Part shown: in pieces, positions 1-64,000 of the stretch
Position numbering within the stretch: position 1 is the stretch's first letter
Layout: each line of letters starts with the position of its first letter
Assembly (NCBI RefSeq): GCF_900473965.1
Contig: NZ_UCNJ01000024.1
Span: forward strand, 124,001-188,000
DNA length: 64,000 bases
Origin: Synechococcus sp. UW179A
GTDB taxonomy: Bacteria; Cyanobacteriota; Cyanobacteriia; PCC-6307; Cyanobiaceae
Reading direction: 5' to 3'
Translations under genes and position numbers: made by a program
Notes under the pieces: model-generated
Told to the model about the DNA's origin: nothing
Databases searched by the model: none
Seen by the model: the letters and a program-made list of their open reading frames with translations, nothing else

Positions 1-126
1 CCCGTAGCTGGTGATCGAGACGCCTGCAGCCTGCGCGGTGGTGCTGTTGATTCCGGCCAGGAGGGTTGATGCGGCCAGGGTGGCGATGGCCCGCCCAGGA
101 CCCTGGCGTTTCAGGAAGACTGTCAT
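1..126 (-). CDS. Secreted protein, N-terminal fragment (possible MBL-fold hydrolase)
   Basis: Only the first 42 codons are inside the window; the gene runs off the left edge. The translation starts with a basic stretch, then a hydrophobic alanine/leucine core ending in an AQA-type cleavage site at about residues 33-35, so it is exported. The mature part begins AGVSITSYG, which resembles the start of small beta-lactamase-fold metal hydrolases seen in picocyanobacteria; that family call is inference from very few residues. It is the last visible gene of the minus-strand operon and starts 27 bases after the trpG stop codon. Confidence 0.6.
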   Translation of the reverse strand, partial: MTVFLKRQGPGRAIATLAASTLLAGINSTTAQAAGVSITSYG

Positions 127-152
127 GGGGGAATGCCTGCTGGCAGAGGAAG

Positions 153-761
153 CTAGCAGTGCTGAATGCGCCCTTCTGCCAGTCGAAGGAAGTTAGCCAG
201 CAGGTTATGACCGGCCTCCGTCAACACGCTCTCTGGGTGGAACTGCACGCCTTGGAGATGGGGGTGCTCACGGTGACGCAGTCCCATCACGGTGCCATCC
301 TCCAGCCATGCAGTGACTTCCAGGCAGTCGGGAAGACTGCTGCGATCAGCAATCAAGCTGTGATATCTGGTGGCGGTGAGTGGCTGAGGCAGGCCAGCGA
401 AGACGCCTTCGCCTCGATGCAGCACTGGAGAGGTTTTGCCATGCATCAGTTGCGCGGCCCGAACTACTTTTCCTCCATAGGCCTGAGCAAGAGCTTGATG
501 GCCAAGGCAAACTCCCAGGGTGGGAATGCTTGGGGACAACTCCTTCAGCACACTCAGACAAACTCCCGCCTGATCAGGATCTCCGGGTCCAGGAGATAAG
601 AGGATGGCATCGGGACTGAGGTCACGGATCTGGGCAACACTGAGCGCATCGTTGCGTTCCACGCGCAGGTCTTCTGCCAGAGGATGCTGAGCCGCTAACT
701 CTCCGAAATACTGCACCAGGTTGAAGGTGAAGCTGTCGTAGTTGTCGATGACCAGGAGCAT
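153..761 (-). CDS. trpG: Glutamine amidotransferase, anthranilate/aminodeoxychorismate synthase component II
   Basis: This is the glutaminase subunit that supplies ammonia to anthranilate synthase (tryptophan) or aminodeoxychorismate synthase (folate); in bacteria with one copy it often serves both. The 202-residue protein is a full class I amidotransferase: N-terminal [12 protein letters not shown], oxyanion strand GPGDP at about 58-62, nucleophile Cys85 in GVCLGHQAL, and catalytic His175/Glu177 in QFHPES. It sits 3 bases after dgkA on the same strand, so translation is probably coupled. The choice between trpG and pabA cannot be made from sequence alone. Confidence 0.93.
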
Positions 762-764
762 CGT

Positions 765-1238
765 TCAAAGCCCAAGGCGAAGAATCAGGGGGGGTAGCAC
801 CAGCAGCAGGGCAATCACTAGAGAGCTGATGGCCGCTACCAGAACCGCTGCCGCTGCGCAGTCTTTGGCAATCTTGGCCAGAGGGTGGAAGCGACGCCCG
901 ATGGCAAGATCAACGACAGATTCGATCGCGGTATTAAGCAGTTCAAGCACCAGCACGGCAGCCACGGTCAGGACCAAAACGGCCAGCTGAATCGCTGGCA
1001 ACTTCAGCCACAGTCCCAGGAAGAAAACGATGCTGCCGATCCCCAGGTGGATGCGGAAGTTGCGTTGGCTGATGAAGCCGTAACCCAGCCCCTGAGCGGC
1101 GTAGCGGAAGCTAGAAGGCAGGTCGCCGGCGATTTTCCAGGCTCCTCTGTGGGCAGCGTGGTGGGCACGGCGGGTGCTGCGCTGGCTGATCTCCTCGGTC
1201 AACGGAGTTCCATCGTCAGGTTTCCTCAGTGATTTCAT
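765..1238 (-). CDS. dgkA: Prokaryotic diacylglycerol/undecaprenol kinase family protein
   Basis: A small integral-membrane lipid kinase that phosphorylates diacylglycerol or undecaprenol with ATP. The ATG at 1238 gives 157 residues. About 40 polar N-terminal residues precede the family core: SFRYAAQGLGYGF near 43-55, then hydrophobic helices and the active-site signature ELLNTAIESVVDL at about 99-111, then a last hydrophobic segment. The start lies inside the 3' end of ybeY (23-base overlap). ybeY-dgkA adjacency is common in bacteria, which supports the call. Lipid substrate is not determinable here. Confidence 0.88.
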   Translation of the reverse strand: MKSLRKPDDGTPLTEEISQRSTRRAHHAAHRGAWKIAGDLPSSFRYAAQGLGYGFISQRNFRIHLGIGSIVFFLGLWLKLPAIQLAVLVLTVAAVLVLELLNTAIESVVDLAIGRRFHPLAKIAKDCAAAAVLVAAISSLVIALLLVLPPLILRLGL

Positions 1239-1812
1239 CTGCTGATTCACAGTTGATCTCACCGTGGGATTGAACGATACCGGCCATGGCAACCAGTTGC
1301 TCTTGGCATTGCAGCATGGCTTCAAGCCTCGACTCATCGGGATGGTCCCATCCCAGCAAGTGCAGCAGGCCATGGCTCACCAACCAGCAGAGCTCTCGTT
1401 CCAAGCTGTGCTCTTGTTCGAGAGCCTGACGTTCTGCAGTCGGTACCGACACGATGATGTCTCCCAGTTCAAGGCTGGGGCAGTTGTCCAGCGGCATGTC
1501 AGCTTCCAGTGCTGAAAAGGACAAGACATCGGTGGCCGTGGGCTTATTGCGCCAGCGTGCGTTCAGATCAGTGATCTGAGCATCATCCACAAACTGCAGG
1601 CCCAGGCAGATCTCCTCACAGCTCTGAAGTTCCGCTGGGGCGCTGTCGCCACCGTCAGCGATCAGGTGTTGCAGCCAGAGGCGCAGGGTTGATTCCCACA
1701 CATCTCCCTGGCTGAGTCGCTCCTGGGCTCCAATCCCTTTCCCGGCCTGGATCAGTTGCTCTTCAGCTGGCGTGAAGGCCAGGTCAATCGCAACAGCCCG
1801 CGTGCTGCTCAC
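1216..1812 (-). CDS. ybeY: Endoribonuclease YbeY (rRNA maturation factor)
   Basis: Zinc-dependent single-strand endoribonuclease of 16S rRNA 3'-end maturation and ribosome quality control. I chose the GTG at 1812 because it overlaps the preceding stop codon in a GTGA tetranucleotide, giving 198 residues; the frame stays open further upstream but that part is not family-like. The metal site HGLLHLLGWDH (His147, His151, His157) is intact, as is the upstream TDVLSFS motif near 94-100. It is sandwiched between DUF3285 and dgkA in the same operon. Confidence 0.92.
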   Translation of the reverse strand: MSSTRAVAIDLAFTPAEEQLIQAGKGIGAQERLSQGDVWESTLRLWLQHLIADGGDSAPAELQSCEEICLGLQFVDDAQITDLNARWRNKPTATDVLSFSALEADMPLDNCPSLELGDIIVSVPTAERQALEQEHSLERELCWLVSHGLLHLLGWDHPDESRLEAMLQCQEQLVAMAGIVQSHGEINCESADEITEET

Positions 1813-2009
1813 TGGGGCAGTGTTGGACGCCCCAGCCAGGCGACCACAAGGATGAAACCGATGAACCCCGCGGCCGTGAGGCCGAGATGAAACAGGCTCT
1901 TGCTGCCCTTGCGGACCATGTTGCGCATGGCCTGTTTGACGAAGCTGGGAGGAGGCGTGGTCGCTGCGCTGTCCTTCGAAGTCTCGATGCCCTCTGGCTT
2001 TGAGCTCAT
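1809..2009 (-). CDS. DUF3285 small membrane protein
   Basis: A 66-residue protein with a polar N-terminus, a basic patch (MRNMVRKGSKSLF) and one C-terminal hydrophobic helix of about 20 residues. It matches the cyanobacteria-specific DUF3285 type, whose function is unknown. It starts 2 bases after the prfB stop and its TGA overlaps the ybeY GTG, so it is translated as part of the prfB-ybeY unit. Confidence 0.75.
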   Translation of the reverse strand: MSSKPEGIETSKDSAATTPPPSFVKQAMRNMVRKGSKSLFHLGLTAAGFIGFILVVAWLGRPTLPQ

Positions 2010-2011
2010 GG

Positions 2012-3140
2012 TCAGCTGTCCTCGTCCTGTCCGGGGCTGTCCACACCTTGACGCAGCAGCGACTGAATGAAGGGGTCGAGATCGCCGTTCATCACACCCT
2101 GAACATCGTTGGTTTCCTCTTGGGTGCGCAGGTCCTTGACCATCTGATAAGGGTGAAACACATAATTGCGGATCTGATTGCCCCAGGCGGCCTCCACGAT
2201 GTCTCCGCGGATGTCGGCGATCTCTGCAGCTCTTTGTTCCTGAGCGATCACCAGCAGCTTCGCCTTGAGCAGGGCCATGGCCTTTTCCTTGTTCTGGAGC
2301 TGGGAGCGTTCCTGGGTGCAGCGCACAGCTAATCCTGTGGGAACGTGCAGGATGCGCACAGCGGTTTCCACTTTGTTGACGTTCTGTCCACCGGCTCCGC
2401 CGGAGCGGCTGGTGGTCACCTCGAGGTCCTTCTCGGGAATGTCGATGTCGACTTCCTCCTCGAGTTTCGGCATCACCTCGATGCCTGCAAAACTGGTCTG
2501 ACGCTTGTCGTTGGCATTGAAGGGCGAGATCCGCACCAGGCGATGGGTGCCCTTCTCATTGCGCAGATAGCCGTAGGCGTAGCGGCCCTCGATCTCGATC
2601 GTGGCGCTCTTGATGCCTGCTTCCTCACCTTCGCTGAGTTCGTCAACCGTGACCTTCATGTCATGGTCCTCGGCCCAGCGCGTGTACATCCGCAGCAGCA
2701 TCTGAGCCCAGTCCTGGGCATCGGTGCCACCCGCTCCGGCATTGATGGAGAGGACGGCTCCCTCCTTGTCGTATTCACCGCTGAGCAGGCGTTCCAGCTC
2801 CCACCGATCCAGCTCCTTGCGCAGCTGATCAAGGCCTGCCTGGGCCTCCGCAAGCATCTCGTCGTCCGGTTCAAGCTCATACAGCTCAAGAGTGGCCTGG
2901 GCATCGCCCACGGCCCCTTGCCATGTGGTCAGCTGCAGCAGCTGGGCCTTCACTTCATCGAGGCGGCGCATCTGCTTCTGAGCGTTCTGCTGGTCATCCC
3001 AGAAATCTGGCTGGGCGGCAAGCTGCTCGAGATCCTGTTGTCTTGCGTTCAGTGCAGGGACGTCAAAGACAGTCCTGGGCATTGCCCAGGCGGTCAGTGA
3101 GCTCGGAGAGATCGCGCTTGAAGTCGGTGAGATCGAGCAA
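2012..3140 (-). CDS. prfB: Peptide chain release factor 2, with programmed +1 frameshift
   Basis: RF2 ends translation at UGA and UAA codons. The gene is in two frames: 25 codons from a TTG at 3140 ([11 protein letters not shown]...) reach an in-frame TGA at 3063-3065; after a +1 shift the frame continues with DVPALNARQ for 350 residues to 2012, total about 375. The downstream part has the RF2 anticodon tripeptide SPF (RISPFNAND) and the catalytic GGQ ([11 protein letters not shown]). The TTG is inferred: no ATG or GTG lies close upstream in the short frame before unrelated sequence. It is the first gene of the minus-strand operon. Confidence 0.95.
3062..3077 (-). promoter_or_regulatory. RF2 autoregulatory +1 frameshift site
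   Basis: On the minus strand the sequence reads CAGGACTGTCTTTGAC: the slippery CUU, an in-frame UGA and the following C, as in the classical RF2 site. An internal Shine-Dalgarno-like AGGA lies five bases before CUU. In the known mechanism low RF2 makes the ribosome pause at UGA and slip +1, which restores RF2 synthesis. The protein match on both sides of the junction supports it directly. Confidence 0.95.
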
Positions 3141-3282
3141 CGGAGTGCGTTGAACGGAATTTGCGACCCTATCAGTGCGGAATCCAGGCCTGATCGTGGG
3201 CCGAGGCGGGAGAGGGAGCGAATGGCCATCGCGATGAAGCGGACTGCCCTGCATAGGATTCAGGATCCATGTTGAGGGCACC

Positions 3283-3537
3283 ATGCCGAGCGTCGAGATC
3301 TACACCTGGCGCACCTGCCCCTTCTGTATCCGGGCCAAGCAGCTGTTGGATCGCAAGGGTGTGGCTTACACCGAGCATTCCGTCGATGGCGATGAGCCCG
3401 GCCGTGATGCCATGGCCACCCGCGGCGACGGCCGGCGCAGCGTTCCGCAGATCTTCATCGATGAGCGTCATATCGGTGGCTGTGATGACCTGCACGCCCT
3501 TGAGCGCGCGGGTGAACTCGATCCGCTGCTCTCCTGA
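3283..3537 (+). CDS. grxC: Glutaredoxin 3 (dithiol)
   Basis: An 84-residue glutathione-dependent thiol oxidoreductase. The dithiol active site CPFC is at residues 12-15, the cis-proline loop is SVPQIF, and the glutathione-binding GGCDDL follows near the C-terminus. Length is typical. It lies 23 bases upstream of the glutathione synthetase gene on the same strand, so enzyme and cosubstrate synthesis are probably co-expressed. Confidence 0.95.
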
Positions 3538-3560
3538 GCCCCCTCTCGCGCCCGCTGTTC

Positions 3561-4484
3561 ATGCGTCATCTGTTCGTGCTGGATCCGTTGGATCGGATCA
3601 ATCCAGCCAAGGATTCCACTGCTGCATTGATGCAGGCCGCCAGTCGAGCGGCGCTGGAGGTTTGGGTCTGCACTCCTGCGGATCTCATCGCTCTGGGTGA
3701 TGAACCTCTGGCGATGGCCATGCCGGTTCAACCTGAGCCTTGGATCACTGCCGGGGAGCCTGAAAGGCTGCCGCTGGCCACATTCCAGGTGATCTGGATG
3801 CGGAAGGATCCACCGGTTGATGAGGCCTATCTCTATGCCACCCATCTTCTTGATGTCGCAGAGCGGGCCGGTGTTCGTGTTCTCAACCGCCCCGACTCGC
3901 TGCGCACTTGGAATGAAAAGCTCGGGGCTCTGCGTTTCAGTCGATGGATGGCTCCCACCCTTGTCTCCGGGAGGGTGAGTGAGCTCAAGTCCTTCGCCCA
4001 AGCGCACAGCGACATAGTGCTCAAACCTCTGGGAGGCCGTGCAGGGCTGGGGGTGATCCGTGTGTCCTCCCAGGCGCCAGGCCTGAAGGCCCTATTGGAG
4101 TTGGTCACGGAGCAGGAACGACTGCCTGTGATGGCTCAGTGTTTTCTTCCTTCGGTGAGCGAGGGCGACAAGCGCATCCTGTTGGTGGATGGTGAGCCGC
4201 TCGGTGCCATCAACCGCAGGCCAGCCGCTGGAGAATTCCGCAGCAATCTGGCGGTTGGTGGTCAGGCTGAAGCCACCGAGCTCACTGAGCGTGAACGACA
4301 GATCTGTGCGGCCCTTGCGCCCGCTCTGAGGGCCGAGGGTCTGTTCTTTGTCGGCATCGATGTGATCGGCGGCATGCTCAGCGAGATCAACGTCACCAGT
4401 CCCACCGGTATTCGTGAGGTGGAAAGGTTGATGGATCAGCCCCTGGCCGATCAGGTCATCGCATGTCTGCGCGACCTGCTCTGA
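3561..4484 (+). CDS. gshB: Glutathione synthetase
   Basis: An ATP-grasp enzyme joining gamma-glutamylcysteine and glycine, the second step of glutathione synthesis. The 307 residues carry an N-terminal substrate domain ([20 protein letters not shown], family-typical), an ATP-grasp core with [13 protein letters not shown], and the C-terminal [19 protein letters not shown] that binds metal and nucleotide. Its last 17 codons plus downstream leader are duplicated at 6528-6644, a relic of the tandem duplication of the next gene. Confidence 0.96.
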
Positions 4485-4550
4485 GCAATCAACATTGGGG
4501 TCTGACGATCAGGAAAGGTTTTGCCGAAGAGAGGTCTGCGCTGGGGAACG
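4434..4550 (+). repeat. Direct repeat, copy A (gshB 3' end plus S9 leader)
   Basis: This 117-base stretch, the last 51 bases of gshB through the leader of the first S9 peptidase, aligns without gaps to 6528-6644 with about 15 differences by eye. It marks the left edge of the tandem duplication. Confidence 0.9.
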
Positions 4551-4573
4551 GTGTGAAGATTGCCGGTCAGTCG

Positions 4574-6529
4574 ATGGATGCCTGCCCCACTCCGCCGCTG
4601 ATTCCGCGTGAGGTGTTGTTTGGCAATCCGGAGATCATCGGGGTGTCACTCAGTCCCGATGGACGTCGGATCTCTTATCTGGCTCCAAACGAGGGTGTGC
4701 TCAATCTCTGGGTTCAGGAGCTCGATGGGGATGCTCCTGCTCGCGTGATCACCCGTCAGCGGGACCGTCCCCAGAGATCAGCGTTCTGGACGGCCGATGG
4801 TCGTTATCTGATCTCCTCTCGCGATGGAAATGGTGATGAGAACACCGTTTTGATGAGGATCGACCCTTTTACAGGCCACAAAAAGGATTTAACACCTGTG
4901 AGCAAGGTGAAGGCTTTCTTGATCGGAGCTGATCGTGAGGCCCCTTCCGAGCTTGTTGTGGGACTCAATGACCGTGATCCTCGCTATCACGATCTGTACG
5001 TGATCGATGTTGACAGCGGAGACAGGCGTTTGCTCTATCGCTCGGCCGATGACGGGAGTCAGGTCAGTGTTGAGTGGCTGAAGGGTGCGTGGCAGCCGGT
5101 ACTGCGTTCCCAGATCCTCCCGGACGGCAGCAGCAGCTTTGAGTTGCGCCTGCCGGGTGACACCAACTGGCGGCCGTTCATTCAGTTTAATTTCGAAGAC
5201 ACGATCAGCAATTCCGGGCCCAGCGGGTTCACGCGTGATGGCCGTTGGCTGTATGGACAGCTCAGCAGCGGTGAAGATCTCCCCAGGCTGGTGCGTTGGA
5301 GTTGTGATCATCTTCGGTCGTGCGGTCTCGACTGCACTCCGGAGGTGGTGCATCGGTCGTCAGCTGGTGCCTTCGCTGTCGAACTCAATGATCTCGAAAC
5401 GGGGGTTCCCACCGTTCTGAAGGAGGTTGATCTTCGTTCCCGAAGAGTGGTGTTGGATGCGTCCGTCCAAGCTGACATGGACAGGCTCGAGCGGTTGGCT
5501 GGTCCCAACGACTTCAGAGTTGTCGATCGCGACCTCGGCAACCGCCGCTGGTTAGTCGCCATCGGTTCGGATCAGCAGGGGACGCAATACTGGCTCTGGG
5601 ATCGGGAACAGGATGAGATCCGCAAGCTTTTCTCAGTGCAGCCCCGCCTGGACGCCTACGAGCTGGTGTCCATGGAGAGTTTTGATCTCAAGGCTCGGGA
5701 CGGACGTCGATTGCCTGTTTACCTGAGCAGAACTCCGATTGGCGGGTCAGGGCCGCAACCTCTGGTGCTGCTGGTCCACGGAGGCCCTCAGGCCAGGGAT
5801 TACTGGGGGTTCAATCCGATTCATCAGCTGCTGGCCAATCGCGGTTATCACGCCCTGAGCGTGAATTACAGAGGATCCACCGGGTTCGGCAAGTCCCATC
5901 TTCTGGCAGGAGAGGGCGAGTGGTACTGCCGGATGCAGGATGATCTGGTCGACGCCGTGCGCTGGGCGGTCGCTGAGGGCATCGCCGATCCCGATCATCT
6001 TGTAATCATGGGGGCTTCCTATGGGGGCTACGCGGCCCTCTCAGGCCTCACCCGTGATTCCGAGCTCTTTGCCGCCGCCATAGCGGAATTCGGTCCTTCC
6101 AATGTGCGTACATTTCTGGATTCGTCACCGCCGTATTGGCAATCAACAACGCTTGTTTTCTTCAAGCGCATGATCGGGGTGGGAAAAGTGAATCTTGATG
6201 CCATCTCCCCGATTCAGCACGTGGACCGGATTCAGCGTCCGCTGCTGCTCGGTCATGGCGCCAACGACCCTCGCGTCAAGCTCAGCGAAAGCGAAACAAT
6301 TGCAGCAGCGATGAAGGAGCGACAGCTTCCGATTGACTTCGTGGTCTTTCCTGATGAAGGGCACGGACTGGTGAATCCGCTCAATGCCTTGGCGATGTAC
6401 GCGCTGGTGGAAGCTTTCCTCAGGAACCATGTCGGAGGAAGGGCGGAGCCCTTTGGCTCGTCTGTTGATCAGTCTTCCCTGGAGTGGCGAATGCGCTCCT
6501 TACCGTCTCCTGAGATCAGATCCAGCTGA
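4574..6529 (+). CDS. S9 family prolyl oligopeptidase-like peptidase, copy 1 (no signal peptide)
   Basis: A serine peptidase with an N-terminal beta-propeller (repeated SPDGRRI, TADGRYL, TRDGRWL) and a C-terminal alpha/beta-hydrolase. From the ATG at 4574 it has 651 residues; nucleophile Ser482 in GASYGGYAA, acid in GANDPRV, and His in DEGHG. Its paralogue at 6615-8624 has an export signal, but here the equivalent frame hits a TGA after about ten codons, so this copy appears to have lost export; an in-frame ATG at 4463 inside gshB could add 37 residues. The C-terminus ends EIRSS where the paralogue stops at PTP, because the stop is shifted into duplicated menF-tail sequence. Confidence 0.88.
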   Translation: MDACPTPPLIPREVLFGNPEIIGVSLSPDGRRISYLAPNEGVLNLWVQELDGDAPARVITRQRDRPQRSAFWTADGRYLISSRDGNGDENTVLMRIDPFTGHKKDLTPVSKVKAFLIGADREAPSELVVGLNDRDPRYHDLYVIDVDSGDRRLLYRSADDGSQVSVEWLKGAWQPVLRSQILPDGSSSFELRLPGDTNWRPFIQFNFEDTISNSGPSGFTRDGRWLYGQLSSGEDLPRLVRWSCDHLRSCGLDCTPEVVHRSSAGAFAVELNDLETGVPTVLKEVDLRSRRVVLDASVQADMDRLERLAGPNDFRVVDRDLGNRRWLVAIGSDQQGTQYWLWDREQDEIRKLFSVQPRLDAYELVSMESFDLKARDGRRLPVYLSRTPIGGSGPQPLVLLVHGGPQARDYWGFNPIHQLLANRGYHALSVNYRGSTGFGKSHLLAGEGEWYCRMQDDLVDAVRWAVAEGIADPDHLVIMGASYGGYAALSGLTRDSELFAAAIAEFGPSNVRTFLDSSPPYWQSTTLVFFKRMIGVGKVNLDAISPIQHVDRIQRPLLLGHGANDPRVKLSESETIAAAMKERQLPIDFVVFPDEGHGLVNPLNALAMYALVEAFLRNHVGGRAEPFGSSVDQSSLEWRMRSLPSPEIRSS

Positions 6530-6644
6530 TCAGCCCCTTGCCGATCAGGTCATCGCTCGTCTGCGCGACCTGCTTTGAACGGTCAACATTGGGGTGTGAT
6601 GATCAGGAAAGGTTTTGCTGAAAAGAGGACTGCGTTGGGGAACA
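6528..6644 (+). pseudogene. Duplicated gshB 3' tail and leader (direct repeat, copy B)
   Basis: The first 51 bases repeat the end of gshB and still encode [15 protein letters not shown] and a stop at 6576-6578, but no gshB body precedes them. The rest repeats the leader and the start of the S9 reading frame. It is a duplication scar rather than a working gene. It may act as the 5' leader of the second S9 gene; the conserved AGGAAAGG just before the TTG at 6615 could be its ribosome-binding site. Confidence 0.88.
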
Positions 6645-8624
6645 GCTCTGTTGATGGGTCTGGTGGGAAGTCTAACGATCTCAGGTCACGCTATGAATGC
6701 CAGCACAACAACGCCGCTGATTCCGCGTGAGGTGTTGTTCGGTAACCCTGAGATCGCCGGGGTTGAACTCAGCCCTGATGGCACCCGCATCGCCTACCTT
6801 GCTCCTTACCGAGGAGTCCTCAACCTCTGGGTCCGTGATCTGGATGGGCGTGAACAGCCCCGTCTGCTGACCCGGAAGACGGATCGGCCGCAACAGAGTG
6901 CCGGATGGACGCCCGATGGGCGATTTCTGATCTCTAGCAGAGATGCACAAGGGGATGAAAACACTGTGCTGGTCCGAATTGACCCAAGCACAGGGGATAC
7001 GGTTGATCTCACGCCACCATCTGGTGTCTTGGCGATTGTCAGTGCTTCAGATCGCGATGTGCCGGGCGAATTGGTGGTTGGCCTCAATGATCGGGATCCT
7101 CGCTATCACGATCTTTATGTGCTCGATATTGCAAGTGGAGAGCGCAAACTGCTTTACCAAGTTGATGACGGTCGACCCGTTGGAGTGGATCGCCTCAATG
7201 GTAAGTGGCATCCCTATTTGCGCACCGAAGCATTGGCCAATGGAGGCCAGGCCTATGAGCTTCGCTTGCCTGGTGAGAAGCAGTGGCGCCCCTTTCTCAA
7301 ATTCGATTTCGAAGATGCTCGCTTGTCTGGGCCAGCAGGTTTCACCCGTGATGGTCAGTGGCTGTATGGGCAACTGAGCACGGGCGAAGACAAACCTCGC
7401 CTTGTGCGTTGGAGTCGTCAGGAGCTGGAGCGCTGCACGACCGACTGTCGTTTTGAAGTCGTGCACCGTGCAACAAGTGGATCGTTAGGCATCGCGTTGA
7501 GTCAGATCGAGACTGGCGAACCCGCGGTGCTGGTCGAAACGGATCTGCGCAGTCAGCGTTTCCTTTTGGATCCTTCGCTGCGCTCCGATTACGACGCCTT
7601 AGAACGTTTAGCGGGCTCTAATGAGTTCTCGGTTATCGATCGCGACAGAAAGGATCGGCTCTGGCTGGTTGTGGTCGCTTCCGATCGTCAGGGCGAGCAA
7701 ATCTGGCTCTGGGATCGGGATCGCCGTCAGCATCAACTGTTGTTTTCAGTTCAGCCAAAACTGGACGATTACGCCCTGGCGTCGATGGAAAGCCTCGACC
7801 TCAAGGCTCGTGATGGCAGGCGGCTTCCCGCTTATCTAACGCGCACTCCTCTTGCAAGTGATGGGCCGCAGCCCCTTGTTCTGGTCGTGCATGGTGGTCC
7901 TCAGGCAAGAGATTATTGGGGTTTAAATCGCACCCATCAGTGGCTTGCCAATCGTGGCTATCACGTGATGAGTGTGAACTATCGCGGCAGTACTGGTTTC
8001 GGAAAAGGGCACCTGCTGGCAGGAGAAGGTGAGTGGTATGCCCGGATGCAGGATGATCTGGTGGACGCCGTTCGCTGGGCGGTAGATCAGGGCATTGCTG
8101 ACCCTGACAAATTGGTGATCAAGGGCGGGTCCTATGGCGGCTATGCCGCTTTGGCAGGATTGACACGTGATCCAACGCTGTTTGCCGCAGCGGTTTCAGA
8201 AGTCGGACCCTCCAATCTCCGCACGTTGTTGGCATCGATTCCTCCTTATTGGGAAGCCGTTCGCATCAATTTTGAACGCATGATTGGTGTCGGCAGTGTG
8301 GACCTCGATGCCATTTCTCCGATCAATCATGTGGATCAGATTCAACGCCCCCTTCTGTTGGGTCACGGTGCCAATGATCCGCGGGTGAGCTTGCAGGAGA
8401 GTGAATCCATCGCCGCTGCAATGACGTCTCGCAAACTACCGATCGATTTTGTTGTGTTTCCGGATGAGGGGCATGGCTGGGCCAATCCCCGTAATGCGTT
8501 GGCCTGGGCAGCGTTAGAGGAGCACTTTCTTCAACAACACATCGGCGGGCGTGTGGAGCCCTTCGGTGATGTGCTCAACCAGTCATCCATGGATTGGCGA
8601 CTGCGCTCCTTACCGACCCCCTGA
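6615..8624 (+). CDS. S9 family prolyl oligopeptidase-like peptidase, copy 2 (exported)
   Basis: Tandem paralogue of the preceding gene. The TTG at 6615 gives 669 residues and a signal peptide: basic KRGLRW, then a hydrophobic run LLMGLVGSL and a likely cleavage after SGHA. The propeller domain is followed by the hydrolase domain with nucleophile Ser506 in GGSYGGYAA, acid in GANDPRV and His in DEGHG. An ATG at 6654 is an alternative start with a shorter signal. The 3' end overlaps the convergent menF by 15 bases. Likely a periplasmic or outer-membrane-associated peptidase; substrate unknown. Confidence 0.88.
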   Translation: MLKRGLRWGTALLMGLVGSLTISGHAMNASTTTPLIPREVLFGNPEIAGVELSPDGTRIAYLAPYRGVLNLWVRDLDGREQPRLLTRKTDRPQQSAGWTPDGRFLISSRDAQGDENTVLVRIDPSTGDTVDLTPPSGVLAIVSASDRDVPGELVVGLNDRDPRYHDLYVLDIASGERKLLYQVDDGRPVGVDRLNGKWHPYLRTEALANGGQAYELRLPGEKQWRPFLKFDFEDARLSGPAGFTRDGQWLYGQLSTGEDKPRLVRWSRQELERCTTDCRFEVVHRATSGSLGIALSQIETGEPAVLVETDLRSQRFLLDPSLRSDYDALERLAGSNEFSVIDRDRKDRLWLVVVASDRQGEQIWLWDRDRRQHQLLFSVQPKLDDYALASMESLDLKARDGRRLPAYLTRTPLASDGPQPLVLVVHGGPQARDYWGLNRTHQWLANRGYHVMSVNYRGSTGFGKGHLLAGEGEWYARMQDDLVDAVRWAVDQGIADPDKLVIKGGSYGGYAALAGLTRDPTLFAAAVSEVGPSNLRTLLASIPPYWEAVRINFERMIGVGSVDLDAISPINHVDQIQRPLLLGHGANDPRVSLQESESIAAAMTSRKLPIDFVVFPDEGHGWANPRNALAWAALEEHFLQQHIGGRVEPFGDVLNQSSMDWRLRSLPTP

Positions 8625-10016
8625 CACCAGATCCAGCTGATCGGCAAGGACGGTGAGCTTGAGCCCCACTTCCTGGAGCTCCCGTTCGGCCACCGAGCCG
8701 CGCACCAGTCCAGCTCCGGCCGTGAGGTCGAGCTGGGTTCCGCGGGCATGGCCGCAGCGGATGGCCACACGCAGTTCCGCATCCCCAGAGCTGTCGATCC
8801 AGCCGATCGGTGCTGCATAGCCATCGCGATCGAATGGCTCAAGGCTGCGCAACCAGTTCATGGCCTCTCGTCTGGGCAGGCCTGCCACAGCCGGGGTGGG
8901 ATGGAGCACTCCAGCCAGAGCAAGGGGGGATTGGCCTGGAGCTGGAGTCGTGATCGGGGTGTGCAAATGGATCAGTTGGCCGTGTCTGGCCAGTTGTGGA
9001 CTTCGCGGACGCCGTGGCTGCAGTCCCTGGGCGCTGAGATGCTCAGTGATCGCCTGCACCACCAGTTCATGCTCGCGGCGGTCTTTGTCGGAGTTGAGCA
9101 GGGAGGTGGCGTGGTCGTTGCGACCGGCAGTGCCGGCAAGCGCATCGCAACGCAGTTGCCCGTTGCGCAGGCTCAGCAGTCTCTCAGGCGAGGCGCCAAA
9201 GAAGCTGTCTTGCTGGTTGCGCTGCCAGAGGAACCGGCAGCTGCCTGCCTGCTGGTGGCGCAGCCGTTTCAGCAACAGCACCGGGTCCAGAGTTGAGGTC
9301 AGGCTCACCGAGTGGCGCACGGCCAGAACAAGCTTGTGCAGTTCACCACCATTTACCAGTTCCAGACCGCGCTGAAGCGCCGTGGTGTAGCGCCGCTCCC
9401 AGTCGCCGGGAGTGATCCTGCCGCTCAGGTTGCCTGAGACCTTGCCGGGCCAACTCCTCCAAGACTGCAGCTTTTCCGCCATCAACCAGAGCGACTCTGT
9501 GAGTGAGCGCACATCACTCGCCTGTTGAGCGATGCCGTGCAGACGCAGCCAGCCTTGCCGTCCATGACGACTCAGTTGCCAGCGGGGCAGAACGGCCTGA
9601 ACCGAGGGCATGCTCCCCTGGGGCTGGAGTTCACCGGTCTGCTCAAAAAAGGAGAAGGCCAGCAGGATGCGGGAGCGGGCCTGAGCTGGTGCCTCGGGCG
9701 TGCCCTCGAGGATGCGTCCGAGCGTGATGTCACTGAACCGTTGTGCCAGCTCGAAACGTCGGGGACCTGATAGCTCCAGGTGATGGCAGCGGCCCGCGGC
9801 TGCAAGACAGAGGCCTGGCGCTCCATCCCAGAGAAAGCGGAACGGGTCTGCATCCTCGAGATCAGCGAGCTGGAGCAGTGGATCCAGCCCCTGCAGAGGT
9901 ATTGCTAATCCAAAAACTCCGTCGTCTGCCTGGCGCTGATCCCACACGATTAGTGCACGCTCCAGCAAATCGCTGAAGTGCACAGCAGGTGAACAGTCGT
10001 GGGGCGCGGCCGACAT
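8610..10016 (-). CDS. menF: Isochorismate synthase
   Basis: Converts chorismate to isochorismate, the entry to phylloquinone (vitamin K1, the photosystem I quinone) in cyanobacteria. The 468-residue protein has a variable N-terminal half and the C-terminal chorismate-binding domain: GGELHKLVLAV, FFGASPERLL, the DALAGTAGR loop, and IRCGHA plus TAGAGLVRGS near the end. It lies divergent to menA, with 69 bases between the two start codons, next to menC and menE, which favours menF over anthranilate synthase component I. Confidence 0.92.
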   Translation of the reverse strand: MSAAPHDCSPAVHFSDLLERALIVWDQRQADDGVFGLAIPLQGLDPLLQLADLEDADPFRFLWDGAPGLCLAAAGRCHHLELSGPRRFELAQRFSDITLGRILEGTPEAPAQARSRILLAFSFFEQTGELQPQGSMPSVQAVLPRWQLSRHGRQGWLRLHGIAQQASDVRSLTESLWLMAEKLQSWRSWPGKVSGNLSGRITPGDWERRYTTALQRGLELVNGGELHKLVLAVRHSVSLTSTLDPVLLLKRLRHQQAGSCRFLWQRNQQDSFFGASPERLLSLRNGQLRCDALAGTAGRNDHATSLLNSDKDRREHELVVQAITEHLSAQGLQPRRPRSPQLARHGQLIHLHTPITTPAPGQSPLALAGVLHPTPAVAGLPRREAMNWLRSLEPFDRDGYAAPIGWIDSSGDAELRVAIRCGHARGTQLDLTAGAGLVRGSVAERELQEVGLKLTVLADQLDLVSGGR

Positions 10017-10085
10017 CTTGACGGCAAGACGGTGGATTACTGCTCAAATGTATGAGTCTTGAAGCGGGCTCCACGAGTCCAGTCC

Positions 10086-11051
10086 ATGCCAGATCGACAG
10101 GCTGTTGTAACCCTTCACTCCCGCGCTAACGACCGCCGGCGTCTTTGGAAGGCAGCGATCAAGTGGCCGATGTACTCCGTTGCGGTGATGCCCGTGCTGC
10201 TTGCGACTGGATGGCGCCTGGGGTCAGGCTTGCCGGTGCGCTGGGCCCAGGGCTTCGTTTTTCTGCTGGCAGCGGTGCTGTTGTTGATCTGGGAGAACCT
10301 CAGCAACGACCTCTTTGATGCCGAGACCGGGGTGGATGACCAGGGCAAGCCCCATTCTGTTGTGGCGCTGGTCGGAAGGGCTCGTCCTGTTCAGCAGCTG
10401 GCCATGCTTGCGTTGCTGATGGGACTGATCCTGATGCTGTGGATTGCGCTGAGGAGCAGTCTTGCGGTGCTGGTGCTGGTGCTGGTGAGCTGTGGTCTCG
10501 GGTACCTCTACCAGGGACCTCCCTTCCGTCTTGGGTACCAGGGGCTGGGTGAACCACTGTGTTGGCTCGCTTTTGGCCCTTTCGCTACGGCAGCTGCGTT
10601 GTTGGTTATCGCCCCTTCAACGGATGTGGTGCCCTGGGGAACCGCCTTGCTCCTCGGCTCCGGCCCTGCTCTGGCAACCACGTTGGTGTTGTTCTGCTCG
10701 CATTTTCATCAGGTCGAGCAGGATGCTGCACACGGAAAGAAGTCTCCTGTTGTGCGCCTGGGGACTGCGCGGGCGGCGTCTCTGGTGCCGTGGTTCGTTG
10801 CTGGGACCCTCGCCCTGGAGTGGGCCCCCGTGCTGCATGGCGACTGGCCACCTACCGCACTTCTCGGAGCCCTGGGGTTACCTGCGGCCTCAGCGTTGAT
10901 TCGCTTGCTTCGCTGGCATCATCAGCAGCCTGAACGCATCACTGGCAGCAAGTTCCTTGCATTGCGATTCCAGGCACTGAACGGCCTCGGTCTCAGCATC
11001 GGTCTGGGCCTTGGGCCATGGTTTGGCTCCCCTGTTCTGCTGCCGGGTTAA
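10086..11051 (+). CDS. menA: 1,4-dihydroxy-2-naphthoate phytyltransferase
   Basis: A UbiA-family membrane prenyltransferase that attaches the phytyl chain to DHNA in phylloquinone synthesis. The ATG at 10086 gives 321 residues. The first prenyl-diphosphate-binding motif is NDLFDAETGVDD, and the second region (HFHQVEQDAAHGKKS) is also present; there are about eight hydrophobic helices. The frame is open back to a TTG at 10059. It is followed by menC after 4 bases, forming menA-C-E. Confidence 0.93.
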   Translation: MPDRQAVVTLHSRANDRRRLWKAAIKWPMYSVAVMPVLLATGWRLGSGLPVRWAQGFVFLLAAVLLLIWENLSNDLFDAETGVDDQGKPHSVVALVGRARPVQQLAMLALLMGLILMLWIALRSSLAVLVLVLVSCGLGYLYQGPPFRLGYQGLGEPLCWLAFGPFATAAALLVIAPSTDVVPWGTALLLGSGPALATTLVLFCSHFHQVEQDAAHGKKSPVVRLGTARAASLVPWFVAGTLALEWAPVLHGDWPPTALLGALGLPAASALIRLLRWHHQQPERITGSKFLALRFQALNGLGLSIGLGLGPWFGSPVLLPG

Positions 11052-11055
11052 GTGA

Positions 11056-12033
11056 ATGGCGCTGCAACTGGCGATCCGCTCTTATGCCTATTCCCTGTCG
11101 CGTCCGCTGAGAACCGCTTCAGGCGCTTGGCAGCAGCGTGAGGGTTGGTTGCTGCGTCTGACCTGTGGGATCTCCGGCCGCGTGGGATGGGGGGAGGTGG
11201 CTCCGCTCGATCCCGCACACCGTCCGGCCTGTGAGCGGGCTTTGTCGCGATGGCAGAACTCTGTGAATACGGAGTGCAAACGGGACCAGCTGGAGGCACT
11301 TCTGCCCAAGCTGCCGGTTGAAGTCGCCTTTGCGCTCGGCGCTGCGCTGGCCGAGCTGGATGGCCTTGTTCAGGCATGGCTTCCTGCTCCGAGCTCGGCG
11401 TGTCTGTTGCCCGCTGGTCCGGCCATGCTTTCGATGCTGGACCAGCTGCTGGCGACTCATCCAGTCGGGGATCCCATCACTGTGAAGTGGAAGGTGGCCG
11501 CAATAGACGCGGATCTGGAATGGTCATTGCTCTCCAGACTTCTGGACCGTCTCCCACCGGAGGCGCGTCTGCGCCTGGACGCCAATGCAGGCTGGGAGCG
11601 GTCTGAGGCGGATCGATGGGCTGGAGTGCTGGAGGGTGATCCGCGTTTGGATTGGCTGGAGCAGCCACTGGCAGTGGACGATCTTCAAGGCCTGAGGGAT
11701 ATGGCGAAGCGTGTTCCTGTCGCCCTGGATGAGTCGCTGCTAAAGCAACCTGCTTTGCGGGAGCAGTGGCAGGGTTGGCAGGTGCGGCGACCCCTGCTGG
11801 AGGGAGATCCGCGACCTCTGCTGCGCCAGTTGCAGGAAGGCCGGCCGCGGCTGATGCTCAGTACCGTTTTCGAAACCGGTATCGGCTTTCGCTGGCTGGC
11901 GTTAATGGCAGGGCTTCAGCAGCGAGGCCCTACTCCCGTGGCTCCCGGACTGGCTCCAGGTTGGTGTCATCAAGGTCCCCTGTTCAGCTGTGATCCTGCG
12001 CAGGTGTGGGCTGCCGCTGAGTTGGGCTGCTGA
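11056..12033 (+). CDS. menC: o-Succinylbenzoate synthase
   Basis: Enolase-superfamily dehydratase making o-succinylbenzoate from SHCHC. The 325 residues show the superfamily catalytic pieces: KWK in the TVKWKVA strand, RLDANAGW with the metal Asp, DWLEQPL with Glu, and VALDESLL, followed by the second catalytic Lys region. Its TGA overlaps the menE ATG by one base (TGATG), so the two are translationally coupled. Confidence 0.92.
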   Translation: MALQLAIRSYAYSLSRPLRTASGAWQQREGWLLRLTCGISGRVGWGEVAPLDPAHRPACERALSRWQNSVNTECKRDQLEALLPKLPVEVAFALGAALAELDGLVQAWLPAPSSACLLPAGPAMLSMLDQLLATHPVGDPITVKWKVAAIDADLEWSLLSRLLDRLPPEARLRLDANAGWERSEADRWAGVLEGDPRLDWLEQPLAVDDLQGLRDMAKRVPVALDESLLKQPALREQWQGWQVRRPLLEGDPRPLLRQLQEGRPRLMLSTVFETGIGFRWLALMAGLQQRGPTPVAPGLAPGWCHQGPLFSCDPAQVWAAAELGC

Positions 12034-13298
12034 TGGTGGGCCTGAGGGATCTCCACTGTGACCCTGTTCAGCCTGGTGAGGCTGCTGCTGCCCTCGAGGT
12101 GGCCCTGGCTGATCCGGTGTGGGTGCGTCTGCTCGGTTCCGGAGTTCAGCCGGAGCCTCAAGTCCTGGATGCTGATGGTCTGGATTGGCCTCCTGGACCA
12201 GGGCTGGTGCTCTCAACAGGTGGCAGCAGCGGCGGACGACAGCTCTGCCTCCAACCCTTGTCGAATTTGGATTGCTCTGCTCAGGCCTGCGGGTCGTGGC
12301 TGAAGACGATCGGCTTGGATCCAGCCTCAACTCTGGCTTGGAATCCTCTGCCGTTTCAGCACGTGAGCGGTCTAATGCCCTGGTGGCGTGCGCGTCAGTG
12401 GGGCGCAGATCACGCCTGGATCCCGTCCGCTCTAATTAAACAGCCGGCGCAACTTCTCAAACACAGCCGTTGCCATCCAGGTTGGCAACAGCGGCCGATG
12501 GTGCTGTCGCTGGTGCCCACCCAACTAAGGCGGCTGCTGGCTGATCCCTGTGGACGTTCCTGGTTGGCAGAGATGGCGGTGATCTGGGTTGGTGGTGCAG
12601 CATTGCCAGTTGATCTGGCCGATCAATCGCGCGACTTGGGCATCAGGCTTGCCCCCTGTTACGGCGCGACGGAGACAGCCGCCATGGTGACGGCCCAGGC
12701 GCCGCTTGATTTTCTGGCGGGGATGGGTGGTTGTGGTCGACCCCTTGACGATGTGCGTCTTCGACTGAATCAGCAGGGAGCTCTGGCGGTGCACTGCAAC
12801 CGGCTGGCTGTGGCCAGGCTGGATGAGGCAGGAGTCCTCTACGCGCTGTCGGATGGGAACGGTTGGTGGCAATCAGCTGATCTGGCGGAACTTGAAGGCT
12901 CACCAACTGATCCCCAGCTGCATCTCTTGGGACGAATCGATGACGCCATCCAGTCCGGTGGCGTCACGGTGTTTCCTTCCCAACTGGAGCAAAGACTGCT
13001 GATGGAGGCTCGCAAGCAAGGGCTACCCCTCGATGCCGTGCTGTTGCTGGGGGTGGTCAACCGTGAATGGGGACAACGACTGGTGGCTCTTGTTCGTTGG
13101 TCGTCGCTGGACGAGCCGTCGGACGGTTGGGACCGCTTGCGCAGATTGGTGTCCGACTGGCCTGCACCAGAACGCCCTCTGCATTGGGTTCGGTGCCAGG
13201 AACTGCAATGCTCTGAGGCAGGGAAGTGGGAGCGTCCACGTTGGCAGAACTGGTTGATAACTCAACACTCAGCTCAGCGATTAACTCAGCAGTTCTGA
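12033..13298 (+). CDS. menE: o-Succinylbenzoate-CoA ligase
   Basis: An AMP-forming acyl-CoA ligase activating o-succinylbenzoate. At 421 residues it is compact for the family. The phosphate-binding loop is STGGSSGGRQ at about 66-75, the adenine motif is CYGATETAAMV, and the C-terminal hinge is LLGRIDDAIQSGGVTVFP. It ends the menA-C-E unit. menD, menB and menH are not in this window, so the pathway genes are dispersed. Confidence 0.92.
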   Translation: MVGLRDLHCDPVQPGEAAAALEVALADPVWVRLLGSGVQPEPQVLDADGLDWPPGPGLVLSTGGSSGGRQLCLQPLSNLDCSAQACGSWLKTIGLDPASTLAWNPLPFQHVSGLMPWWRARQWGADHAWIPSALIKQPAQLLKHSRCHPGWQQRPMVLSLVPTQLRRLLADPCGRSWLAEMAVIWVGGAALPVDLADQSRDLGIRLAPCYGATETAAMVTAQAPLDFLAGMGGCGRPLDDVRLRLNQQGALAVHCNRLAVARLDEAGVLYALSDGNGWWQSADLAELEGSPTDPQLHLLGRIDDAIQSGGVTVFPSQLEQRLLMEARKQGLPLDAVLLLGVVNREWGQRLVALVRWSSLDEPSDGWDRLRRLVSDWPAPERPLHWVRCQELQCSEAGKWERPRWQNWLITQHSAQRLTQQF

Positions 13299-13752
13299 AT
13301 CTGTGCCGCAGTGATTCATTCCATATTCATTTCCAATGCTTTGCTCTGGGATGTACTTCCTTCCTGCTTGGTTGCATTCTCAATCTTGAGGCAGATCTGT
13401 TTCGTTTTTTCCATTGGAGACTGGGAGGTTTGTGAGGTTGGGAGAAGTGGTGTGCTCAACCGAATGACCGATGAATCTGTCTGTTGCGCCGTTTGACGTA
13501 ATGGCGAGAATCCCCCAGGTCTGGATAGTGATCTGCTCGATTGCCTTTGACTGATGCCTTGGCCCTGCTCGCTGGATCTGCCTTAAAAAAGAAACCAGCA
13601 AAAGGCAACGTTCTCTTTGCCACAAGCGCGCGTATCAAATTAATTTCAACACCCTGTTTTGGTGCCTGAATTGTGAATTAGTTCGCGGTTTGTCCCTCTG
13701 GTATATCGGCAAACTCTTAGGGTAATTTTCTGAGTTTTGTTGGGTTTCTTCG
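13299..13752. other. 454-base AT-rich spacer between menE and cpcL
   Basis: No reading frame here looks like a protein. The stretch is visibly AT-richer than the men genes. A weak inverted repeat (GGCAA at 13604-13608 with TTGCC at 13617-13621) is flanked by a short A run, which would make it a weak minus-strand terminator with no gene to serve. The promoter and leader of the following linker gene must lie here, but I cannot place -10/-35 boxes with confidence. Confidence 0.5.
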
Positions 13753-14487
13753 TTGTCAGTTCCTCTTCGGCCCTTTCGACCTGCCTCTCAAAATATTCGT
13801 GTGAGCACAATTGCTGCTCCCTCCATGGAAGGGGACGTTGTTGATAATGCTGGGGATGTTATTAATCGTTGTTATCGTCAGATCTATTTTCATGCAATGA
13901 GTAGCGATAGAGATCGCTATCTTGAGTCGCAGCTTAGAAATGGTTCAATTACAGTAAGGGATTTCATTCGTGGTCTATTGCTTTCGGACCGATTTTTGCG
14001 TGGTTATGTCGCTTGTAATAGCAATTATCGCCTTGTCGAGCAGGTTATCGGCAGGGCTTTGGGTCGCAAGGTAAGGGATAACACCGAAAAATTAACTTAT
14101 TCAATTGTTATCGCCGAGAAAGGATTTGAGACTTTTGTTGATCTGGTCCTCAACAGTGAGGAGTACATGCAGAGGTTTGGTTACGACACTGTTCCTCTTG
14201 AGATCTCAAGAGTTTTGCCGGGTCGAGCTGTCGGTGAAGCCCCTGTTTATCAGGAATTCCCTCGATACTCTTATGACTGGCAGGAAAAGCTAACTTCAAA
14301 CGACATGATGATGTCGATTGAAGATCACCTGAATTTCGGCCCTACGAAGTCGTTCGCAGAGAAAGTGCTGTATGAGCGACCCTCTGATAAGGCGTTCCGT
14401 TACATCATTCCATCCTTCGTCATCCTTTCGGGATTGATTGTTGTTGGAATTGTGAAAGTCTTTACAAGTATCTTTGTGGTGGGCTGA
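13753..14487 (+). CDS. cpcL: CpcL-type phycobilisome rod linker with C-terminal membrane anchor
   Basis: The N-terminus SVPLRPFRPASQNIRVS and the region to about residue 150 (VINRCYRQIYFHAM, RDFIRGLLLSDRF, YRLVEQVIGRALGRKV, NSEEYMQRFG) match the CpcG/CpcL linker domain. The 244-residue protein ends in a roughly 22-residue hydrophobic helix (about 217-238) after FRYI. In the CpcG2/CpcL group this tail anchors a coreless rod phycobilisome at photosystem I; ordinary CpcG rod-core linkers lack it. TTG at 13753 is the only possible start after the upstream stop at 13723. The gene is near 42 percent GC in sampled lines, well below its neighbours, suggesting transfer or different selection. Confidence 0.85.
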   Translation: MSVPLRPFRPASQNIRVSTIAAPSMEGDVVDNAGDVINRCYRQIYFHAMSSDRDRYLESQLRNGSITVRDFIRGLLLSDRFLRGYVACNSNYRLVEQVIGRALGRKVRDNTEKLTYSIVIAEKGFETFVDLVLNSEEYMQRFGYDTVPLEISRVLPGRAVGEAPVYQEFPRYSYDWQEKLTSNDMMMSIEDHLNFGPTKSFAEKVLYERPSDKAFRYIIPSFVILSGLIVVGIVKVFTSIFVVG

Positions 14488-14492
14488 GCTTT

Positions 14493-14873
14493 TTAATAAG
14501 CGGCTTTCGCCATTTCTTCTTTTTTCTTTTCAATTAATTCTTCAAAGCTGATCCAGTGAATGCAGTCTACGGGGCAGGTGTCAATGGCTTCGTTGATCAC
14601 CATTGTTGAATCACCGTCTTGGCGAATTGCTCTGCACTTTCCCGTTTCCTGATCCATCAGAAAGGTATTGGTTGCCACGTGGGCGCAATATCGACATCCG
14701 ACACAAACTTTTTCATCGACCCAGATTGCCTGTAATCTCAGTTCGCCGCCAAGACACGGTTCTAGGCCTGACGGTGACGTGATGTCGTGAGACGGTGCAG
14801 TAAATGCGGCCGAGGTGTCAAATGTCGTCTCAGCGTCTGAGGATGCTGTAAATGCCGCAGAGGTGTCGAACAT
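14493..14873 (-). CDS. 4Fe-4S ferredoxin with repeated N-terminal peptide
   Basis: A 126-residue single-cluster ferredoxin of the cyanobacterial/chloroplast type also found fused to DnaJ domains in plants. Cluster ligands are Cys57, Cys60, Cys63 (CVGCRYC) and Cys100 in DTCPVDCIHW; Cys104 is extra. About 45 residues precede the domain and contain a ten-residue unit FDTSAAFTAS/P twice, 16 residues apart, followed by a Ser/Thr-rich linker. The C-terminus is a charged helix (EELIEKKKEEM). It is convergent to cpcL with only 5 bases between stops. Its electron partner is unknown; supply to NDH-1 or photosystem I is a guess from context. Confidence 0.85.
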   Translation of the reverse strand: MFDTSAAFTASSDAETTFDTSAAFTAPSHDITSPSGLEPCLGGELRLQAIWVDEKVCVGCRYCAHVATNTFLMDQETGKCRAIRQDGDSTMVINEAIDTCPVDCIHWISFEELIEKKKEEMAKAAY

Positions 14874-15021
14874 TGTGAATAGCTGGTATCACTTGCGAAT
14901 CGAGAAGCCTGGCAATCTCTGCTCAGTGTTGAGGCTTGAGACTTTTAAAATGCTGTAGGACAACTCCAATTGTTAAAGAGGTGATGAGAGGTGTAATTGA
15001 ATGGAGTGGTGAGGAGATTGT

Positions 15022-15156
15022 TCAGGATGTTTGGTTGATTTTGTATTGCTTGATCGCAACTTGTAGTTGACCAATGGCGGCTCTGCCAATGTTGAAAGTT
15101 GCCCAGCTCAAGGCAAGAAGAATGGGCAATGCCACAATCAGAATTCTTAGATCCAT
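15022..15156 (-). CDS. psbY: Photosystem II protein PsbY
   Basis: A 44-residue gene shorter than usual ORF cut-offs. The translation starts [19 protein letters not shown] and continues [12 protein letters not shown], which matches cyanobacterial PsbY: one transmembrane helix, then the FNIG-A signature and a short polar tail. PsbY is a single-span peripheral photosystem II subunit. An upstream ATG at 15162 would add two residues. It is the gene before the ferredoxin on the same strand, separated by 148 bases. Confidence 0.85.
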
Positions 15157-15354
15157 CGGCATATGAAAATGACCCACAAATTAGCTTTGGTGCAAATTTT
15201 TTCAGTGTTCTATGACGGCTGCCTGCGTTGCAGATGCCTGATCTATGGGCGAATTCTTGAACCTGTCGATGTCACAATTGTGTCGCCACTGGATTTCAGG
15301 GCGCTGTTGTAAATCTGACCTTGTTATGCGCGGTAGGACGACTCAGTCGTGGGT

Positions 15355-15810
15355 TCAGAGTTCTTCGATTTGTCCGATCTGTGCAGCCTCGAGCCAGCGT
15401 GAAATTGCGTCGGGCAATGGACAGCGTCGCCGAGTTTGCACATTGATGGCCAATTGTCTGATCAGGCCAGTGGCGACTTCCTGTTTGTTCAGCAGAAAGT
15501 GACTGCGAACTTCAAAACACCCCTGATCAATTCGTTGTGGAGTCAGCCTTACGAGAAGTTGATCTCCCCCATGCACCGCTTTTTTGAAGCTGGCACTGCA
15601 ATGCACTACAGGGAGTGCAGTGTCTGGCCAATGTTCCTGGTCGCGGCATCCAGGAAACACTGTTTGGGCCTCAATTCCATACAGTTCCAGGCTCTCTTCC
15701 CATGCCTCATGGCACCAGCGCAACAGCTGATGAAAATGCATGACGCCAGCAGCATCCGTGTCGCCGAAGCGCACGGTTCTGCTGAGGTTGAGCCAGGAGT
15801 GCTTCGCCAT
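15355..15810 (-). CDS. Hotdog-fold thioesterase, probable 1,4-dihydroxy-2-naphthoyl-CoA hydrolase
   Basis: A 151-residue 4HBT-type thioesterase with the active-site segment VRFGDTDAAGVMHFHQL at about 13-29 (catalytic Asp in GDTDAAG) and the long helix CHEAWEESL. In cyanobacteria a homologue hydrolyses DHNA-CoA, the step before MenA in phylloquinone synthesis. Finding it 2 kb from menF-A-C-E supports that assignment, though other acyl-CoA substrates are possible. Confidence 0.85.
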   Translation of the reverse strand: MAKHSWLNLSRTVRFGDTDAAGVMHFHQLLRWCHEAWEESLELYGIEAQTVFPGCRDQEHWPDTALPVVHCSASFKKAVHGGDQLLVRLTPQRIDQGCFEVRSHFLLNKQEVATGLIRQLAINVQTRRRCPLPDAISRWLEAAQIGQIEEL

Positions 15811-15940
15811 CAGTGGACGATCTGGTCGCCTTGGGCGGCGTAGCTCAGCTTTATGTCAGTGAGTGGTCGGAGCTGATCAAAGGATTGGTGCATGTTTTGT
15901 TGACTGATCTCGGCATGTAGACGCTGCTTTTGGCTGGTTG

Positions 15941-16222
15941 ATGGGCGCCTTGCAGATACGGCAGCAATGGGCTTTCAACTGTTGTGCGGAAGCTTTTCCG
16001 CATGGGATCGCGTTCTGGGTGTTGGGTGCGGGCGGTTTCTATGGGTTCATCATGCACCTTGTTTTCGGGTCGTTCTTGGCAAAGCAGATCAGCTGGTCAA
16101 ACAGTCCATTTCAGAATCCATTGGCCTGCGCCCTCACGATCGGGACTGTCGATTTCAGCAGCGTCCTGTATCGCAAGCGTGAAAACAATCTCAAGAGCAT
16201 GGACGCTTGCACCAGTTGCTAA
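15941..16222 (+). pseudogene. Remnant of a DUF6790-like membrane protein
   Basis: This lies in a 528-base gap with no intact gene. One frame encodes about 45 residues that read like the middle of DUF6790-type membrane proteins: an EAF motif, a hydrophobic helix (GIAFWVLGAGGFYGFIMH) and KQISWSNSPFQ. The expected first helix is missing, and after SPFQ the frame drifts into sequence without further membrane segments before the stop at 16220-16222. I read it as a decayed gene. Family assignment is from memory of the YGF-MH and SPFQ motifs. The rest of the gap shows nothing I can name. Confidence 0.45.
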
Positions 16223-16338
16223 TTGGCTGAAGGATTGGCCGAGTGGTGTCGCTTGTCGTCGACCGGATTAATGCTCCTTGCAGCGCTGGAACCGTGTTCT
16301 GTTGCGCTGCCCCTATCCCACGCCGGCGGTTGAGCTGA

Positions 16339-17523
16339 TCAACGATCGACAGATCCCATGATCACATCGATGGAGCCGAGGATCGCCATGATGTCGGCGA
16401 CCTTGTGTCCCTTGAGGATGTGGGGAAGGATCTGCAGGTTGTTGCTGTCTGCGGCACGGATCTTGAAGCGCCAGGGTGTCACGTCGTTGTTCCCCTGAAT
16501 GAAGACTCCGATCTCGCCTTTCCCGGATTCCAGTCGGGTGTAAAGCTCGCCATTGGGAATTTTGAATGTGGGTGCCACCTTCTTGGCCACGTACTGGTAG
16601 TCGAAGCCGGCGAAATCGCTGTCTTTGCCCTCGGCCATGCGTTTGGCTTCGAGGTTCTCTGTTGGGCCACCGGGAATCATGTCGCAGGCTTGGCGAAGAA
16701 TCTTGAGGGACTGGCGCATTTCTTCGACACGAACCCTGTAACGGGCGAAGCAGTCGCCCTCTTTCTCCCAGACCACATTCCAGTCGAAGTCGTCGTAACA
16801 CTCGTAATGGTCAACCTTGCGCAGGTCCCACGGCACTCCGGAGGCTCTCAGCATCGGACCAGAAAGGCTCCAGTTGATAGCTTCTTCCTTGCCGATCACC
16901 CCCAGACCTTCAATACGTCGACGGAAAATCGGGTTATTGGTGATCAACTTTTCATATTCATCGATCTTGGGGCCGAACCAGTCACAGAAATCGCGACATT
17001 TTTCCAGCCAACCCCAAGGCAGATCGGCTGCTACACCCCCGATGCGGAAGTAGTTGTTATTGATCAGGCGCTGACCCGTGGCCGCCTCCCAAAGGTCATA
17101 AATCATCTCCCGTTCACGGAAGATATAGAAAAACGGGGTCTGGGCTCCGACATCAGCGAGGAAGGGCCCTAGCCAGAGCAAATGATTGGCAATGCGGTTG
17201 AGTTCCAACATCAACACCCGGATATAACTGGCTCGCTTGGGAATAGGAATATTCGCAAGCCTTTCAGGAGCGTTCACGACAATCGCTTCGTAGAACATGC
17301 CTGCCGCGTAATCCATCCGGCTCACGTAGGGCACGAACATGACGTTCGTTCTGTTTTCGGCGATCTTCTCCATGCCGCGATGGAGGTAGCCGATCACAGG
17401 CTCGCAATCCACCACATCCTCTCCATCAAGAGTCACCACAAGGCGCAATACGCCGTGCATTGAGGGGTGGTGGGGGCCAAAGTTGACCACCATCGGCTCC
17501 GTGCGCGTTTCCAGCTGCGTCAT
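16339..17523 (-). CDS. ndhH: NAD(P)H-quinone oxidoreductase subunit H
   Basis: The 49-kDa hydrophilic-arm subunit of cyanobacterial NDH-1, near the quinone site. The ATG at 17523 gives 394 residues, the normal length, with [24 protein letters not shown] at the start and [18 protein letters not shown] at the end. The complex takes electrons from reduced ferredoxin for cyclic flow and respiration. It stands alone, away from the ndhA-I-G-E operon, and is divergent from rsmH. Confidence 0.97.
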
Positions 17524-17567
17524 GGGGCCGTGGCAAAACATTTGTATCGGGATCTTAGGAAGGACCC

Positions 17568-18500
17568 ATGCCCGAACTGCCATCCAGCTCCGCCCAGGGC
17601 TTCATGCATGTGCCGGTTCTGGCCGAACCGTTGATGCAAACGCTGGCCGCGGAGCTCAAGGAACAGCGTCAATCAGGAGTGTTCATTGATGCGACGCTGG
17701 GCGGCGGCGGCCACAGCGGCCTGTTGCTGGATCGCTATCCGCAGTTGCGTCTGGTGGGTCTCGATCACGATCAAACCGCCCGTTCTGCAGCAGCCGAGCG
17801 GCTTGAGCACCATGGCGATCGCGTCACAATCGTGGCGACCAATTTCGCTGATTACACCCCTCCTCATACGGTTTCATTGGTCCTGGCCGACCTTGGGGTG
17901 AGCAGCCCTCAGCTGGACTTGGCGCAGCGGGGATTCAGCTTTCGGCTGGATGGTCCCCTCGACATGCGGATGAATCCAGCCGGGGGAGGAGAAACTGCTG
18001 CTGAACTGATTGCAAGGCTGGATGAATCAGCCTTGGCGGATCTGATCTATGCCTATGGCGAAGAACGCTTGTCACGGCGGATTGCACGCAGGATCAAAGC
18101 TGATCTGGATGCCAGCGGCGCCTATCCCGGTACGGCGGCGCTGGCTTATGCAGTTGCTGGCTGTTATCCACCTAAGGCCCGCCGTGGTCGTATTCATCCC
18201 GCCACGCGCACCTTTCAGGCCCTGCGGGTCGCGGTCAATGATGAGCTTGCGGTTCTAGACCGCTTGTTGCAACAAGCCCCTAACTGGCTCCAGCCCGATG
18301 GTCTGCTGGCGATCATCAGTTTCCATTCGCTTGAAGACCGGCGAGTGAAGACGGCCTTTCGCTCAGATGAGCGCCTGCAGCGCGTGACTCGGAAGCCACT
18401 GATAGCTGACGAGGCTGAGCAGCAGATCAATCCGCGCAGTCGCAGCGCAAAGTTACGCATTGCCCGACGCCGCCCGACCGAGACGAGGTCTGGGGTATGA
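17568..18500 (+). CDS. rsmH: 16S rRNA (cytosine-1402-N4)-methyltransferase
   Basis: SAM-dependent methyltransferase RsmH (formerly MraW). The 310-residue protein shows [11 protein letters not shown], the SAM loop [37 protein letters not shown], and the C-terminal [13 protein letters not shown] signature. The next gene begins four bases before the stop codon ends. Confidence 0.97.
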
Positions 18501-19045
18501 GCTGGATCACGACTTCCGATGGGGTGTGGTGGATTGCCCTGCTGGTTCAGCTGCTGGCGATTCCAGGCACATTTTTACCCCTTCTTCCAGGTCTCATTTG
18601 GTTGCCGGTGGGAGCCCTTGTCTGGATGGGAGCTGTTGGCTGGTCTCAGGCCTGGCCTGAGTTCATCCTGGCGACGGTTCTTTTCGGATTGGGTCTCATC
18701 GCTGATCTGCTGGCTCTGGGACTCGCATCTGCACGTCTCAAGGCCAGTCGCTGGTCTGCGGCGGGAGCTGGAGTGGGCTTGCTTGTGGGAGTGCTGGGTT
18801 TGCTGCCGGCACTGCCGTTCGGTGGGCCTCTTCTGGGGGCCTTGTTTGGTCCATGGCTGGGAGCAACCCTGGTTGAAACCTGGTTCACAACAAAGCCACC
18901 CCGAAATCTGGGGTGGCTTAAGGCGTTGCGCCAGGGATCAGTCGTTGGTCTGGCGGTGGTGGCTGGTCTATTAATCAGCAAGATTGCTCAGTTTTTGATG
19001 GCTCTGTTCGGTCTTGCCGGTTTCGTGATTCTCAGTTTCCATTAA
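18497..19045 (+). CDS. DUF456 membrane protein
   Basis: A 182-residue protein with four or five hydrophobic segments. The early [23 protein letters not shown] and the central glycine-rich [20 protein letters not shown] match the DUF456 pattern, with glycine-zipper-like helices. Function is unknown. The ATG overlaps the rsmH stop by 4 bases. It converges on the next gene with the two stops directly abutting. Confidence 0.75.
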
Positions 19046-19816
19046 TTAGTTGTTATTCATCAAACCCGTCTGATCTTCGCTCCCGAACAGTTGGCGATAG
19101 GCAGCAGTGGAGATGCAGATTAGGACGGGCACGACGACAAATAATCCTCCGTAATGAAATGCGGCGGCGATTGCATTAATGATCGTTTCGACGATGAAAA
19201 ACCAAAGAACTGTCCACCAGGAAGGATCAACAACGGAACGCCCTTTCTGAATGGCTTCAAAGGAGCCATTGTTTTGAACCAGAGCGATAAAGGGGAGGAA
19301 CTTCTGATTGATAGAGAGGTATATGAAGAAAACAAGGGCAATGATTAGGGGGATAATGGCCAGAGTCTGGTTGATTTGTACAAGCCCAAACCCAACAAGA
19401 GAGCAGATCAAGCCGATCACGACAAAGAGGACGAAAAGTTCAATCGCTCTGATGAATAAACGGCCTGTGGCTTCGCCATCCCAGCGTGTAAAAGTCTTGA
19501 AATCGGGTTTGACTCCTTCAAGGCATTGCCAGGAGCCTCGGATGATTCCCACAACCCCCCAAAGAATCACAATGATGTAGCCAACAAGGCCCACGACCAG
19601 AAGCATCCCAGCACCTACAGGATGAATATCAGGGATGCCAGGAACAGACGCGATTCGTGCTGAGCCAAATGCTGCCAAAGCTGCGAAAGGCAGGGCGATG
19701 ACAGCAACAAGTGCTTGAAAGAGCAGGAAAGTCCAGGGGGCCTTTGCGAAGGCATTCCACCCGTCTTCGATGGCTTGAAGCACGTGTAGCCGCTGGTTGG
19801 CCGGTGTCTCAGTCAT
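19046..19816 (-). CDS. Hypothetical multi-pass membrane protein
   Basis: A 256-residue protein with about six hydrophobic helices. The pattern (an N-terminal GWNAFAKAPWTFLLFQ, a central VGIIRGSWQCLEG, and later RSVVDPSWWTVLWFFIVE) resembles bacterial membrane proteins of the DUF975/DUF2189 style with a repeated polar entry loop, but I do not recognise a defined family. It is convergent with the DUF456 gene and downstream of the cysteine desulfurase on the same strand, 77 bases away. No enzymatic motif is visible. Confidence 0.7.
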   Translation of the reverse strand: MTETPANQRLHVLQAIEDGWNAFAKAPWTFLLFQALVAVIALPFAALAAFGSARIASVPGIPDIHPVGAGMLLVVGLVGYIIVILWGVVGIIRGSWQCLEGVKPDFKTFTRWDGEATGRLFIRAIELFVLFVVIGLICSLVGFGLVQINQTLAIIPLIIALVFFIYLSINQKFLPFIALVQNNGSFEAIQKGRSVVDPSWWTVLWFFIVETIINAIAAAFHYGGLFVVVPVLICISTAAYRQLFGSEDQTGLMNNN

Positions 19817-19893
19817 GAATCATTCTGGAACTTGCGCGGAAGGTAGCTTCCCTGACACTTTTTTCCAGAGGTTGTGTCACGCCTCTTTTGGTT

Positions 19894-21033
19894 TCAGTGC
19901 TGGGTCAATCCCTTGATTGCGGATGTGATCACCTCGATTGCTCCGTCAATGTCCCTGGCTGTTGTGTCGCGTCCCAGGCTCAGTCGCAATGATCCTTCTG
20001 CCTCGATACGGCTTCGGCCAATGGATCGCAGAACGTGAGATGGCTCGCCACGACTGCAGGCAGAACCGCTGCTGCAGGCCAGCCGGGGCCGCAGAGCCCG
20101 GTGCAGGCGGCTGCCCGAGACGTTCGGAATAGTGATGTTGAGGTTATGGGCCAGTCGAGGTTGCAGCGCGCCGTTGAGCTGGATTGTTGGATTCTCATCT
20201 TTGAGACCTTTCCAAAGCTGATCCCTCAGGGCCTGGAGCCGAGCCTGACGCTCCTCCAGGTCTTCTATTGACAACTCAGCTGCGGCAGCCATGCCCATGA
20301 TCAGCGGCACTGGCAATGTTCCCGCCCGCAGCCCCTGCTCCTGTCCTCCACCCCACTGGAGCGGTTGCAGTTGTGTTTCACCTCTGACCACCAGGGCACC
20401 GATGCCTTTCGGGCCGTTGAATTTGTGTGCGCTGAGACTGATCAGTGCACAGCCCAGCTCTTCGGCATTCAGCTGAAGGTGTCCGTAGGCCTGGGCAGCA
20501 TCAGTGTGCATGGTGATGCCATGGCTGCTGCAGACAGCGCTGAGCTCGCGGATCGGTTGGATCACGCCGATCTCGTTGTTAGCCACCATCACGCTGATCA
20601 GCTGGGTCTTGGGCTGAATGGCCTGTTCCAGCTGTTTCTCCGTGATTAGGCCGTTCTTTTGTGGATTCAACAAGCTGATTTGAAATCCCTCCTGCTTCAG
20701 CTGCAGCAGAGGGTCGAGCACCGCATGATGCTCAGTGGCCACACTGATCAGATGGCCTGGTCCACCGTCGGACAGCGCGCGAGCCCTGGCGTGGCCTAGC
20801 AGCGCCAGGTTGTTGGCTTCGGTAGCGCCACTGGTGAAGATCAGTTCTTCGGATCTGATTCCCAGACTGCCCGCAAGGCGTTCTCTCGCTGAGCCGATTG
20901 CAGCGGCGGCTGTCAGTCCTAGCCGATGCTGCCGGCTCGATGGATTGCCCCACTGCTCGCGCCACCAGGGCTCCATCGCCTCGATCACAGAGGAATGACA
21001 GGGTGTGGTGGCCTGGTGATCGAGGTTGATCAC
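19894..21033 (-). CDS. Cysteine desulfurase, NifS/IscS family
   Basis: A PLP enzyme that takes sulfur from cysteine for Fe-S clusters and thiolated tRNA. The 379 residues have an N-terminal DHQATTP, the cofactor strand MHTDAAQAYG, Schiff-base Lys204 in SLSAHKFNGPKG, and the flexible loop with catalytic Cys326 in SSGSACSRGEPSHVL. The short loop puts it in the NifS/IscS group rather than SufS. It starts at a GTG. Several paralogues usually exist in a genome, so I give no symbol. Confidence 0.93.
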   Translation of the reverse strand: MINLDHQATTPCHSSVIEAMEPWWREQWGNPSSRQHRLGLTAAAAIGSARERLAGSLGIRSEELIFTSGATEANNLALLGHARARALSDGGPGHLISVATEHHAVLDPLLQLKQEGFQISLLNPQKNGLITEKQLEQAIQPKTQLISVMVANNEIGVIQPIRELSAVCSSHGITMHTDAAQAYGHLQLNAEELGCALISLSAHKFNGPKGIGALVVRGETQLQPLQWGGGQEQGLRAGTLPVPLIMGMAAAAELSIEDLEERQARLQALRDQLWKGLKDENPTIQLNGALQPRLAHNLNITIPNVSGSRLHRALRPRLACSSGSACSRGEPSHVLRSIGRSRIEAEGSLRLSLGRDTTARDIDGAIEVITSAIKGLTQH

Positions 21034-21094
21034 AACTTCACTGCGCTCAAGTGGGTGTATGGGGTCAGCATGGTGTGACTCTCAGATTGTCGCG

Positions 21095-21610
21095 ATGAAC
21101 TCCATCCGTTGGATCTTCAGTTTGGGTCTGGTTGCGTCAGCTGCTTTTCAGCCAGCTGTAGCTGAGGCCGTGAATCGGGAACAGCTGCTTGAGCAGATGA
21201 AGGCGATGCGCCCGGTTGATCTGGTGGTGCTGGATCAGAGCGAGGGGGCCGTGGAGTACACCCTGGGGATCTTTGCGGTCTCGGGGGACCCTGCTGATCC
21301 TGAGATACGCAGGTTCAAGCTTTGGCAGGAATCCGCCGACAATCTGGTGATTCCCAGCGAATCGGTGAACTGCAGTCGCGAGGAGCCGCTGCGGGTCACG
21401 AGGGACAGCGAAGCAATTTACGTGCGCAAACTCAATCCAGGTGGGGCCAGGCGTGCGTCCACTCGCGAAGACCATTTGGTGTGGTGGGCAGCCTGTCATC
21501 CCGAGCTTGCTGGCCAGGATCCAGCAGGTCTCGCGGACAAGGCCAGAGAGCTCGGTTATTCCACTGAGTTGATCGAATCCCAGGAAGTGTTGCGGTTGCC
21601 TGCGCCCTGA
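21095..21610 (+). CDS. Hypothetical secreted protein
   Basis: The ATG at 21095 gives 171 residues with a signal peptide (MNSIRWIFSLGLVASAAFQPAVAEA, cleavage near residue 23). The mature part is acidic, with YTLGIFAVSGDP, a single Cys in SVNCSRE and a second in WWAACHP, possibly a disulfide pair. I do not recognise the family. It is divergent from the desulfurase (61 bases between starts) and 33 bases upstream of the response regulator. Confidence 0.75.
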   Translation: MNSIRWIFSLGLVASAAFQPAVAEAVNREQLLEQMKAMRPVDLVVLDQSEGAVEYTLGIFAVSGDPADPEIRRFKLWQESADNLVIPSESVNCSREEPLRVTRDSEAIYVRKLNPGGARRASTREDHLVWWAACHPELAGQDPAGLADKARELGYSTELIESQEVLRLPAP

Positions 21611-21643
21611 CGCCCCTAGATTCCGGCCAGATGAGGTCAGGCC

Positions 21644-22411
21644 TTGACAACCTCCCAGCCCGAACAACCCTCTCAGCCCGAGCAGCCCTCTCATACTGAA
21701 CAGCCAAACCAGTCGGAACAGCCAACGGTTCGCTTGCTGCTTGTGGATGATGAACCTGGCCTGCGATCAGCCGTGCAGGCCTACCTCGAGGATGAGGGGT
21801 TTGATGTCACGACGGCTGTTGATGGTGAGGATGGATTCTCCAAGGCGCAGCAGATGCTGCCGGACGTGGTGATCAGCGACGTGATGATGCCCCGGTTGGA
21901 TGGCTATGGGCTGCTCAACAAGCTCAGAGCTGATGAGCGTCTGGGCGGTACTCCCGTGATCTTCCTCACCGCCAAGGGCATGACGGCGGATCGCACCCAG
22001 GGCTATCTGGCGGGTGTTGACGATTACATCCCCAAACCCTTTGACCCGGATGAGCTGGTCGCGCGCGTGAGCAACGTGGCCCAGCGTCAGCAGCGACTGT
22101 TACAGGAAGCAGCCCGCTTCGCTGATGCCGACATGGGGCAAATGGCTAAACAAATTACTGAGATTCGCTCTCTGCTCGCCCAGGCGGAGGCATTGCCCTC
22201 CAGCGACCCTGTGCAGCACAATTTCACGCCCAGGGAATCCAGTGTTCTGCAACTGGTGGCGGAAGGATTGATGAACAAGGAAATCGCTCGCCAGCTGGAG
22301 ACATCAATTCGCAATGTCGAGAAGTACGTGAGCAGGTTGTTTATCAAAACCGGCACATCCAGCCGTACTGAGCTGGTGCGTTACGCCTTGCAGCATCGCC
22401 TGGTGGAGTGA
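21644..22411 (+). CDS. Response regulator, REC plus LuxR/NarL-type HTH
   Basis: A 255-residue DNA-binding response regulator. Residues 29-150 form the receiver: acidic pocket VDDEPG, phosphoacceptor Asp79 in VISDVMMPRLDG, T in IFLTAKG, and conserved Lys in DYIPKPF. Residues 193-250 are a LuxR HTH (FTPRESSVLQLVAEGLMNKEIA). The start is TTG at 21644, forced by an upstream in-frame stop and preceded by GAGG. The first 28 residues are an odd Glu-Gln-Pro-Ser repeat. Architecture resembles Ycf29/NblR-type cyanobacterial regulators, but I cannot tell which. Its stop overlaps the next GTG. Confidence 0.88.
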   Translation: MTTSQPEQPSQPEQPSHTEQPNQSEQPTVRLLLVDDEPGLRSAVQAYLEDEGFDVTTAVDGEDGFSKAQQMLPDVVISDVMMPRLDGYGLLNKLRADERLGGTPVIFLTAKGMTADRTQGYLAGVDDYIPKPFDPDELVARVSNVAQRQQRLLQEAARFADADMGQMAKQITEIRSLLAQAEALPSSDPVQHNFTPRESSVLQLVAEGLMNKEIARQLETSIRNVEKYVSRLFIKTGTSSRTELVRYALQHRLVE

Positions 22412-23367
22412 CGGGCCAAGAGGCGGAGCTTTTGCCTGAAGGTTGGCGTGCAGCCGCACTCAATCAGGGTTGGACGTACAAGGACATCACGCACCGAGAC
22501 GATCAAGGCACGCTGATCAGCGTGCTGATGGCTCAGCGTTACGCCCACTCCTCCAAAGAGGTCTGGCTTCGCCGAATCGCAGCGGGAGAAATCCAACTCG
22601 ACGGGAAGCTTCTGCTCAAGGATCGACCGCTGCCCGCCAAGGCAGAGCTGATCTGGTGCCGCCCACCATGGATCGAGCCAGCCATCCCTGATTGCTGGTC
22701 GGTGGAACATGACGACGGGGATCTGCTGGTGATCAACAAACCCTCAGGACTGCCTGTGATGCCTGGGGGAGGCTTTCTGCAACACACGCTTGCGACGCTT
22801 TTGGATCAGCGCAGTCGCCTGCTGGGTGAGCCCCTGGCTGCCAAGCCCGTGCATCGCCTGGGCCGCTTCACCTCCGGACTGCAGGTTTGTGCCCGCCAGC
22901 CGACCACCAGAGCCGCTCTCACGCGATCTTTTCAGCCTGCTTCAGGAACCCGCAAGCTTTATCAGGCCTGGTCTCAGCGTGTCGTGGGGCTCGAGTTTGG
23001 GACGTCTCTTGCGGTGAACACGGATGTGGTCGAGCGGCCCCATGCCTTGCTGGGTTGGGTCTGGGGACCGCTGCCCCAATCGGATGGGTTAATCCGGCGA
23101 CGACTGAAAGCCCACAGTGAACTGAAGCTGCTGGAACGATCTCCGCAGGGCGACCGTCTGCAGGTGGCGATTACAACGGGGCGTCCTCACCAGATTCGCA
23201 TTCATCTCGCGCAACTGGGATCTCCCCTGCTCGGTGATCCGCTCTACCTGAATGATCAGCGCATTAGTGATGTGGCCATTCCTGGAGACGGGGGCTATCG
23301 CCTTCATGCCTGGCGTCTATTGCTGAATGATCTGCATCTTTGCTGTGAGCCGCCATCAACGTTCTGA
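22408..23367 (+). CDS. RluA-family pseudouridine synthase homologue with Gly replacing catalytic Asp
   Basis: A 319-residue protein of the RluA/RsuA pseudouridine synthase fold with an N-terminal S4-like part (about 35-80), VINKPSGLPVMPGG at 108-121, and RPHQIRIHLAQLGSPLLGDPLY near the end. The catalytic motif normally HRLDxxTSG reads HRLGRFTSG here (His149-Gly152), so the Asp that all known pseudouridine synthases use is absent. Some plant organelle homologues share a Gly at this place, as I recall. It starts in a GTGA overlap with the response regulator stop. Activity on RNA is therefore uncertain. Confidence 0.85.
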   Translation: MTGQEAELLPEGWRAAALNQGWTYKDITHRDDQGTLISVLMAQRYAHSSKEVWLRRIAAGEIQLDGKLLLKDRPLPAKAELIWCRPPWIEPAIPDCWSVEHDDGDLLVINKPSGLPVMPGGGFLQHTLATLLDQRSRLLGEPLAAKPVHRLGRFTSGLQVCARQPTTRAALTRSFQPASGTRKLYQAWSQRVVGLEFGTSLAVNTDVVERPHALLGWVWGPLPQSDGLIRRRLKAHSELKLLERSPQGDRLQVAITTGRPHQIRIHLAQLGSPLLGDPLYLNDQRISDVAIPGDGGYRLHAWRLLLNDLHLCCEPPSTF

Positions 23368-23423
23368 TGCAGCTCAGATTCACCATGCGTTGTCAGCATC
23401 GAGTCAGTTCAGAGGTTGATGCC

Positions 23424-23999
23424 ATGCCGAGGCCGGTTTTCGCTGTCGTTTTTGGGTCGCTGCTGTACCTGCTGGCGGGCTGTTCCACCGGCGGTTCCGG
23501 GGTCGATCAACGGCAGACCAAACAGCTCAAGGTGTTGTTCTGCAATGTGAAATCAGGCACCTTCATCGATGCCAATCGTGATGCAGTCCTGTCGGTGGGT
23601 GATTCGGTCAGCTACAGACTGGCTGTGGCCCGGCTGAGTGGAGCTGTGCAGGGCTGTGAAAAACCGAATGGTTCGTTTTATGGGCTTGAAGAGGTAGTCG
23701 AACGACGAGTCCTTGATGGCGAAACCGTGTTCCTGACCCATGCTCAGGGAACCCTGACCTTCAAGGACGGCAACATCCAGACCCGTTCTCTTGGCTCTCT
23801 TCAGCTGAGCGCCCTTGGGACGCCAAGCCAGGAATCAGGATCAATGAAGCTCCCGCTTGGAGATCTCTTCCCCAGCAATCACGGTGCGACCCTGATAGGT
23901 CAGGGGGGCGCTTTCAGTGGCTATGTGGGGTCGGCTGACTTTGTTAGTGACACCCCCCCCTACGCGCTGCTCAAGCTGCACAGTCAGTTCGGGTCCTGA
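23424..23999 (+). CDS. Hypothetical lipoprotein
   Basis: A 191-residue protein with a lipoprotein signal: hydrophobic run FAVVFGSLLYLLAGC, lipidated Cys20, then a Gly/Ser-rich spacer. The mature region includes a calcium-loop-like DANRDAVLSVGD and GLEEVVERRVLDGETVFLTHAQG. No known family is recognised. It lies convergent to chlM. The frame is open upstream to 23367 but the first 19 codons carry no signal sequence, so I start at the ATG preceding PRPVF. Confidence 0.75.
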   Translation: MPRPVFAVVFGSLLYLLAGCSTGGSGVDQRQTKQLKVLFCNVKSGTFIDANRDAVLSVGDSVSYRLAVARLSGAVQGCEKPNGSFYGLEEVVERRVLDGETVFLTHAQGTLTFKDGNIQTRSLGSLQLSALGTPSQESGSMKLPLGDLFPSNHGATLIGQGGAFSGYVGSADFVSDTPPYALLKLHSQFGS

Positions 24000-24033
24000 T
24001 GGGCTTTGAACCGTGGCCTGCTCGGGGTGTTGT

Positions 24034-24747
24034 TTAGGCCTTGTGAAACTCGATCAGCCTCGAGAAGTAGAAGGGCGCTTTGTTGAGGCTGCGCCGCACG
24101 GGTTTGAAACCGCTTGCTTCCGCGGCAGCCACAATTCCTTTCTCCTTGAGGGTGTAGGCGCGGGTGGTTTTGCTAGGGCCTGGGAACAACTGGCCGATGC
24201 CCTTCAGAGCAGCCAGGAGCGGCGTGTAGGGCGCGAAGCTCACGATCAGACGTTGCTCGGTGAGAGAGCAGAGGTGCCTCACCATCTCTTCCGCAGCCTC
24301 CTGGGGGTAGTGAATGAACACATCCAGACAGCACACGGTGTGGAACGAGCCGCTGAGACTTTCAAGATCGCTGGCCGCGAAATTGAGCTTGGACATGTCT
24401 AGGCCTGCATCGCGCGCCCTGCGCTCCGCTTCCTCGGCCATCGCTTCAGAGATGTCGCTGGCATGGATGAAGCCGGCTCCCATGCTCGCTAGGGGGATGC
24501 TCAGACTGCCGACGCCGCAACCGGCATCACAGAAACTCACGTTGTGGAACTGACCACTCGCCTCGATCCAGGCCAGCACCTCATCAACGGTTTTCTGGTG
24601 CCCGATTCTGATGTTGCGCTGGACCTTATTGACGTCATTGCTGTCGCTGTAAATCCGGTTCCAGCGATCGAAGCCTGTCGTCTCGAAATAGCCCTTCACC
24701 TCCTTTTTCTCGGCCTGCTTGTCATTCAGCAGTTGCTCGGGGGCCAT
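24034..24747 (-). CDS. chlM: Mg-protoporphyrin IX methyltransferase
   Basis: SAM-dependent enzyme that methylates the ring C propionate of Mg-protoporphyrin IX in chlorophyll synthesis. The 237 residues carry KEVKGYFETTGFDRWNRIYSD at the N-terminus, characteristic of ChlM/BchM, the SAM loop FCDAGCGVGSLSIPLA, and CCLDVFIHYPQE. Length is typical. It may associate with thylakoid or envelope membranes. Confidence 0.96.
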   Translation of the reverse strand: MAPEQLLNDKQAEKKEVKGYFETTGFDRWNRIYSDSNDVNKVQRNIRIGHQKTVDEVLAWIEASGQFHNVSFCDAGCGVGSLSIPLASMGAGFIHASDISEAMAEEAERRARDAGLDMSKLNFAASDLESLSGSFHTVCCLDVFIHYPQEAAEEMVRHLCSLTEQRLIVSFAPYTPLLAALKGIGQLFPGPSKTTRAYTLKEKGIVAAAEASGFKPVRRSLNKAPFYFSRLIEFHKA

Positions 24748-24771
24748 TAATTCACTCGCAGCCGCGGAATC

Positions 24772-25926
24772 TTAAGCAGCCTGCCGCCAAGCCAGCTTGC
24801 GTTCCAAAGCGTTCCATTCCCAGCGCAGCAGCTCGCTTAGCACCTCTCCAATCAGAAAGCGGTCTTGAAGACTCTCTGGGAGCACGTCTCTTGGCGCCAT
24901 GGTGGCGGCCCAGATCGCACCATCCGCATCACCGCTCCAGCTGGCCAGACGGCACGTTCCTTCGAGCAACGGCAGGGTCACACCGGCCAAGGTGCCGTCT
25001 TCAAGTCGGCAGGTGCCGTTTTTCACTAAGAGCACGCGCTCGTCCCAGCGATGTTCACCATCAGCTAGTCCGTAGGGGGCCAGGGCATCACTCACCAGCA
25101 CCAGCTGATCGCCCGCCATCCGCTGCAGTAGAACCGCAGTGGTGGGATGCACATGCACTCCGTCGGCAATCAGCCCAAGAGCAATGTCGCCGCGCCGACA
25201 GGCTTCCCCCAATGGTCCCGGAGCGCGGTGGTGCAGTCCTGGCATGGCATTGAAAGCATGCGTGATCATCTCGACGCCCTGTCTGAACGCCAGGGCTGCC
25301 TGATCGGCATCTGCTGTGCTGTGACCCAGAGCCACATGAATGCCGAGCTCTTTCAGCTGGCTGATCAACTCCTGAGCGCCCGGTTGTTCCGGCGCCAGGG
25401 TGATCAGGCTGATGTCGGTTTCAAACCCGGCGATCCGTGCCTTCAGAGCCGAGACGCTGGGAGCGGCGATGTGCTCGAGCGGGTGTGCACCCCGCCGGGC
25501 TTCCGCTAAGAACGGCCCCTCAAGGTGGGCTCCCAATAACTGGCAGCGGCCGGCTTGATGCCGCTCACGGGCCTGCCGGAGCACGGTCAGGGATTGGCGT
25601 AAAGGGGCCACCGCACAGGTGACCAGGGTGGGAGCGATTGCCTCGACGCCATCGCGCCAAAGCAGCTCCAGCAATTGCAAGAGCCTTGGCAGATCCTGTT
25701 GCGTGAGTTCCGTGAAGGCCAGGCCAAGCCCACCATTGATTTGCAGATCGATCCCCCGACGACTGAGCCTGTCCCCATGCCAGCTGTCTCCGGCCATCGC
25801 TCCACCGGCCGGCATGGGACCGGCGGCTGTGATCAGGTTGTGATCATTCAGGGTGAGCCAGGACAGACCGCCAGGGTCGTTGCTTCCGGGGCGTCGAGGC
25901 AGACGCACATCGGTGATCCGACGCAT
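24772..25926 (-). CDS. nagA: N-acetylglucosamine-6-phosphate deacetylase
   Basis: A metal-dependent amidohydrolase of amino-sugar recycling. The 384 residues include [11 protein letters not shown] near the start, the metal Glu in [10 protein letters not shown], His in [19 protein letters not shown], and the substrate loop ALIADGVH-type segment ([12 protein letters not shown]) with catalytic Asp in [10 protein letters not shown]. It lies 24 bases downstream of the chlM start codon on the same strand. Confidence 0.93.
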
Positions 25927-25959
25927 GCGGTATGGCCGGCCTCAGGCCGGTGCGGGACG

Positions 25960-26547
25960 ATGGCAGTCTCGCTGTCCTTTCGGTTCTTGCCTGTGGCCGA
26001 GTTGCCATCCCCCCCCGTTGATCCAGGCGCCGCGCCCAGGGTCGCCGTCATCATGGGCAGTGATTCCGACCTTCCCAGCCTTCAGCCTGCCGTGGTGGTG
26101 TTGGAAGAATTAGGTCTAGCGGTGGAGGTGCGGGTGCTGTCGGCGCACCGCACGCCGTTGGAGATGGTTAGCTTCGCCCAGCAGGCTCGCCAGCGTGGGC
26201 TGGCTGTGATTGTGGCAGGAGCGGGCGGTGCTGCCCATCTGCCCGGAATGGTGGCCGCACTCACCACCTTGCCTGTGATCGGGGTGCCGGTGCGGAGCAA
26301 AACACTGTCCGGTGTCGACTCATTGCATTCGATTGTGCAGATGCCCGGTGGTATTCCGGTGGCCACGGTGGCGATCGGCGGTGGTTTGAATGCGGGCTTG
26401 CTGGCTGCACAGATTCTCGCTGTCGAGGGTGGTGAGCTGGCGGAACGCCTTGAGGCCTATCGCCAACAGCTGCATGACACTGTCGTTGAGAAGGATGCCC
26501 GTCTCAAGGATCTGGGCAGTCGTGACTATCTCAATCAAATGAATTGA
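25960..26547 (+). CDS. purE: N5-carboxyaminoimidazole ribonucleotide mutase
   Basis: Class I PurE of purine synthesis, which moves the carboxyl group on carboxyaminoimidazole ribonucleotide. The core begins [15 protein letters not shown], followed by [23 protein letters not shown] and [21 protein letters not shown], all family signatures. The ATG at 25960 gives 195 residues with about 27 extra before the core; a later start would be possible. The stop overlaps the next ATG by one base. Confidence 0.95.
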
Positions 26548-27167
26548 TGCCAGCAGAATCTCGGTCGACCATTCGCTCGACGGTTTTGACAACGCTTTTT
26601 CCAGCAGCGCTGTTGTATTTGCTTGCGTTGACCTGGAGTGCTGCTGAGGGCATCAGCTCTACGAAGGTGTTGCGTGATCTGGCTCAGGACTGCGATGCCC
26701 CATTGGGCCAGGGATTTTTATCGAGCGTTGGCTATCTGCTTTGGATGGCTGCTGCTGCAATTGCATTATTTGCAGCAGCTACTGGTCAAATCAAAGGATC
26801 CCTTGTGAATCGCCAGTTTGCATTTTGCGGGGGTGGTTTTTCGCTGTGGCTCTGTCTTGATGACATGTTTCTGGTCCATGATCGTTACCTTGGACAGTCG
26901 TTTCTCTACGTCACTTACAGCGTCTTCACAGTGTTGCTCCTCCTCTGCTTCCGTAAACCTTTGAAGAAGTTTGCTGGCGACACATTCCTGCTCTCAGTGG
27001 TTTTGCTGGGGTCTTCGGTCTTGATTGACGCTTTCCAAGGAATCTTCCCGGCTTCCTATGAAACCGTTCAATTGTTTGAGGAGGGAGCAAAATTCCTGGG
27101 TATTGCTGCCTGGCTTGCTTTTTGGTGCCATTACGTCAATGCCACATCAAAACTGAGCTCAATTTGA
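26547..27167 (+). CDS. Hypothetical membrane protein
   Basis: A 206-residue protein with about six hydrophobic helices and short loops. Recognisable pieces are CLDDMFLVHDRYLGQ and a final FEEGAKFLGIAAWLAFWCHY. The acidic DDxxxxHD in the second half could bind metal. I do not recognise the family with certainty. It starts at the ATG overlapping the purE stop, so it is likely co-transcribed with purE. Confidence 0.7.
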   Translation: MPAESRSTIRSTVLTTLFPAALLYLLALTWSAAEGISSTKVLRDLAQDCDAPLGQGFLSSVGYLLWMAAAAIALFAAATGQIKGSLVNRQFAFCGGGFSLWLCLDDMFLVHDRYLGQSFLYVTYSVFTVLLLLCFRKPLKKFAGDTFLLSVVLLGSSVLIDAFQGIFPASYETVQLFEEGAKFLGIAAWLAFWCHYVNATSKLSSI

Positions 27168-27186
27168 TCTGCACCTCCTGCAATCC

Positions 27187-28269
27187 ATGACGTCCTGGCC
27201 AGCCTGGATTCGCTGGGGTTTGGTGCTGCCGTTGCTGACCCTCAACCTGTTCGTGATCCGTCAGCTTCTCTTGCCGTTGGCTCCGTTCCCGGGCCTGTTT
27301 CTCACCGCGGCGTTGATTGCATTCCTGCTGGATATTCCCTGTCGCTGGCTCACCGGTCGAGGGATGCGCCGCTGGGTGGCGATCGTGTTCGTCACTCTCG
27401 GCACGATCGGGGCACTGGTCTTCGCTGCGCTGACCCTAGTGCCGCTGCTGATTGAGCAGCTTGGTCAGTTGATCAATGCTCTGCCCGGACTGCTCCTGGC
27501 GGCTCAGGAGTGGGTCAACCGTCTTCAGGAGTGGGCATCAATGCGTGGACTGCCTACTGAGTTTGGAGACCTCAGCAGTGATCTGCTCTCCCGTGCAAGC
27601 ACTGTGGCCAGTCAGCTCAGTCAGAGCTTGCTGAGCATCCTTGGGGCCACACTCGGCACCACGATCAACACGTTGATCGTGCTTGTTTTGGCAGTGTTCT
27701 TCTTGATCGGAAGCGACTCGATCACGAAGGGCCTGGCTCGCTGGCTGCCTGATCAATGGCGTGGGTTGGTGACCAGCACCCTGGTTCGCACCTTCCGTGG
27801 TTACTTCGGCGGTCAAGTGATCCTGGCGCTGATCCTGACGCTGGGTCAGATCGTGGTCTTCACCCTTCTTGAGATCCCCTATGGAGTGCTGTTTGCAGTA
27901 CTGATCGGTTTCACAACCCTGATCCCCTATGCCAGCGCTTTGACCATCGTCGCTGTGAGCGGCTTACTCGCTTTTCAGAATCCAAGTGCAGGCCTCGAGA
28001 CTCTGGTGGCCGCGATCGTGGTGGGTCAGATCGTCGATCAGGTCATTCAGCCGCGTCTGATGGGAAGCATCGTGGGGCTGCAGCCAGCCTGGCTGCTGAT
28101 TGCCTTGCCCCTGGGAGCGAAGGCCGGAGACCTTTACGGCCTCGGAGATCTGTTGGGTCTGCTTCTGGCAGTGCCTGTCGCCAGCTGCCTCAAGACGTTT
28201 GTGGATGCCTGGGCAGAGAATCAGGGCATCCACGCGGTCGTCAGTGACGTCAGTGCTGGGCCGGAATGA
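27187..28269 (+). CDS. AI-2E (PerM) family transporter
   Basis: A 360-residue membrane protein with the eight-helix PerM/AI-2E layout: two or three N-terminal helices, a hydrophilic middle with [15 protein letters not shown], then [10 protein letters not shown]-type and [15 protein letters not shown], and [40 protein letters not shown] in the last third. Members export small molecules or sodium; the substrate cannot be read here. It overlaps convergent cysC by 20 bases. Confidence 0.88.
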
Positions 28270-28897
28270 TTTGCCTGGAGATCAGCTCGTTCACAACCTG
28301 ATCCACGCAGTTGGCGAGGTCTGCTGCGCCGGTGTCGACAGAGAGTTCCGGGGTCTCTGGTGCTTCATAGGGGCTTGAGATCCCCGTGAATTCTTTGATT
28401 TCGCCCGCACGTGCCTTCGCATAGAGACCTTTGGTATCGCGCTGTTCGCACACGTTCAGATCAGCGGCACAGAAGATTTCGATGAAATCACCTTCGTTCA
28501 CCAGGTTGCGTGCCTTGTCGCGGTCAGCACGGAACGGCGAGACGAATGCCGTCAAAACGATGGCACCGGAATCCAGAAAGAGTTTGGATACCTCACCGAT
28601 GCGGCGGATGTTCTCCTCACGGTCGGCATCGGAAAAACCCAGGTCCTTGCAGAGGCCATGGCGAATGTTGTCGCCGTCGAGCACGTAGGTGGTCAGGCCC
28701 CGCTCGAACAGGGCCTGATTGACCGCATTGGCGAGTGTGCTCTTTCCTGCACCGCTCAGGCCTGTGAACCAGAGGATGGCGCTGCGGTGTCCCCGTTGTT
28801 CAGCGCGGGCTGCTCGGTCAACCGATGCCTGATGCCAGGCGATGTTGGTGGACGCACCCTGGTTGGTGAGCTTGCCGTAGCTGGACGAAGCGGTCAT
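28250..28897 (-). CDS. cysC: Adenylyl-sulfate (APS) kinase
   Basis: Phosphorylates adenylyl sulfate to PAPS in sulfate assimilation. From the ATG at 28897 it has 215 residues with P-loop GLSGAGKST at 46-54, [29 protein letters not shown], and the substrate segment [11 protein letters not shown]. The C-terminus [16 protein letters not shown] is typical. Frame is open 9 codons further upstream. Confidence 0.96.
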
Positions 28898-28963
28898 GGG
28901 GATCCGGCGGTCTCGGGCCGCCATTGTCCCTCAGCTTGTATCTCTACCAAGTCTGCATTGGCC

Positions 28964-29290
28964 TCAGCCCCCAGCTCGCTTGGGTCGGTACCCCTCTTTG
29001 TTGAGCAGTTCCAGCGCCATCTCCACCTGATCGCCTTGAAGTTCGATCAGGCCGTCTTTTGCGGTGCCACCGCTGCCGATGCGTGTCTTGAGTTTCTTCA
29101 GGAGTGCTTTGAGGCCTTCTTGGTTGAGCTCCAGACCGCGGATCACTGTCACTGTCTTGCCGCCCTTTCCACCTCGGGTCGGCTGCACTCGAACCATCTG
29201 CTGGGCTTTCGCGGTCGGTTGCTTCCCTGGGCCGCTCGGCCGCTGCAGACTGTCTGTGTTGCTGAATTCCTGCCACCCACCTTTCGCCAT
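28964..29290 (-). CDS. SUI1/eIF1-like translation initiation factor (YciH family)
   Basis: A 108-residue protein with a basic, low-complexity N-terminus and a SUI1 domain: RGGKGGKTVTVIRGLE, LKALLKKLKTRIGSGGTAKDG and IELQGDQVEMALELL. Bacterial homologues influence start-codon fidelity. It is 66 bases upstream of cysC in the same direction. Confidence 0.93.
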   Translation of the reverse strand: MAKGGWQEFSNTDSLQRPSGPGKQPTAKAQQMVRVQPTRGGKGGKTVTVIRGLELNQEGLKALLKKLKTRIGSGGTAKDGLIELQGDQVEMALELLNKEGYRPKRAGG

Positions 29291-29328
29291 CGCTTCTGCG
29301 CATCCGACACCATCCTGCCGTTCTCGTG

Positions 29329-30288
29329 ATGACCGACTCTGCGTCTACGCCTCGATGGGCTGACTCAAGCCAGGGCCTTGGTCGCTGGATCGAACGTCTG
29401 ATCGGCATCGATCTGCTGAGACGTCCCCTGTTCTTCCAGGCACGACAGCTGATTATCCGAACCGCGGAACGCAACGGCATTCCCTGGAGAGTCCGACGCC
29501 GGGAACTGCAGCAGGCTGCAGCACCATTGTTGTCGAGCAGCATCACTCCCGGCCTTGTGCCGCCGGACTACTACGTGGCGCGTTTTCACGCCTATGAACA
29601 GGGCAATCTCTGCTGGCAGGCTGCTGCCGAAGCGGAGCAAGCTACCGATGCTATGGCTCTGCGCATCTGGCCGGAAGAATCGCTTGCCCCATCAGTGGCC
29701 CAGGCACGTCTGAGGGATGAGATCCACCGAGCTTTGGCGCCGCTCCTAAACGGATCCATTGATCAGGTGCTCGATCTTGGCTGTTCAGTGGGAGTGAGCA
29801 CGTTGTATCTCGCACGCTGGTTGCGTGAGCGGGCTGAGCAGCGCCAAGAGTCCGCACCGCGGATTCAGGGATTGGATCTTTCTCCCGAAATGCTTGCGGT
29901 CGCCCGAGTGCGTGATCGGGAGGGACTGGTCGATGGCTGGTTGCATGCAACGGCTGAGAACACAGGTCTGCTGGATTCGTCCTTTGACTTGATCAGCCTC
30001 CAATTCGTTTGCCATGAACTGCCTCAGGATGCGACCCACGCCGTTCTGATGGAAGCTGCCCGATTGCTGCGGCCAGGCGGTGCTTTGTTGATGGTTGACC
30101 AGGATCCCGCCTCTTCCGTTCTTCAGCGCCTACCGGCGGTGGTCGCCACATTGCTGAAAAGCACCGAGCCCTATATCGAGCAGTACTTCAGCCTCGATAT
30201 GGCTGCAGCTCTGCGGGCAGCAGGGTTCCGGAATCTTCAAATCAGTGCTTGTGATCCACGGCATCGCGTGATTGCCTGCTTACGCTGA
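29329..30288 (+). CDS. SAM-dependent class I methyltransferase
   Basis: A 319-residue protein whose second half is a Rossmann methyltransferase: motif I VLDLGCSVGVSTLYLA at about 147-162, IQGLDLSPEMLAVAR, SFDLISLQFVCHELP, and LLRPGGALLMVDQDP. The first 110 residues are basic and helical without a known domain. Substrate is unknown; quinone or lipid methylation is possible by similarity of the UbiE type. GTG at 29326 directly precedes the ATG used. Confidence 0.85.
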   Translation: MTDSASTPRWADSSQGLGRWIERLIGIDLLRRPLFFQARQLIIRTAERNGIPWRVRRRELQQAAAPLLSSSITPGLVPPDYYVARFHAYEQGNLCWQAAAEAEQATDAMALRIWPEESLAPSVAQARLRDEIHRALAPLLNGSIDQVLDLGCSVGVSTLYLARWLRERAEQRQESAPRIQGLDLSPEMLAVARVRDREGLVDGWLHATAENTGLLDSSFDLISLQFVCHELPQDATHAVLMEAARLLRPGGALLMVDQDPASSVLQRLPAVVATLLKSTEPYIEQYFSLDMAAALRAAGFRNLQISACDPRHRVIACLR

Positions 30289-30327
30289 GCCAACGCTTCA
30301 AAGGCCGCGTGCGCGGTCAGCTGCACC

Positions 30328-31578
30328 TTGACCAGCACCCTGCCACCCAAGCCCACCGCTCAGGATCTGGCCGTCAGCTCCAGACCTGCCTCCTCTGGTC
30401 GTTTCGGCCGTTTCGGTGGTCAGTACGTGCCTGAGACTCTGATGCCTGCTCTGGCTGAGCTCGAGAAGGCCGCCGCTGAGGCCTGGAAAGATCAGGCTTT
30501 CACATCGGAGCTCAACCGCCTGCTGCGCAACTACGTGGGCAGGGCTACTCCTCTTTATGAAGCCGAGCGACTCACTGCCCATTACCGCCGCAGTGACGGC
30601 GGACCCAGGATCTGGTTGAAACGTGAGGACCTCAATCACACCGGTGCTCACAAAATCAACAACGCACTCGGCCAAGCGCTGCTGGCCTTGCGAATGGGCA
30701 AAAAGCGGATCATCGCCGAGACAGGAGCTGGTCAGCACGGGGTTGCGACGGCCACGGTCTGCGCGCGCTTCGGTTTGGAGTGTGTGGTGTACATGGGTGC
30801 TGAAGACATGCGCCGTCAGGCTCTGAATGTGTTCCGCATGCGTCTTCTAGGTGCCAGCGTTCAGCCTGTGACCGCCGGCACGGCCACGCTTAAGGACGCC
30901 ACCAGTGAGGCCATTCGTGACTGGGTCACGAATGTGGAGAGCACCCATTACATCCTCGGATCAGTTGCGGGTCCCCATCCCTATCCGATGCTGGTCCGCG
31001 ACTTCCATGCGGTGATTGGCGAGGAAGCCAAGGACCAATGCCAGCAAGCCTTCGGCCGTTTGCCAGACGTGCTGATGGCCTGCGTTGGTGGCGGGTCCAA
31101 CGCCATGGGGCTGTTTCATCCCTTTGTGGAGTGCAGCGGTGTGCGTCTGATTGGAGTTGAGGCTGCTGGTGATGGCGTCGCCACAGGCCGCCATGCCGCC
31201 ACGATGACCGAAGGCAGGGTCGGAGTGCTTCACGGTGCCATGAGCCTGTTGCTGCAGGATCAGGACGGTCAGGTGCAGGAAGCTCATTCGATCAGTGCCG
31301 GACTTGACTACCCCGGAGTCGGACCTGAACACAGTTATCTGCGCGAAATCGGTAGGGCCGAGTACGGCGCCGTCACTGATGCGGAAGCGCTCCAGGCGCT
31401 GCAACTTGTGAGCCGATTGGAGGGCATCATTCCTGCCCTTGAAACAGCCCATGCATTCGCCTGGCTTGAGACCCTTTGTCCAACCCTGGCGGATGGCACT
31501 GAAGTGGTGCTGAACTGCTCTGGGCGTGGTGATAAAGATGTGAACACGGTCGCTGAGCAGCTTGGCGACGCACTCTGA
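30328..31578 (+). CDS. trpB: Tryptophan synthase beta chain
   Basis: PLP enzyme that condenses indole and serine. TTG start at 30328, 416 residues. The family start [19 protein letters not shown] is followed by Lys109 in [11 protein letters not shown] (cofactor), [13 protein letters not shown], the phosphate loop VGGGSNAMG, and SGRGDKDV near the end. It is convergent with hrcA, 16 bases between stops. Confidence 0.97.
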
Positions 31579-31594
31579 AAATTCAGAGCACGGC

Positions 31595-32596
31595 TCAGCT
31601 GAGCAAGCGCTCCAGGGTGACTGCAACGGAGTTCACGGCTGCTCGGGCGGTTGCGTAGGCCATACGCATCGGCCCGATTAAGGCAACCTGCCCCACACCT
31701 CCGTCACCGCTGCGATAACTGGCATGGATTACTGAGCAGCGGCTGAGCGCTGTCTGCGGATGCTCCTGGCCAATCCACACTCGCCCGTCTGACCAGGCAG
31801 GCGCAGGAACAAATGCTGCCGGATCGCTGTCCATCAGGTCGAGAAGAGGCCTCACCCTGGCGCTGTCACTGAATTCGGGTTCGGCTACCAGTCTCGACAC
31901 TCCATGCACCAGAGGTGCCTGCTCGATCGGGCGGTGGAAGGGATTGCCGTTCTCCAGAGCATCCTTGAGTGCCTTCCCACAGGGCTGCAGCTGCTGTGGA
32001 AGAAAGCTCCAGTTCAGTTTCCCGGCCTGCAACAGCTGGTCGGAGGTCCAGCGTTCCAGGGCTTCAACCTGACTAGCACTGCCGTGGGGCAGCCGCAGAT
32101 TGAGGTGATGGGCCTGGCTGGAATCGCTCACGAGCATCACCAGCAGGCGGTCTTCACTGCGGACCAGGCGAATAGTTCTGAGCTGGCTCTGGGATCGTTG
32201 CGGCGGGCTGATCAGGCTCATCAGACCTGTGAAATCGGTCAGCCTGCGTGCCAGCTGCAGCAGCAGGTCATCCAGTGCCGCCCAGCGCAGGCTCAGCTGG
32301 GTCAATTCCCGCTCTAAGTGATGGGCACCCGCACCGGGCTCGGGCAGTAGGCAGTCCACATAGTGTCGGTAGCCCTGGGGGCTGGGCACCCGGCCTGCTG
32401 AAGTGTGTGGCTGGGTTAGGAGTCCACGCTGTTCCAGTGCTCCCATGGCCGAACGAACCGTGGCTGAGCTGGCCTTGATTCCGAATCGCTGCACCAAAGC
32501 GCGACTGCCCACCGGTTCGATGGTGTCGACGTAATGGTGGACCGTGGCTTGAAGAACCTCCTGCTGTCGTCGGGGCAGCGGCTTCACGGGGAGCAC
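31595..32596 (-). CDS. hrcA: Heat-inducible transcription repressor HrcA
   Basis: Repressor of groE-type heat-shock operons through the CIRCE inverted repeat. The 333 residues begin with the winged-helix domain: LPRRQQEVLQATVHHYVDTIEPVGSRAL and IKASSATVRSAMGALEQRGLLTQPHTSAGRVPSPQGYRHYVD. The C-terminus keeps VALIGPMRMAYATARAAVNSV. No CIRCE site is visible in this window, so its targets lie elsewhere. GTG start. Confidence 0.95.
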   Translation of the reverse strand: MLPVKPLPRRQQEVLQATVHHYVDTIEPVGSRALVQRFGIKASSATVRSAMGALEQRGLLTQPHTSAGRVPSPQGYRHYVDCLLPEPGAGAHHLERELTQLSLRWAALDDLLLQLARRLTDFTGLMSLISPPQRSQSQLRTIRLVRSEDRLLVMLVSDSSQAHHLNLRLPHGSASQVEALERWTSDQLLQAGKLNWSFLPQQLQPCGKALKDALENGNPFHRPIEQAPLVHGVSRLVAEPEFSDSARVRPLLDLMDSDPAAFVPAPAWSDGRVWIGQEHPQTALSRCSVIHASYRSGDGGVGQVALIGPMRMAYATARAAVNSVAVTLERLLS

Positions 32597-32671
32597 CTTG
32601 CGGGATGTGATCCTACGAAGAGCCCGAAATGGTGATTGGTTCCTGTCATGAATGCACGCTGTTCGGCTGAC

Positions 32672-32729
32672 TGGCGCTGCGAGCAGTGGCGCTGCGAGCA
32701 GTGGCGCGGCGATCAGTAGCGGCGATCAG
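32672..32729. repeat. Short tandem repeat, 15-bp unit
   Basis: Two exact copies of TGGCGCTGCGAGCAG (32672-32686 and 32687-32701) are followed by a variant copy (TGGCGCGGCGATCAG, 32702-32716) and a shortened one. It lies between the start of hrcA and the stop of the rhodanese gene and runs over that stop codon. Probably replication slippage; no hairpin with a T run is evident. Confidence 0.85.
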
Positions 32730-33076
32730 TAGCGCGGCACTTCGGAATCCACCATGAGGCTCCAGGCGTCAATGCCACCCTCAAGGTTCCAAACGTCCAG
32801 TGACGGTCGATTCTCGAGCAGCCAGCAACCGAAATTCCAGCTGCGTACACCGGCATGGCATAGCACCACGATCGAGCCACCCTGCGGCAGCTCCTCATCG
32901 ATGGTCCCTATCCAGTTTTCAGCATCACTGAGGGGTAGATGCCTGACCGGATGCGGAAATGGAGCGATCGCCAACTCTTGTTGCTCCCGCACATCCACAA
33001 CGGTCAAATCGGCGTTCTGGCGCAGCCAGTCGTTCAGTTCGCTGGCTTTGAGGGGTTTTGGGGTCGGTCCATTCAT
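32726..33076 (-). CDS. Rhodanese-like domain protein
   Basis: A 116-residue single rhodanese domain. LTVVDVREQQELAIAPFP, then the active-site loop with Cys73 in VVLCHAGVRS, and NLEGGIDAW at the end. The six-residue loop CHAGVRS fits sulfur transfer or persulfide handling. The start at 33076 fits family length better than the upstream ATG at 33103. Its last codons run into the short tandem repeat. Confidence 0.9.
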   Translation of the reverse strand: MNGPTPKPLKASELNDWLRQNADLTVVDVREQQELAIAPFPHPVRHLPLSDAENWIGTIDEELPQGGSIVVLCHAGVRSWNFGCWLLENRPSLDVWNLEGGIDAWSLMVDSEVPRY

Positions 33077-33153
33077 GGCTTCAGTCTGGCTTCGGGCTGG
33101 CATAGCTCCATGGATGGATAGAAGATGAGCACCATGTGCTTCACCGCCTGTTC

Positions 33154-34791
33154 ATGAAAGGGCGCTCGTTCCTGCTGGCTCTTGTCGCCGTGGCCATGGT
33201 GCTGCTCACGCTTGCACTGGGATTCTGGTGGGCCATGGCTCGTCAGAGTCCGCTGCGGATCATGGACCGCTCACTTGAGTTGCCCCGGGCTGCCCGTTTC
33301 ATGCCCACTGATGCAGCCCTGACCCTGCACTGGTTGGTCGACCCCCGTCAGGTGCCTTCTTATGCCCAGGCCGTTGCACCAGTTCGCCAACGTCGACTCG
33401 TGAATGAAAGCACCCGTCAGCTCAGAGATGGTGCTTTTGCTCTAGCCGGACTTGACTTCGGCACTGAGCTGGCCGGCTGGATTGGGCCCGAGGTCAGCTT
33501 TGCCGTGCTTGACGCTCCTGCTCAGCAGTCCGGTGAACAACCCAAGGAGGGCTGGGTCCTGGCACTGTCGAGCCGCGATGAAGATGGTGCCAAGCGCTTT
33601 CTGCAGCGCTTCTGGCAGACCCGAAGCCTGGCAGGCACTGATCTGCAGATCTCCCGCTACCGCGGTATGGGGCTGATTAGCGGACGTGGTGCCCTGCTGG
33701 GAAGGGACCCCCAACCGATCGCTACCGCCTTGATTGATGACGATCTGCTGTTGCTGGCCTCAGGGCGAGGCGTGCTTGAACAGGCGCTTGATGTCTCTCA
33801 GCTAGACAGTCAACATCAGCTTGGAAACCCTGTCCTCGCATCTGATCTCCAGAGCTTCGGTCGCGGTGCCGCTGTTCTCATTGCCAACCCTGGTGCCATG
33901 GACCGCTGGCTGGGGGTCCCCTCAGCGATCACGGCTCGAGAAGACCTGCAGGTGCTGGTGGCAGCACTAACACCGCGGGGCTCTGATCTAGCGCTTGATG
34001 CCGTGGTCCACTTTCGTGAGCCTCGGATTCCTGTGGAATCTCAGACCACGGACAGCAATGCGTTGCTGAACGATGCCGGCGGCGATGCAGAGACAGTCGC
34101 TCTGCTGACCAATCCTGCGGCTCTGCTGGCTGCCGATGCCAACGAGCCCCTGGCCCAGTGGATCGCGCCCCTGCTGCGGAAGTCGATCGAATCCGCTCCG
34201 ACCGGCGCCGCGGCTGCGGTCGTCGAACTCGATGAGGGGCCCATGCTCTGGCAGCAGGGTCAGCAGGGCTGGGTGCTGGGGACCTGGCCTAATCGTCCCG
34301 ATCCCGAAATGGTGGATGGGCGGCTTCAGGAGCTCGGTTTGACAGGTTCCACCCTCGACAGCGAAGGCCAGTCTGTTCAGGTCTGGACCCGCCTTGCCCG
34401 TCAGCGTCGTCGCGGGGAGGAGTCGCTTCAGGCTGAGCTTGCTGTCGCTCTGGAACGCCATACCGGTGTGAACTGGTGGGCAGAGACATTGGATGGTTTG
34501 CGCCGTCGCGGCGAGAGTGGTGATCTGATTCAGCGAAAGCTGCAGCTACAGGAGCTCGAGTCCTCGAGCCAGTCAGTGCTGGCTCAGCAACTGGCCCTCG
34601 CTGCGGCCCCTAGTCGTTTGTATCTGGGTCAGTGGCGACCCTGGGAGTTGGTGCAGGGAGTGGCAGGTCGATCACTACTGCCGGCTGTTCAAGGCCTGTC
34701 CATCGCCGCTGGGGCTGACCAGAACGCCGCCTCCGTGCAGGATGAACGTGTGAGCAGCCTGCGTCTGCGTGCGCGACTCCAGCTCGGTTGA
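33154..34791 (+). CDS. DUF3352 protein, membrane-anchored
   Basis: A 545-residue protein: an N-terminal basic stretch and one hydrophobic helix (FLLALVAVAMVLLTLALGFWWAM), then a large extracytoplasmic region with PRAARFMPTDAALTLHWLVDP, GWVLALSSRDEDGAKRFLQRFWQ and LLASGRGVLEQAL, as in the DUF3352 group of cyanobacteria. Function is unknown. A GTG at 33136 would add six residues. The next gene starts inside its 3' end. Confidence 0.85.
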   Translation: MKGRSFLLALVAVAMVLLTLALGFWWAMARQSPLRIMDRSLELPRAARFMPTDAALTLHWLVDPRQVPSYAQAVAPVRQRRLVNESTRQLRDGAFALAGLDFGTELAGWIGPEVSFAVLDAPAQQSGEQPKEGWVLALSSRDEDGAKRFLQRFWQTRSLAGTDLQISRYRGMGLISGRGALLGRDPQPIATALIDDDLLLLASGRGVLEQALDVSQLDSQHQLGNPVLASDLQSFGRGAAVLIANPGAMDRWLGVPSAITAREDLQVLVAALTPRGSDLALDAVVHFREPRIPVESQTTDSNALLNDAGGDAETVALLTNPAALLAADANEPLAQWIAPLLRKSIESAPTGAAAAVVELDEGPMLWQQGQQGWVLGTWPNRPDPEMVDGRLQELGLTGSTLDSEGQSVQVWTRLARQRRRGEESLQAELAVALERHTGVNWWAETLDGLRRRGESGDLIQRKLQLQELESSSQSVLAQQLALAAAPSRLYLGQWRPWELVQGVAGRSLLPAVQGLSIAAGADQNAASVQDERVSSLRLRARLQLG

Positions 34792-35269
34792 TCTTCTTCT
34801 CCTGCGCCATGGCATTGCCGCAGAACGTGTGTCGGGCCGTGATCATCCCGATCGCGCTCTGACTGATCGCGGCGTGCGGCGAACTTTGGAAGTGGTCCGT
34901 CAATTGCGGATGCTGGATGTGAAAGCAGAGGCGCTGTTTAGCAGTCCCTACCGTCGAGCCAGGCAGACCGCTGAGCTGGCGATCCAGGCTGGGCTGGCGC
35001 AGTCGGTCTGTCTGGATTCAGCCTTGCAGCCAGGCGGTGACCCGTGGCCTTTGGTCTTCCGCTTGTCCGGCTGTTGCTTGTTGGTCGGCCATGAGCCGGA
35101 TCTGAGCACTCTTGCGGCGACCCTGATCGGAGCACCCTTAGGAAGCCTGCGCCTGCGTAAGGCAGGGTGCTGCCATCTCAGCTGGCCGGCTCACCTAAGC
35201 GATCCTCGCGGGCAGGCTGAACTGCAGGCATTGCTCAGGCCTCGTCTTTTGCTTCCTCGCTCCGTTTAA
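34769..35269 (+). CDS. sixA: Phosphohistidine phosphatase SixA
   Basis: A histidine phosphatase of the RHG class. The 166-residue protein has the catalytic LLLRHGIAAE near residue 10, ALFSSPYRRARQTAEL, and the second His in LLVGHEPDLSTL. SixA dephosphorylates phosphohistidine in phosphotransfer proteins in E. coli; targets here are unknown. GTG start inside the end of the DUF3352 gene (23 bases overlap). Confidence 0.92.
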   Translation: MRDSSSVDLLLLRHGIAAERVSGRDHPDRALTDRGVRRTLEVVRQLRMLDVKAEALFSSPYRRARQTAELAIQAGLAQSVCLDSALQPGGDPWPLVFRLSGCCLLVGHEPDLSTLAATLIGAPLGSLRLRKAGCCHLSWPAHLSDPRGQAELQALLRPRLLLPRSV

Positions 35270-35278
35270 GTTGCCCTT

Positions 35279-36487
35279 GTGCTGAAGCGGAGGTTGGTGA
35301 GTCAAAACGATGGTGCCGAAATCCGTCATGAGCGAACCGGTTTGGTCTTCCGCCCCGGACTTGAGGGGGTGCCTGCCACCCAGTCGTCGATCTGTGACAT
35401 CGATGGTCATGCGGGGTGCTTGTCCTATCGCGGCTATCCCGTCAACGAGCTGGCCACCCACTGCAGCTTTCTAGAAACTACTTATTTACTGATCTGGGGG
35501 GAATTGCCGACTCCTCAGCAGTTGCGAGACTTTGAGGACGAAGTGCAGATGCACCGACGCGTGAGTTTCCGCGTCAGGGACATGATGAAGTGCTTCCCAT
35601 CCGATGGGCATCCGATGGATGCACTGCAGTCCAGTGCTGCGTCTCTCGGTTTGTTTTATTCCCGTCGTGCCATCGACGACCCTCAGTACATCTATGACGC
35701 GGTCGTGCGGTTGATCGCCAAGATCCCAACAATGGTCGCCGCCTTTCAGCTGATCCGCAAAGGCCAGGACCCCATCCAGCCCAGGGATGATCTGGCCTAT
35801 TCCGCCAACTTTCTGTACATGCTCATGGAGCGTGAGCCGGATCCCATGGCCTCAAGGATCTTTGATCAGTGCCTGATCCTGCATGCGGAACACAGTCTCA
35901 ACGCCAGTACCTTCAGTGCGCGTGTCACCGCCAGCACACTCACCGATCCTTATGCGGTTGTCGCCTCCGCTGTGGGCACTCTTGCTGGCCCTCTTCATGG
36001 CGGAGCCAACGAAGACGTCCTGGCGATGCTTGAGGAGATCGGTACGCCAGATCTAGCCGCTGGCTATCTCGATGACGCTACGGCCAGCAAGCGCAAGATC
36101 ATGGGATTCGGTCACCGTGAATACCGCGTCAAGGATCCTCGTGCTGTGATTCTTCAGGCTCTTGCGGAAGAGATGTTCAAGCGATTCGGTCACGATGAGA
36201 TGTACGACGTGGCCAGAGCTCTGGAGGCAGCGGCGGAAACCCGTCTCGGCCCTAAAGGGATTTATCCCAATGTGGATTTCTATTCCGGACTTGTGTACCG
36301 CAAGTTGGGTATTCCCAGAGATCTGTTCACTCCGGTCTTTGCCATTGCAAGAGTTGCTGGCTGGCTTGCTCACTGGCGAGAACAGCTTGGCGCTAATCGG
36401 ATCTTCCGACCATCTCAGATCTACACAGGCAGTGATCTGCGCCAATGGACCCCACTTGAGGCCCGTGTTCCAACCATTACCACTTAA
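35279..36487 (+). CDS. gltA: Citrate synthase
   Basis: Condenses acetyl-CoA and oxaloacetate. The 402 residues show ICDIDGHAGCLSYRGYPVNELA, HAEHSLNASTF, the catalytic His in GPLHGGANEDV, the second His in MGFGHREYRVKDPR and the Asp in NVDFYSGLVY. GTG at 35279 is used; GTG at 35297 (MSQNDGAEI...) is equally plausible. It is followed by ndhA 24 bases on, which links carbon entry to the NDH-1 operon. Confidence 0.96.
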   Translation: MLKRRLVSQNDGAEIRHERTGLVFRPGLEGVPATQSSICDIDGHAGCLSYRGYPVNELATHCSFLETTYLLIWGELPTPQQLRDFEDEVQMHRRVSFRVRDMMKCFPSDGHPMDALQSSAASLGLFYSRRAIDDPQYIYDAVVRLIAKIPTMVAAFQLIRKGQDPIQPRDDLAYSANFLYMLMEREPDPMASRIFDQCLILHAEHSLNASTFSARVTASTLTDPYAVVASAVGTLAGPLHGGANEDVLAMLEEIGTPDLAAGYLDDATASKRKIMGFGHREYRVKDPRAVILQALAEEMFKRFGHDEMYDVARALEAAAETRLGPKGIYPNVDFYSGLVYRKLGIPRDLFTPVFAIARVAGWLAHWREQLGANRIFRPSQIYTGSDLRQWTPLEARVPTITT

Positions 36488-36511
36488 GTTACATCCATCA
36501 CACCCTTGCTC

Positions 36512-37666
36512 ATGGTGACTTTCCTCGCCACCAGCGCACCGGCTCTGGTCAGTCCAGGCCTTGATCTTGAACGAAGTTTCAGTCAGGCTCTTGAAGGCTT
36601 CGGTCTGTCAGAGCAGGCCGCTCGACTGATCTGGCTTCCACTACCCATGCTTTTGGTGCTGGTAGCGGCAGTGGTTGGGGTTCTGGTCACCGTTTGGCTT
36701 GAGCGCAAGATCTCGGCAGCAGTTCAGCAGCGCATTGGACCTGAGTATGCGGGCGCGCTCGGCGTTCTTCAGCCTCTGGCTGATGGCCTTAAGTTGCTGG
36801 TGAAGGAAGACATCATTCCCGCTAGGGCGGACAGTTTGTTGTTCACTCTCGGCCCGATTCTGGTTGTCGTTCCGGTGATTCTGTCCTGGTTAATCGTCCC
36901 CTTCGGCCAAAACCTGCTGATCAGCAATGTAGGAGTGGGCATTTTTCTTTGGATCTCCCTCAGCAGCGTTCAGCCGATCGGTCTGCTGATGAGTGGATAC
37001 GCCTCCAACAACAAATATTCTCTGATTGGCGGTCTCAGGGCAGCTGCACAGTCCATCAGCTACGAGATTCCTCTCGCTCTCGCCGTTCTTGCGGTGGTGA
37101 TGATGAGCAATTCTCTCAGCACTGTCGACATTGTCGATCAGCAAACCGGAGCTGGCATCCTTAGCTGGAATATTTGGCGTCAACCTGTTGGCTTTCTGAT
37201 TTTCTGGATCTGCGCCCTGGCGGAATGTGAACGACTTCCTTTCGACCTCCCCGAAGCGGAAGAGGAGTTGGTTGCCGGCTACCAGACCGAATACGCCGGA
37301 ATGAAGTTCGCTCTCTTTTACCTCGGTAGCTACATCAATCTTGTGCTGTCAGCTCTGCTGGTTTCAGTGCTTTATCTCGGGGGCTGGGGCTTCCCCTTGC
37401 CGGTGGAATGGCTGGCCGGTTGGTTGGGTCAGTCCGTCGACGCACCTTTGGTTCAGGTGATCACGGGCACAACAGGCATCGTGATGACCGTTATGAAGGC
37501 CTATCTGCTTGTTTTCATCGCAATCCTTTTGCGATGGTCCACGCCGAGGGTGCGGATCGACCAGCTGCTGGATCTCGGCTGGAAGTTCCTGTTGCCATTG
37601 GCTCTGGTCAACCTGCTTGTGACCGCAGCCCTGAAACTTGCCTTCCCGGTAGCCTTCGGGGGTTAG
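36512..37666 (+). CDS. ndhA: NAD(P)H-quinone oxidoreductase subunit 1
   Basis: Membrane subunit at the base of the quinone channel of NDH-1. The ATG at 36512 gives 384 residues with eight or so helices; signatures are [35 protein letters not shown] and [24 protein letters not shown]. First of ndhA-I-G-E. Confidence 0.97.
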
Positions 37667-37722
37667 GTTTAATTACCTAGGATCTTGTTTCATCGGTCTC
37701 TCCGTCTCCCCTTCCTCAGGCC

Positions 37723-38379
37723 ATGTTCGGTTTTCTCAAACAGGTTGGTGACTACACCAGAGATGCCGTGGACGCCGCGCGCAATCTCACGCAGGGTCTG
37801 GCTGTCACCTTCGACCACATGAAGCGCCGTCCTGTGACGGTGCAGTACCCCTACGAAAAGCTGATCCCTTCTGAGAGGTACCGGGGACGGATCCATTACG
37901 AGTTCGACAAATGCATTGCCTGCGAAGTTTGCGTGCGTGTCTGCCCGATCAATCTTCCCGTGGTGGATTGGGTGATGAACAAAGCCACCAAAAAGAAAGA
38001 GCTGCGGAATTACTCGATTGATTTCGGGGTCTGCATCTTCTGCGGAAACTGCGTTGAGTATTGCCCCACCAATTGCCTCTCGATGACGGAGGAGTATGAG
38101 TTGGCGGCATTTGACCGTCACAGCCTCAATTACGACAACGTCGCCCTTGGGCGTCTCCCTACCAGCGTGACCACAGACCCATCAGTTCTGCCGTTGCGCG
38201 AACTTGCTTACCTTCCTGCTGGAGAGCTGGATCCCCATGTTGTCGATCCCGATCGTCCTCGTGCCGGTCAGCGACCCGAACAGGTGTTGGCGGCCATGAA
38301 GTCAGCCGCAGCTGTGTCAACAGTGGATGCGGGAGAATCGACCACAGTGACCACTGATCCTAAGGAGAGTGCCGAATGA
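37723..38379 (+). CDS. ndhI: NAD(P)H-quinone oxidoreductase subunit I (2x 4Fe-4S)
   Basis: Iron-sulfur subunit of the hydrophilic arm. Two cluster motifs: Cys64/67/70/74 ([12 protein letters not shown]) and Cys104/107/110/114 ([12 protein letters not shown]). The 218 residues include a C-terminal extension of about 50 residues rich in Asp, Thr and Ala, as common in cyanobacteria. Its stop overlaps the ndhG start (ATGA). Confidence 0.97.
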
Positions 38380-38975
38380 CGATCGCAGCATCAACGCAGC
38401 TGATCTGCTTTCTGGTGCTCAGCTCTGTGGTTGTGCTGGGAGCCCTCGGAGTGGTTTTGCTCAGCAATATTGTCTATTCCGCCTTCCTGCTTGGTGGCGT
38501 GTTCCTAGCGGTGGCTGGTTTGTATTTGCTGCTCAATGCCAGTTTCGTGGCTGCAGCCCAGGTGCTGGTTTACGTCGGTGCTGTGAACGTGCTGATCCTG
38601 TTCGCGATCATGCTCGTCAACAAAAAGGAAGACCTTGCTCCGATTCCAGGGTTGACCTTGCGCCGCCTGCTTTCAGGTGGGGTCTGCGCCGGCCTTTTCG
38701 CCTTGTTAACAAGAGTTGTTCTCACGACCCCGTGGGCTGAAGGGCCTGAGCCGATCGGAGAAGACGCCACGGTTCGAATCGGTGAGCATCTCTTTACCGA
38801 TTATTTGCTTCCTTTTGAGTTGGCCTCAGTCCTGCTGCTTATGGCGATGATCGGAGCCATTGTTCTGGCTCGACGAGATGTTCAGGCCGTTGATCCAGGA
38901 ACTGGCGAAATTGCCGATCAAGGCCTGATTGAAAAGGCCCGGACTCCTCTCCTGGTTGATCAACCACCTTCCTAA
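38376..38975 (+). CDS. ndhG: NAD(P)H-quinone oxidoreductase subunit 6
   Basis: A 199-residue membrane subunit with five helices. [50 protein letters not shown] carries the conserved pi-bulge helix region. The C-terminus is hydrophilic after [10 protein letters not shown]. It overlaps ndhI by 4 bases. Confidence 0.96.
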
Positions 38976-38993
38976 CCTCACCTGCTTCTTCTC

Positions 38994-39326
38994 ATGCTCT
39001 CCGAGCTGCTGTCCGGTTCCGTTCCTCTCGAGGCTTATCTGCTAATCGCTGCAGTTCTTTTTTGCACTGGCGTCTGGGGGCTGATCAACAGTCGTAATGC
39101 TGTGAGGGTGCTGATGAGTATTGAGCTGATGCTCAATGGTGTGAACATCAATTTGATGGCGTTCTCGTCCTATGTCGATGGCCAGTTGATCCGTGGTCAG
39201 ATCTTTTCAGTGTTTGTGATCACCGTGGCTGCTGCAGAAGCGGCAGTTGGTCTGGCCATTCTTTTGTCGCTCTATCGCAATCGCGTCACAGTGGACATGG
39301 AACGCTTCAATCTTCTGCGCTGGTAG
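38994..39326 (+). CDS. ndhE: NAD(P)H-quinone oxidoreductase subunit 4L
   Basis: A 110-residue three-helix subunit. The second helix has the buried Glu motif [19 protein letters not shown], and the third [17 protein letters not shown] contains the other conserved Glu, both part of the proton path. Last ndh gene of this operon; nadK begins 16 bases after it. Confidence 0.97.
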
Positions 39327-39342
39327 GGCCGGCGCCCTCATC

Positions 39343-40284
39343 ATGCTGCTGCAACGGGTCTGGTTGATCTACAGAGCTGAAAGCCCTCTGGCTCTTAAAG
39401 AGGCCAAGGCCTGCGCCAAGACGCTGGAGTCACTTGGCGTGACTGTTTCCGTGGCGATGAGCGGTCTCAGTGCCGATCCCTTTCCAGGTCTTCTCGCGTC
39501 GGAACCGGAACTTCCTGATCTAGCGGTGGTGCTTGGAGGCGATGGCACAGTTCTCGGCGCTGCAAGGCATCTGGCTGTATATGACGTGCCAATTCTCTGT
39601 TTCAACGTTGGCGGTCATCTCGGCTTCCTCACCCATGAACCAGGGCTGATTCGGCGCGATGGTTTGTGGCGACGCCTGCAGGATGATCATTTCGCGATGG
39701 AACGCCGCATGATGCTGGAGGCTGTCGTGAATCGCGCGGATGACCTCCACTGTTCTGTGTCTGGAGAAGGAGGCCAGACCGAGGATGACACTGAGCGTCA
39801 CTGGGCTCTGAATGATCTGTATCTGCGTCCCTGTCAGGAAGATCTTGCGCCCACCTGCACCCTGGAACTGGAGATTGATGGGGAAGTGGTCGATCAAGTG
39901 CGGGGTGATGGTCTGATCCTGGCGACACCAACCGGTTCAACCGGCTATGCCATGGCAGCAGGAGGACCCATTCTTCACCCAGGAATTGACGCCATCATCG
40001 TGAGCCCCATCTGTCCGATGAGTCTGTCCAGTCGTCCGGTGGTGCTTCCACCGAGGTCGAGATTGGTGATCTGGCCCCTTGGAGACGGCTATCGACCGGT
40101 GAAGCTTTGGAAAGATGGCGCCAGTGGGCCGGTGCTCTGCCCTGGTGAATGCTGCGTGATTCAAAGGGCTCCTCACCATGCGCTGATGGTTCAGCTAGAG
40201 CAGTCGCCTTCCTACTACCGAACTCTTTCACGCAAGTTGCACTGGGCTGGGAGCCTGGTGGACACCATTCCCTCGCCCAACTGA
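39343..40284 (+). CDS. nadK: NAD kinase
   Basis: Phosphorylates NAD to NADP with ATP. The 313-residue protein has [15 protein letters not shown] (GGDG motif), [21 protein letters not shown] and the glycine-rich substrate loop [19 protein letters not shown]. The ATG at 39343 is chosen because upstream in-frame sequence lies within ndhE. Co-location with NDH-1 genes fits a role in NADPH supply. Cyanobacteria have two NAD kinase types and I cannot say which this is. Confidence 0.95.
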
Positions 40285-40294
40285 CAGCTCAGAG

Positions 40295-40801
40295 ATGCCC
40301 CTTGAGATCGAACGCCGTTTCTTGGTGACAGGATCTGGCTGGCGTGCCCATGCTGGGGAGCCACAGCACCTCAGGCAGGGTTATCTGGCTTCGAGTGAGC
40401 AAGGTTTCACAGTGCGGGTGCGGCTTCGGGCGGACGGGGAAGCCTGGCTCACTATGAAGGCACCGGCGGAGGGAATCGCCCGTCATGAGTTCGAATACGA
40501 ACTGCCGTCTGCCGATTCCGAAGCCCTCTGGACTCTTGCACCCAATCGACTCATCAAAACCCGTTTTGTCTTGTCGCTTCCTGGCGGCGAGTGGGTGGTT
40601 GATTGCTTTGAAGGAGCTAATGCACCGCTTGTGTTGGCTGAGGTAGAGCTCAGTGATGCTTCAGATGCCTTTGATCTTCCTGCGTGGTGTGGTCAGGAGG
40701 TCACAGGCGAAAGCCTCTGGAGCAATGCAGCACTGGCTCATCAGCCGATTTCAAGCTGGTCTCTGGAGGTGAGAGCGCGGCATGGCCTGGTGCGGAATTG
40801 A
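40295..40801 (+). CDS. CYTH domain protein (triphosphatase-like)
   Basis: A 168-residue CYTH/triphosphate tunnel protein. It begins with the EXEXK-like element PLEIERRFLV, then RQGYLA, VRVRLRADGEAWLTMKAP, the HEFEYELP strand and VDCFEGANAPLVLAEVELSD, all alternating charged tunnel strands. Members hydrolyse inorganic triphosphate or similar; substrate unknown. It lies 10 bases after nadK. Confidence 0.9.
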   Translation: MPLEIERRFLVTGSGWRAHAGEPQHLRQGYLASSEQGFTVRVRLRADGEAWLTMKAPAEGIARHEFEYELPSADSEALWTLAPNRLIKTRFVLSLPGGEWVVDCFEGANAPLVLAEVELSDASDAFDLPAWCGQEVTGESLWSNAALAHQPISSWSLEVRARHGLVRN

Positions 40802-40874
40802 GACAATCGCCTACCCCCCTTGCAGGAGTCTTTTGTTTTCCTTTAGATTTGGGTTGGGAATCGGGAAGTGACTG

Positions 40875-41060
40875 GTGCACGGCCTCTACGACCATGACGG
40901 AATTCTGCGGTTCATTGGATTGGATCGGGAGGCCTGTGTCGCGTATGCCGAGCTGTTCGACCTTTCGCTGGCTAGGTGCTCCCTGATGGATCTGCCTGTG
41001 CCTCTGCCGCTGGCGGTCAGGACGCGTCAACGGATGATTCCGGGAGCAGGCAACAGTTGA
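40875..41060 (+). CDS. Small hypothetical protein
   Basis: A 61-residue reading frame from GTG at 40875. It reads MHGLYDHDGILRFIGLDREACVAYAELF..., which has ordinary protein composition and, from memory, looks like a conserved small picocyanobacterial protein. Its last 44 bases overlap the convergent pedR gene. No domain is known. Real-gene status is likely but not certain. Confidence 0.55.
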   Translation: MHGLYDHDGILRFIGLDREACVAYAELFDLSLARCSLMDLPVPLPLAVRTRQRMIPGAGNS

Positions 41061-41334
41061 AGCCATCGCGGCAGATTTTTCCGTGATCCATTGCCCAGTT
41101 GAGCAGAGCAACTCTGTTCTTCGACCCAGTCTTGGTGAACACGTTGCTCACGTGATTGTCGACTGTCCGTTTGCTGATGGTGAGCCGCTCTGCAATTTCC
41201 TGGTTGGTCAATCCCTCTGCCACCAGTTCGATGATTTCAACCTCCCGTGTCGAGAGTGAGATGTTCGAGGACCCATGTCCATCGCCATTCACCATGCTGG
41301 ACACCGACGATTCTTCCTTACCCATCCTAGGCAT
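41017..41334 (-). CDS. pedR: LuxR-type redox regulator PedR
   Basis: A 105-residue protein that is almost only a LuxR HTH (about 25-85: LSTREVEIIELVAEGLTNQEIAERLTISKRTVDNHVSNVF) with no receiver domain. The tail KICRDGFNCCLLP has Cys88, Cys94 and Cys95; this matches PedR (Ssl0564 in Synechocystis), a small regulator whose DNA binding responds to photosynthetic electron flow through a Cys near residue 80. An ATG three codons later is an alternative start. Confidence 0.85.
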   Translation of the reverse strand: MPRMGKEESSVSSMVNGDGHGSSNISLSTREVEIIELVAEGLTNQEIAERLTISKRTVDNHVSNVFTKTGSKNRVALLNWAMDHGKICRDGFNCCLLPESSVDAS

Positions 41335-41377
41335 TCATTCCTGAACGGCGATCTTCCATAGTGGCCAACAGAAGCAT

Positions 41378-42280
41378 TTGAAGGGTTTGGGTTCAGCGCT
41401 GCAGCGCAGTCTTGAGGCTGGTGTCGTCACAGTCACAGCTGAGGTGATGCCGCCCCGGGGGGGAGATCCCAGTCATACCCTTGCTATGGCCAATCTCCTG
41501 CGGGACTGGGTTCAGGCCATCAATGTCACTGACGGCAGCCGCGCTGTGATGCGCATGAGCAGTCTGGCGGTGTGCCGCTTGCTTTTGGACGCCGGTCTTG
41601 AGCCTGTGCTGCAGATGGCTGGACGTGATCGCAATCGCATTGGGATTCAGGCAGATCTGCTTGGTGCCCATGCACTCGGTATCCGTAATTTGCTCTGTCT
41701 CACTGGGGATTCAGTGAAGGCCGGTGATCAACCTTCCGTTCGCCCGGTGCATGAATTGGAGTCGGTGCGGCTGCTGCAACAAGTGAGCGCTTTCAATCGG
41801 GGTGAGGACCCTGTTAAGGAGTGCCTGCCCGATGGCCCCACCTCTTTGTTTGCAGGAGCTGCCGCTGATCCTCACTGTGCCAGCTGGTCGGGGCTCAAGC
41901 GCAGGCTTGAGCGTAAACGCGAAGCAGGTGCTCGTTTCGTTCAGACCCAGATGGTGATGGATCCGCAGGTACTGGAGCGTTTTTGCCGAGACATGGCTGC
42001 TCCGATGGAGCTGCCTGTTCTGGCAGGGGTGTTTCTGCTCAAGTCGGCTAGGAATGCCAGCTTTATTAATCAGAAGGTTCCTGGAGCCAACATCCCAGAC
42101 AGCCTGATCGCGCGATTGGATGCCTCCTCAGACCCTGTGGCCGAAGGCATCGCCATCGCGGCTGAGCAGGTCAGGCAATTTGCCGGGATTGCTCAGGGCG
42201 TTCACGTGATGGCCGTGAGAGCGGAAGAGCGGATTCCTGAGGTGCTTGAGCGAGCTGGGCTCAGCTCGCAGCAGTCGTGA
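41378..42280 (+). CDS. metF: Methylenetetrahydrofolate reductase
   Basis: Reduces methylene-THF to methyl-THF for methionine synthesis. The 300-residue TIM-barrel flavoprotein shows TAEVMPPRGGDPSHT, INVTDGSRAVMRMSSLA, RNLLCLTGDSVKAGD and FVQTQMVMDP. Start is TTG at 41378. It overlaps the next convergent gene by 20 bases. Confidence 0.93.
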   Translation: MKGLGSALQRSLEAGVVTVTAEVMPPRGGDPSHTLAMANLLRDWVQAINVTDGSRAVMRMSSLAVCRLLLDAGLEPVLQMAGRDRNRIGIQADLLGAHALGIRNLLCLTGDSVKAGDQPSVRPVHELESVRLLQQVSAFNRGEDPVKECLPDGPTSLFAGAAADPHCASWSGLKRRLERKREAGARFVQTQMVMDPQVLERFCRDMAAPMELPVLAGVFLLKSARNASFINQKVPGANIPDSLIARLDASSDPVAEGIAIAAEQVRQFAGIAQGVHVMAVRAEERIPEVLERAGLSSQQS

Positions 42281-43439
42281 GATCAGTGCCAAGCAGTTCG
42301 GCCATCGCTTTCTGCTGAGGGGAGGGCTCAACCAGATCTTGGCGCCTCGCATCGGTGATCAACCAGTCGAGAGCAGCTTCCTGAAGATCAAAATGGTCGC
42401 CATTTTTGCCGACGCAGTAACGGCCGAACACCAACTTCTCGACGAGCTGGACGCCTGCACCGATGCGTGAGTAGTCGAAGATGATCGAATTGTCGATTGT
42501 TGCACCTTCGCAGATGTGGCAGCTGGGTCCGATCATCGTCGGTCCAATGAGCGTTGCTCCGTCCTCGATCTTGGTCATGCCACCGACATAGATCGGGCCC
42601 TGTACGTTGATCTGGTCCCAGTTAGCCGCCACATTCAGGCCGGTGTAGACACCAGGACGGACTTCTTTGCCAGGAATGCCTACTTGGCGAACATCACCCT
42701 GAAGCACACTTCGGATCGCACGCCAGTAATCGGGAACCTTGCCAATGTCGACCCATTCGAACTCCATGGGTAGGGCATAAAAAGGTGCACCGATCTCAAC
42801 AAGCCTGGGAAAGAGATCCGAGCCGATGTCGAAGGATTCACCCGAGGGGATGTGTTCGAAAATCTCTGGTTCGAAGAGATAGATGCCTGTGTTGATGGTG
42901 TCGCTCAGGGCTTCGTCCACCTTCGGCTTTTCCTGGAAGGCCTGAATGCGTCCCTCCGCATCACTCACGACGACGCCATAGCTGCTCACTTGTTCCTTCG
43001 GCACACTCTTGGTGATCAGGCTGGCGAGAGCACCCTTCTCCCGGTGTCGTCTCACCGCTTCGGTGAGATCAAGGTCGATGAGTGCATCGCCACACAACAC
43101 CACAAAGGTGTCGTCGAAGAACGTTTGGAAATCCTGGATTTTTTTCAGCCCGCCAGCTGAGCCCAGAGCGTCACCGATCAGTTCCCCATCTTCGATTCGG
43201 CCTTCGAAGCTATAGGCGATTTCCACGCCAAATCGCTGGCCGTCTCGAAAGTAGTTCTCGATCTCCTCGGCCAGATGGGACACATTGACCATCACCTCGG
43301 CGAAACCATGCTCCTTGAGCAGTTCCAGTAGGAATTCCATCACTGGCTTCTGCAGGATCGGAATCATCGGTTTAGGGATCACATGCGTGATCGGCTGAAC
43401 CCTTGTTCCCTTGCCCGCGGCCAGGATCATCGCCTTCAT
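42261..43439 (-). CDS. NDP-sugar pyrophosphorylase (glucose/mannose-1-phosphate type)
   Basis: Nucleotidyltransferase making an activated sugar. The 392 residues have the signature MILAAGKGTRVQPITHVIPKPMIPI, catalytic VVLCGDALIDLDL, and a C-terminal left-handed beta-helix of hexapeptide repeats (GPIYVGGMTKIEDGATLIGPTMIGPSCHICEGATIDNS). The sugar and base cannot be fixed from sequence; GDP-mannose or glucose types share this layout. Confidence 0.9.
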   Translation of the reverse strand: MKAMILAAGKGTRVQPITHVIPKPMIPILQKPVMEFLLELLKEHGFAEVMVNVSHLAEEIENYFRDGQRFGVEIAYSFEGRIEDGELIGDALGSAGGLKKIQDFQTFFDDTFVVLCGDALIDLDLTEAVRRHREKGALASLITKSVPKEQVSSYGVVVSDAEGRIQAFQEKPKVDEALSDTINTGIYLFEPEIFEHIPSGESFDIGSDLFPRLVEIGAPFYALPMEFEWVDIGKVPDYWRAIRSVLQGDVRQVGIPGKEVRPGVYTGLNVAANWDQINVQGPIYVGGMTKIEDGATLIGPTMIGPSCHICEGATIDNSIIFDYSRIGAGVQLVEKLVFGRYCVGKNGDHFDLQEAALDWLITDARRQDLVEPSPQQKAMAELLGTDLTTAAS

Positions 43440-43483
43440 CGGCGTTACAGGCTTAGTACGGATAAGCCAACATAAGGGTGTGG

Positions 43484-44383
43484 TTAAGCGGCCACGGCCC
43501 CCTCGGCCGGCATGACAGCTGGCACGTCCAGGCTGGTCAGAGGCATCTGGGCCATCGTTCCTGGTGCAAGCAGGCGTTTGAGTCGGATCGGACCGTGCAG
43601 TGAGTCCATCTGCTCCAGTTCCACCTGGCCTTGTGAAGACAGAAATAGAAGTGCCCAGAACACGCCCACGCGGTCTTTATCCAGGTCGTCATCGGCAATG
43701 TCGTTCCACTGAGTGACTAGGTGTTCGAAATTGACCCATTGCAGAGCTGCTTCCCAGCTGTTCAGGAAGACACCCATGGCTGCAGTGGTTTCAGGCAGTT
43801 TCTCTCTGTGAGCGAGGGCCGCCACCTGAGCAATCGCTTCCTTATTGGAGTAGCGCTTCTGACGCTGACGCCGGCGCATTTCCAGTTCGTCTGATTCGAG
43901 CTGTTCCGCGATCGATTCCAGTTGTTCGATCAGTTCCCCAAGCGTGACCGGACGACGGAGTGGTGGTGGTGCCACCGGTCGGCGTTGCAGGTGCCGCTCG
44001 GGGTGACGAGGAATGTCGAAACTTGGATCTAGCCAGCCCTGGTCAGCGAAATCCGCGTCAAACATCTCCTCCACGTCTGGTTGTGGCGGGAACGTGCTGG
44101 CTTCAAGAACTTCTGCCTTCAGGCCCACCAGCACCGACGCTGCCAGGAAGGCTTCACTGCTATCGGCCAGGTCACGTTCATAGCTTCCACCACGTCGCTT
44201 TAGGGCTTCCTCAACCTGGCGAGGAACTTCGATTCGCTGTTTGAGCTGATCCAGAAAGCCATCGACCACAGCGATGACATCCACATCCCATGGATCGAGA
44301 TCACCCTGCTGAGCAGCATCCTGAAGTAAGCGAATGGCGAGCCTGGCGCCGGCATCAGCTCTCTGACTCAGCCCGGCATCCAT
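43484..44383 (-). CDS. scpA: Segregation and condensation protein A
   Basis: Kleisin subunit of the SMC-ScpAB condensin. The N-terminal ARLAIRLLQDAAQQGDLDPWDVDVIAVVDGFLDQL is the typical kleisin helix, and the C-terminal winged helix includes WALLFLSSQGQVELEQMDSLHGPIRL. The 299-residue length is usual. ScpB is not in this window. Confidence 0.9.
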   Translation of the reverse strand: MDAGLSQRADAGARLAIRLLQDAAQQGDLDPWDVDVIAVVDGFLDQLKQRIEVPRQVEEALKRRGGSYERDLADSSEAFLAASVLVGLKAEVLEASTFPPQPDVEEMFDADFADQGWLDPSFDIPRHPERHLQRRPVAPPPLRRPVTLGELIEQLESIAEQLESDELEMRRRQRQKRYSNKEAIAQVAALAHREKLPETTAAMGVFLNSWEAALQWVNFEHLVTQWNDIADDDLDKDRVGVFWALLFLSSQGQVELEQMDSLHGPIRLKRLLAPGTMAQMPLTSLDVPAVMPAEGAVAA

Positions 44384-44481
44384 CTCAGCCCGTGGCCATC
44401 TTCAGGAAAAATACCGGTGATGGATTGATCGGGCCAGCCCCTCGGGGCCCCAGCTCCCAAGTTTCCCGGCCGCGCCAAGGA

Positions 44482-46152
44482 TCAGGAACCGTTGTGAGAA
44501 ATCAGCTGCGGCGCCTTCAGCATGGCTGGAGCCAGACTGCCACTGCGTATCAGAGGTGCAGTCGGTCGGCTGATCACCTCCATGGCTGCAACATCTCGGT
44601 CAACCAGCGCTTCGATCGCAGTGCGGTAGCTGTCAGTCATCAAGCGTGGGTAAAGACCGATCCCAATGATCGGCACGAGCAGGCTGCCGATGATGTAGAT
44701 CTCGCGCGGCTCCGCATCCACCAGGTTCGTGTTGGTGGTGAGCTGAGCGTTTTCTTTGCCGAAGAAAATTTCCCTCAACATCGAGAGCAGATAGATCGGG
44801 GTCAGGATCACACCGATTGCGGCTAGTCCGTCGATCACGATCCGGAAGCTGAGCGTGTACGCCTCGTCGGTGGCGAAGCCGGTGAACACCATCAATTCAC
44901 TCACAAACCCGCTCATGCCAGGCAGTGCGAGCGATGCCAGGCAGCAGACAGTCCACAGAGCAAACATGACCCGCATCTTCTGGCCCACGCCACCCATCTC
45001 ATCGAGTTGCAGGGTATGGGTGCGGTCATAGGTGGCACCCACAAGGAAAAACAGGCTGGCCCCAATCAGGCCATGACTGATCATTTGCAACATTGCGCCA
45101 CTCGTTCCCAGAGCGCTGAAACTGCCGATGCCAATCAGCACAAAACCCATGTGGCTGATGGAGCTATAGGCAATTTTTCGTTTGAGGTTGCGCTGAGCAA
45201 AGGAGGTGAGTGCTGCGTAAATGATGTTGACCACACCCAGCACCACCAGCAGCGGTGCGAACTGGGCATGGGCTTCAGGCAGCATTTCGGCGTTGAAGCG
45301 CATCAGCGCATAGCCGCCCATTTTCAGCAGGATGCCCGCCAGCAGCATGTGAACTGGAGCTGTTGCTTCGCCGTGAGCATCCGGGAGCCAGGTGTGCAGC
45401 GGCACGATCGGTAATTTGACCCCGAAGGCGATCAGAAGACCGGCGTAACAGAGCAGCTGAAACCCTGTGCTGAATCCTTTTTGGGCCAGCACGGTGTATT
45501 CGAAGTTGGGAGTGCCACCTCCCATAAAGCCCATGGCCAGAGCCGCGAGCAGAATGAACAACGAACTTCCTGCTGTGTAGAGGATGAATTTCGTGGCGGC
45601 GTACTGACGCCTCTTGCCGCCCCAGATGGCAAGTAATAGATAGACGGGCAGTAGTTCTAGCTCCCAGGCAAGGAAAAACAACAGCATGTCCTGCACAGCG
45701 AAGACAGCGATCTGGCCACCATCCATGGCCAGAATTAAAAAGAAGAACAGCTTGGGTTTGAAAGTGACTGGCCAGGCGGCTAGGACTGCCAGAGCAGTGA
45801 TGAAGCTGGTGAGCAGGATGAGAGGCATGGACAATCCGTCTGCCCCAACGGCCCAAGTGAGTCCCAGATTGGGCAGCCAGCTGACCCGTTCGGAGAGCTG
45901 CAGGCCACTGAAGCTGGGGTCATAACCGCTCAGATAGGCACCCACAGTGATCAGAAAGGTGATCAGAGCGATGCCCAAAGCGAACCAGCGGACCTGTCGC
46001 CCTTCTCCCTGATCAGGGATGAACGGGACGATTAACGCGCCCACGATCGGGAACAGGATGGAAAGACTCAGCCAAGGAAACTGAGCTGGAATGATTCCTG
46101 CTGCGATATCCGCTGCAGGGTCAAAGGGAGCACTGACTGCAAACTCCAGCAA
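44482..46152 (-). CDS. ndhD: NAD(P)H-quinone oxidoreductase chain 4 (NdhD1 type)
   Basis: Antiporter-like proton-pumping subunit of NDH-1. The 556 residues start at a TTG ([19 protein letters not shown]) and include [37 protein letters not shown] with the key Glu, and [17 protein letters not shown] plus [16 protein letters not shown]. The closest paralogue type by N-terminus is NdhD1 (respiration and cyclic flow). It follows ndhF on the same strand after a long 532-base spacer. Confidence 0.95.
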
Positions 46153-46684
46153 CGAAAAGGCCTTTCACCACTATTCGGAGTGTAGAAATCCTGGCTGCAC
46201 TGGCACTGAGTCGATAGGCGTTGACACACATAACCCGTATTGATGTGCTGATCTGCTGATCAGCTCTCTGCAGAACTCTGAACATCAGCAAAAAGTTGAC
46301 CCTTGCTTCCATTACAACTTGTGGGGGTGATGACATGTTCGCTGCCTTCATCTTCAATGTCGGTGATGGTCATCCAGATCCTCTTTAAGGATTCAGTGGG
46401 ATAGGTTCGTTGTTCTCAGAAGCAAAAAACCCTTCGTTCCAGCCATAAAATAGCTCCCTCATTGAGGAGGCTTGAAGTAGTCGAACAATCAATCGAGAGC
46501 TGCAGATTTCAGATCAGAAACACCAAAACAGGCTTCAGTTTTTGCGGTAGCCAAAGGATCCAAAAGGCCCACGACAGCATGAGTAACCAACAATTGTTTG
46601 AACAGTTTTACGGGGAAAGCTCCTCATACAGAACCGGCATCTCGAGCGCCATCAAAAAGTTGAGGCTTGTTCAAGCTGAAGACT
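46153..46684. other. 532-base spacer between ndhF and ndhD
   Basis: Unusually long for this packed window. The right half (46390-46684) is AT-richer, contains a purine-rich GAGGAGG at 46464-46470 and an open plus-strand frame to 46692. No transposase remnant, tRNA or convincing terminator is visible. Confidence 0.5.
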
Positions 46685-46692
46685 TCAATTGA
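46579..46692 (+). CDS. Possible 37-residue protein of unknown function
   Basis: A frame beginning ATG at 46579 encodes MSNQQLFEQFYGESSSY and then a basic helix with IKKLRLVQ. It is antisense and convergent to ndhF, whose stop it overlaps by 8 bases. The frame is open back to 46462. No ribosome site sits before the ATG and no family is known, so this may be chance. Confidence 0.25.
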   Translation: MSNQQLFEQFYGESSSYRTGISSAIKKLRLVQAEDFN

Positions 46693-48697
46693 TTGGGCCA
46701 CCAAGTACACCAAAGAGCACTACCAGTCCGATGACACCGCCAAACACGATGAGGGCATAGAACTGTGCACGGCCAGTTTCAAAGTATTTGAGACCTTCAC
46801 CACTGCCTAGTGTGAGCAGACCGGTGAGGTTCACGACCCCGTCAACCACCTTGGCGTCGACTTCCAGCACCTCTCGTGCAATCTTGCGGCTGCCGCGAAC
46901 GAATAGCTTGTCGTTGATGTCATCCAGGTACCACTTGTTGGCCAGAAAGGCATTGATGGCTGGGAAACGAGCTGCCACCAGCTCACCCAGGTCGATTCGA
47001 CGTAGGGCATAGGCGAGCACAGCCACGCTGATGCCGATCAAGGAGATAGCAACGGAGGCTCCTGCGAGAGGTAGGAATTCTCCCCAGCTGAAGTGCTCCG
47101 CCATCTCAAGGGCTTCTTCGGGGTCGAGCAGTCCGGCAAAGCGGCTGTTCCAGGGAGTTCCGAGCAGACCGATCAAGGCGGATGGGACTGCGAGGACCAC
47201 CAGTGGAAGGGTCATCGGCCAAGGGGATTCATGCAGGCTGCCGGCATGGTGGGCATGGTCCTCATCTACAGCCTTGCCTGCGGCAGTCATCAGCTGAGCC
47301 TGCATGGCCTCATCGTTGCCGCGAAAGTCTCCTTCGAAGGTGAGGAAGTAGAGCCGGAACATGTAAAACGCGGTCATGCCGGCGGTGAGAAAGCCCACCA
47401 CCCAGAGGATGGGGAATGTGCCAAAGGCCTGGCCAAGAATTTCGTCTTTGCTCCAGAAACCAGCCAGCGGAGGGATGCCACTGATGGCAATGCAGCCGAT
47501 CAGAAAAGTAATGGCTGTGATTGGCATCTTTTTGCGCAGACCGCCCATCAGTCGCATGTCCTGGGCGAGCACAGGTTCATGGCCCACCACATCCTCCATG
47601 GCGTGAATCACTGATCCCGACCCCAGGAAGAGCATCGCTTTGAAGAAGGCATGGGTCACCAGGTGGAACATGCCGGCCACGGGGGCTCCACAGCCCATGG
47701 CCAGCATCATGTAACCCAGTTGGGAGACGGTGCTGTATGCCAGTCCCTTTTTGAGGTCCATCTGGGTGAGGGCGATCGAGGCCCCCAGAAAGCAGGTGAT
47801 CGTGCCAGTGACGGCGATGAACACTCCCACGCTCGGGAACTGGCTGTAAAGCGGTTCGAGACGTGCCACCAAGAACACGCCGGCAGCCACCATCGTGGCT
47901 GCATGGATGAGTGCTGAGATCGGTGTTGGCCCTTCCATCGCATCCGGAAGCCAGACGTGAAGGGGGAACTGGGCCGATTTCGCCATCGGACCCATGAACA
48001 CAAACAGACAGAGAAGGAGAGCAGCCCAGCCAGGCACGATGCCGCTGGATACCCCCGCTGAAAGCCCATCGGCGATTCCCTGGAAGTCGAAACTGCCTGT
48101 GGCCCAGAACAGACCGAGGATGCCGAGCAAGAGGCCAAAGTCACCAACCCTGTTGACGACAAAAGCCTTCTGAGCGGCATGTGCTGCGCCGTCTCGGTCG
48201 TACCAGAAGCCCACCAGCAGATAGGACGACATGCCGACCAACTCCCAGAACACATAGATCTCGAGTAGGTTGGGGCTCACCACCAGTCCAAGCATCGAAC
48301 TGCTAAAGATGGCTAGGTAGGTGAAAAAGCGCACGTAGCTCTTGTCATGCGCCATGTAGCCGTGTGAGTAGATCATCACCAGCAAGGCCACTGTGGTGAC
48401 AAGCGCCAGCATCACAGCCGCTAGAGGGTCGACCACATAGCCCATCGGCAGGACGAAATCTCCTGCGCTTGCCCAAACGAACAGGTGCTCAACCGGTGGT
48501 GCGCCTCCCAGTTGCTCCAAGAGCACCGCATAACTGATCACTGCGGCAGCACCGATGCAGCTGATCAGCAGCAGGGCCACCGGTTTTCGCAATCGGTTGA
48601 TGGTGCGGTTGAAGCTGATCAGACCCAGACCAGTGATCAGGGCCCCAAACAAGGGCAGCACTGGAATCAACCAGGCGGAGTCGGCAGCCGAGGGCAT
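46685..48697 (-). CDS. ndhF: NAD(P)H-quinone oxidoreductase chain 5 (NdhF1 type)
   Basis: Largest antiporter-like subunit with the long lateral helix. The 670 residues start PSAADSAWLIPVLPLFGALI and include MGYVVDPLAAVMLALVT, YVFWELVGMSSYLLVGFW, MEGPTPISALIHAATMVAAGVFLV, and KKGLAYSTVSQLGYMMLA. The C-terminus contains the NDH-specific helical extension. Type 1 versus 3 or 4 is inferred from similarity. Confidence 0.96.
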   Translation of the reverse strand: MPSAADSAWLIPVLPLFGALITGLGLISFNRTINRLRKPVALLLISCIGAAAVISYAVLLEQLGGAPPVEHLFVWASAGDFVLPMGYVVDPLAAVMLALVTTVALLVMIYSHGYMAHDKSYVRFFTYLAIFSSSMLGLVVSPNLLEIYVFWELVGMSSYLLVGFWYDRDGAAHAAQKAFVVNRVGDFGLLLGILGLFWATGSFDFQGIADGLSAGVSSGIVPGWAALLLCLFVFMGPMAKSAQFPLHVWLPDAMEGPTPISALIHAATMVAAGVFLVARLEPLYSQFPSVGVFIAVTGTITCFLGASIALTQMDLKKGLAYSTVSQLGYMMLAMGCGAPVAGMFHLVTHAFFKAMLFLGSGSVIHAMEDVVGHEPVLAQDMRLMGGLRKKMPITAITFLIGCIAISGIPPLAGFWSKDEILGQAFGTFPILWVVGFLTAGMTAFYMFRLYFLTFEGDFRGNDEAMQAQLMTAAGKAVDEDHAHHAGSLHESPWPMTLPLVVLAVPSALIGLLGTPWNSRFAGLLDPEEALEMAEHFSWGEFLPLAGASVAISLIGISVAVLAYALRRIDLGELVAARFPAINAFLANKWYLDDINDKLFVRGSRKIAREVLEVDAKVVDGVVNLTGLLTLGSGEGLKYFETGRAQFYALIVFGGVIGLVVLFGVLGGPIN

Positions 48698-48731
48698 CCA
48701 GACAAAACAGCTTGTAGCGAGTGTAGGCAGC

Positions 48732-49472
48732 TCAGTTCAACAATTCTCCGAGACGCGAGTGCAGAAAGGCCATGCCCCCTCTAGGGATGTAGCGGTGCGC
48801 CCACCAGAACACCCCCACGGCGATGGCGATGCCCAGCTGGGCCGGCCGGACAAGTTCGCTCAACACCAGCTGTTGGCGCCCATCGATCACGGCGGCGAAA
48901 GGCATGACAGATGTTTCGGCTTGAAGCCTGTCGAAAGCTTCCCCGAAGCGGGCTTTCAGCCGTCGGTCGCCATGCCAGACGGCAAATAGATGATGCGCAA
49001 TCAGACCTGCACAGGTGACCAGCATGAAGCTGCTGCCAATCCAGAGTGCATGGCTCATGCACCAGAGAATCTGACCGACAGCCTGAGGATGTCGGCTGAT
49101 CCGAATAATGCCGGTGGCATAGAGGCGGACCTGAGGCTTGAGCACCGCCGGGATTTCCAGCAAGTTGTAAGTGGCTGGATAGAGGAATAGAAAACTGATC
49201 GCCGTTACGACCCAGATCGAAGGCACCATCCCCGGCACACCCTGGAGATTCCAGATCCGGATGCCGTCATAGCGGTGAGCCAGGAAGTAGGCGATCACCA
49301 CCACGGCTGAGGGAATGCTCAGGGCTGCAAAGATCAGCCGCCAGGCTCGCGCCCCGATCTTGGCCTCAGCCCGGGTTCGCAAAGCTGCGCCACCGCTGTG
49401 GATCACTGCGAAGACAACGAGCAGTCCCAGCATCACCAGGCTGCTGTGATGGATGCCAGCTGTTGCGTCAGC
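48732..49472 (-). CDS. NnrU-domain membrane protein, Z-ISO (15-cis-zeta-carotene isomerase)-like
   Basis: Integral membrane protein with about six helices. LVMLGLLVVFAVIHSGGAALRTRAEA, FLFLYPATYNLLEIPAVLKPQ, GIIRISRHPQAVGQILWCMSHALW and HHLFAVWHGDRRLKARFG fit the NnrU/Z-ISO family, whose heme-binding members isomerise zeta-carotene. Location 2 kb from pds and crtB supports a carotenoid role. Start is uncertain; TTG at 49472 or ATG at 49433 fit better than the open frame to 49586, which overlaps the divergent regulator gene. Confidence 0.75.
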   Translation of the reverse strand, partial: ADATAGIHHSSLVMLGLLVVFAVIHSGGAALRTRAEAKIGARAWRLIFAALSIPSAVVVIAYFLAHRYDGIRIWNLQGVPGMVPSIWVVTAISFLFLYPATYNLLEIPAVLKPQVRLYATGIIRISRHPQAVGQILWCMSHALWIGSSFMLVTCAGLIAHHLFAVWHGDRRLKARFGEAFDRLQAETSVMPFAAVIDGRQQLVLSELVRPAQLGIAIAVGVFWWAHRYIPRGGMAFLHSRLGELLN

Positions 49473-49566
49473 CAACGAGATGCTGCGGGAGCCGTGATTC
49501 TGGCGTTCGGCAGGGGAGAGGACCCCTACAGTTTTTGGGCTTCCGCTCTTCGCCGGGCAGCTTTTC

Positions 49567-50571
49567 ATGGCCGATCTGCCCTTCACCCTGGATCAGCTGC
49601 GCATCCTGCGGGCCATCGTCAGTGAGGGCAGTTTCAAAAAGGCGGCTGACAGCCTTTACGTCACTCAGCCGGCGGTGAGCCTGCAGATTCAGAACCTGGA
49701 GAAGCAGCTGGAGGTGGCCCTGTTCGATCGTGGCGGTCGCAAGGCTCAGCTCACGGAAGCGGGCCACCTTTTGCTCAGCTACTGCGATCGAATTCTCAGC
49801 CAGTGCCATGAGGCCTGCAGGGCACTGGATGATCTTCACGACCTCAAGGGTGGGTCTCTGCTGGTCGGTGCCAGCCAGACCACCGGGACTTATCTCATGC
49901 CTCGCATGATCGGTTTGTTTCGCCAGAAATTCCCAGATGTGGCCGTGCAGTTGCATGTGCACAGCACCCGCCGCACCGGTTGGAGTGTCGCTAATGGGCA
50001 AATCGATCTAGCGATCATCGGAGGGGAACTGCCAGCTGAATTAACTGAATTGCTGCAGGTTGTCCCCTATGCCAGTGACGAGCTGGCTCTGGTGCTGCCT
50101 GTGAAGCACCCCCTCGCGCGTCTGGTGGAGCTCAGCAAGGATGACCTCTACCGGCTCGGATTTGTGAGCTTGGATGCGCAGTCGACCACTCGCAAGATGG
50201 TTGATCAGTTGCTGGGCCGCTCCGGATTGGATGTGCAGCGGCTTCGCATTGAAATGGAACTGAATTCATTCGAAGCGATCAAGAATGCTGTTCAGGCAGG
50301 CCTGGGCGCTGCTTTTCTACCAGTGGTCTCGATCGATCGGGAGCTTACCGCCGGAACGTTGTTGCGCCCAAGCGTCGTGGACCTACAGGTGCGTCGTCAG
50401 CTCAAGTTGATCACCAACCCATCCCGTTACTGCTCAAGGGCAGCCGAAGCATTTCGTAGAGATGTGCTTCCGGTCTTTGCTAGTGCTGACAGCCCATTGC
50501 GCCAAGGGAGGAGCGGCGCCCTACCTCTTGAGATCAGCTCCGAACAAGCTGGGCAGAGCGATCAGAACTGA
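49567..50571 (+). CDS. rbcR: LysR-type transcriptional regulator, RbcR/NdhR type
   Basis: A 334-residue LysR regulator: HTH in the first 65 residues ([43 protein letters not shown]), linker helix, then the periplasmic-binding-type effector domain with [21 protein letters not shown]. That N-terminal wording is typical of the cyanobacterial/plastid RbcR (CbbR) group, which controls Rubisco or CO2-uptake NDH-1 genes. Position between ndhF and ndhM fits. Assignment within the CmpR/NdhR/RbcR set is inference. Confidence 0.85.
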
Positions 50572-51191
50572 TCAGCTTCCGGAGTGATTCCTACGGTGTC
50601 ATCCGCCACGCCTCGGGTCAGGAACTTGTTCTGTGTGATGTCGGTCTGATAGACGCAGCGCACTACAGGCTTGTCCCGCACTGAACCGATGTAGGCGAAG
50701 GTATTCATGCGCTGTTTGCATTCACGCTCCTGAGCCGAAGTGATGGCCCCTTCCTTGCGCAGTACCGCCCAGTTCTCTCTGCGGATCACGCATCCAGGCT
50801 GCAGGGTCGGCTGGGTCACGAAACTGCTGGAAGGATTCAGCGTCGTGTACATCTCGATATCCATCACAAAGGCGCTGGCACCCCACTGTCTGCAGAACTC
50901 CGGGTCTGGAACCGCCATGTCGAGCTGTTGGGAGCTGGCGATGTTGCCCTGGTCGCCCTGAGTTGTGCTGGTAACGGCACTACCGATTCCGATCCCCACA
51001 ATCAAAACTCCAGCCAGAACCGCAATGGTTGCTGTGTTCAAGCTCATGCCGTTGCCACCATTCTTTGGCGGTGGTGGTCCTCCGTAGCCTCGGCCGTCTC
51101 GACGGTCATCCCTGCGAGGCTCATCACGGCGACGTTCACCGTTTCTTCGGTCGTAGCCGGAGCCGGAACGGTCGTAGGGGGAACGACTCAC
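50562..51191 (-). CDS. DUF3172 protein
   Basis: A 209-residue protein. The first 48 residues are extremely Arg/Asp/Gly-rich and disordered ([19 protein letters not shown]...), then one transmembrane helix ([21 protein letters not shown]), then a soluble domain with [21 protein letters not shown] and three further cysteines. Matches DUF3172, cyanobacteria-specific, of unknown function. The start overlaps the ndhM stop by 4 bases. Confidence 0.8.
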
Positions 51192-51535
51192 AGCAGTTCA
51201 GGGGTTCTGGGAAGACCCATCGAATAGTTGAGGACGCGGCAGTCAGGGTTGTAACTCAACTTTCCGGCCTGCAGCAGCTCGCGGATGCATCCTTCCAATT
51301 CCGTGCCGATGCGACGCAGGTTGTAGTCATTCAGGGCTTGGCCATCATGGCTTTTGACCAGTTCGCGGAAGCGCTGCTGGACAGTTTCGATGGTGTTGTC
51401 TGACCAGACGAATTCGTTATCGGGATCCAAGTCGAGGGTGAGCTGACTCGGGTCGGCGACCAGATCACCATTCTCGACCCGTGCCGTGAACAGGCGCACG
51501 TGACGGGTGGTGCTCTTCAGCAGGGTCTCAGCCAT
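51188..51535 (-). CDS. ndhM: NAD(P)H-quinone oxidoreductase subunit M
   Basis: A 115-residue oxygenic-photosynthesis-specific subunit of the hydrophilic arm. Sequence [34 protein letters not shown] and [21 protein letters not shown] are diagnostic. It is divergent to pds, with 108 bases between starts. Confidence 0.95.
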
Positions 51536-51616
51536 GAATCAAGCGGAGCGATGCGGGCATCGCACGGGCGTATTGCAAATGACTTTAGGAAGCGGAGAGG
51601 AGACCTCTCCTTTTAA

Positions 51617-53062
<1,446 letters not shown>

Positions 53063-53065
53063 GTC

Positions 53066-53974
53066 ATGCCTCTCGCAGCTCCGGACCTCGACGCAGCCTT
53101 CGAGGCCTGTCGTCGGGAGACCGCCGAGTGGGCCAAAACGTTCTATCTCGGAACGCTGCTGCTCCCCTTTGAGAAGCGTCGGGCAATCTGGGCGATCTAT
53201 GTCTGGTGCAGGCGAACAGATGAGTTGATGGACAGTCCAGAGGCTCAGGCTCGTCCTGTCGAAGAGCTGGCCGATCGTCTGAATCGCTGGGAGTTGAAAA
53301 CCCGAGATCTGTTCAAGGGACATGTCAACGATGAGCTCGATGCGGTGATGGTCGACACGCTCGAGAGGTTCCCTCAGAGCATTCAGCCTTATCTCGACAT
53401 GATCGAGGGCCAGCGCATGGACCTCACCTGGACTCGCTACCCCCGTTTCGATGATCTCAGGTTGTACTGCTACAGGGTTGCGGGAACAGTTGGCCTCATG
53501 ACTCAGGGGGTCATGGGTTTGGATCAGGCCTACAGCTCTGCGCCTTGGAGTGATCGGCCAGACACTTCAGATGCTGCCGTTGCCTTGGGAATCGCCAATC
53601 AGCTCACCAATATTCTCCGGGATGTCGGAGAAGATCGCGGTCGTGGTCGGATCTATCTGCCGTTGGAAGATCTCGAGCACTTTGGATATTCCGAAGATGA
53701 CCTGATGGCAGGTCGCATGAATCAAGCCTGGAAGGATCTCATGGCGTTTCAGCTGCGGCGCGCACGTGAGTGGTTTGATCGCTCCGAGGCTGGAGTGCGT
53801 TGGTTGTCCCGTGATGCCCGATGGCCGGTCTGGACATCTCTGCGCCTTTACAGAAGCATTCTTAATGTCATTGAGCGCCACGATTACGACGTCTTCAACA
53901 AGCGTGCCTATGTGGGAAAGCTCAACAAGCTGCTTGATCTGCCTCGATCCTTTGTTCTGGCCCAGTCTCGCTAG
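53066..53974 (+). CDS. crtB: Phytoene synthase
   Basis: Joins two geranylgeranyl diphosphates to phytoene. The 302-residue enzyme has TFYLGTLLLPFEKRRAIWAIYVWCRRTDELMDS with the first Asp-rich motif, and ANQLTNILRDVGEDRGRGRIYLP with the second. Membrane-associated in the thylakoid. Ends upstream of the strong minus-strand terminator at 53989-54017. Confidence 0.97.
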   Translation: MPLAAPDLDAAFEACRRETAEWAKTFYLGTLLLPFEKRRAIWAIYVWCRRTDELMDSPEAQARPVEELADRLNRWELKTRDLFKGHVNDELDAVMVDTLERFPQSIQPYLDMIEGQRMDLTWTRYPRFDDLRLYCYRVAGTVGLMTQGVMGLDQAYSSAPWSDRPDTSDAAVALGIANQLTNILRDVGEDRGRGRIYLPLEDLEHFGYSEDDLMAGRMNQAWKDLMAFQLRRAREWFDRSEAGVRWLSRDARWPVWTSLRLYRSILNVIERHDYDVFNKRAYVGKLNKLLDLPRSFVLAQSR

Positions 53975-53988
53975 ATCGTGAGGGGCCC

Positions 53989-54017
53989 AAAAAAACCGGT
54001 CATCGTCAGATGACCGG
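53989..54017 (-). terminator. Rho-independent terminator of the RRM gene
   Basis: On the minus strand a perfect 9-bp stem CCGGTCATC/GATGACCGG with a four-base loop is followed directly by seven T. It lies 21 bases after the stop of the RNA-binding protein gene. On the plus strand the A run precedes the stem, so crtB would not be terminated by it efficiently. Confidence 0.92.
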
Positions 54018-54037
54018 CCGGGAAAGTTGAAGACGCT

Positions 54038-54472
54038 TCAAACAGCTGTTTTCTGATCGGCAAGCAAGTCCTTGAGCTTGGACAGCTCACCAGCCCAACG
54101 AGGATCGGGGGCTTCTTCAGCTTTTGCATCGCTGTGAACAACCTTGTTCACAGCTTTGCGCGCTGAGCCCGGTGCGTGTCCGCCGGCCTGTCCGCGTCGG
54201 CCACCGCCGCCGCCGGCATTGCTGTCTCGCCGCTCCGAGCGCTCGACACGGAGTGCATTTCCTCCGAACTCCTTGCCATTGAACTGCTCAATCACGGCAT
54301 CAGCGACTTTTTCGTCATCGACATTGGCGAATCCGAATCCGCGGCAGGCGCCGGTTTCGCGGTCGAGAACGGCTTTGAAGCGAACTCCCTCCCCAACGCT
54401 GGTGAGCTGAGCCTCAAGCTCTTTGCTCTCAAAATTCTGCGGCAAGTTGCCGATGTAAAGACGCACGCTCAT
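54038..54472 (-). CDS. RNA-binding protein, single RRM with Gly-rich tail
   Basis: A 144-residue cyanobacterial Rbp: RRM over about 1-78 with RNP2 LYIGNLP and RNP1 CRGFGFANV, then a Gly/Arg-rich segment (NAGGGGGRRGQAGGH) and a basic/acidic tail ending LKDLLADQKTAV. Related proteins are cold-inducible and help target thylakoid mRNAs. The start is chosen at SVRLYIG; upstream 27 codons are not family-like. Confidence 0.92.
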   Translation of the reverse strand: MSVRLYIGNLPQNFESKELEAQLTSVGEGVRFKAVLDRETGACRGFGFANVDDEKVADAVIEQFNGKEFGGNALRVERSERRDSNAGGGGGRRGQAGGHAPGSARKAVNKVVHSDAKAEEAPDPRWAGELSKLKDLLADQKTAV

Positions 54473-54536
54473 GAAACGGGGAAGGGAAACGGAAGACTGC
54501 GTGTCAGGCCGATCGTTGTCGTCACTGCAAGGGCAG

Positions 54537-55823
54537 TTAATCACAGGACCCATCCGGGTCTGTTTGAACTGCTTGGTGGGACAACCAGGATCGGGCTGCG
54601 TTCAGCGCCTGCTCTCGTGTTGAAATTCGACCATACGCACGCTCAAGGTTCAAGTGTCGAAGGAGAGCGCCCAAGGTGGGCCCTGGCGAGATTTGGAGGG
54701 CTTCCTGAAGGCTTGTCCCATTCAGTGCAGGCCTTGGATGGAAGAGCGTGTCTTGGAGGTCTCTCCAACGCTCCAGCCATTGCTTTTGCAGCGCTGCAGG
54801 CCAAGTCAAGATGAGCGCAGGCAGATCCTGTTCCAGATCCAAGTGAAGCTGCAGTCGTTCTGACTCAGTCAATCCCTCGGGGCAAGCATGTCCCTGGATC
54901 GATGTTGAACGCTTGATCCAGTAACGCAGCCGTTCACAACGTTGCAATTGTCTGCGACTGAAGCGAAGTTTTTTCAGTCCGGCATCCGGCAGCAGTTGGG
55001 TGAGTCTTGCGAGTGGGAGAGCTTGCTTGCGTTCCTTGTCTGTCAGCAGTTCGCTTGCTTGCGCAGTCCTGATAGATCGTTCCTTTCCAGCTGCCGCGTC
55101 GTCTTGCTTTGTCCAGGGCTTGAGCAGCTCCAGTTCCAGGATGGTTGCAATGGCGCGGTCTGCGGCAGGTGCGGCGACGAGCCGCAACAGTTCAGCCTGG
55201 ATCCGTTCGGGCGCGGCATCGGGAAGCAGGGAACGGTTGCGGTGCAGCATCTCCAAGGTTGGATCATCCAGGTGCATGTCCAGCTCCGCGATCAGGCGGA
55301 GGCCTCGTAACAAGCGAAGGGGATCCTCCTGAAGGTTGGCTTCCCGGACTGCAACGACCCTGGCGTCCTGCAGATCCTCAAGACCACCTGTGGGATCCAG
55401 CAGCCTTGGAGATCCGTCGAAGCTCAGGGCAATGGCATTCAGCCGGAAATCACGACGGTTCAGATCGTCTTCCAGCGTCTCCCCTTCCTGTCGGGCTAGA
55501 TCGATCGTCCAGCCCCCTAGCACCAGGCGGGCCATGTCCCGTTGTTCATCGAGCACAACGCAGGCACCTCCAAGCCTCTGCGCGAGCTGTCGGGTGCTCT
55601 TGAGTGCGTTGTTCGGCACCACCACGTCCAGGTCAGGGGCATCAGAAAGCCTGTCCAGGAGGGCATCACGAACGGCTCCTCCCACCAGAACTGATCCTGT
55701 GGGGAGATCTATAGGGCGCACAGGCCAGCATTCCGGTTTCAAACGCTGCCAGATGATTTCAGCCAGCCTGCCCCGATCTCCCGTCAGAATGGGTGTCGAA
55801 CCGGAGCGGGGGGGCATGTGCAT
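54537..55823 (-). CDS. CCA tRNA nucleotidyltransferase / poly(A) polymerase family
   Basis: A class II nucleotidyltransferase: VLVGGAVRDALLDRLSDAPDLDVVVP (Asp64, Asp66 metal ligands), then LEDDLNRRDFRLNAIALSFDG and DPTGGLEDLQDARVVAVREANLQEDPLRLLRGLRLIAEL. The C-terminal third is helical and less conserved. CCA addition versus poly(A) tailing cannot be told apart here. The ATG at 55823 or 55817 lies on top of the divergent ycf34 start. Confidence 0.88.
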   Translation of the reverse strand: MHMPPRSGSTPILTGDRGRLAEIIWQRLKPECWPVRPIDLPTGSVLVGGAVRDALLDRLSDAPDLDVVVPNNALKSTRQLAQRLGGACVVLDEQRDMARLVLGGWTIDLARQEGETLEDDLNRRDFRLNAIALSFDGSPRLLDPTGGLEDLQDARVVAVREANLQEDPLRLLRGLRLIAELDMHLDDPTLEMLHRNRSLLPDAAPERIQAELLRLVAAPAADRAIATILELELLKPWTKQDDAAAGKERSIRTAQASELLTDKERKQALPLARLTQLLPDAGLKKLRFSRRQLQRCERLRYWIKRSTSIQGHACPEGLTESERLQLHLDLEQDLPALILTWPAALQKQWLERWRDLQDTLFHPRPALNGTSLQEALQISPGPTLGALLRHLNLERAYGRISTREQALNAARSWLSHQAVQTDPDGSCD

Positions 55824-56067
55824 CTGTGTGGACTGCCGCTGGGTGGATCGCTGTCAGGCCTATCACGCTGTGGAGCGGCAGCACGGAGCTCCTCATCTCG
55901 CCGAGACACCTGATCTGAAGCCCGCGGACCCTCGAATTCACATCAGCGTGATGGATCTGCCGGCCGGGCAGGTTGGTGTGGAATGGGATGTGCGTGGCTG
56001 TGGATCATTTCAACTGGATCGAGGGCGTTGGAGTCGACTCAGGCCCGGTGAGGAGGTGCCTACATGA
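55816..56067 (+). CDS. ycf34: Ycf34 iron-sulfur protein
   Basis: An 83-residue protein beginning MCICVDCRWVDRCQAYHAVE, with Cys2, Cys4, Cys7 and Cys13, and HGAPHLAETPDLKPADPRI, VEWDVRGCGSFQ. This is Ycf34, conserved in cyanobacteria and red-lineage plastids and reported to bind an Fe-S cluster. The frame extends far upstream without family match, so the ATG at 55816 is used. Its stop overlaps tsaB (ATGA). Confidence 0.93.
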   Translation: MCICVDCRWVDRCQAYHAVERQHGAPHLAETPDLKPADPRIHISVMDLPAGQVGVEWDVRGCGSFQLDRGRWSRLRPGEEVPT

Positions 56068-56681
56068 GCGGCTGGCTGCTCGCTCTTCACAGCTCCACAG
56101 AAACTCTTGGGATCGCAATGGTGGGCGCAGAGGCCCCCATCCAAGAAGCCCGCGTGATGTGTCGTTCGCTTGGACGAGCTCTCACCAATGAGCTGGTGAT
56201 TTCGCTTCAGCAGCTGCTGCCCGCTGATCAGTGGGCAGACATCAGCAGGCTTGCCGTGGCTACAGGGCCAGGCGGATTCACGGGCACCCGTCTCACCGTT
56301 GTGCTAGCCCGGACGCTGGCTCAGCAGTTAGGTGCGCCCCTGCATGGAGTGAGCAGCTTCGCCTTGATGGCTCCCAGGCTTCGCAAACAATTACCGGCGC
56401 CACAGCGGCACGAGCCGTTCTCGATTGTGCAGACCCTTCCCCGCAGGGGGCAGGTCGCCGGCCGCTACAGGATTGCGAACACAGAGGTGGAGGAACTGGA
56501 ATCCCCTCGCTTGCTCAGCGATCGCGATCAGCCTGCCCCAGCTGTTGCGATGGCCGTGGATGTGGCTGAGGATGTGCTGCAGCTGTTGCGCTATTGCCGT
56601 GAGTGTCATCAGCAAGATCTTCCAGGCCCATGGGACCCAGTCCTGCCGATCTATCCCACCTCGCCCGTAGGACCAGTCTGA
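56064..56681 (+). CDS. tsaB: tRNA threonylcarbamoyladenosine complex protein TsaB
   Basis: Partner of TsaD in making t6A37 of tRNAs. The 205 residues have an actin-like fold: LLALHSSTETLGIAMVG, VATGPGGFTGTRLTVVLARTLAQQLGAPLHGVSSF. The C-terminal part is shortened relative to some family members. It overlaps ycf34 by 4 bases and the next gene by one. Confidence 0.93.
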   Translation: MSGWLLALHSSTETLGIAMVGAEAPIQEARVMCRSLGRALTNELVISLQQLLPADQWADISRLAVATGPGGFTGTRLTVVLARTLAQQLGAPLHGVSSFALMAPRLRKQLPAPQRHEPFSIVQTLPRRGQVAGRYRIANTEVEELESPRLLSDRDQPAPAVAMAVDVAEDVLQLLRYCRECHQQDLPGPWDPVLPIYPTSPVGPV

Positions 56682-57268
56682 TGGTCCTGGGTGGTCGCTT
56701 GCTGCTTCTCTGTGCTGCAGTTGTGGCGGGAGCCGCTGTGGGGGGTCCCTTGCGCCCTTTCGTGGAAGCTGCTCTCACCAATCATCAGCCCCAGCGCATT
56801 TTGGTTCTTGGAGGCGATGCTGATCGTGAGCGCATGGGTCTGCACCTCGCACGCCGGATGAACTTGCCTCTGGTCGTGAGCGGGGGAACCAATCCTGAAT
56901 ATGCCCAGCACTTAGTGCGTAATGCCGGTCTCCCACAGGACCGGGTTCGACTGGATTACAGGGCTGAGGACACGCTCGGGAATTTCACGTCATTGGTGGA
57001 TGAACTTGAGCGGGACGGGGTGCGCCATCTGCTCTTGGTCACAAGCGAAGACCATCTGCCGCGGGCGATGGCTGTCGGCGGCATCGTTGCTGGAAGCCGT
57101 GGAATCCGGCTTACAGGTGTTCCAGTCAGCTGTCAGCCCAAATGCCGTGATGAAAGCCTGGGCAAGCGTGTTGGAGATGGATTACGCGCGGCTGCATGGG
57201 TGATCACCGGTCGGGACTTGAAGCCCTGGGCTCGCAGGAACTGGCCTCAGCTTTTTAGCGCTCAATAA
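56681..57268 (+). CDS. YdcF/SanA-like DUF218 membrane protein
   Basis: A 195-residue protein with an N-terminal hydrophobic helix (GGRLLLLCAAVVAGAAVGG) and a DUF218 domain: ILVLGGDADRERMGLHLARRMNLPLVVSGGT, DTLGNFTSLVDELERDGVRHLLLVTSEDHLPRA. Family members act in cell-envelope processes in E. coli. It converges on plsC with a 7-base overlap. Confidence 0.85.
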   Translation: MVLGGRLLLLCAAVVAGAAVGGPLRPFVEAALTNHQPQRILVLGGDADRERMGLHLARRMNLPLVVSGGTNPEYAQHLVRNAGLPQDRVRLDYRAEDTLGNFTSLVDELERDGVRHLLLVTSEDHLPRAMAVGGIVAGSRGIRLTGVPVSCQPKCRDESLGKRVGDGLRAAAWVITGRDLKPWARRNWPQLFSAQ

Positions 57269-57930
57269 TCGAGCAGGGCGTTGATGCGTCTCTGGAGTTC
57301 GCGTGTGGTTGCTTCCAGGTCCGGTTTGCGCCTGCTACTCGGTGCGGGAACGGGTTCGCCAATTCGCATTTCAAGCTTCACCAGTCGCGGCAGATTGCGA
57401 CCCATGCCAAGGGCTCTGTGACTGTTGAGGATGGCAACAGGCAGAAGTGGAGCTCCTGATCTTGCCGCCAGCAGAGCTGCGCCAGGCATGGGCTGATTCA
57501 CGCGCCCATCCGACTGTCGGGTTCCATCGAGAAAGACGCCGATCGCCCAGCCTTCGTTCAGCCTTGCGGTGGCTGTTCGGATGGCTTCACGATCGCTCGC
57601 ACCACGCTTCACCGGATAGGCGCCGCAAGCCCGGATCACAGGGCCGACGACTGGGATGCGGAACAGCTCGGCTTTGGCCATGAACGACACCGGTCGCCCC
57701 AGGGCATGGCCCAGCAAGGGGGGATCGAGATGTGACCCATGGTTGGCCACTACCACAAGGGGCCCGTCCATTGGCACGTTGATGTTGCCGCGGGTACGTC
57801 CGCGGAACAGCATCCTGAATACCGGAAACACCAGCAGGCCACTGACCAGCCTGTAAGTGAGGCTTGGACGCGGCGCCTTCCATGGCTGCAGGCCATTGGT
57901 GTTGGTTGCAAGGTTGCTGCTCACATTCAC
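57262..57930 (-). CDS. plsC: 1-acyl-sn-glycerol-3-phosphate acyltransferase
   Basis: Makes phosphatidic acid. The 222 residues have the catalytic NHGSHLD (His64, Asp69) and the substrate motif FLDGTRQ at about 133-139, where the family usually has FPEGTRS; the Glu is replaced by Asp. GTG at 57930 overlaps the fabD stop by GTGA. Last gene of the rpaB-plsX-fabH-fabD-plsC unit. Confidence 0.92.
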   Translation of the reverse strand: MNVSSNLATNTNGLQPWKAPRPSLTYRLVSGLLVFPVFRMLFRGRTRGNINVPMDGPLVVVANHGSHLDPPLLGHALGRPVSFMAKAELFRIPVVGPVIRACGAYPVKRGASDREAIRTATARLNEGWAIGVFLDGTRQSDGRVNQPMPGAALLAARSGAPLLPVAILNSHRALGMGRNLPRLVKLEMRIGEPVPAPSSRRKPDLEATTRELQRRINALLDY

Positions 57931-58823
57931 AGACCCAGGTCGCCAGCGCTCGCCAGCTGAGAGGTGGTGACCCCTTTCATCGCACGTTTGGCCAGACCGC
58001 TGAGCACGTTGCCAGGACCAATTTCAACCATGGTGTCTACGCCGGATGAGGTCATTCCTGCCATCGTTTCTCGCCAGCGCACGCCAGTGGTCATCTGGCG
58101 ACGCAGTCGTTGCTTCAGCTCACTGGCATCGCAGCTGGGAGTGGGGTCGGTGTTGCTGAAGACCGGGAAGCGAGCGTCCTGGAAAGCAACACTGTCGAGA
58201 TGGGAGGAGAAGGCATCTGCCGCCTTCTCCATGAAGGGGGAATGGAAGGCCCCTGAGACGGCAAGGGGGATGGCCCGCTTGCAGCTCAGTGCTTCACTCA
58301 GCCCGTTCACGGCCTCTGGGCTGCCTGAGAGCACCACCTGGGCATCGCTGTTGTCATTAGCAATCACCACCCCCTCTGTGGCATCCACAAGGGTTTCCAG
58401 CTGGCTGCGATCGAACCCGATGACTGCCGTCATCGCTCCACCCCCTGCGCTGGCCATCAGCTCCGATCGGCGTTGCATCAACTCCAGGCCCGTCGCGGCA
58501 TCAAACACACCAGCCGCATAGAGCGCAACCAGTTCGCCAAGGCTGTGCCCGGCCACCAGGTCGGGTTGCCTGCCTTGACGCAACAACTCATCCACAATCA
58601 GCGATTCCACTGCAAAAAGCGCCGGCTGCGTGTTCCGCGTGTCGTTTAAATCGGAGGGGCTGCTGGCATCTGAGCCTTCACCTCTGCAAATCGAGAGAAG
58701 GTCCCTGCCGAGCAGGTTCGAAGCCAGAGCAAAGCGTTCCTCCGCACCAGGCAAGCTGAGGATGGGTTCGGCCATGCCGTTTTTCTGAGATCCCTGTCCG
58801 GGGAACACCCAGGCGATCGACAT
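57927..58823 (-). CDS. fabD: Malonyl-CoA:ACP transacylase
   Basis: Loads malonate on ACP. The 298 residues start IAWVFPGQGSQKNGM; nucleophile Ser94 in AGHSLGELVAL, His194 in GAFHSPFM and the Gln of the GQGS loop are present. It lies 27 bases downstream of fabH. Confidence 0.96.
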   Translation of the reverse strand: MSIAWVFPGQGSQKNGMAEPILSLPGAEERFALASNLLGRDLLSICRGEGSDASSPSDLNDTRNTQPALFAVESLIVDELLRQGRQPDLVAGHSLGELVALYAAGVFDAATGLELMQRRSELMASAGGGAMTAVIGFDRSQLETLVDATEGVVIANDNSDAQVVLSGSPEAVNGLSEALSCKRAIPLAVSGAFHSPFMEKAADAFSSHLDSVAFQDARFPVFSNTDPTPSCDASELKQRLRRQMTTGVRWRETMAGMTSSGVDTMVEIGPGNVLSGLAKRAMKGVTTSQLASAGDLGL

Positions 58824-58850
58824 TCACAGTGGCGCAACGGTGCTGGGAGC

Positions 58851-59876
58851 CTAAGCGGGACCCTGCCACCGAAACAGGGCGGCACCCCAGCTCAGACCAG
58901 CTCCAAACCCGCTGCTTGCCAACAGCTGTCCAGGCCGGATTTGGCCATCCCGCACTGCTTCATCAAGAACCAGAGGAATGGTTGCCGCTGAGGTGTTGCC
59001 GTAGTGCGCCAGGTTGCTCAGCACCTTGGCCCTGGGAATTGCAAAGCGATCGGCAACGGCATCCAGGATGCGCTGATTGGCTTGATGCAGCAGCAGCCAG
59101 TCGATGGTCTCAGGGCCAACCTCACAGCGTTCAAGCAGGCATTGCAGGACCGCCGGGACTTCACGCACGGCGAATTTATACACCTCCTGACCATTCATTT
59201 CGATCGGTCGGTAGCCACCCAGACGATGGCGTGCATCGGCTGCCAGGGGTTGATTGCTATCGAGGGCAGGCAGGTTGAGTACGCCACCGCGTGCTCCATC
59301 ACTGCGCAACAGAAACCCGATGAGTCCATCGTTATCTGCAGCTTCAAGGGCCACAGCTCCAGCTCCATCGCCGAACAGCACACAGCTGCGTCGGTCATCC
59401 CAGTCCACGAAACGGCTCAGCTGGTCGGCGCCGATCACAAGCGCCCGTCGCATGGCGCCGGTGCGCAGATACTGAGCAGCCGTCACCAGCGAAAACAAAA
59501 AGCCGCTGCAAGCGGCTGTGAGATCAAAAGCCACCGCATTCGAAGCCCCAAGCGTGGCCTGTACGGCTGGCGCTGAGCCAAACAGATCATCTGGAGTTGA
59601 GGTTGCCAGCAACACCAAGTCGAGGCTGTCGGCCGTCCATCCGGCCATCTCCAGAGCAGATTGGCCGGCTTCAGCTGCAAGGTCGTTCAGGCTCTGATCG
59701 GGGCTGCTAACCCGTCGAGTGGAGATGCCTGTGCGGCTGCGGATCCACTCATCGCTGGTTTCCACTCGCAGACCCAGCTGGTTGTTTGTGACCACCTGCG
59801 CTGCCTGGGCGCTACCGCTGCCGATCAGAGCGACGCCTCGAGAGTGCGGGGATGCTCCAGCCAAAAGAGGGTCCAA
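58851..59876 (-). CDS. fabH: 3-oxoacyl-ACP synthase III
   Basis: Starts fatty acid synthesis by condensing acetyl-CoA and malonyl-ACP. The triad is complete: Cys123 in DLTAACSGFLFS, His in LLLHQANQRI, Asn in AHYGNTSAATIP. Start is uncertain: TTG at 59876 gives a 13-residue lead before the usual GVALIGSGSA; the family core is full length. 124 bases separate it from the plsX stop. Confidence 0.95.
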   Translation of the reverse strand: MDPLLAGASPHSRGVALIGSGSAQAAQVVTNNQLGLRVETSDEWIRSRTGISTRRVSSPDQSLNDLAAEAGQSALEMAGWTADSLDLVLLATSTPDDLFGSAPAVQATLGASNAVAFDLTAACSGFLFSLVTAAQYLRTGAMRRALVIGADQLSRFVDWDDRRSCVLFGDGAGAVALEAADNDGLIGFLLRSDGARGGVLNLPALDSNQPLAADARHRLGGYRPIEMNGQEVYKFAVREVPAVLQCLLERCEVGPETIDWLLLHQANQRILDAVADRFAIPRAKVLSNLAHYGNTSAATIPLVLDEAVRDGQIRPGQLLASSGFGAGLSWGAALFRWQGPA

Positions 59877-60000
59877 GCAGTGGCGTCAGTCAATCACAGT
59901 CCGCCAGAACGCCTGTCAGGCAAGGGGGTTGCTCAGACCCTGAATTCTGCGAGTCGAGTTGTGACTGTCGAGTTCTGCGCTGTTGAAGCCTGCTGGCTGC

Positions 60001-61341
60001 TTAAGCCCGGGAGGTGGCTTTGGCCCCAAGTTGGGCAAGATGATCCATCACACCATGACTGGCAGCGGAATGCGCAAGGCGTAGGGCACTCACCACGGAT
60101 AGTGCTTTGCTGCTGCCGTGGCCGATCACGCAGATGCCATTCACGCCCAGAAGCAGTGCTCCGCCATGTTCGGCATGATCCAACCGCTTTTTGATGCGCT
60201 TGAGGTTGCTGCGTAGGAAGGCCGACCCCACCTTGCCTCGGCGCCCACGTGGCAGTTCGGCTCTGAGCACGCCAAGCAGCACGCTGCCAACCGATTCAAG
60301 GAACTTCAGCAAAACATTGCCGGTAAAGCCATCACAGACCACCACATCGAACTCACCCGACAGCACATCCCGCCCCTCACAGTTGCCAGCGAAGCGCAGG
60401 CGTGATTCCTGGATGAGCAGCTCATGGGTGCGAACGGAAAGATCATTGCCCTTGCACTCCTCCTCGCCAATGTTGAGCAGTCCGATTCTGGGTTGGCTCA
60501 CCTGCAGCACATCCCTGCAATAGATGTCTCCCAGCAGGGCGAACTGGTGCAGGTAGGAGGGCTTGCAGTCCATGTTGGCGCCCACGTCGAGAACCAGCAC
60601 TGGCTGGCCGGGATCTTTGGTGGGAAACAGGGCACCGATGGCGGGGCGGTCGATGCCGGCCAGTCGTCCCAGACGGAAAATGGCTGAAGCCATTACAGCC
60701 CCGGAGTTGCCTGCTGAGTACACGGCCTGGGCTTCGCCTCGCTTCACGAGATTCATGGCCACATTGATGCTGGCGTCGCGTTTGCGCCGCACCACCGTCG
60801 CCTCCTCATGCATTTCCACTGAGGGGCCGCTGGTGATCAGTTCCAGCAGGCGTTTATCGATGGCCGCTTTCAACGCTTCACCCAGTCCTGCGGCGGCGGC
60901 GGCTTCCAGTACCCGGTCGGTTTCGCCAACGAAGCGGATTTTCACGGCAAGCCGTTCGATGGCCTGCAGGCATCCCTCCAGAATCGGAACAGGAGCGTTG
61001 TCACCCCCCATGCCGTCCACAGCCACCCAGACTCGGTGACGGTCGTCGATCTCGAGTTCCTCACCTGGGACCCCTCCCTGAAGGCGTCGGAGTGGATCCA
61101 TCACGGGTTGCAGCACGGAGCCGGCCATGCTTCCGGCGCTGTTCACCACAGTTCCCGCCATGGAGGTGACGGAGCCTGCCACATTGCCGGCGGCATTGGC
61201 TGACGTGGTTGCGGTGTCTACCAGGCTGGTCACTGCAGCATTGCGCCGATACCAAATCACAAGGCGTCGAACAGCCTTGGATCGGCGGGCTTTGATCCTC
61301 GGCGCAACGTCCGGGGTGAGGTCAGGATCCTTCGGAGGCAA
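60001..61341 (-). CDS. plsX: Phosphate acyltransferase PlsX with long N-terminal extension
   Basis: Makes acyl-phosphate from acyl-ACP for phospholipid synthesis. The PlsX core begins about residue 104 (VWVAVDGMGGDNAPVPILEG) and runs normally through YSAGNSGAVMASAIF, VLDVGANMDCKP and CDGFTGNVLLKF. Before it lie about 103 residues: a Lys/Arg-rich stretch (IKARRSKAVRRLVIWYRR) and Ala/Gly/Ser repeats (AAGNVAGSV, VNSAGSMAGSV). The first codon (TTG, 61341) overlaps the rpaB stop by 20 bases. The extension may associate with the membrane; a later start cannot be excluded. Confidence 0.93.
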   Translation of the reverse strand: MPPKDPDLTPDVAPRIKARRSKAVRRLVIWYRRNAAVTSLVDTATTSANAAGNVAGSVTSMAGTVVNSAGSMAGSVLQPVMDPLRRLQGGVPGEELEIDDRHRVWVAVDGMGGDNAPVPILEGCLQAIERLAVKIRFVGETDRVLEAAAAAGLGEALKAAIDKRLLELITSGPSVEMHEEATVVRRKRDASINVAMNLVKRGEAQAVYSAGNSGAVMASAIFRLGRLAGIDRPAIGALFPTKDPGQPVLVLDVGANMDCKPSYLHQFALLGDIYCRDVLQVSQPRIGLLNIGEEECKGNDLSVRTHELLIQESRLRFAGNCEGRDVLSGEFDVVVCDGFTGNVLLKFLESVGSVLLGVLRAELPRGRRGKVGSAFLRSNLKRIKKRLDHAEHGGALLLGVNGICVIGHGSSKALSVVSALRLAHSAASHGVMDHLAQLGAKATSRA

Positions 61342-62074
61342 CAGAATCGACGATGCGCTGGAACAGGTAGCCGGTGCCGCGAGCGGTGAGGATCAGCTCG
61401 GGGTTGGCCGGGTCGTCTTCCAATTTGGAACGAAGACGTGAGATATGAACATCCACGACCCTGGTGTCGACATGGCGTTCAGGGGTGTAACCCCATACCT
61501 CCTTCAGGATCTCACCGCGGCTGAACGGTTCGCCCGATCGGCTCACGAGCAGTTCAAGCAGACTGAATTCCATTCCGGTGAGACGGATTCGCTCGTCGTT
61601 GCGGAACACCTGTCGCTTGTTGGTGTCGATCTTTAGGTCTGAGACCTGGATCACTCCTGAGTTGGGGATGCCGGCAGCGTGCTCTTTTTCCACGCGGCGC
61701 AAAACGCAGCGGATCCGCGCCTCAAGCTCCTTCGGACTGAAGGGTTTGATCACATAGTCGTCTGCTCCGAGCTCCAGACCAGTGATTCGGTCAGCGACAT
61801 CGCCGAGAGCTGTGAGCATCACGATCGGAACATCCGACTCCTTGCGCAGTTCCTGACAGACCCCGTAGCCATCCAGCTTCGGCATCATCACGTCGAGCAC
61901 GACCAGATCCGGGTTGCATTCCTGGAAGCTTTCCAGGGCCTCGGTTCCGTCGCAGGCCGTGACGACGTTGTACCCGATCATCGAGAGCCGGGTTTCGAGG
62001 ATCCTGCGGATACTTGCCTCGTCATCCACCACGAGGATGGTTTCCTTGGAAGTGGAGGGTGCTGAGGCCGTCAT
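61322..62074 (-). CDS. rpaB: OmpR-family response regulator RpaB
   Basis: Essential cyanobacterial high-light and redox regulator that binds HLR1 sites. The 250 residues have the receiver (ILVVDDEASIRRIL, Asp61 in LVVLDVMMPKLDG, Lys in DYVIKPFSPKELE) and a winged-helix DNA domain (LTGMEFSLLELLVSRSGEPFSRGEIL, RVVDVHISRLRSKLEDDP). First gene of the lipid-synthesis unit. No HLR1 repeat is obvious in this window. Confidence 0.95.
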   Translation of the reverse strand: MTASAPSTSKETILVVDDEASIRRILETRLSMIGYNVVTACDGTEALESFQECNPDLVVLDVMMPKLDGYGVCQELRKESDVPIVMLTALGDVADRITGLELGADDYVIKPFSPKELEARIRCVLRRVEKEHAAGIPNSGVIQVSDLKIDTNKRQVFRNDERIRLTGMEFSLLELLVSRSGEPFSRGEILKEVWGYTPERHVDTRVVDVHISRLRSKLEDDPANPELILTARGTGYLFQRIVDSVASEGS

Positions 62075-62164
62075 ATCGCCGGCAAGGAGCGAAGATAGTG
62101 CTCACAAATAGGTGATTAGCGGGTTCAGTCGTTCACGTAGCGCCAACTTTCTTCATCATTCGAC

Positions 62165-63562
62165 GTGCCCCGATCGGCCAATCTCTACGTCTGTCAGAGC
62201 TGTGGTGCCCAGACACGGCAGTTCTTTGGGCGGTGCAGCAGCTGCGGTAGCTGGAATTCTCTGGTAGAGCAATCGGCACCCAAGGACGACGGACGCCGCC
62301 GTCGCTCCGGAGGCGATCTCTCAGCTGCACCGAAGGCGCGTCGTTCCACGTCGATGGCATCCCTCGGCGATCAGCCCCTTCAGCGCATCGATAGCGGTTA
62401 CGAGGAGCTCAACCGCGTTCTTGGCGGCGGGCTGGTCCCTGGATCACTGGTGCTGGTTGGCGGGGATCCTGGTATCGGCAAAAGCACACTGCTGCTGCAA
62501 AGCGCATCGGCCATTGCGCGGGATCGGATGGTGCTTTACGTCAGTGCCGAGGAATCTGCGCAACAGGTGAAGCTGCGCTGGCAGCGGCTCACTGCTGACA
62601 GCAGTGATCTGCAATTGCTGGCGGAGACGGATCTGGAGCTGGTGCTGCAAGAACTCGAAGCTCTGAGGCCAGATGTGGCTGTCATCGACAGCATCCAGGC
62701 CTTGCACGACGCCGAACTCTCTAGTGCACCTGGGTCCGTCGCTCAGGTGAGGGAATGTGCGGCTGCCCTGCAGAGACTGGCGAAGCGTCAGAACACCGCG
62801 CTGCTGCTTGTGGGCCATGTCACAAAGGAAGGCGCGCTGGCCGGCCCCAAGGTGCTGGAACACCTGGTGGATGCTGTGCTCACCTTTGAAGGCGATCGTT
62901 TCGCCAGCCATCGCCTGCTTCGGGCTGTCAAGAACCGGTTCGGTGCCACCCACGAGCTGGGGGTGTTTGAGATGCGTGGTCAGGGCCTAGAGGAGGTCGG
63001 CAATCCCAGTGAGTTATTCCTCAGTGGTGAGCGGGCCAATGGGGTGGCAACGATCGTTGCTTGTGAAGGCACCCGGCCGCTGGTGGTCGATCTGCAAGCG
63101 CTGGTGAGTGCCACCAGCTATGCCAGTCCCCGAAGGACTGCCACTGGGATCGCCGTCAACCGTCTGCATCAGATCCTTGCCGTGCTGGAAAAGCACATGG
63201 GCTTGCCACTCTCACGCTTCGATTGCTACCTGGCCGTGGCTGGTGGCCTCGATGTGGAGGAGCCCGCGGCAGATTTGGGAGTGGCCGCGGCAGTGGTTGC
63301 CAGTTTCAGAGACCTGACTCTGCCGGCCGGTACTGTCCTGCTCGGGGAACTGGGTCTGGGAGGTCAGCTTCGACCTGTAGGACAGTTGGAGTTGCGATTG
63401 CAGGAGGCAGTACGTCTTGGGTTCAGACGGGCGGTCGTGCCACGGGGAAGCGGGCTGGGTCCGGTCGCGTCTGGCCTCGATCTGGAACTGCTGGAGGCGG
63501 GATCCATCACCGAAGCCCTCGTGCTTGGGCTGGGTGTGAACCCCGAGGATGGCGAGACCTGA
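62165..63562 (+). CDS. radA: DNA repair protein RadA
   Basis: RecA-like branch-migration helicase. The 465 residues have the zinc finger CQSCGAQTRQFFGRCSSCGSW, Walker A GGDPGIGKSTLLL, the RadA-specific KNRFGATHELGVFEM, and a C-terminal Lon-like domain (AVAGGLDVEEPAADLGVAAAV). GTG start at 62165, 90 bases from the divergent rpaB start. Confidence 0.96.
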   Translation: MPRSANLYVCQSCGAQTRQFFGRCSSCGSWNSLVEQSAPKDDGRRRRSGGDLSAAPKARRSTSMASLGDQPLQRIDSGYEELNRVLGGGLVPGSLVLVGGDPGIGKSTLLLQSASAIARDRMVLYVSAEESAQQVKLRWQRLTADSSDLQLLAETDLELVLQELEALRPDVAVIDSIQALHDAELSSAPGSVAQVRECAAALQRLAKRQNTALLLVGHVTKEGALAGPKVLEHLVDAVLTFEGDRFASHRLLRAVKNRFGATHELGVFEMRGQGLEEVGNPSELFLSGERANGVATIVACEGTRPLVVDLQALVSATSYASPRRTATGIAVNRLHQILAVLEKHMGLPLSRFDCYLAVAGGLDVEEPAADLGVAAAVVASFRDLTLPAGTVLLGELGLGGQLRPVGQLELRLQEAVRLGFRRAVVPRGSGLGPVASGLDLELLEAGSITEALVLGLGVNPEDGET

Positions 63563-63576
63563 GTCGCACTGATGCC

Positions 63577-64000
63577 TCAGAAGTAGACGTCCACGTTGCT
63601 GCGGCCGCTGGATTTGAGCCAGTTCTCGATGTCCAGATACCCCCCTGGATTCAGTCGTACCGCCTGCGTCCAGGCTTCAGCTGCTTTGTCAAGCCAGACG
63701 TCTGCTTCATCGCGCCGACCCTCTTCTTCGGCAATCCGACCGCGCTTCTCGTAGATCAGCCCCATGTTTTTGAGACAGGAGGGCTGTTTGGGGTTTTCAT
63801 CAAGAGCCTGTTGATAGGTCTCGATTGCTCTGTCTTCTTCGCCATTGCTCATGTAGATGATCGCCATGTTCTTGAGGGTTTCTCCACGATCGATCGGGTT
63901 CTCCTCAAGCTTCAGGCTCTCTTCATAGTTTTCGAGAGCTTCGGCGTAATCACCGTCGTTCTGAGCAGACAGACCGTCGCGGTAATAGACATAGGCCTCT
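63577..64000 (-). CDS. ycf3: Photosystem I assembly protein Ycf3 (5' part cut by window)
   Basis: TPR protein that chaperones photosystem I assembly. The visible 140 residues include two TPR units ([27 protein letters not shown] and [31 protein letters not shown]) and the diagnostic end [25 protein letters not shown]. The N-terminus lies beyond the right edge. It is convergent with radA. Confidence 0.95.

Follow-up and report, generated by a model that had tools for sequence, protein, structure and literature searches.

The DNA analysed here (the window, 64 kb in length) is G000:C24:124001-188000, part of the 3.06-Mb genome of Synechococcus sp. UW179A (G000). Between menE (12033-13298, plus strand) and the gene for a 4HBT-type thioesterase (15355-15810, minus strand; by its context probably a DHNA-CoA thioesterase) it carries an inserted AT-rich block at 13299-15354. 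The first gene of the block, cpcL2 (13753-14487, plus strand), opens with a TTG codon and encodes a phycobilisome linker of 244 residues with a C-terminal membrane helix (PBS_linker_poly, E = 3e-35). It is followed by fdL (14493-14873, minus strand), which encodes a single-cluster [4Fe-4S] ferredoxin of 126 residues, a putative Fed7-like paralog (Fer4_13, E = 2e-13), and by psbY2 (15022-15177, minus strand), a second copy of the gene for photosystem II protein Y (PsbY, E = 2.8e-14), which matched curated PsbY models above their cut-off. All three are second copies within this genome, the first psbY lying at G000:C12:342505-342615. A sequence-only reading had described a 4Fe-4S ferredoxin whose stop codon lies 5 bases from that of the linker gene, with psbY next in line, and reading frames and domain matches bear out each point. 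The possibility that cpcL2 and fdL form one operon in UW179A is rejected because the two genes converge.

GC content is 44.8% in cpcL2, 48.9% in fdL and 44.4% in psbY2, against 61-64% in menF, menA, menC and menE, and of the 128 500-base segments of the window (mean 58.4%, sd 3.8) the four that span 13501-15500 all rank in the lowest five. The AT-rich block of the sequence-only reading thus stands, with 44-49% GC in its genes, but the figure of about 57% that it gave for the men genes was too low. A further AT-rich segment, 19001-19500 (46.6% GC), covers the 3′ part of a reading frame at 19046-19816. Searches for traces of how the block arrived or is read gave little: no convincing flanking repeats between 12500 and 16500, no tRNA within the 64-kb window that might have guided insertion, one weak ferredoxin match and nothing else among the PHROGs phage families, no RNA family match up to an E value of 1 between 13000 and 16500, and no terminator or promoter signals above those of shuffled sequence. 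Insertion guided by a tRNA and an origin in phage are therefore rejected.

In 35 of 40 further ndhH loci, including loci from CpcL2 genomes with the linker elsewhere, ndhH is followed by the thioesterase gene and then by menE in reverse, with menC, menA and menF after it as far as the stretch reached; menE was not found in the other five, of which G553 and G387 offered a stretch long enough to show it. The thioesterase gene and menE are directly convergent in these relatives, and no psbY motif occurs in the 18 of these loci that were searched. The run psbY-fdL-cpcL2 is therefore an insertion in the window's clade (clade A). Since the ndhH-thioesterase-men order exists without the pair, nearness to ndhH (16339-17583, minus strand), a backbone gene outside the cassette, and to the phylloquinone genes is uninformative on function, and we reject the position as a functional one. 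It had been offered earlier as support for a role in cyclic electron flow, an argument that falls with the conserved backbone. The pair is linked to ndh genes solely in the eight clade-A genomes, which is not a conserved linkage; cpcL2 is located elsewhere in 24 of the 32 genomes that carry it.

A second membrane-tailed linker

The architecture of CpcL proteins is a linker domain followed by one C-terminal membrane helix. In CpcL2 the PBS_linker_poly domain spans residues 33-149, the most hydrophobic 19-residue stretch begins at residue 218, and an AlphaFold2 model, fairly good over most of the linker domain (mean pLDDT 66.4, about 80 at 221-240), has one helix at 212-243. Hydropathy, alignment and model agree that a C-terminal membrane helix replaces the core-binding tail, and the helix that the sequence-only reading put at 217-238 is confirmed. 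The alignment made of CpcL2 covers 24 rows. A Foldseek search with the model retrieved CpcG and CpcL rod linkers, CpcL of Synechocystis (8hfq_n) standing ninth with an E value of 4e-11.

The linker is not the common marine CpcL, a candidate rejected because CpcL2 forms a second clade beside it. UW179A also encodes a membrane-tailed CpcL1 (C14:24718-25182) and a tail-less CpcG (C23). A tree of 83 linkers was built after 11 rows had been set aside because they did not represent full rod-core linkers. In it all 32 CpcL2 rows form one clade (100/100) beside the CpcL1 of Cyanobiaceae, and the result was the same in a tree with CpcG added, which used 17 of the 32 CpcL2 rows. A hydrophobic C-terminal tail is also seen in the linkers nearest to CpcL2 in Cyanobiaceae (CpcL1; L207, L037-L053, L219-L225).

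Genomes G478, G498 and G472, which we take to be strains CC9311, CC9902 and CC9605, all carry CpcL2. The protein is probably the product of cpcGIII, the third cpcG copy that Six et al. (2007, PMC2246261) reported away from the phycobilisome genes in CC9311, CC9902, BL107 and CC9605. CpcL1 probably corresponds to their CpcGII, which the same paper describes as undetected in the phycobilisomes of four strains, yet seen earlier in WH8102; the hydrophobic tail of CpcL1 may explain its absence from the isolated phycobilisomes of those four.

The stretch before the TTG start (13630-13752, plus strand), a leader of about 120 bp, is conserved in the eight clade-A genomes. Six of them, the window included, have GTATCAAAT at the place corresponding to 13632, and two have GTATCAATT. 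The first of these also occurs upstream of cpcL2 in 7 of 13 genomes with the tandem gene arrangement described below, with one-letter variants in 4 more.

A ferredoxin paired with the linker

FdL has cysteines at 57, 60, 63, 100 and 104, which make up a single [4Fe-4S] motif (C-x2-C-x2-C and CP-x2-C) with the spacing of Fed7. Judged by its sequence, it is a paralog of a single-copy ferredoxin widespread in cyanobacteria; the common copy of UW179A (C32:293499-293825) is 54% identical to it. Among solved structures, the one whose sequence matches it best is that of a 64-residue ferredoxin I (1dax), and its own structure model is poor (mean pLDDT 53). In a tree of 89 ferredoxins, built on few columns and unsure in its inner branches, a single clade (99/99), separate from the 67 common copies, comprises 21 copies linked to cpcL2 and the unlinked copy of G575. 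All 22 have an extra cysteine, Cys80, in the setting G-[R/K]-C-R; in the common copies serine or alanine takes its place (24 Ser and 4 Ala in the copies read from 28 Cyanobiaceae genomes without CpcL2). The basic C-terminal tail of the common ferredoxin is absent from FdL in an alignment of 17 FdL and two common copies, both of which have it. At the N-terminus of FdL in the window's clade (14796-14873, minus strand) the peptide FDTSAAFTA appears twice in a near-duplication, which is not seen in the aligned FdL of tandem arrangement.

Counting a linker only if its match extended through the tail, we found full-length CpcL2 in 32 of 350 Cyanobiaceae genomes; G539, which has isiA and a linker fragment at a contig edge, may add one more to the 32. 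FdL occurs in 22 of these genomes, whereas none of the 318 others has it as a second copy (Fisher p about 1e-27, uncorrected for kinship), ferredoxin type having been read in 30 of those 318 (the 28 mentioned above, G510 and G560). A second ferredoxin is present in 20 genomes, 17 of them with CpcL2; in the other three both copies are of the common type, and the apparent second ferredoxins of G583, G510 and G560, all common in type, resemble a duplicated locus, a split gene and a contig-end piece. Five further, incomplete CpcL2 genomes (G578, G568, G559, G541 and G575) have the FdL type alone. In 21 genomes fdL adjoins cpcL2: eight have the genes convergent with stop codons 4-5 bases apart, all in clade A, and 13 have them in tandem, with fdL downstream across gaps of 8-72 bp (starts chosen mechanically). 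Neighbourhood of a cpcL gene and this ferredoxin had been predicted across cyanobacteria. Inside the family the prediction holds (21 of 32 adjacent in two orientations, one more on another contig, and a second copy in none of the 318 without the linker), but the pairing is one between a single paralog of each gene within Cyanobiaceae, not one of CpcL across cyanobacteria. In UW179A itself, CpcL1 and the common ferredoxin of Fed7-like type are encoded on separate contigs.

In the trees made, CpcL2 and FdL each have a single origin. On the CpcL2 tree the presence of FdL changes four times, three of them forced, which would fit one gain and a few losses; on an ndhH tree of 60 genomes (of 66; five had no match and G575 a partial one) CpcL2 changes 14 times, eight of them forced. 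Pairs corrected for kinship gave FdL and CpcL2 changing together about 4.9 times and in opposite directions 0.0 times (median p 0.0625, not significant at low power). CpcL2 can evidently do without FdL, since 10 of the 32 genomes lack it and several of these are complete (the ten include single-contig G478, G225, G221, G445, G529, G498 and G227). A second psbY is found in 7 of 9 CpcL2 genomes tested and in none of 7 others; the remaining two of the nine have one psbY only. Among the titles and abstracts seen on CpcL, cpcGIII, marine Synechococcus and iron, none dealt with a pair of CpcL2 and a ferredoxin; a 2020 study by Ahlgren et al. is said to concern ferredoxin paralogs and iron niches.

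Association with isiA and interpretation

The distribution of CpcL2 nearly matches that of isiA. A marine-type isiA (at least 600 bits, a cut-off set after the scores were known, the next lower matches reaching 570 bits) is present in 29 of the 32 CpcL2 genomes and in 9 of the 318 others, where no full-length CpcL2 accompanies it. The three CpcL2 genomes without it are 53-80% complete, and it is found in every one of the 19 CpcL2 genomes that are 90% complete or more. After correction for kinship the two genes change together about 4.2 times and in opposite directions 0.0 times, which at low power is not significant (median p 0.125; tests without G563). They are close on the chromosome in six genomes, where isiA lies 1.2-1.7 kb from cpcL2 (G445, G529, G575, G498, G553 and G227), and in G225 isiA, psbY2 and cpcL2 fall within 13.6 kb, psbY2 in between; in UW179A isiA is on a separate contig (C28). 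Upstream alignments inspected by eye revealed no motif clearly common to isiA and cpcL2.

Other neighbours of cpcL2 in various loci are genes for flavodoxin, 2Fe-2S ferredoxin, ferritin, pyridine-nucleotide reductase or PsaL, and in G575 FdL is found together with psbY and a flavodoxin gene. In G559 and G547 cpcL2 is preceded by a psaL gene at a distance of about 0.55-0.6 kb (L106:8551-9051, L107:5842-6345), and psaL is upstream also in G602. Small proteins of about 45-135 residues, many of them membrane-like, recur by cpcL2, fdL, psbY2, isiA or flavodoxin genes in different genomes (L117:4283-8775, L328:4622-7959, L322:4380-11012); seven of them, when scanned, had no significant Pfam match, and these recurrent proteins are candidate additional members of this gene set.

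In the ndhH tree UW179A groups with G545, G527 and G533, which we take to be BIOS-E4-1, BIOS-U3-1 and MIT S9220 of clade CRD1, and the window's clade is probably CRD1. That clade is reported to dominate iron-depleted waters and to carry isiA (PMC7522525, PMC7378029, PMC9124967).

The explanation that we favour, with a confidence that stands about midway between belief and doubt, is that the block is an accessory cassette for iron limitation in which CpcL2 anchors extra rods near photosystem I and FdL serves as a redox partner. Each photosystem I contains about 12 iron atoms, and in iron-limited cells the complex should become scarce. By anchoring core-less phycobilisome rods beside photosystem I, CpcL2, presumably under iron regulation, would allow the fewer reaction centres to catch more light, alongside the ring formed by IsiA. 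In the low-iron state FdL could act as a Fed7-like redox relay or sensor, Fed7 having been tied in Synechocystis to ferredoxin-thioredoxin reductase and to tolerance of iron starvation (PMC4284462), and PsbY2 may help to re-tune photosystem II. There is a counterpoint to an iron cassette in that an iron-containing ferredoxin is costly under iron limitation. We offer as a tentative speculation a more specific form of the proposal: some marine Synechococcus would possess an iron-sparing photosystem I antenna of rods anchored by CpcL2, with FdL as a physical, dedicated redox component whose extra cysteine acts as a thiol switch. The attachment of the antenna and the use of electrons at photosystem I would then be regulated in concert.

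Three other explanations can be weighed against the same observations. It is conceivable, though unlikely, that cpcL2, fdL, psbY2 and isiA merely travel together in mobile AT-rich islands and that their products do not cooperate. Such hitch-hiking would account for a cpcL2 whose AT content exceeds that of its flanks in 31 of the 32 loci, for neighbour genes that vary and for the patchy presence described above (14 changes on the ndhH tree, eight forced). It accounts less well for an FdL that retains its own signature and has never been seen as a second copy without CpcL2, for a pair that is adjacent in two arrangements at different sites, or for the window's clade, in which cpcL2, fdL and psbY2 are together although the cassette lies away from isiA. 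A less probable idea is that cells make CpcL2 as an alternative rod anchor under a particular light colour, much as happens with CpcL in type 1 chromatic acclimation, where CpcL phycobilisomes on photosystem I depend on green light (PMC13342260). Of the four cpcGIII strains reported by Six et al. (2007, PMC2246261), three are chromatic acclimaters, but the fourth, CC9605, is not marked as an acclimater in that paper, and the acclimater RS9916 has no cpcGIII. The neighbours of cpcL2 that we could recognise, moreover, include isiA, flavodoxin and ferritin genes.

Supercomplexes of photosystem I, NDH-1 and CpcL are known in other cyanobacteria, and the CpcL-type architecture and co-inherited ferredoxin would suit a dedicated cyclic-electron-flow module, in which CpcL rods feed photosystem I in such a complex and the ferredoxin donates to NDH-1. 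Against this, NDH-1 is known to use 2Fe-2S ferredoxin, whereas FdL belongs to the Fed7 type with its single [4Fe-4S] cluster, and psbY2 codes for a photosystem II protein. The nearby ndhH and men genes form a backbone that genomes without the block also possess, and in 24 of 32 CpcL2 genomes the linker is located elsewhere. In Synechocystis the Fed7 type is tied to iron starvation and redox crosstalk, not to NDH-1 (PMC4284462). Cyclic flow is thus a possible role that has gained no specific support here, and we regard it as about as improbable as the light-colour reading.

The usual ocean markers of iron limitation at photosystem I are IsiA and flavodoxin, and phycobilisomes are not usually counted among them. 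If CpcL2 and FdL do form an antenna module for iron stress, the gene pair could be tracked in metatranscriptomes and would provide a test of how the photosystems are balanced in a low-iron clade. It might also supply a reason for the "paradoxical" rise of ferredoxin transcripts reported at low iron in wild Synechococcus (PMC9723758).

Comparison with known systems

CpcL2 resembles the CpcL (CpcG2) of Synechocystis sp. PCC 6803 (PDB 8hfq, chain n) in having a linker domain and a single C-terminal membrane helix with no core-binding tail. By sequence, however, it scores higher against a core-binding CpcG (9wg7_A1, 226 bits) than against Synechocystis CpcL (191 bits), and the membrane-tailed linkers of Cyanobiaceae are a clade of their own relative to other CpcL, although an AU test does not reject a tail that arose once (p 0.1, with L201 of G011 outside the tested group). 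The tail of CpcL2 does not align with the solved CpcL bound to photosystem I, so that binding of CpcL2 to photosystem I is inferred. The account of cpcGIII by Six et al. (2007, PMC2246261), in its available text, is silent on a membrane helix, on a ferredoxin partner, on a psbY copy and on a link to isiA.

Fed7 (sll0662) of Synechocystis and FdL both carry a single [4Fe-4S] motif with cysteines spaced 3, 3, 37 and 4 residues apart (53, 56, 59, 96 and 100 in Fed7; PMC4284462). Iron starvation induces fed7, the gene is required for growth at limiting iron, where the mutant is sensitive, and the reported partners of the protein are FtrC and a DnaJ protein (PMC4284462). Unlike Fed7, FdL is a lineage-specific second copy; it carries the additional Cys80 and lacks the basic tail at the C-terminus of the common copy.

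A gene cluster of low-iron Synechococcus populations, Syn-eCAG_011, combines flavodoxin and thioredoxin reductase genes (PMC10119275), and in UW179A such genes, identified by similarity, lie beside isiA, while in G445 they are close to both cpcL2 and isiA; the main text of that paper does not contain the words phycobilisome, linker or ferredoxin. Another known system to compare is the antenna that IsiA forms with photosystem I under iron stress. IsiA is a chlorophyll antenna and CpcL2 a phycobilisome linker, but both are encoded by accessory antenna genes, which are nearly matched in distribution and are close neighbours in six genomes.
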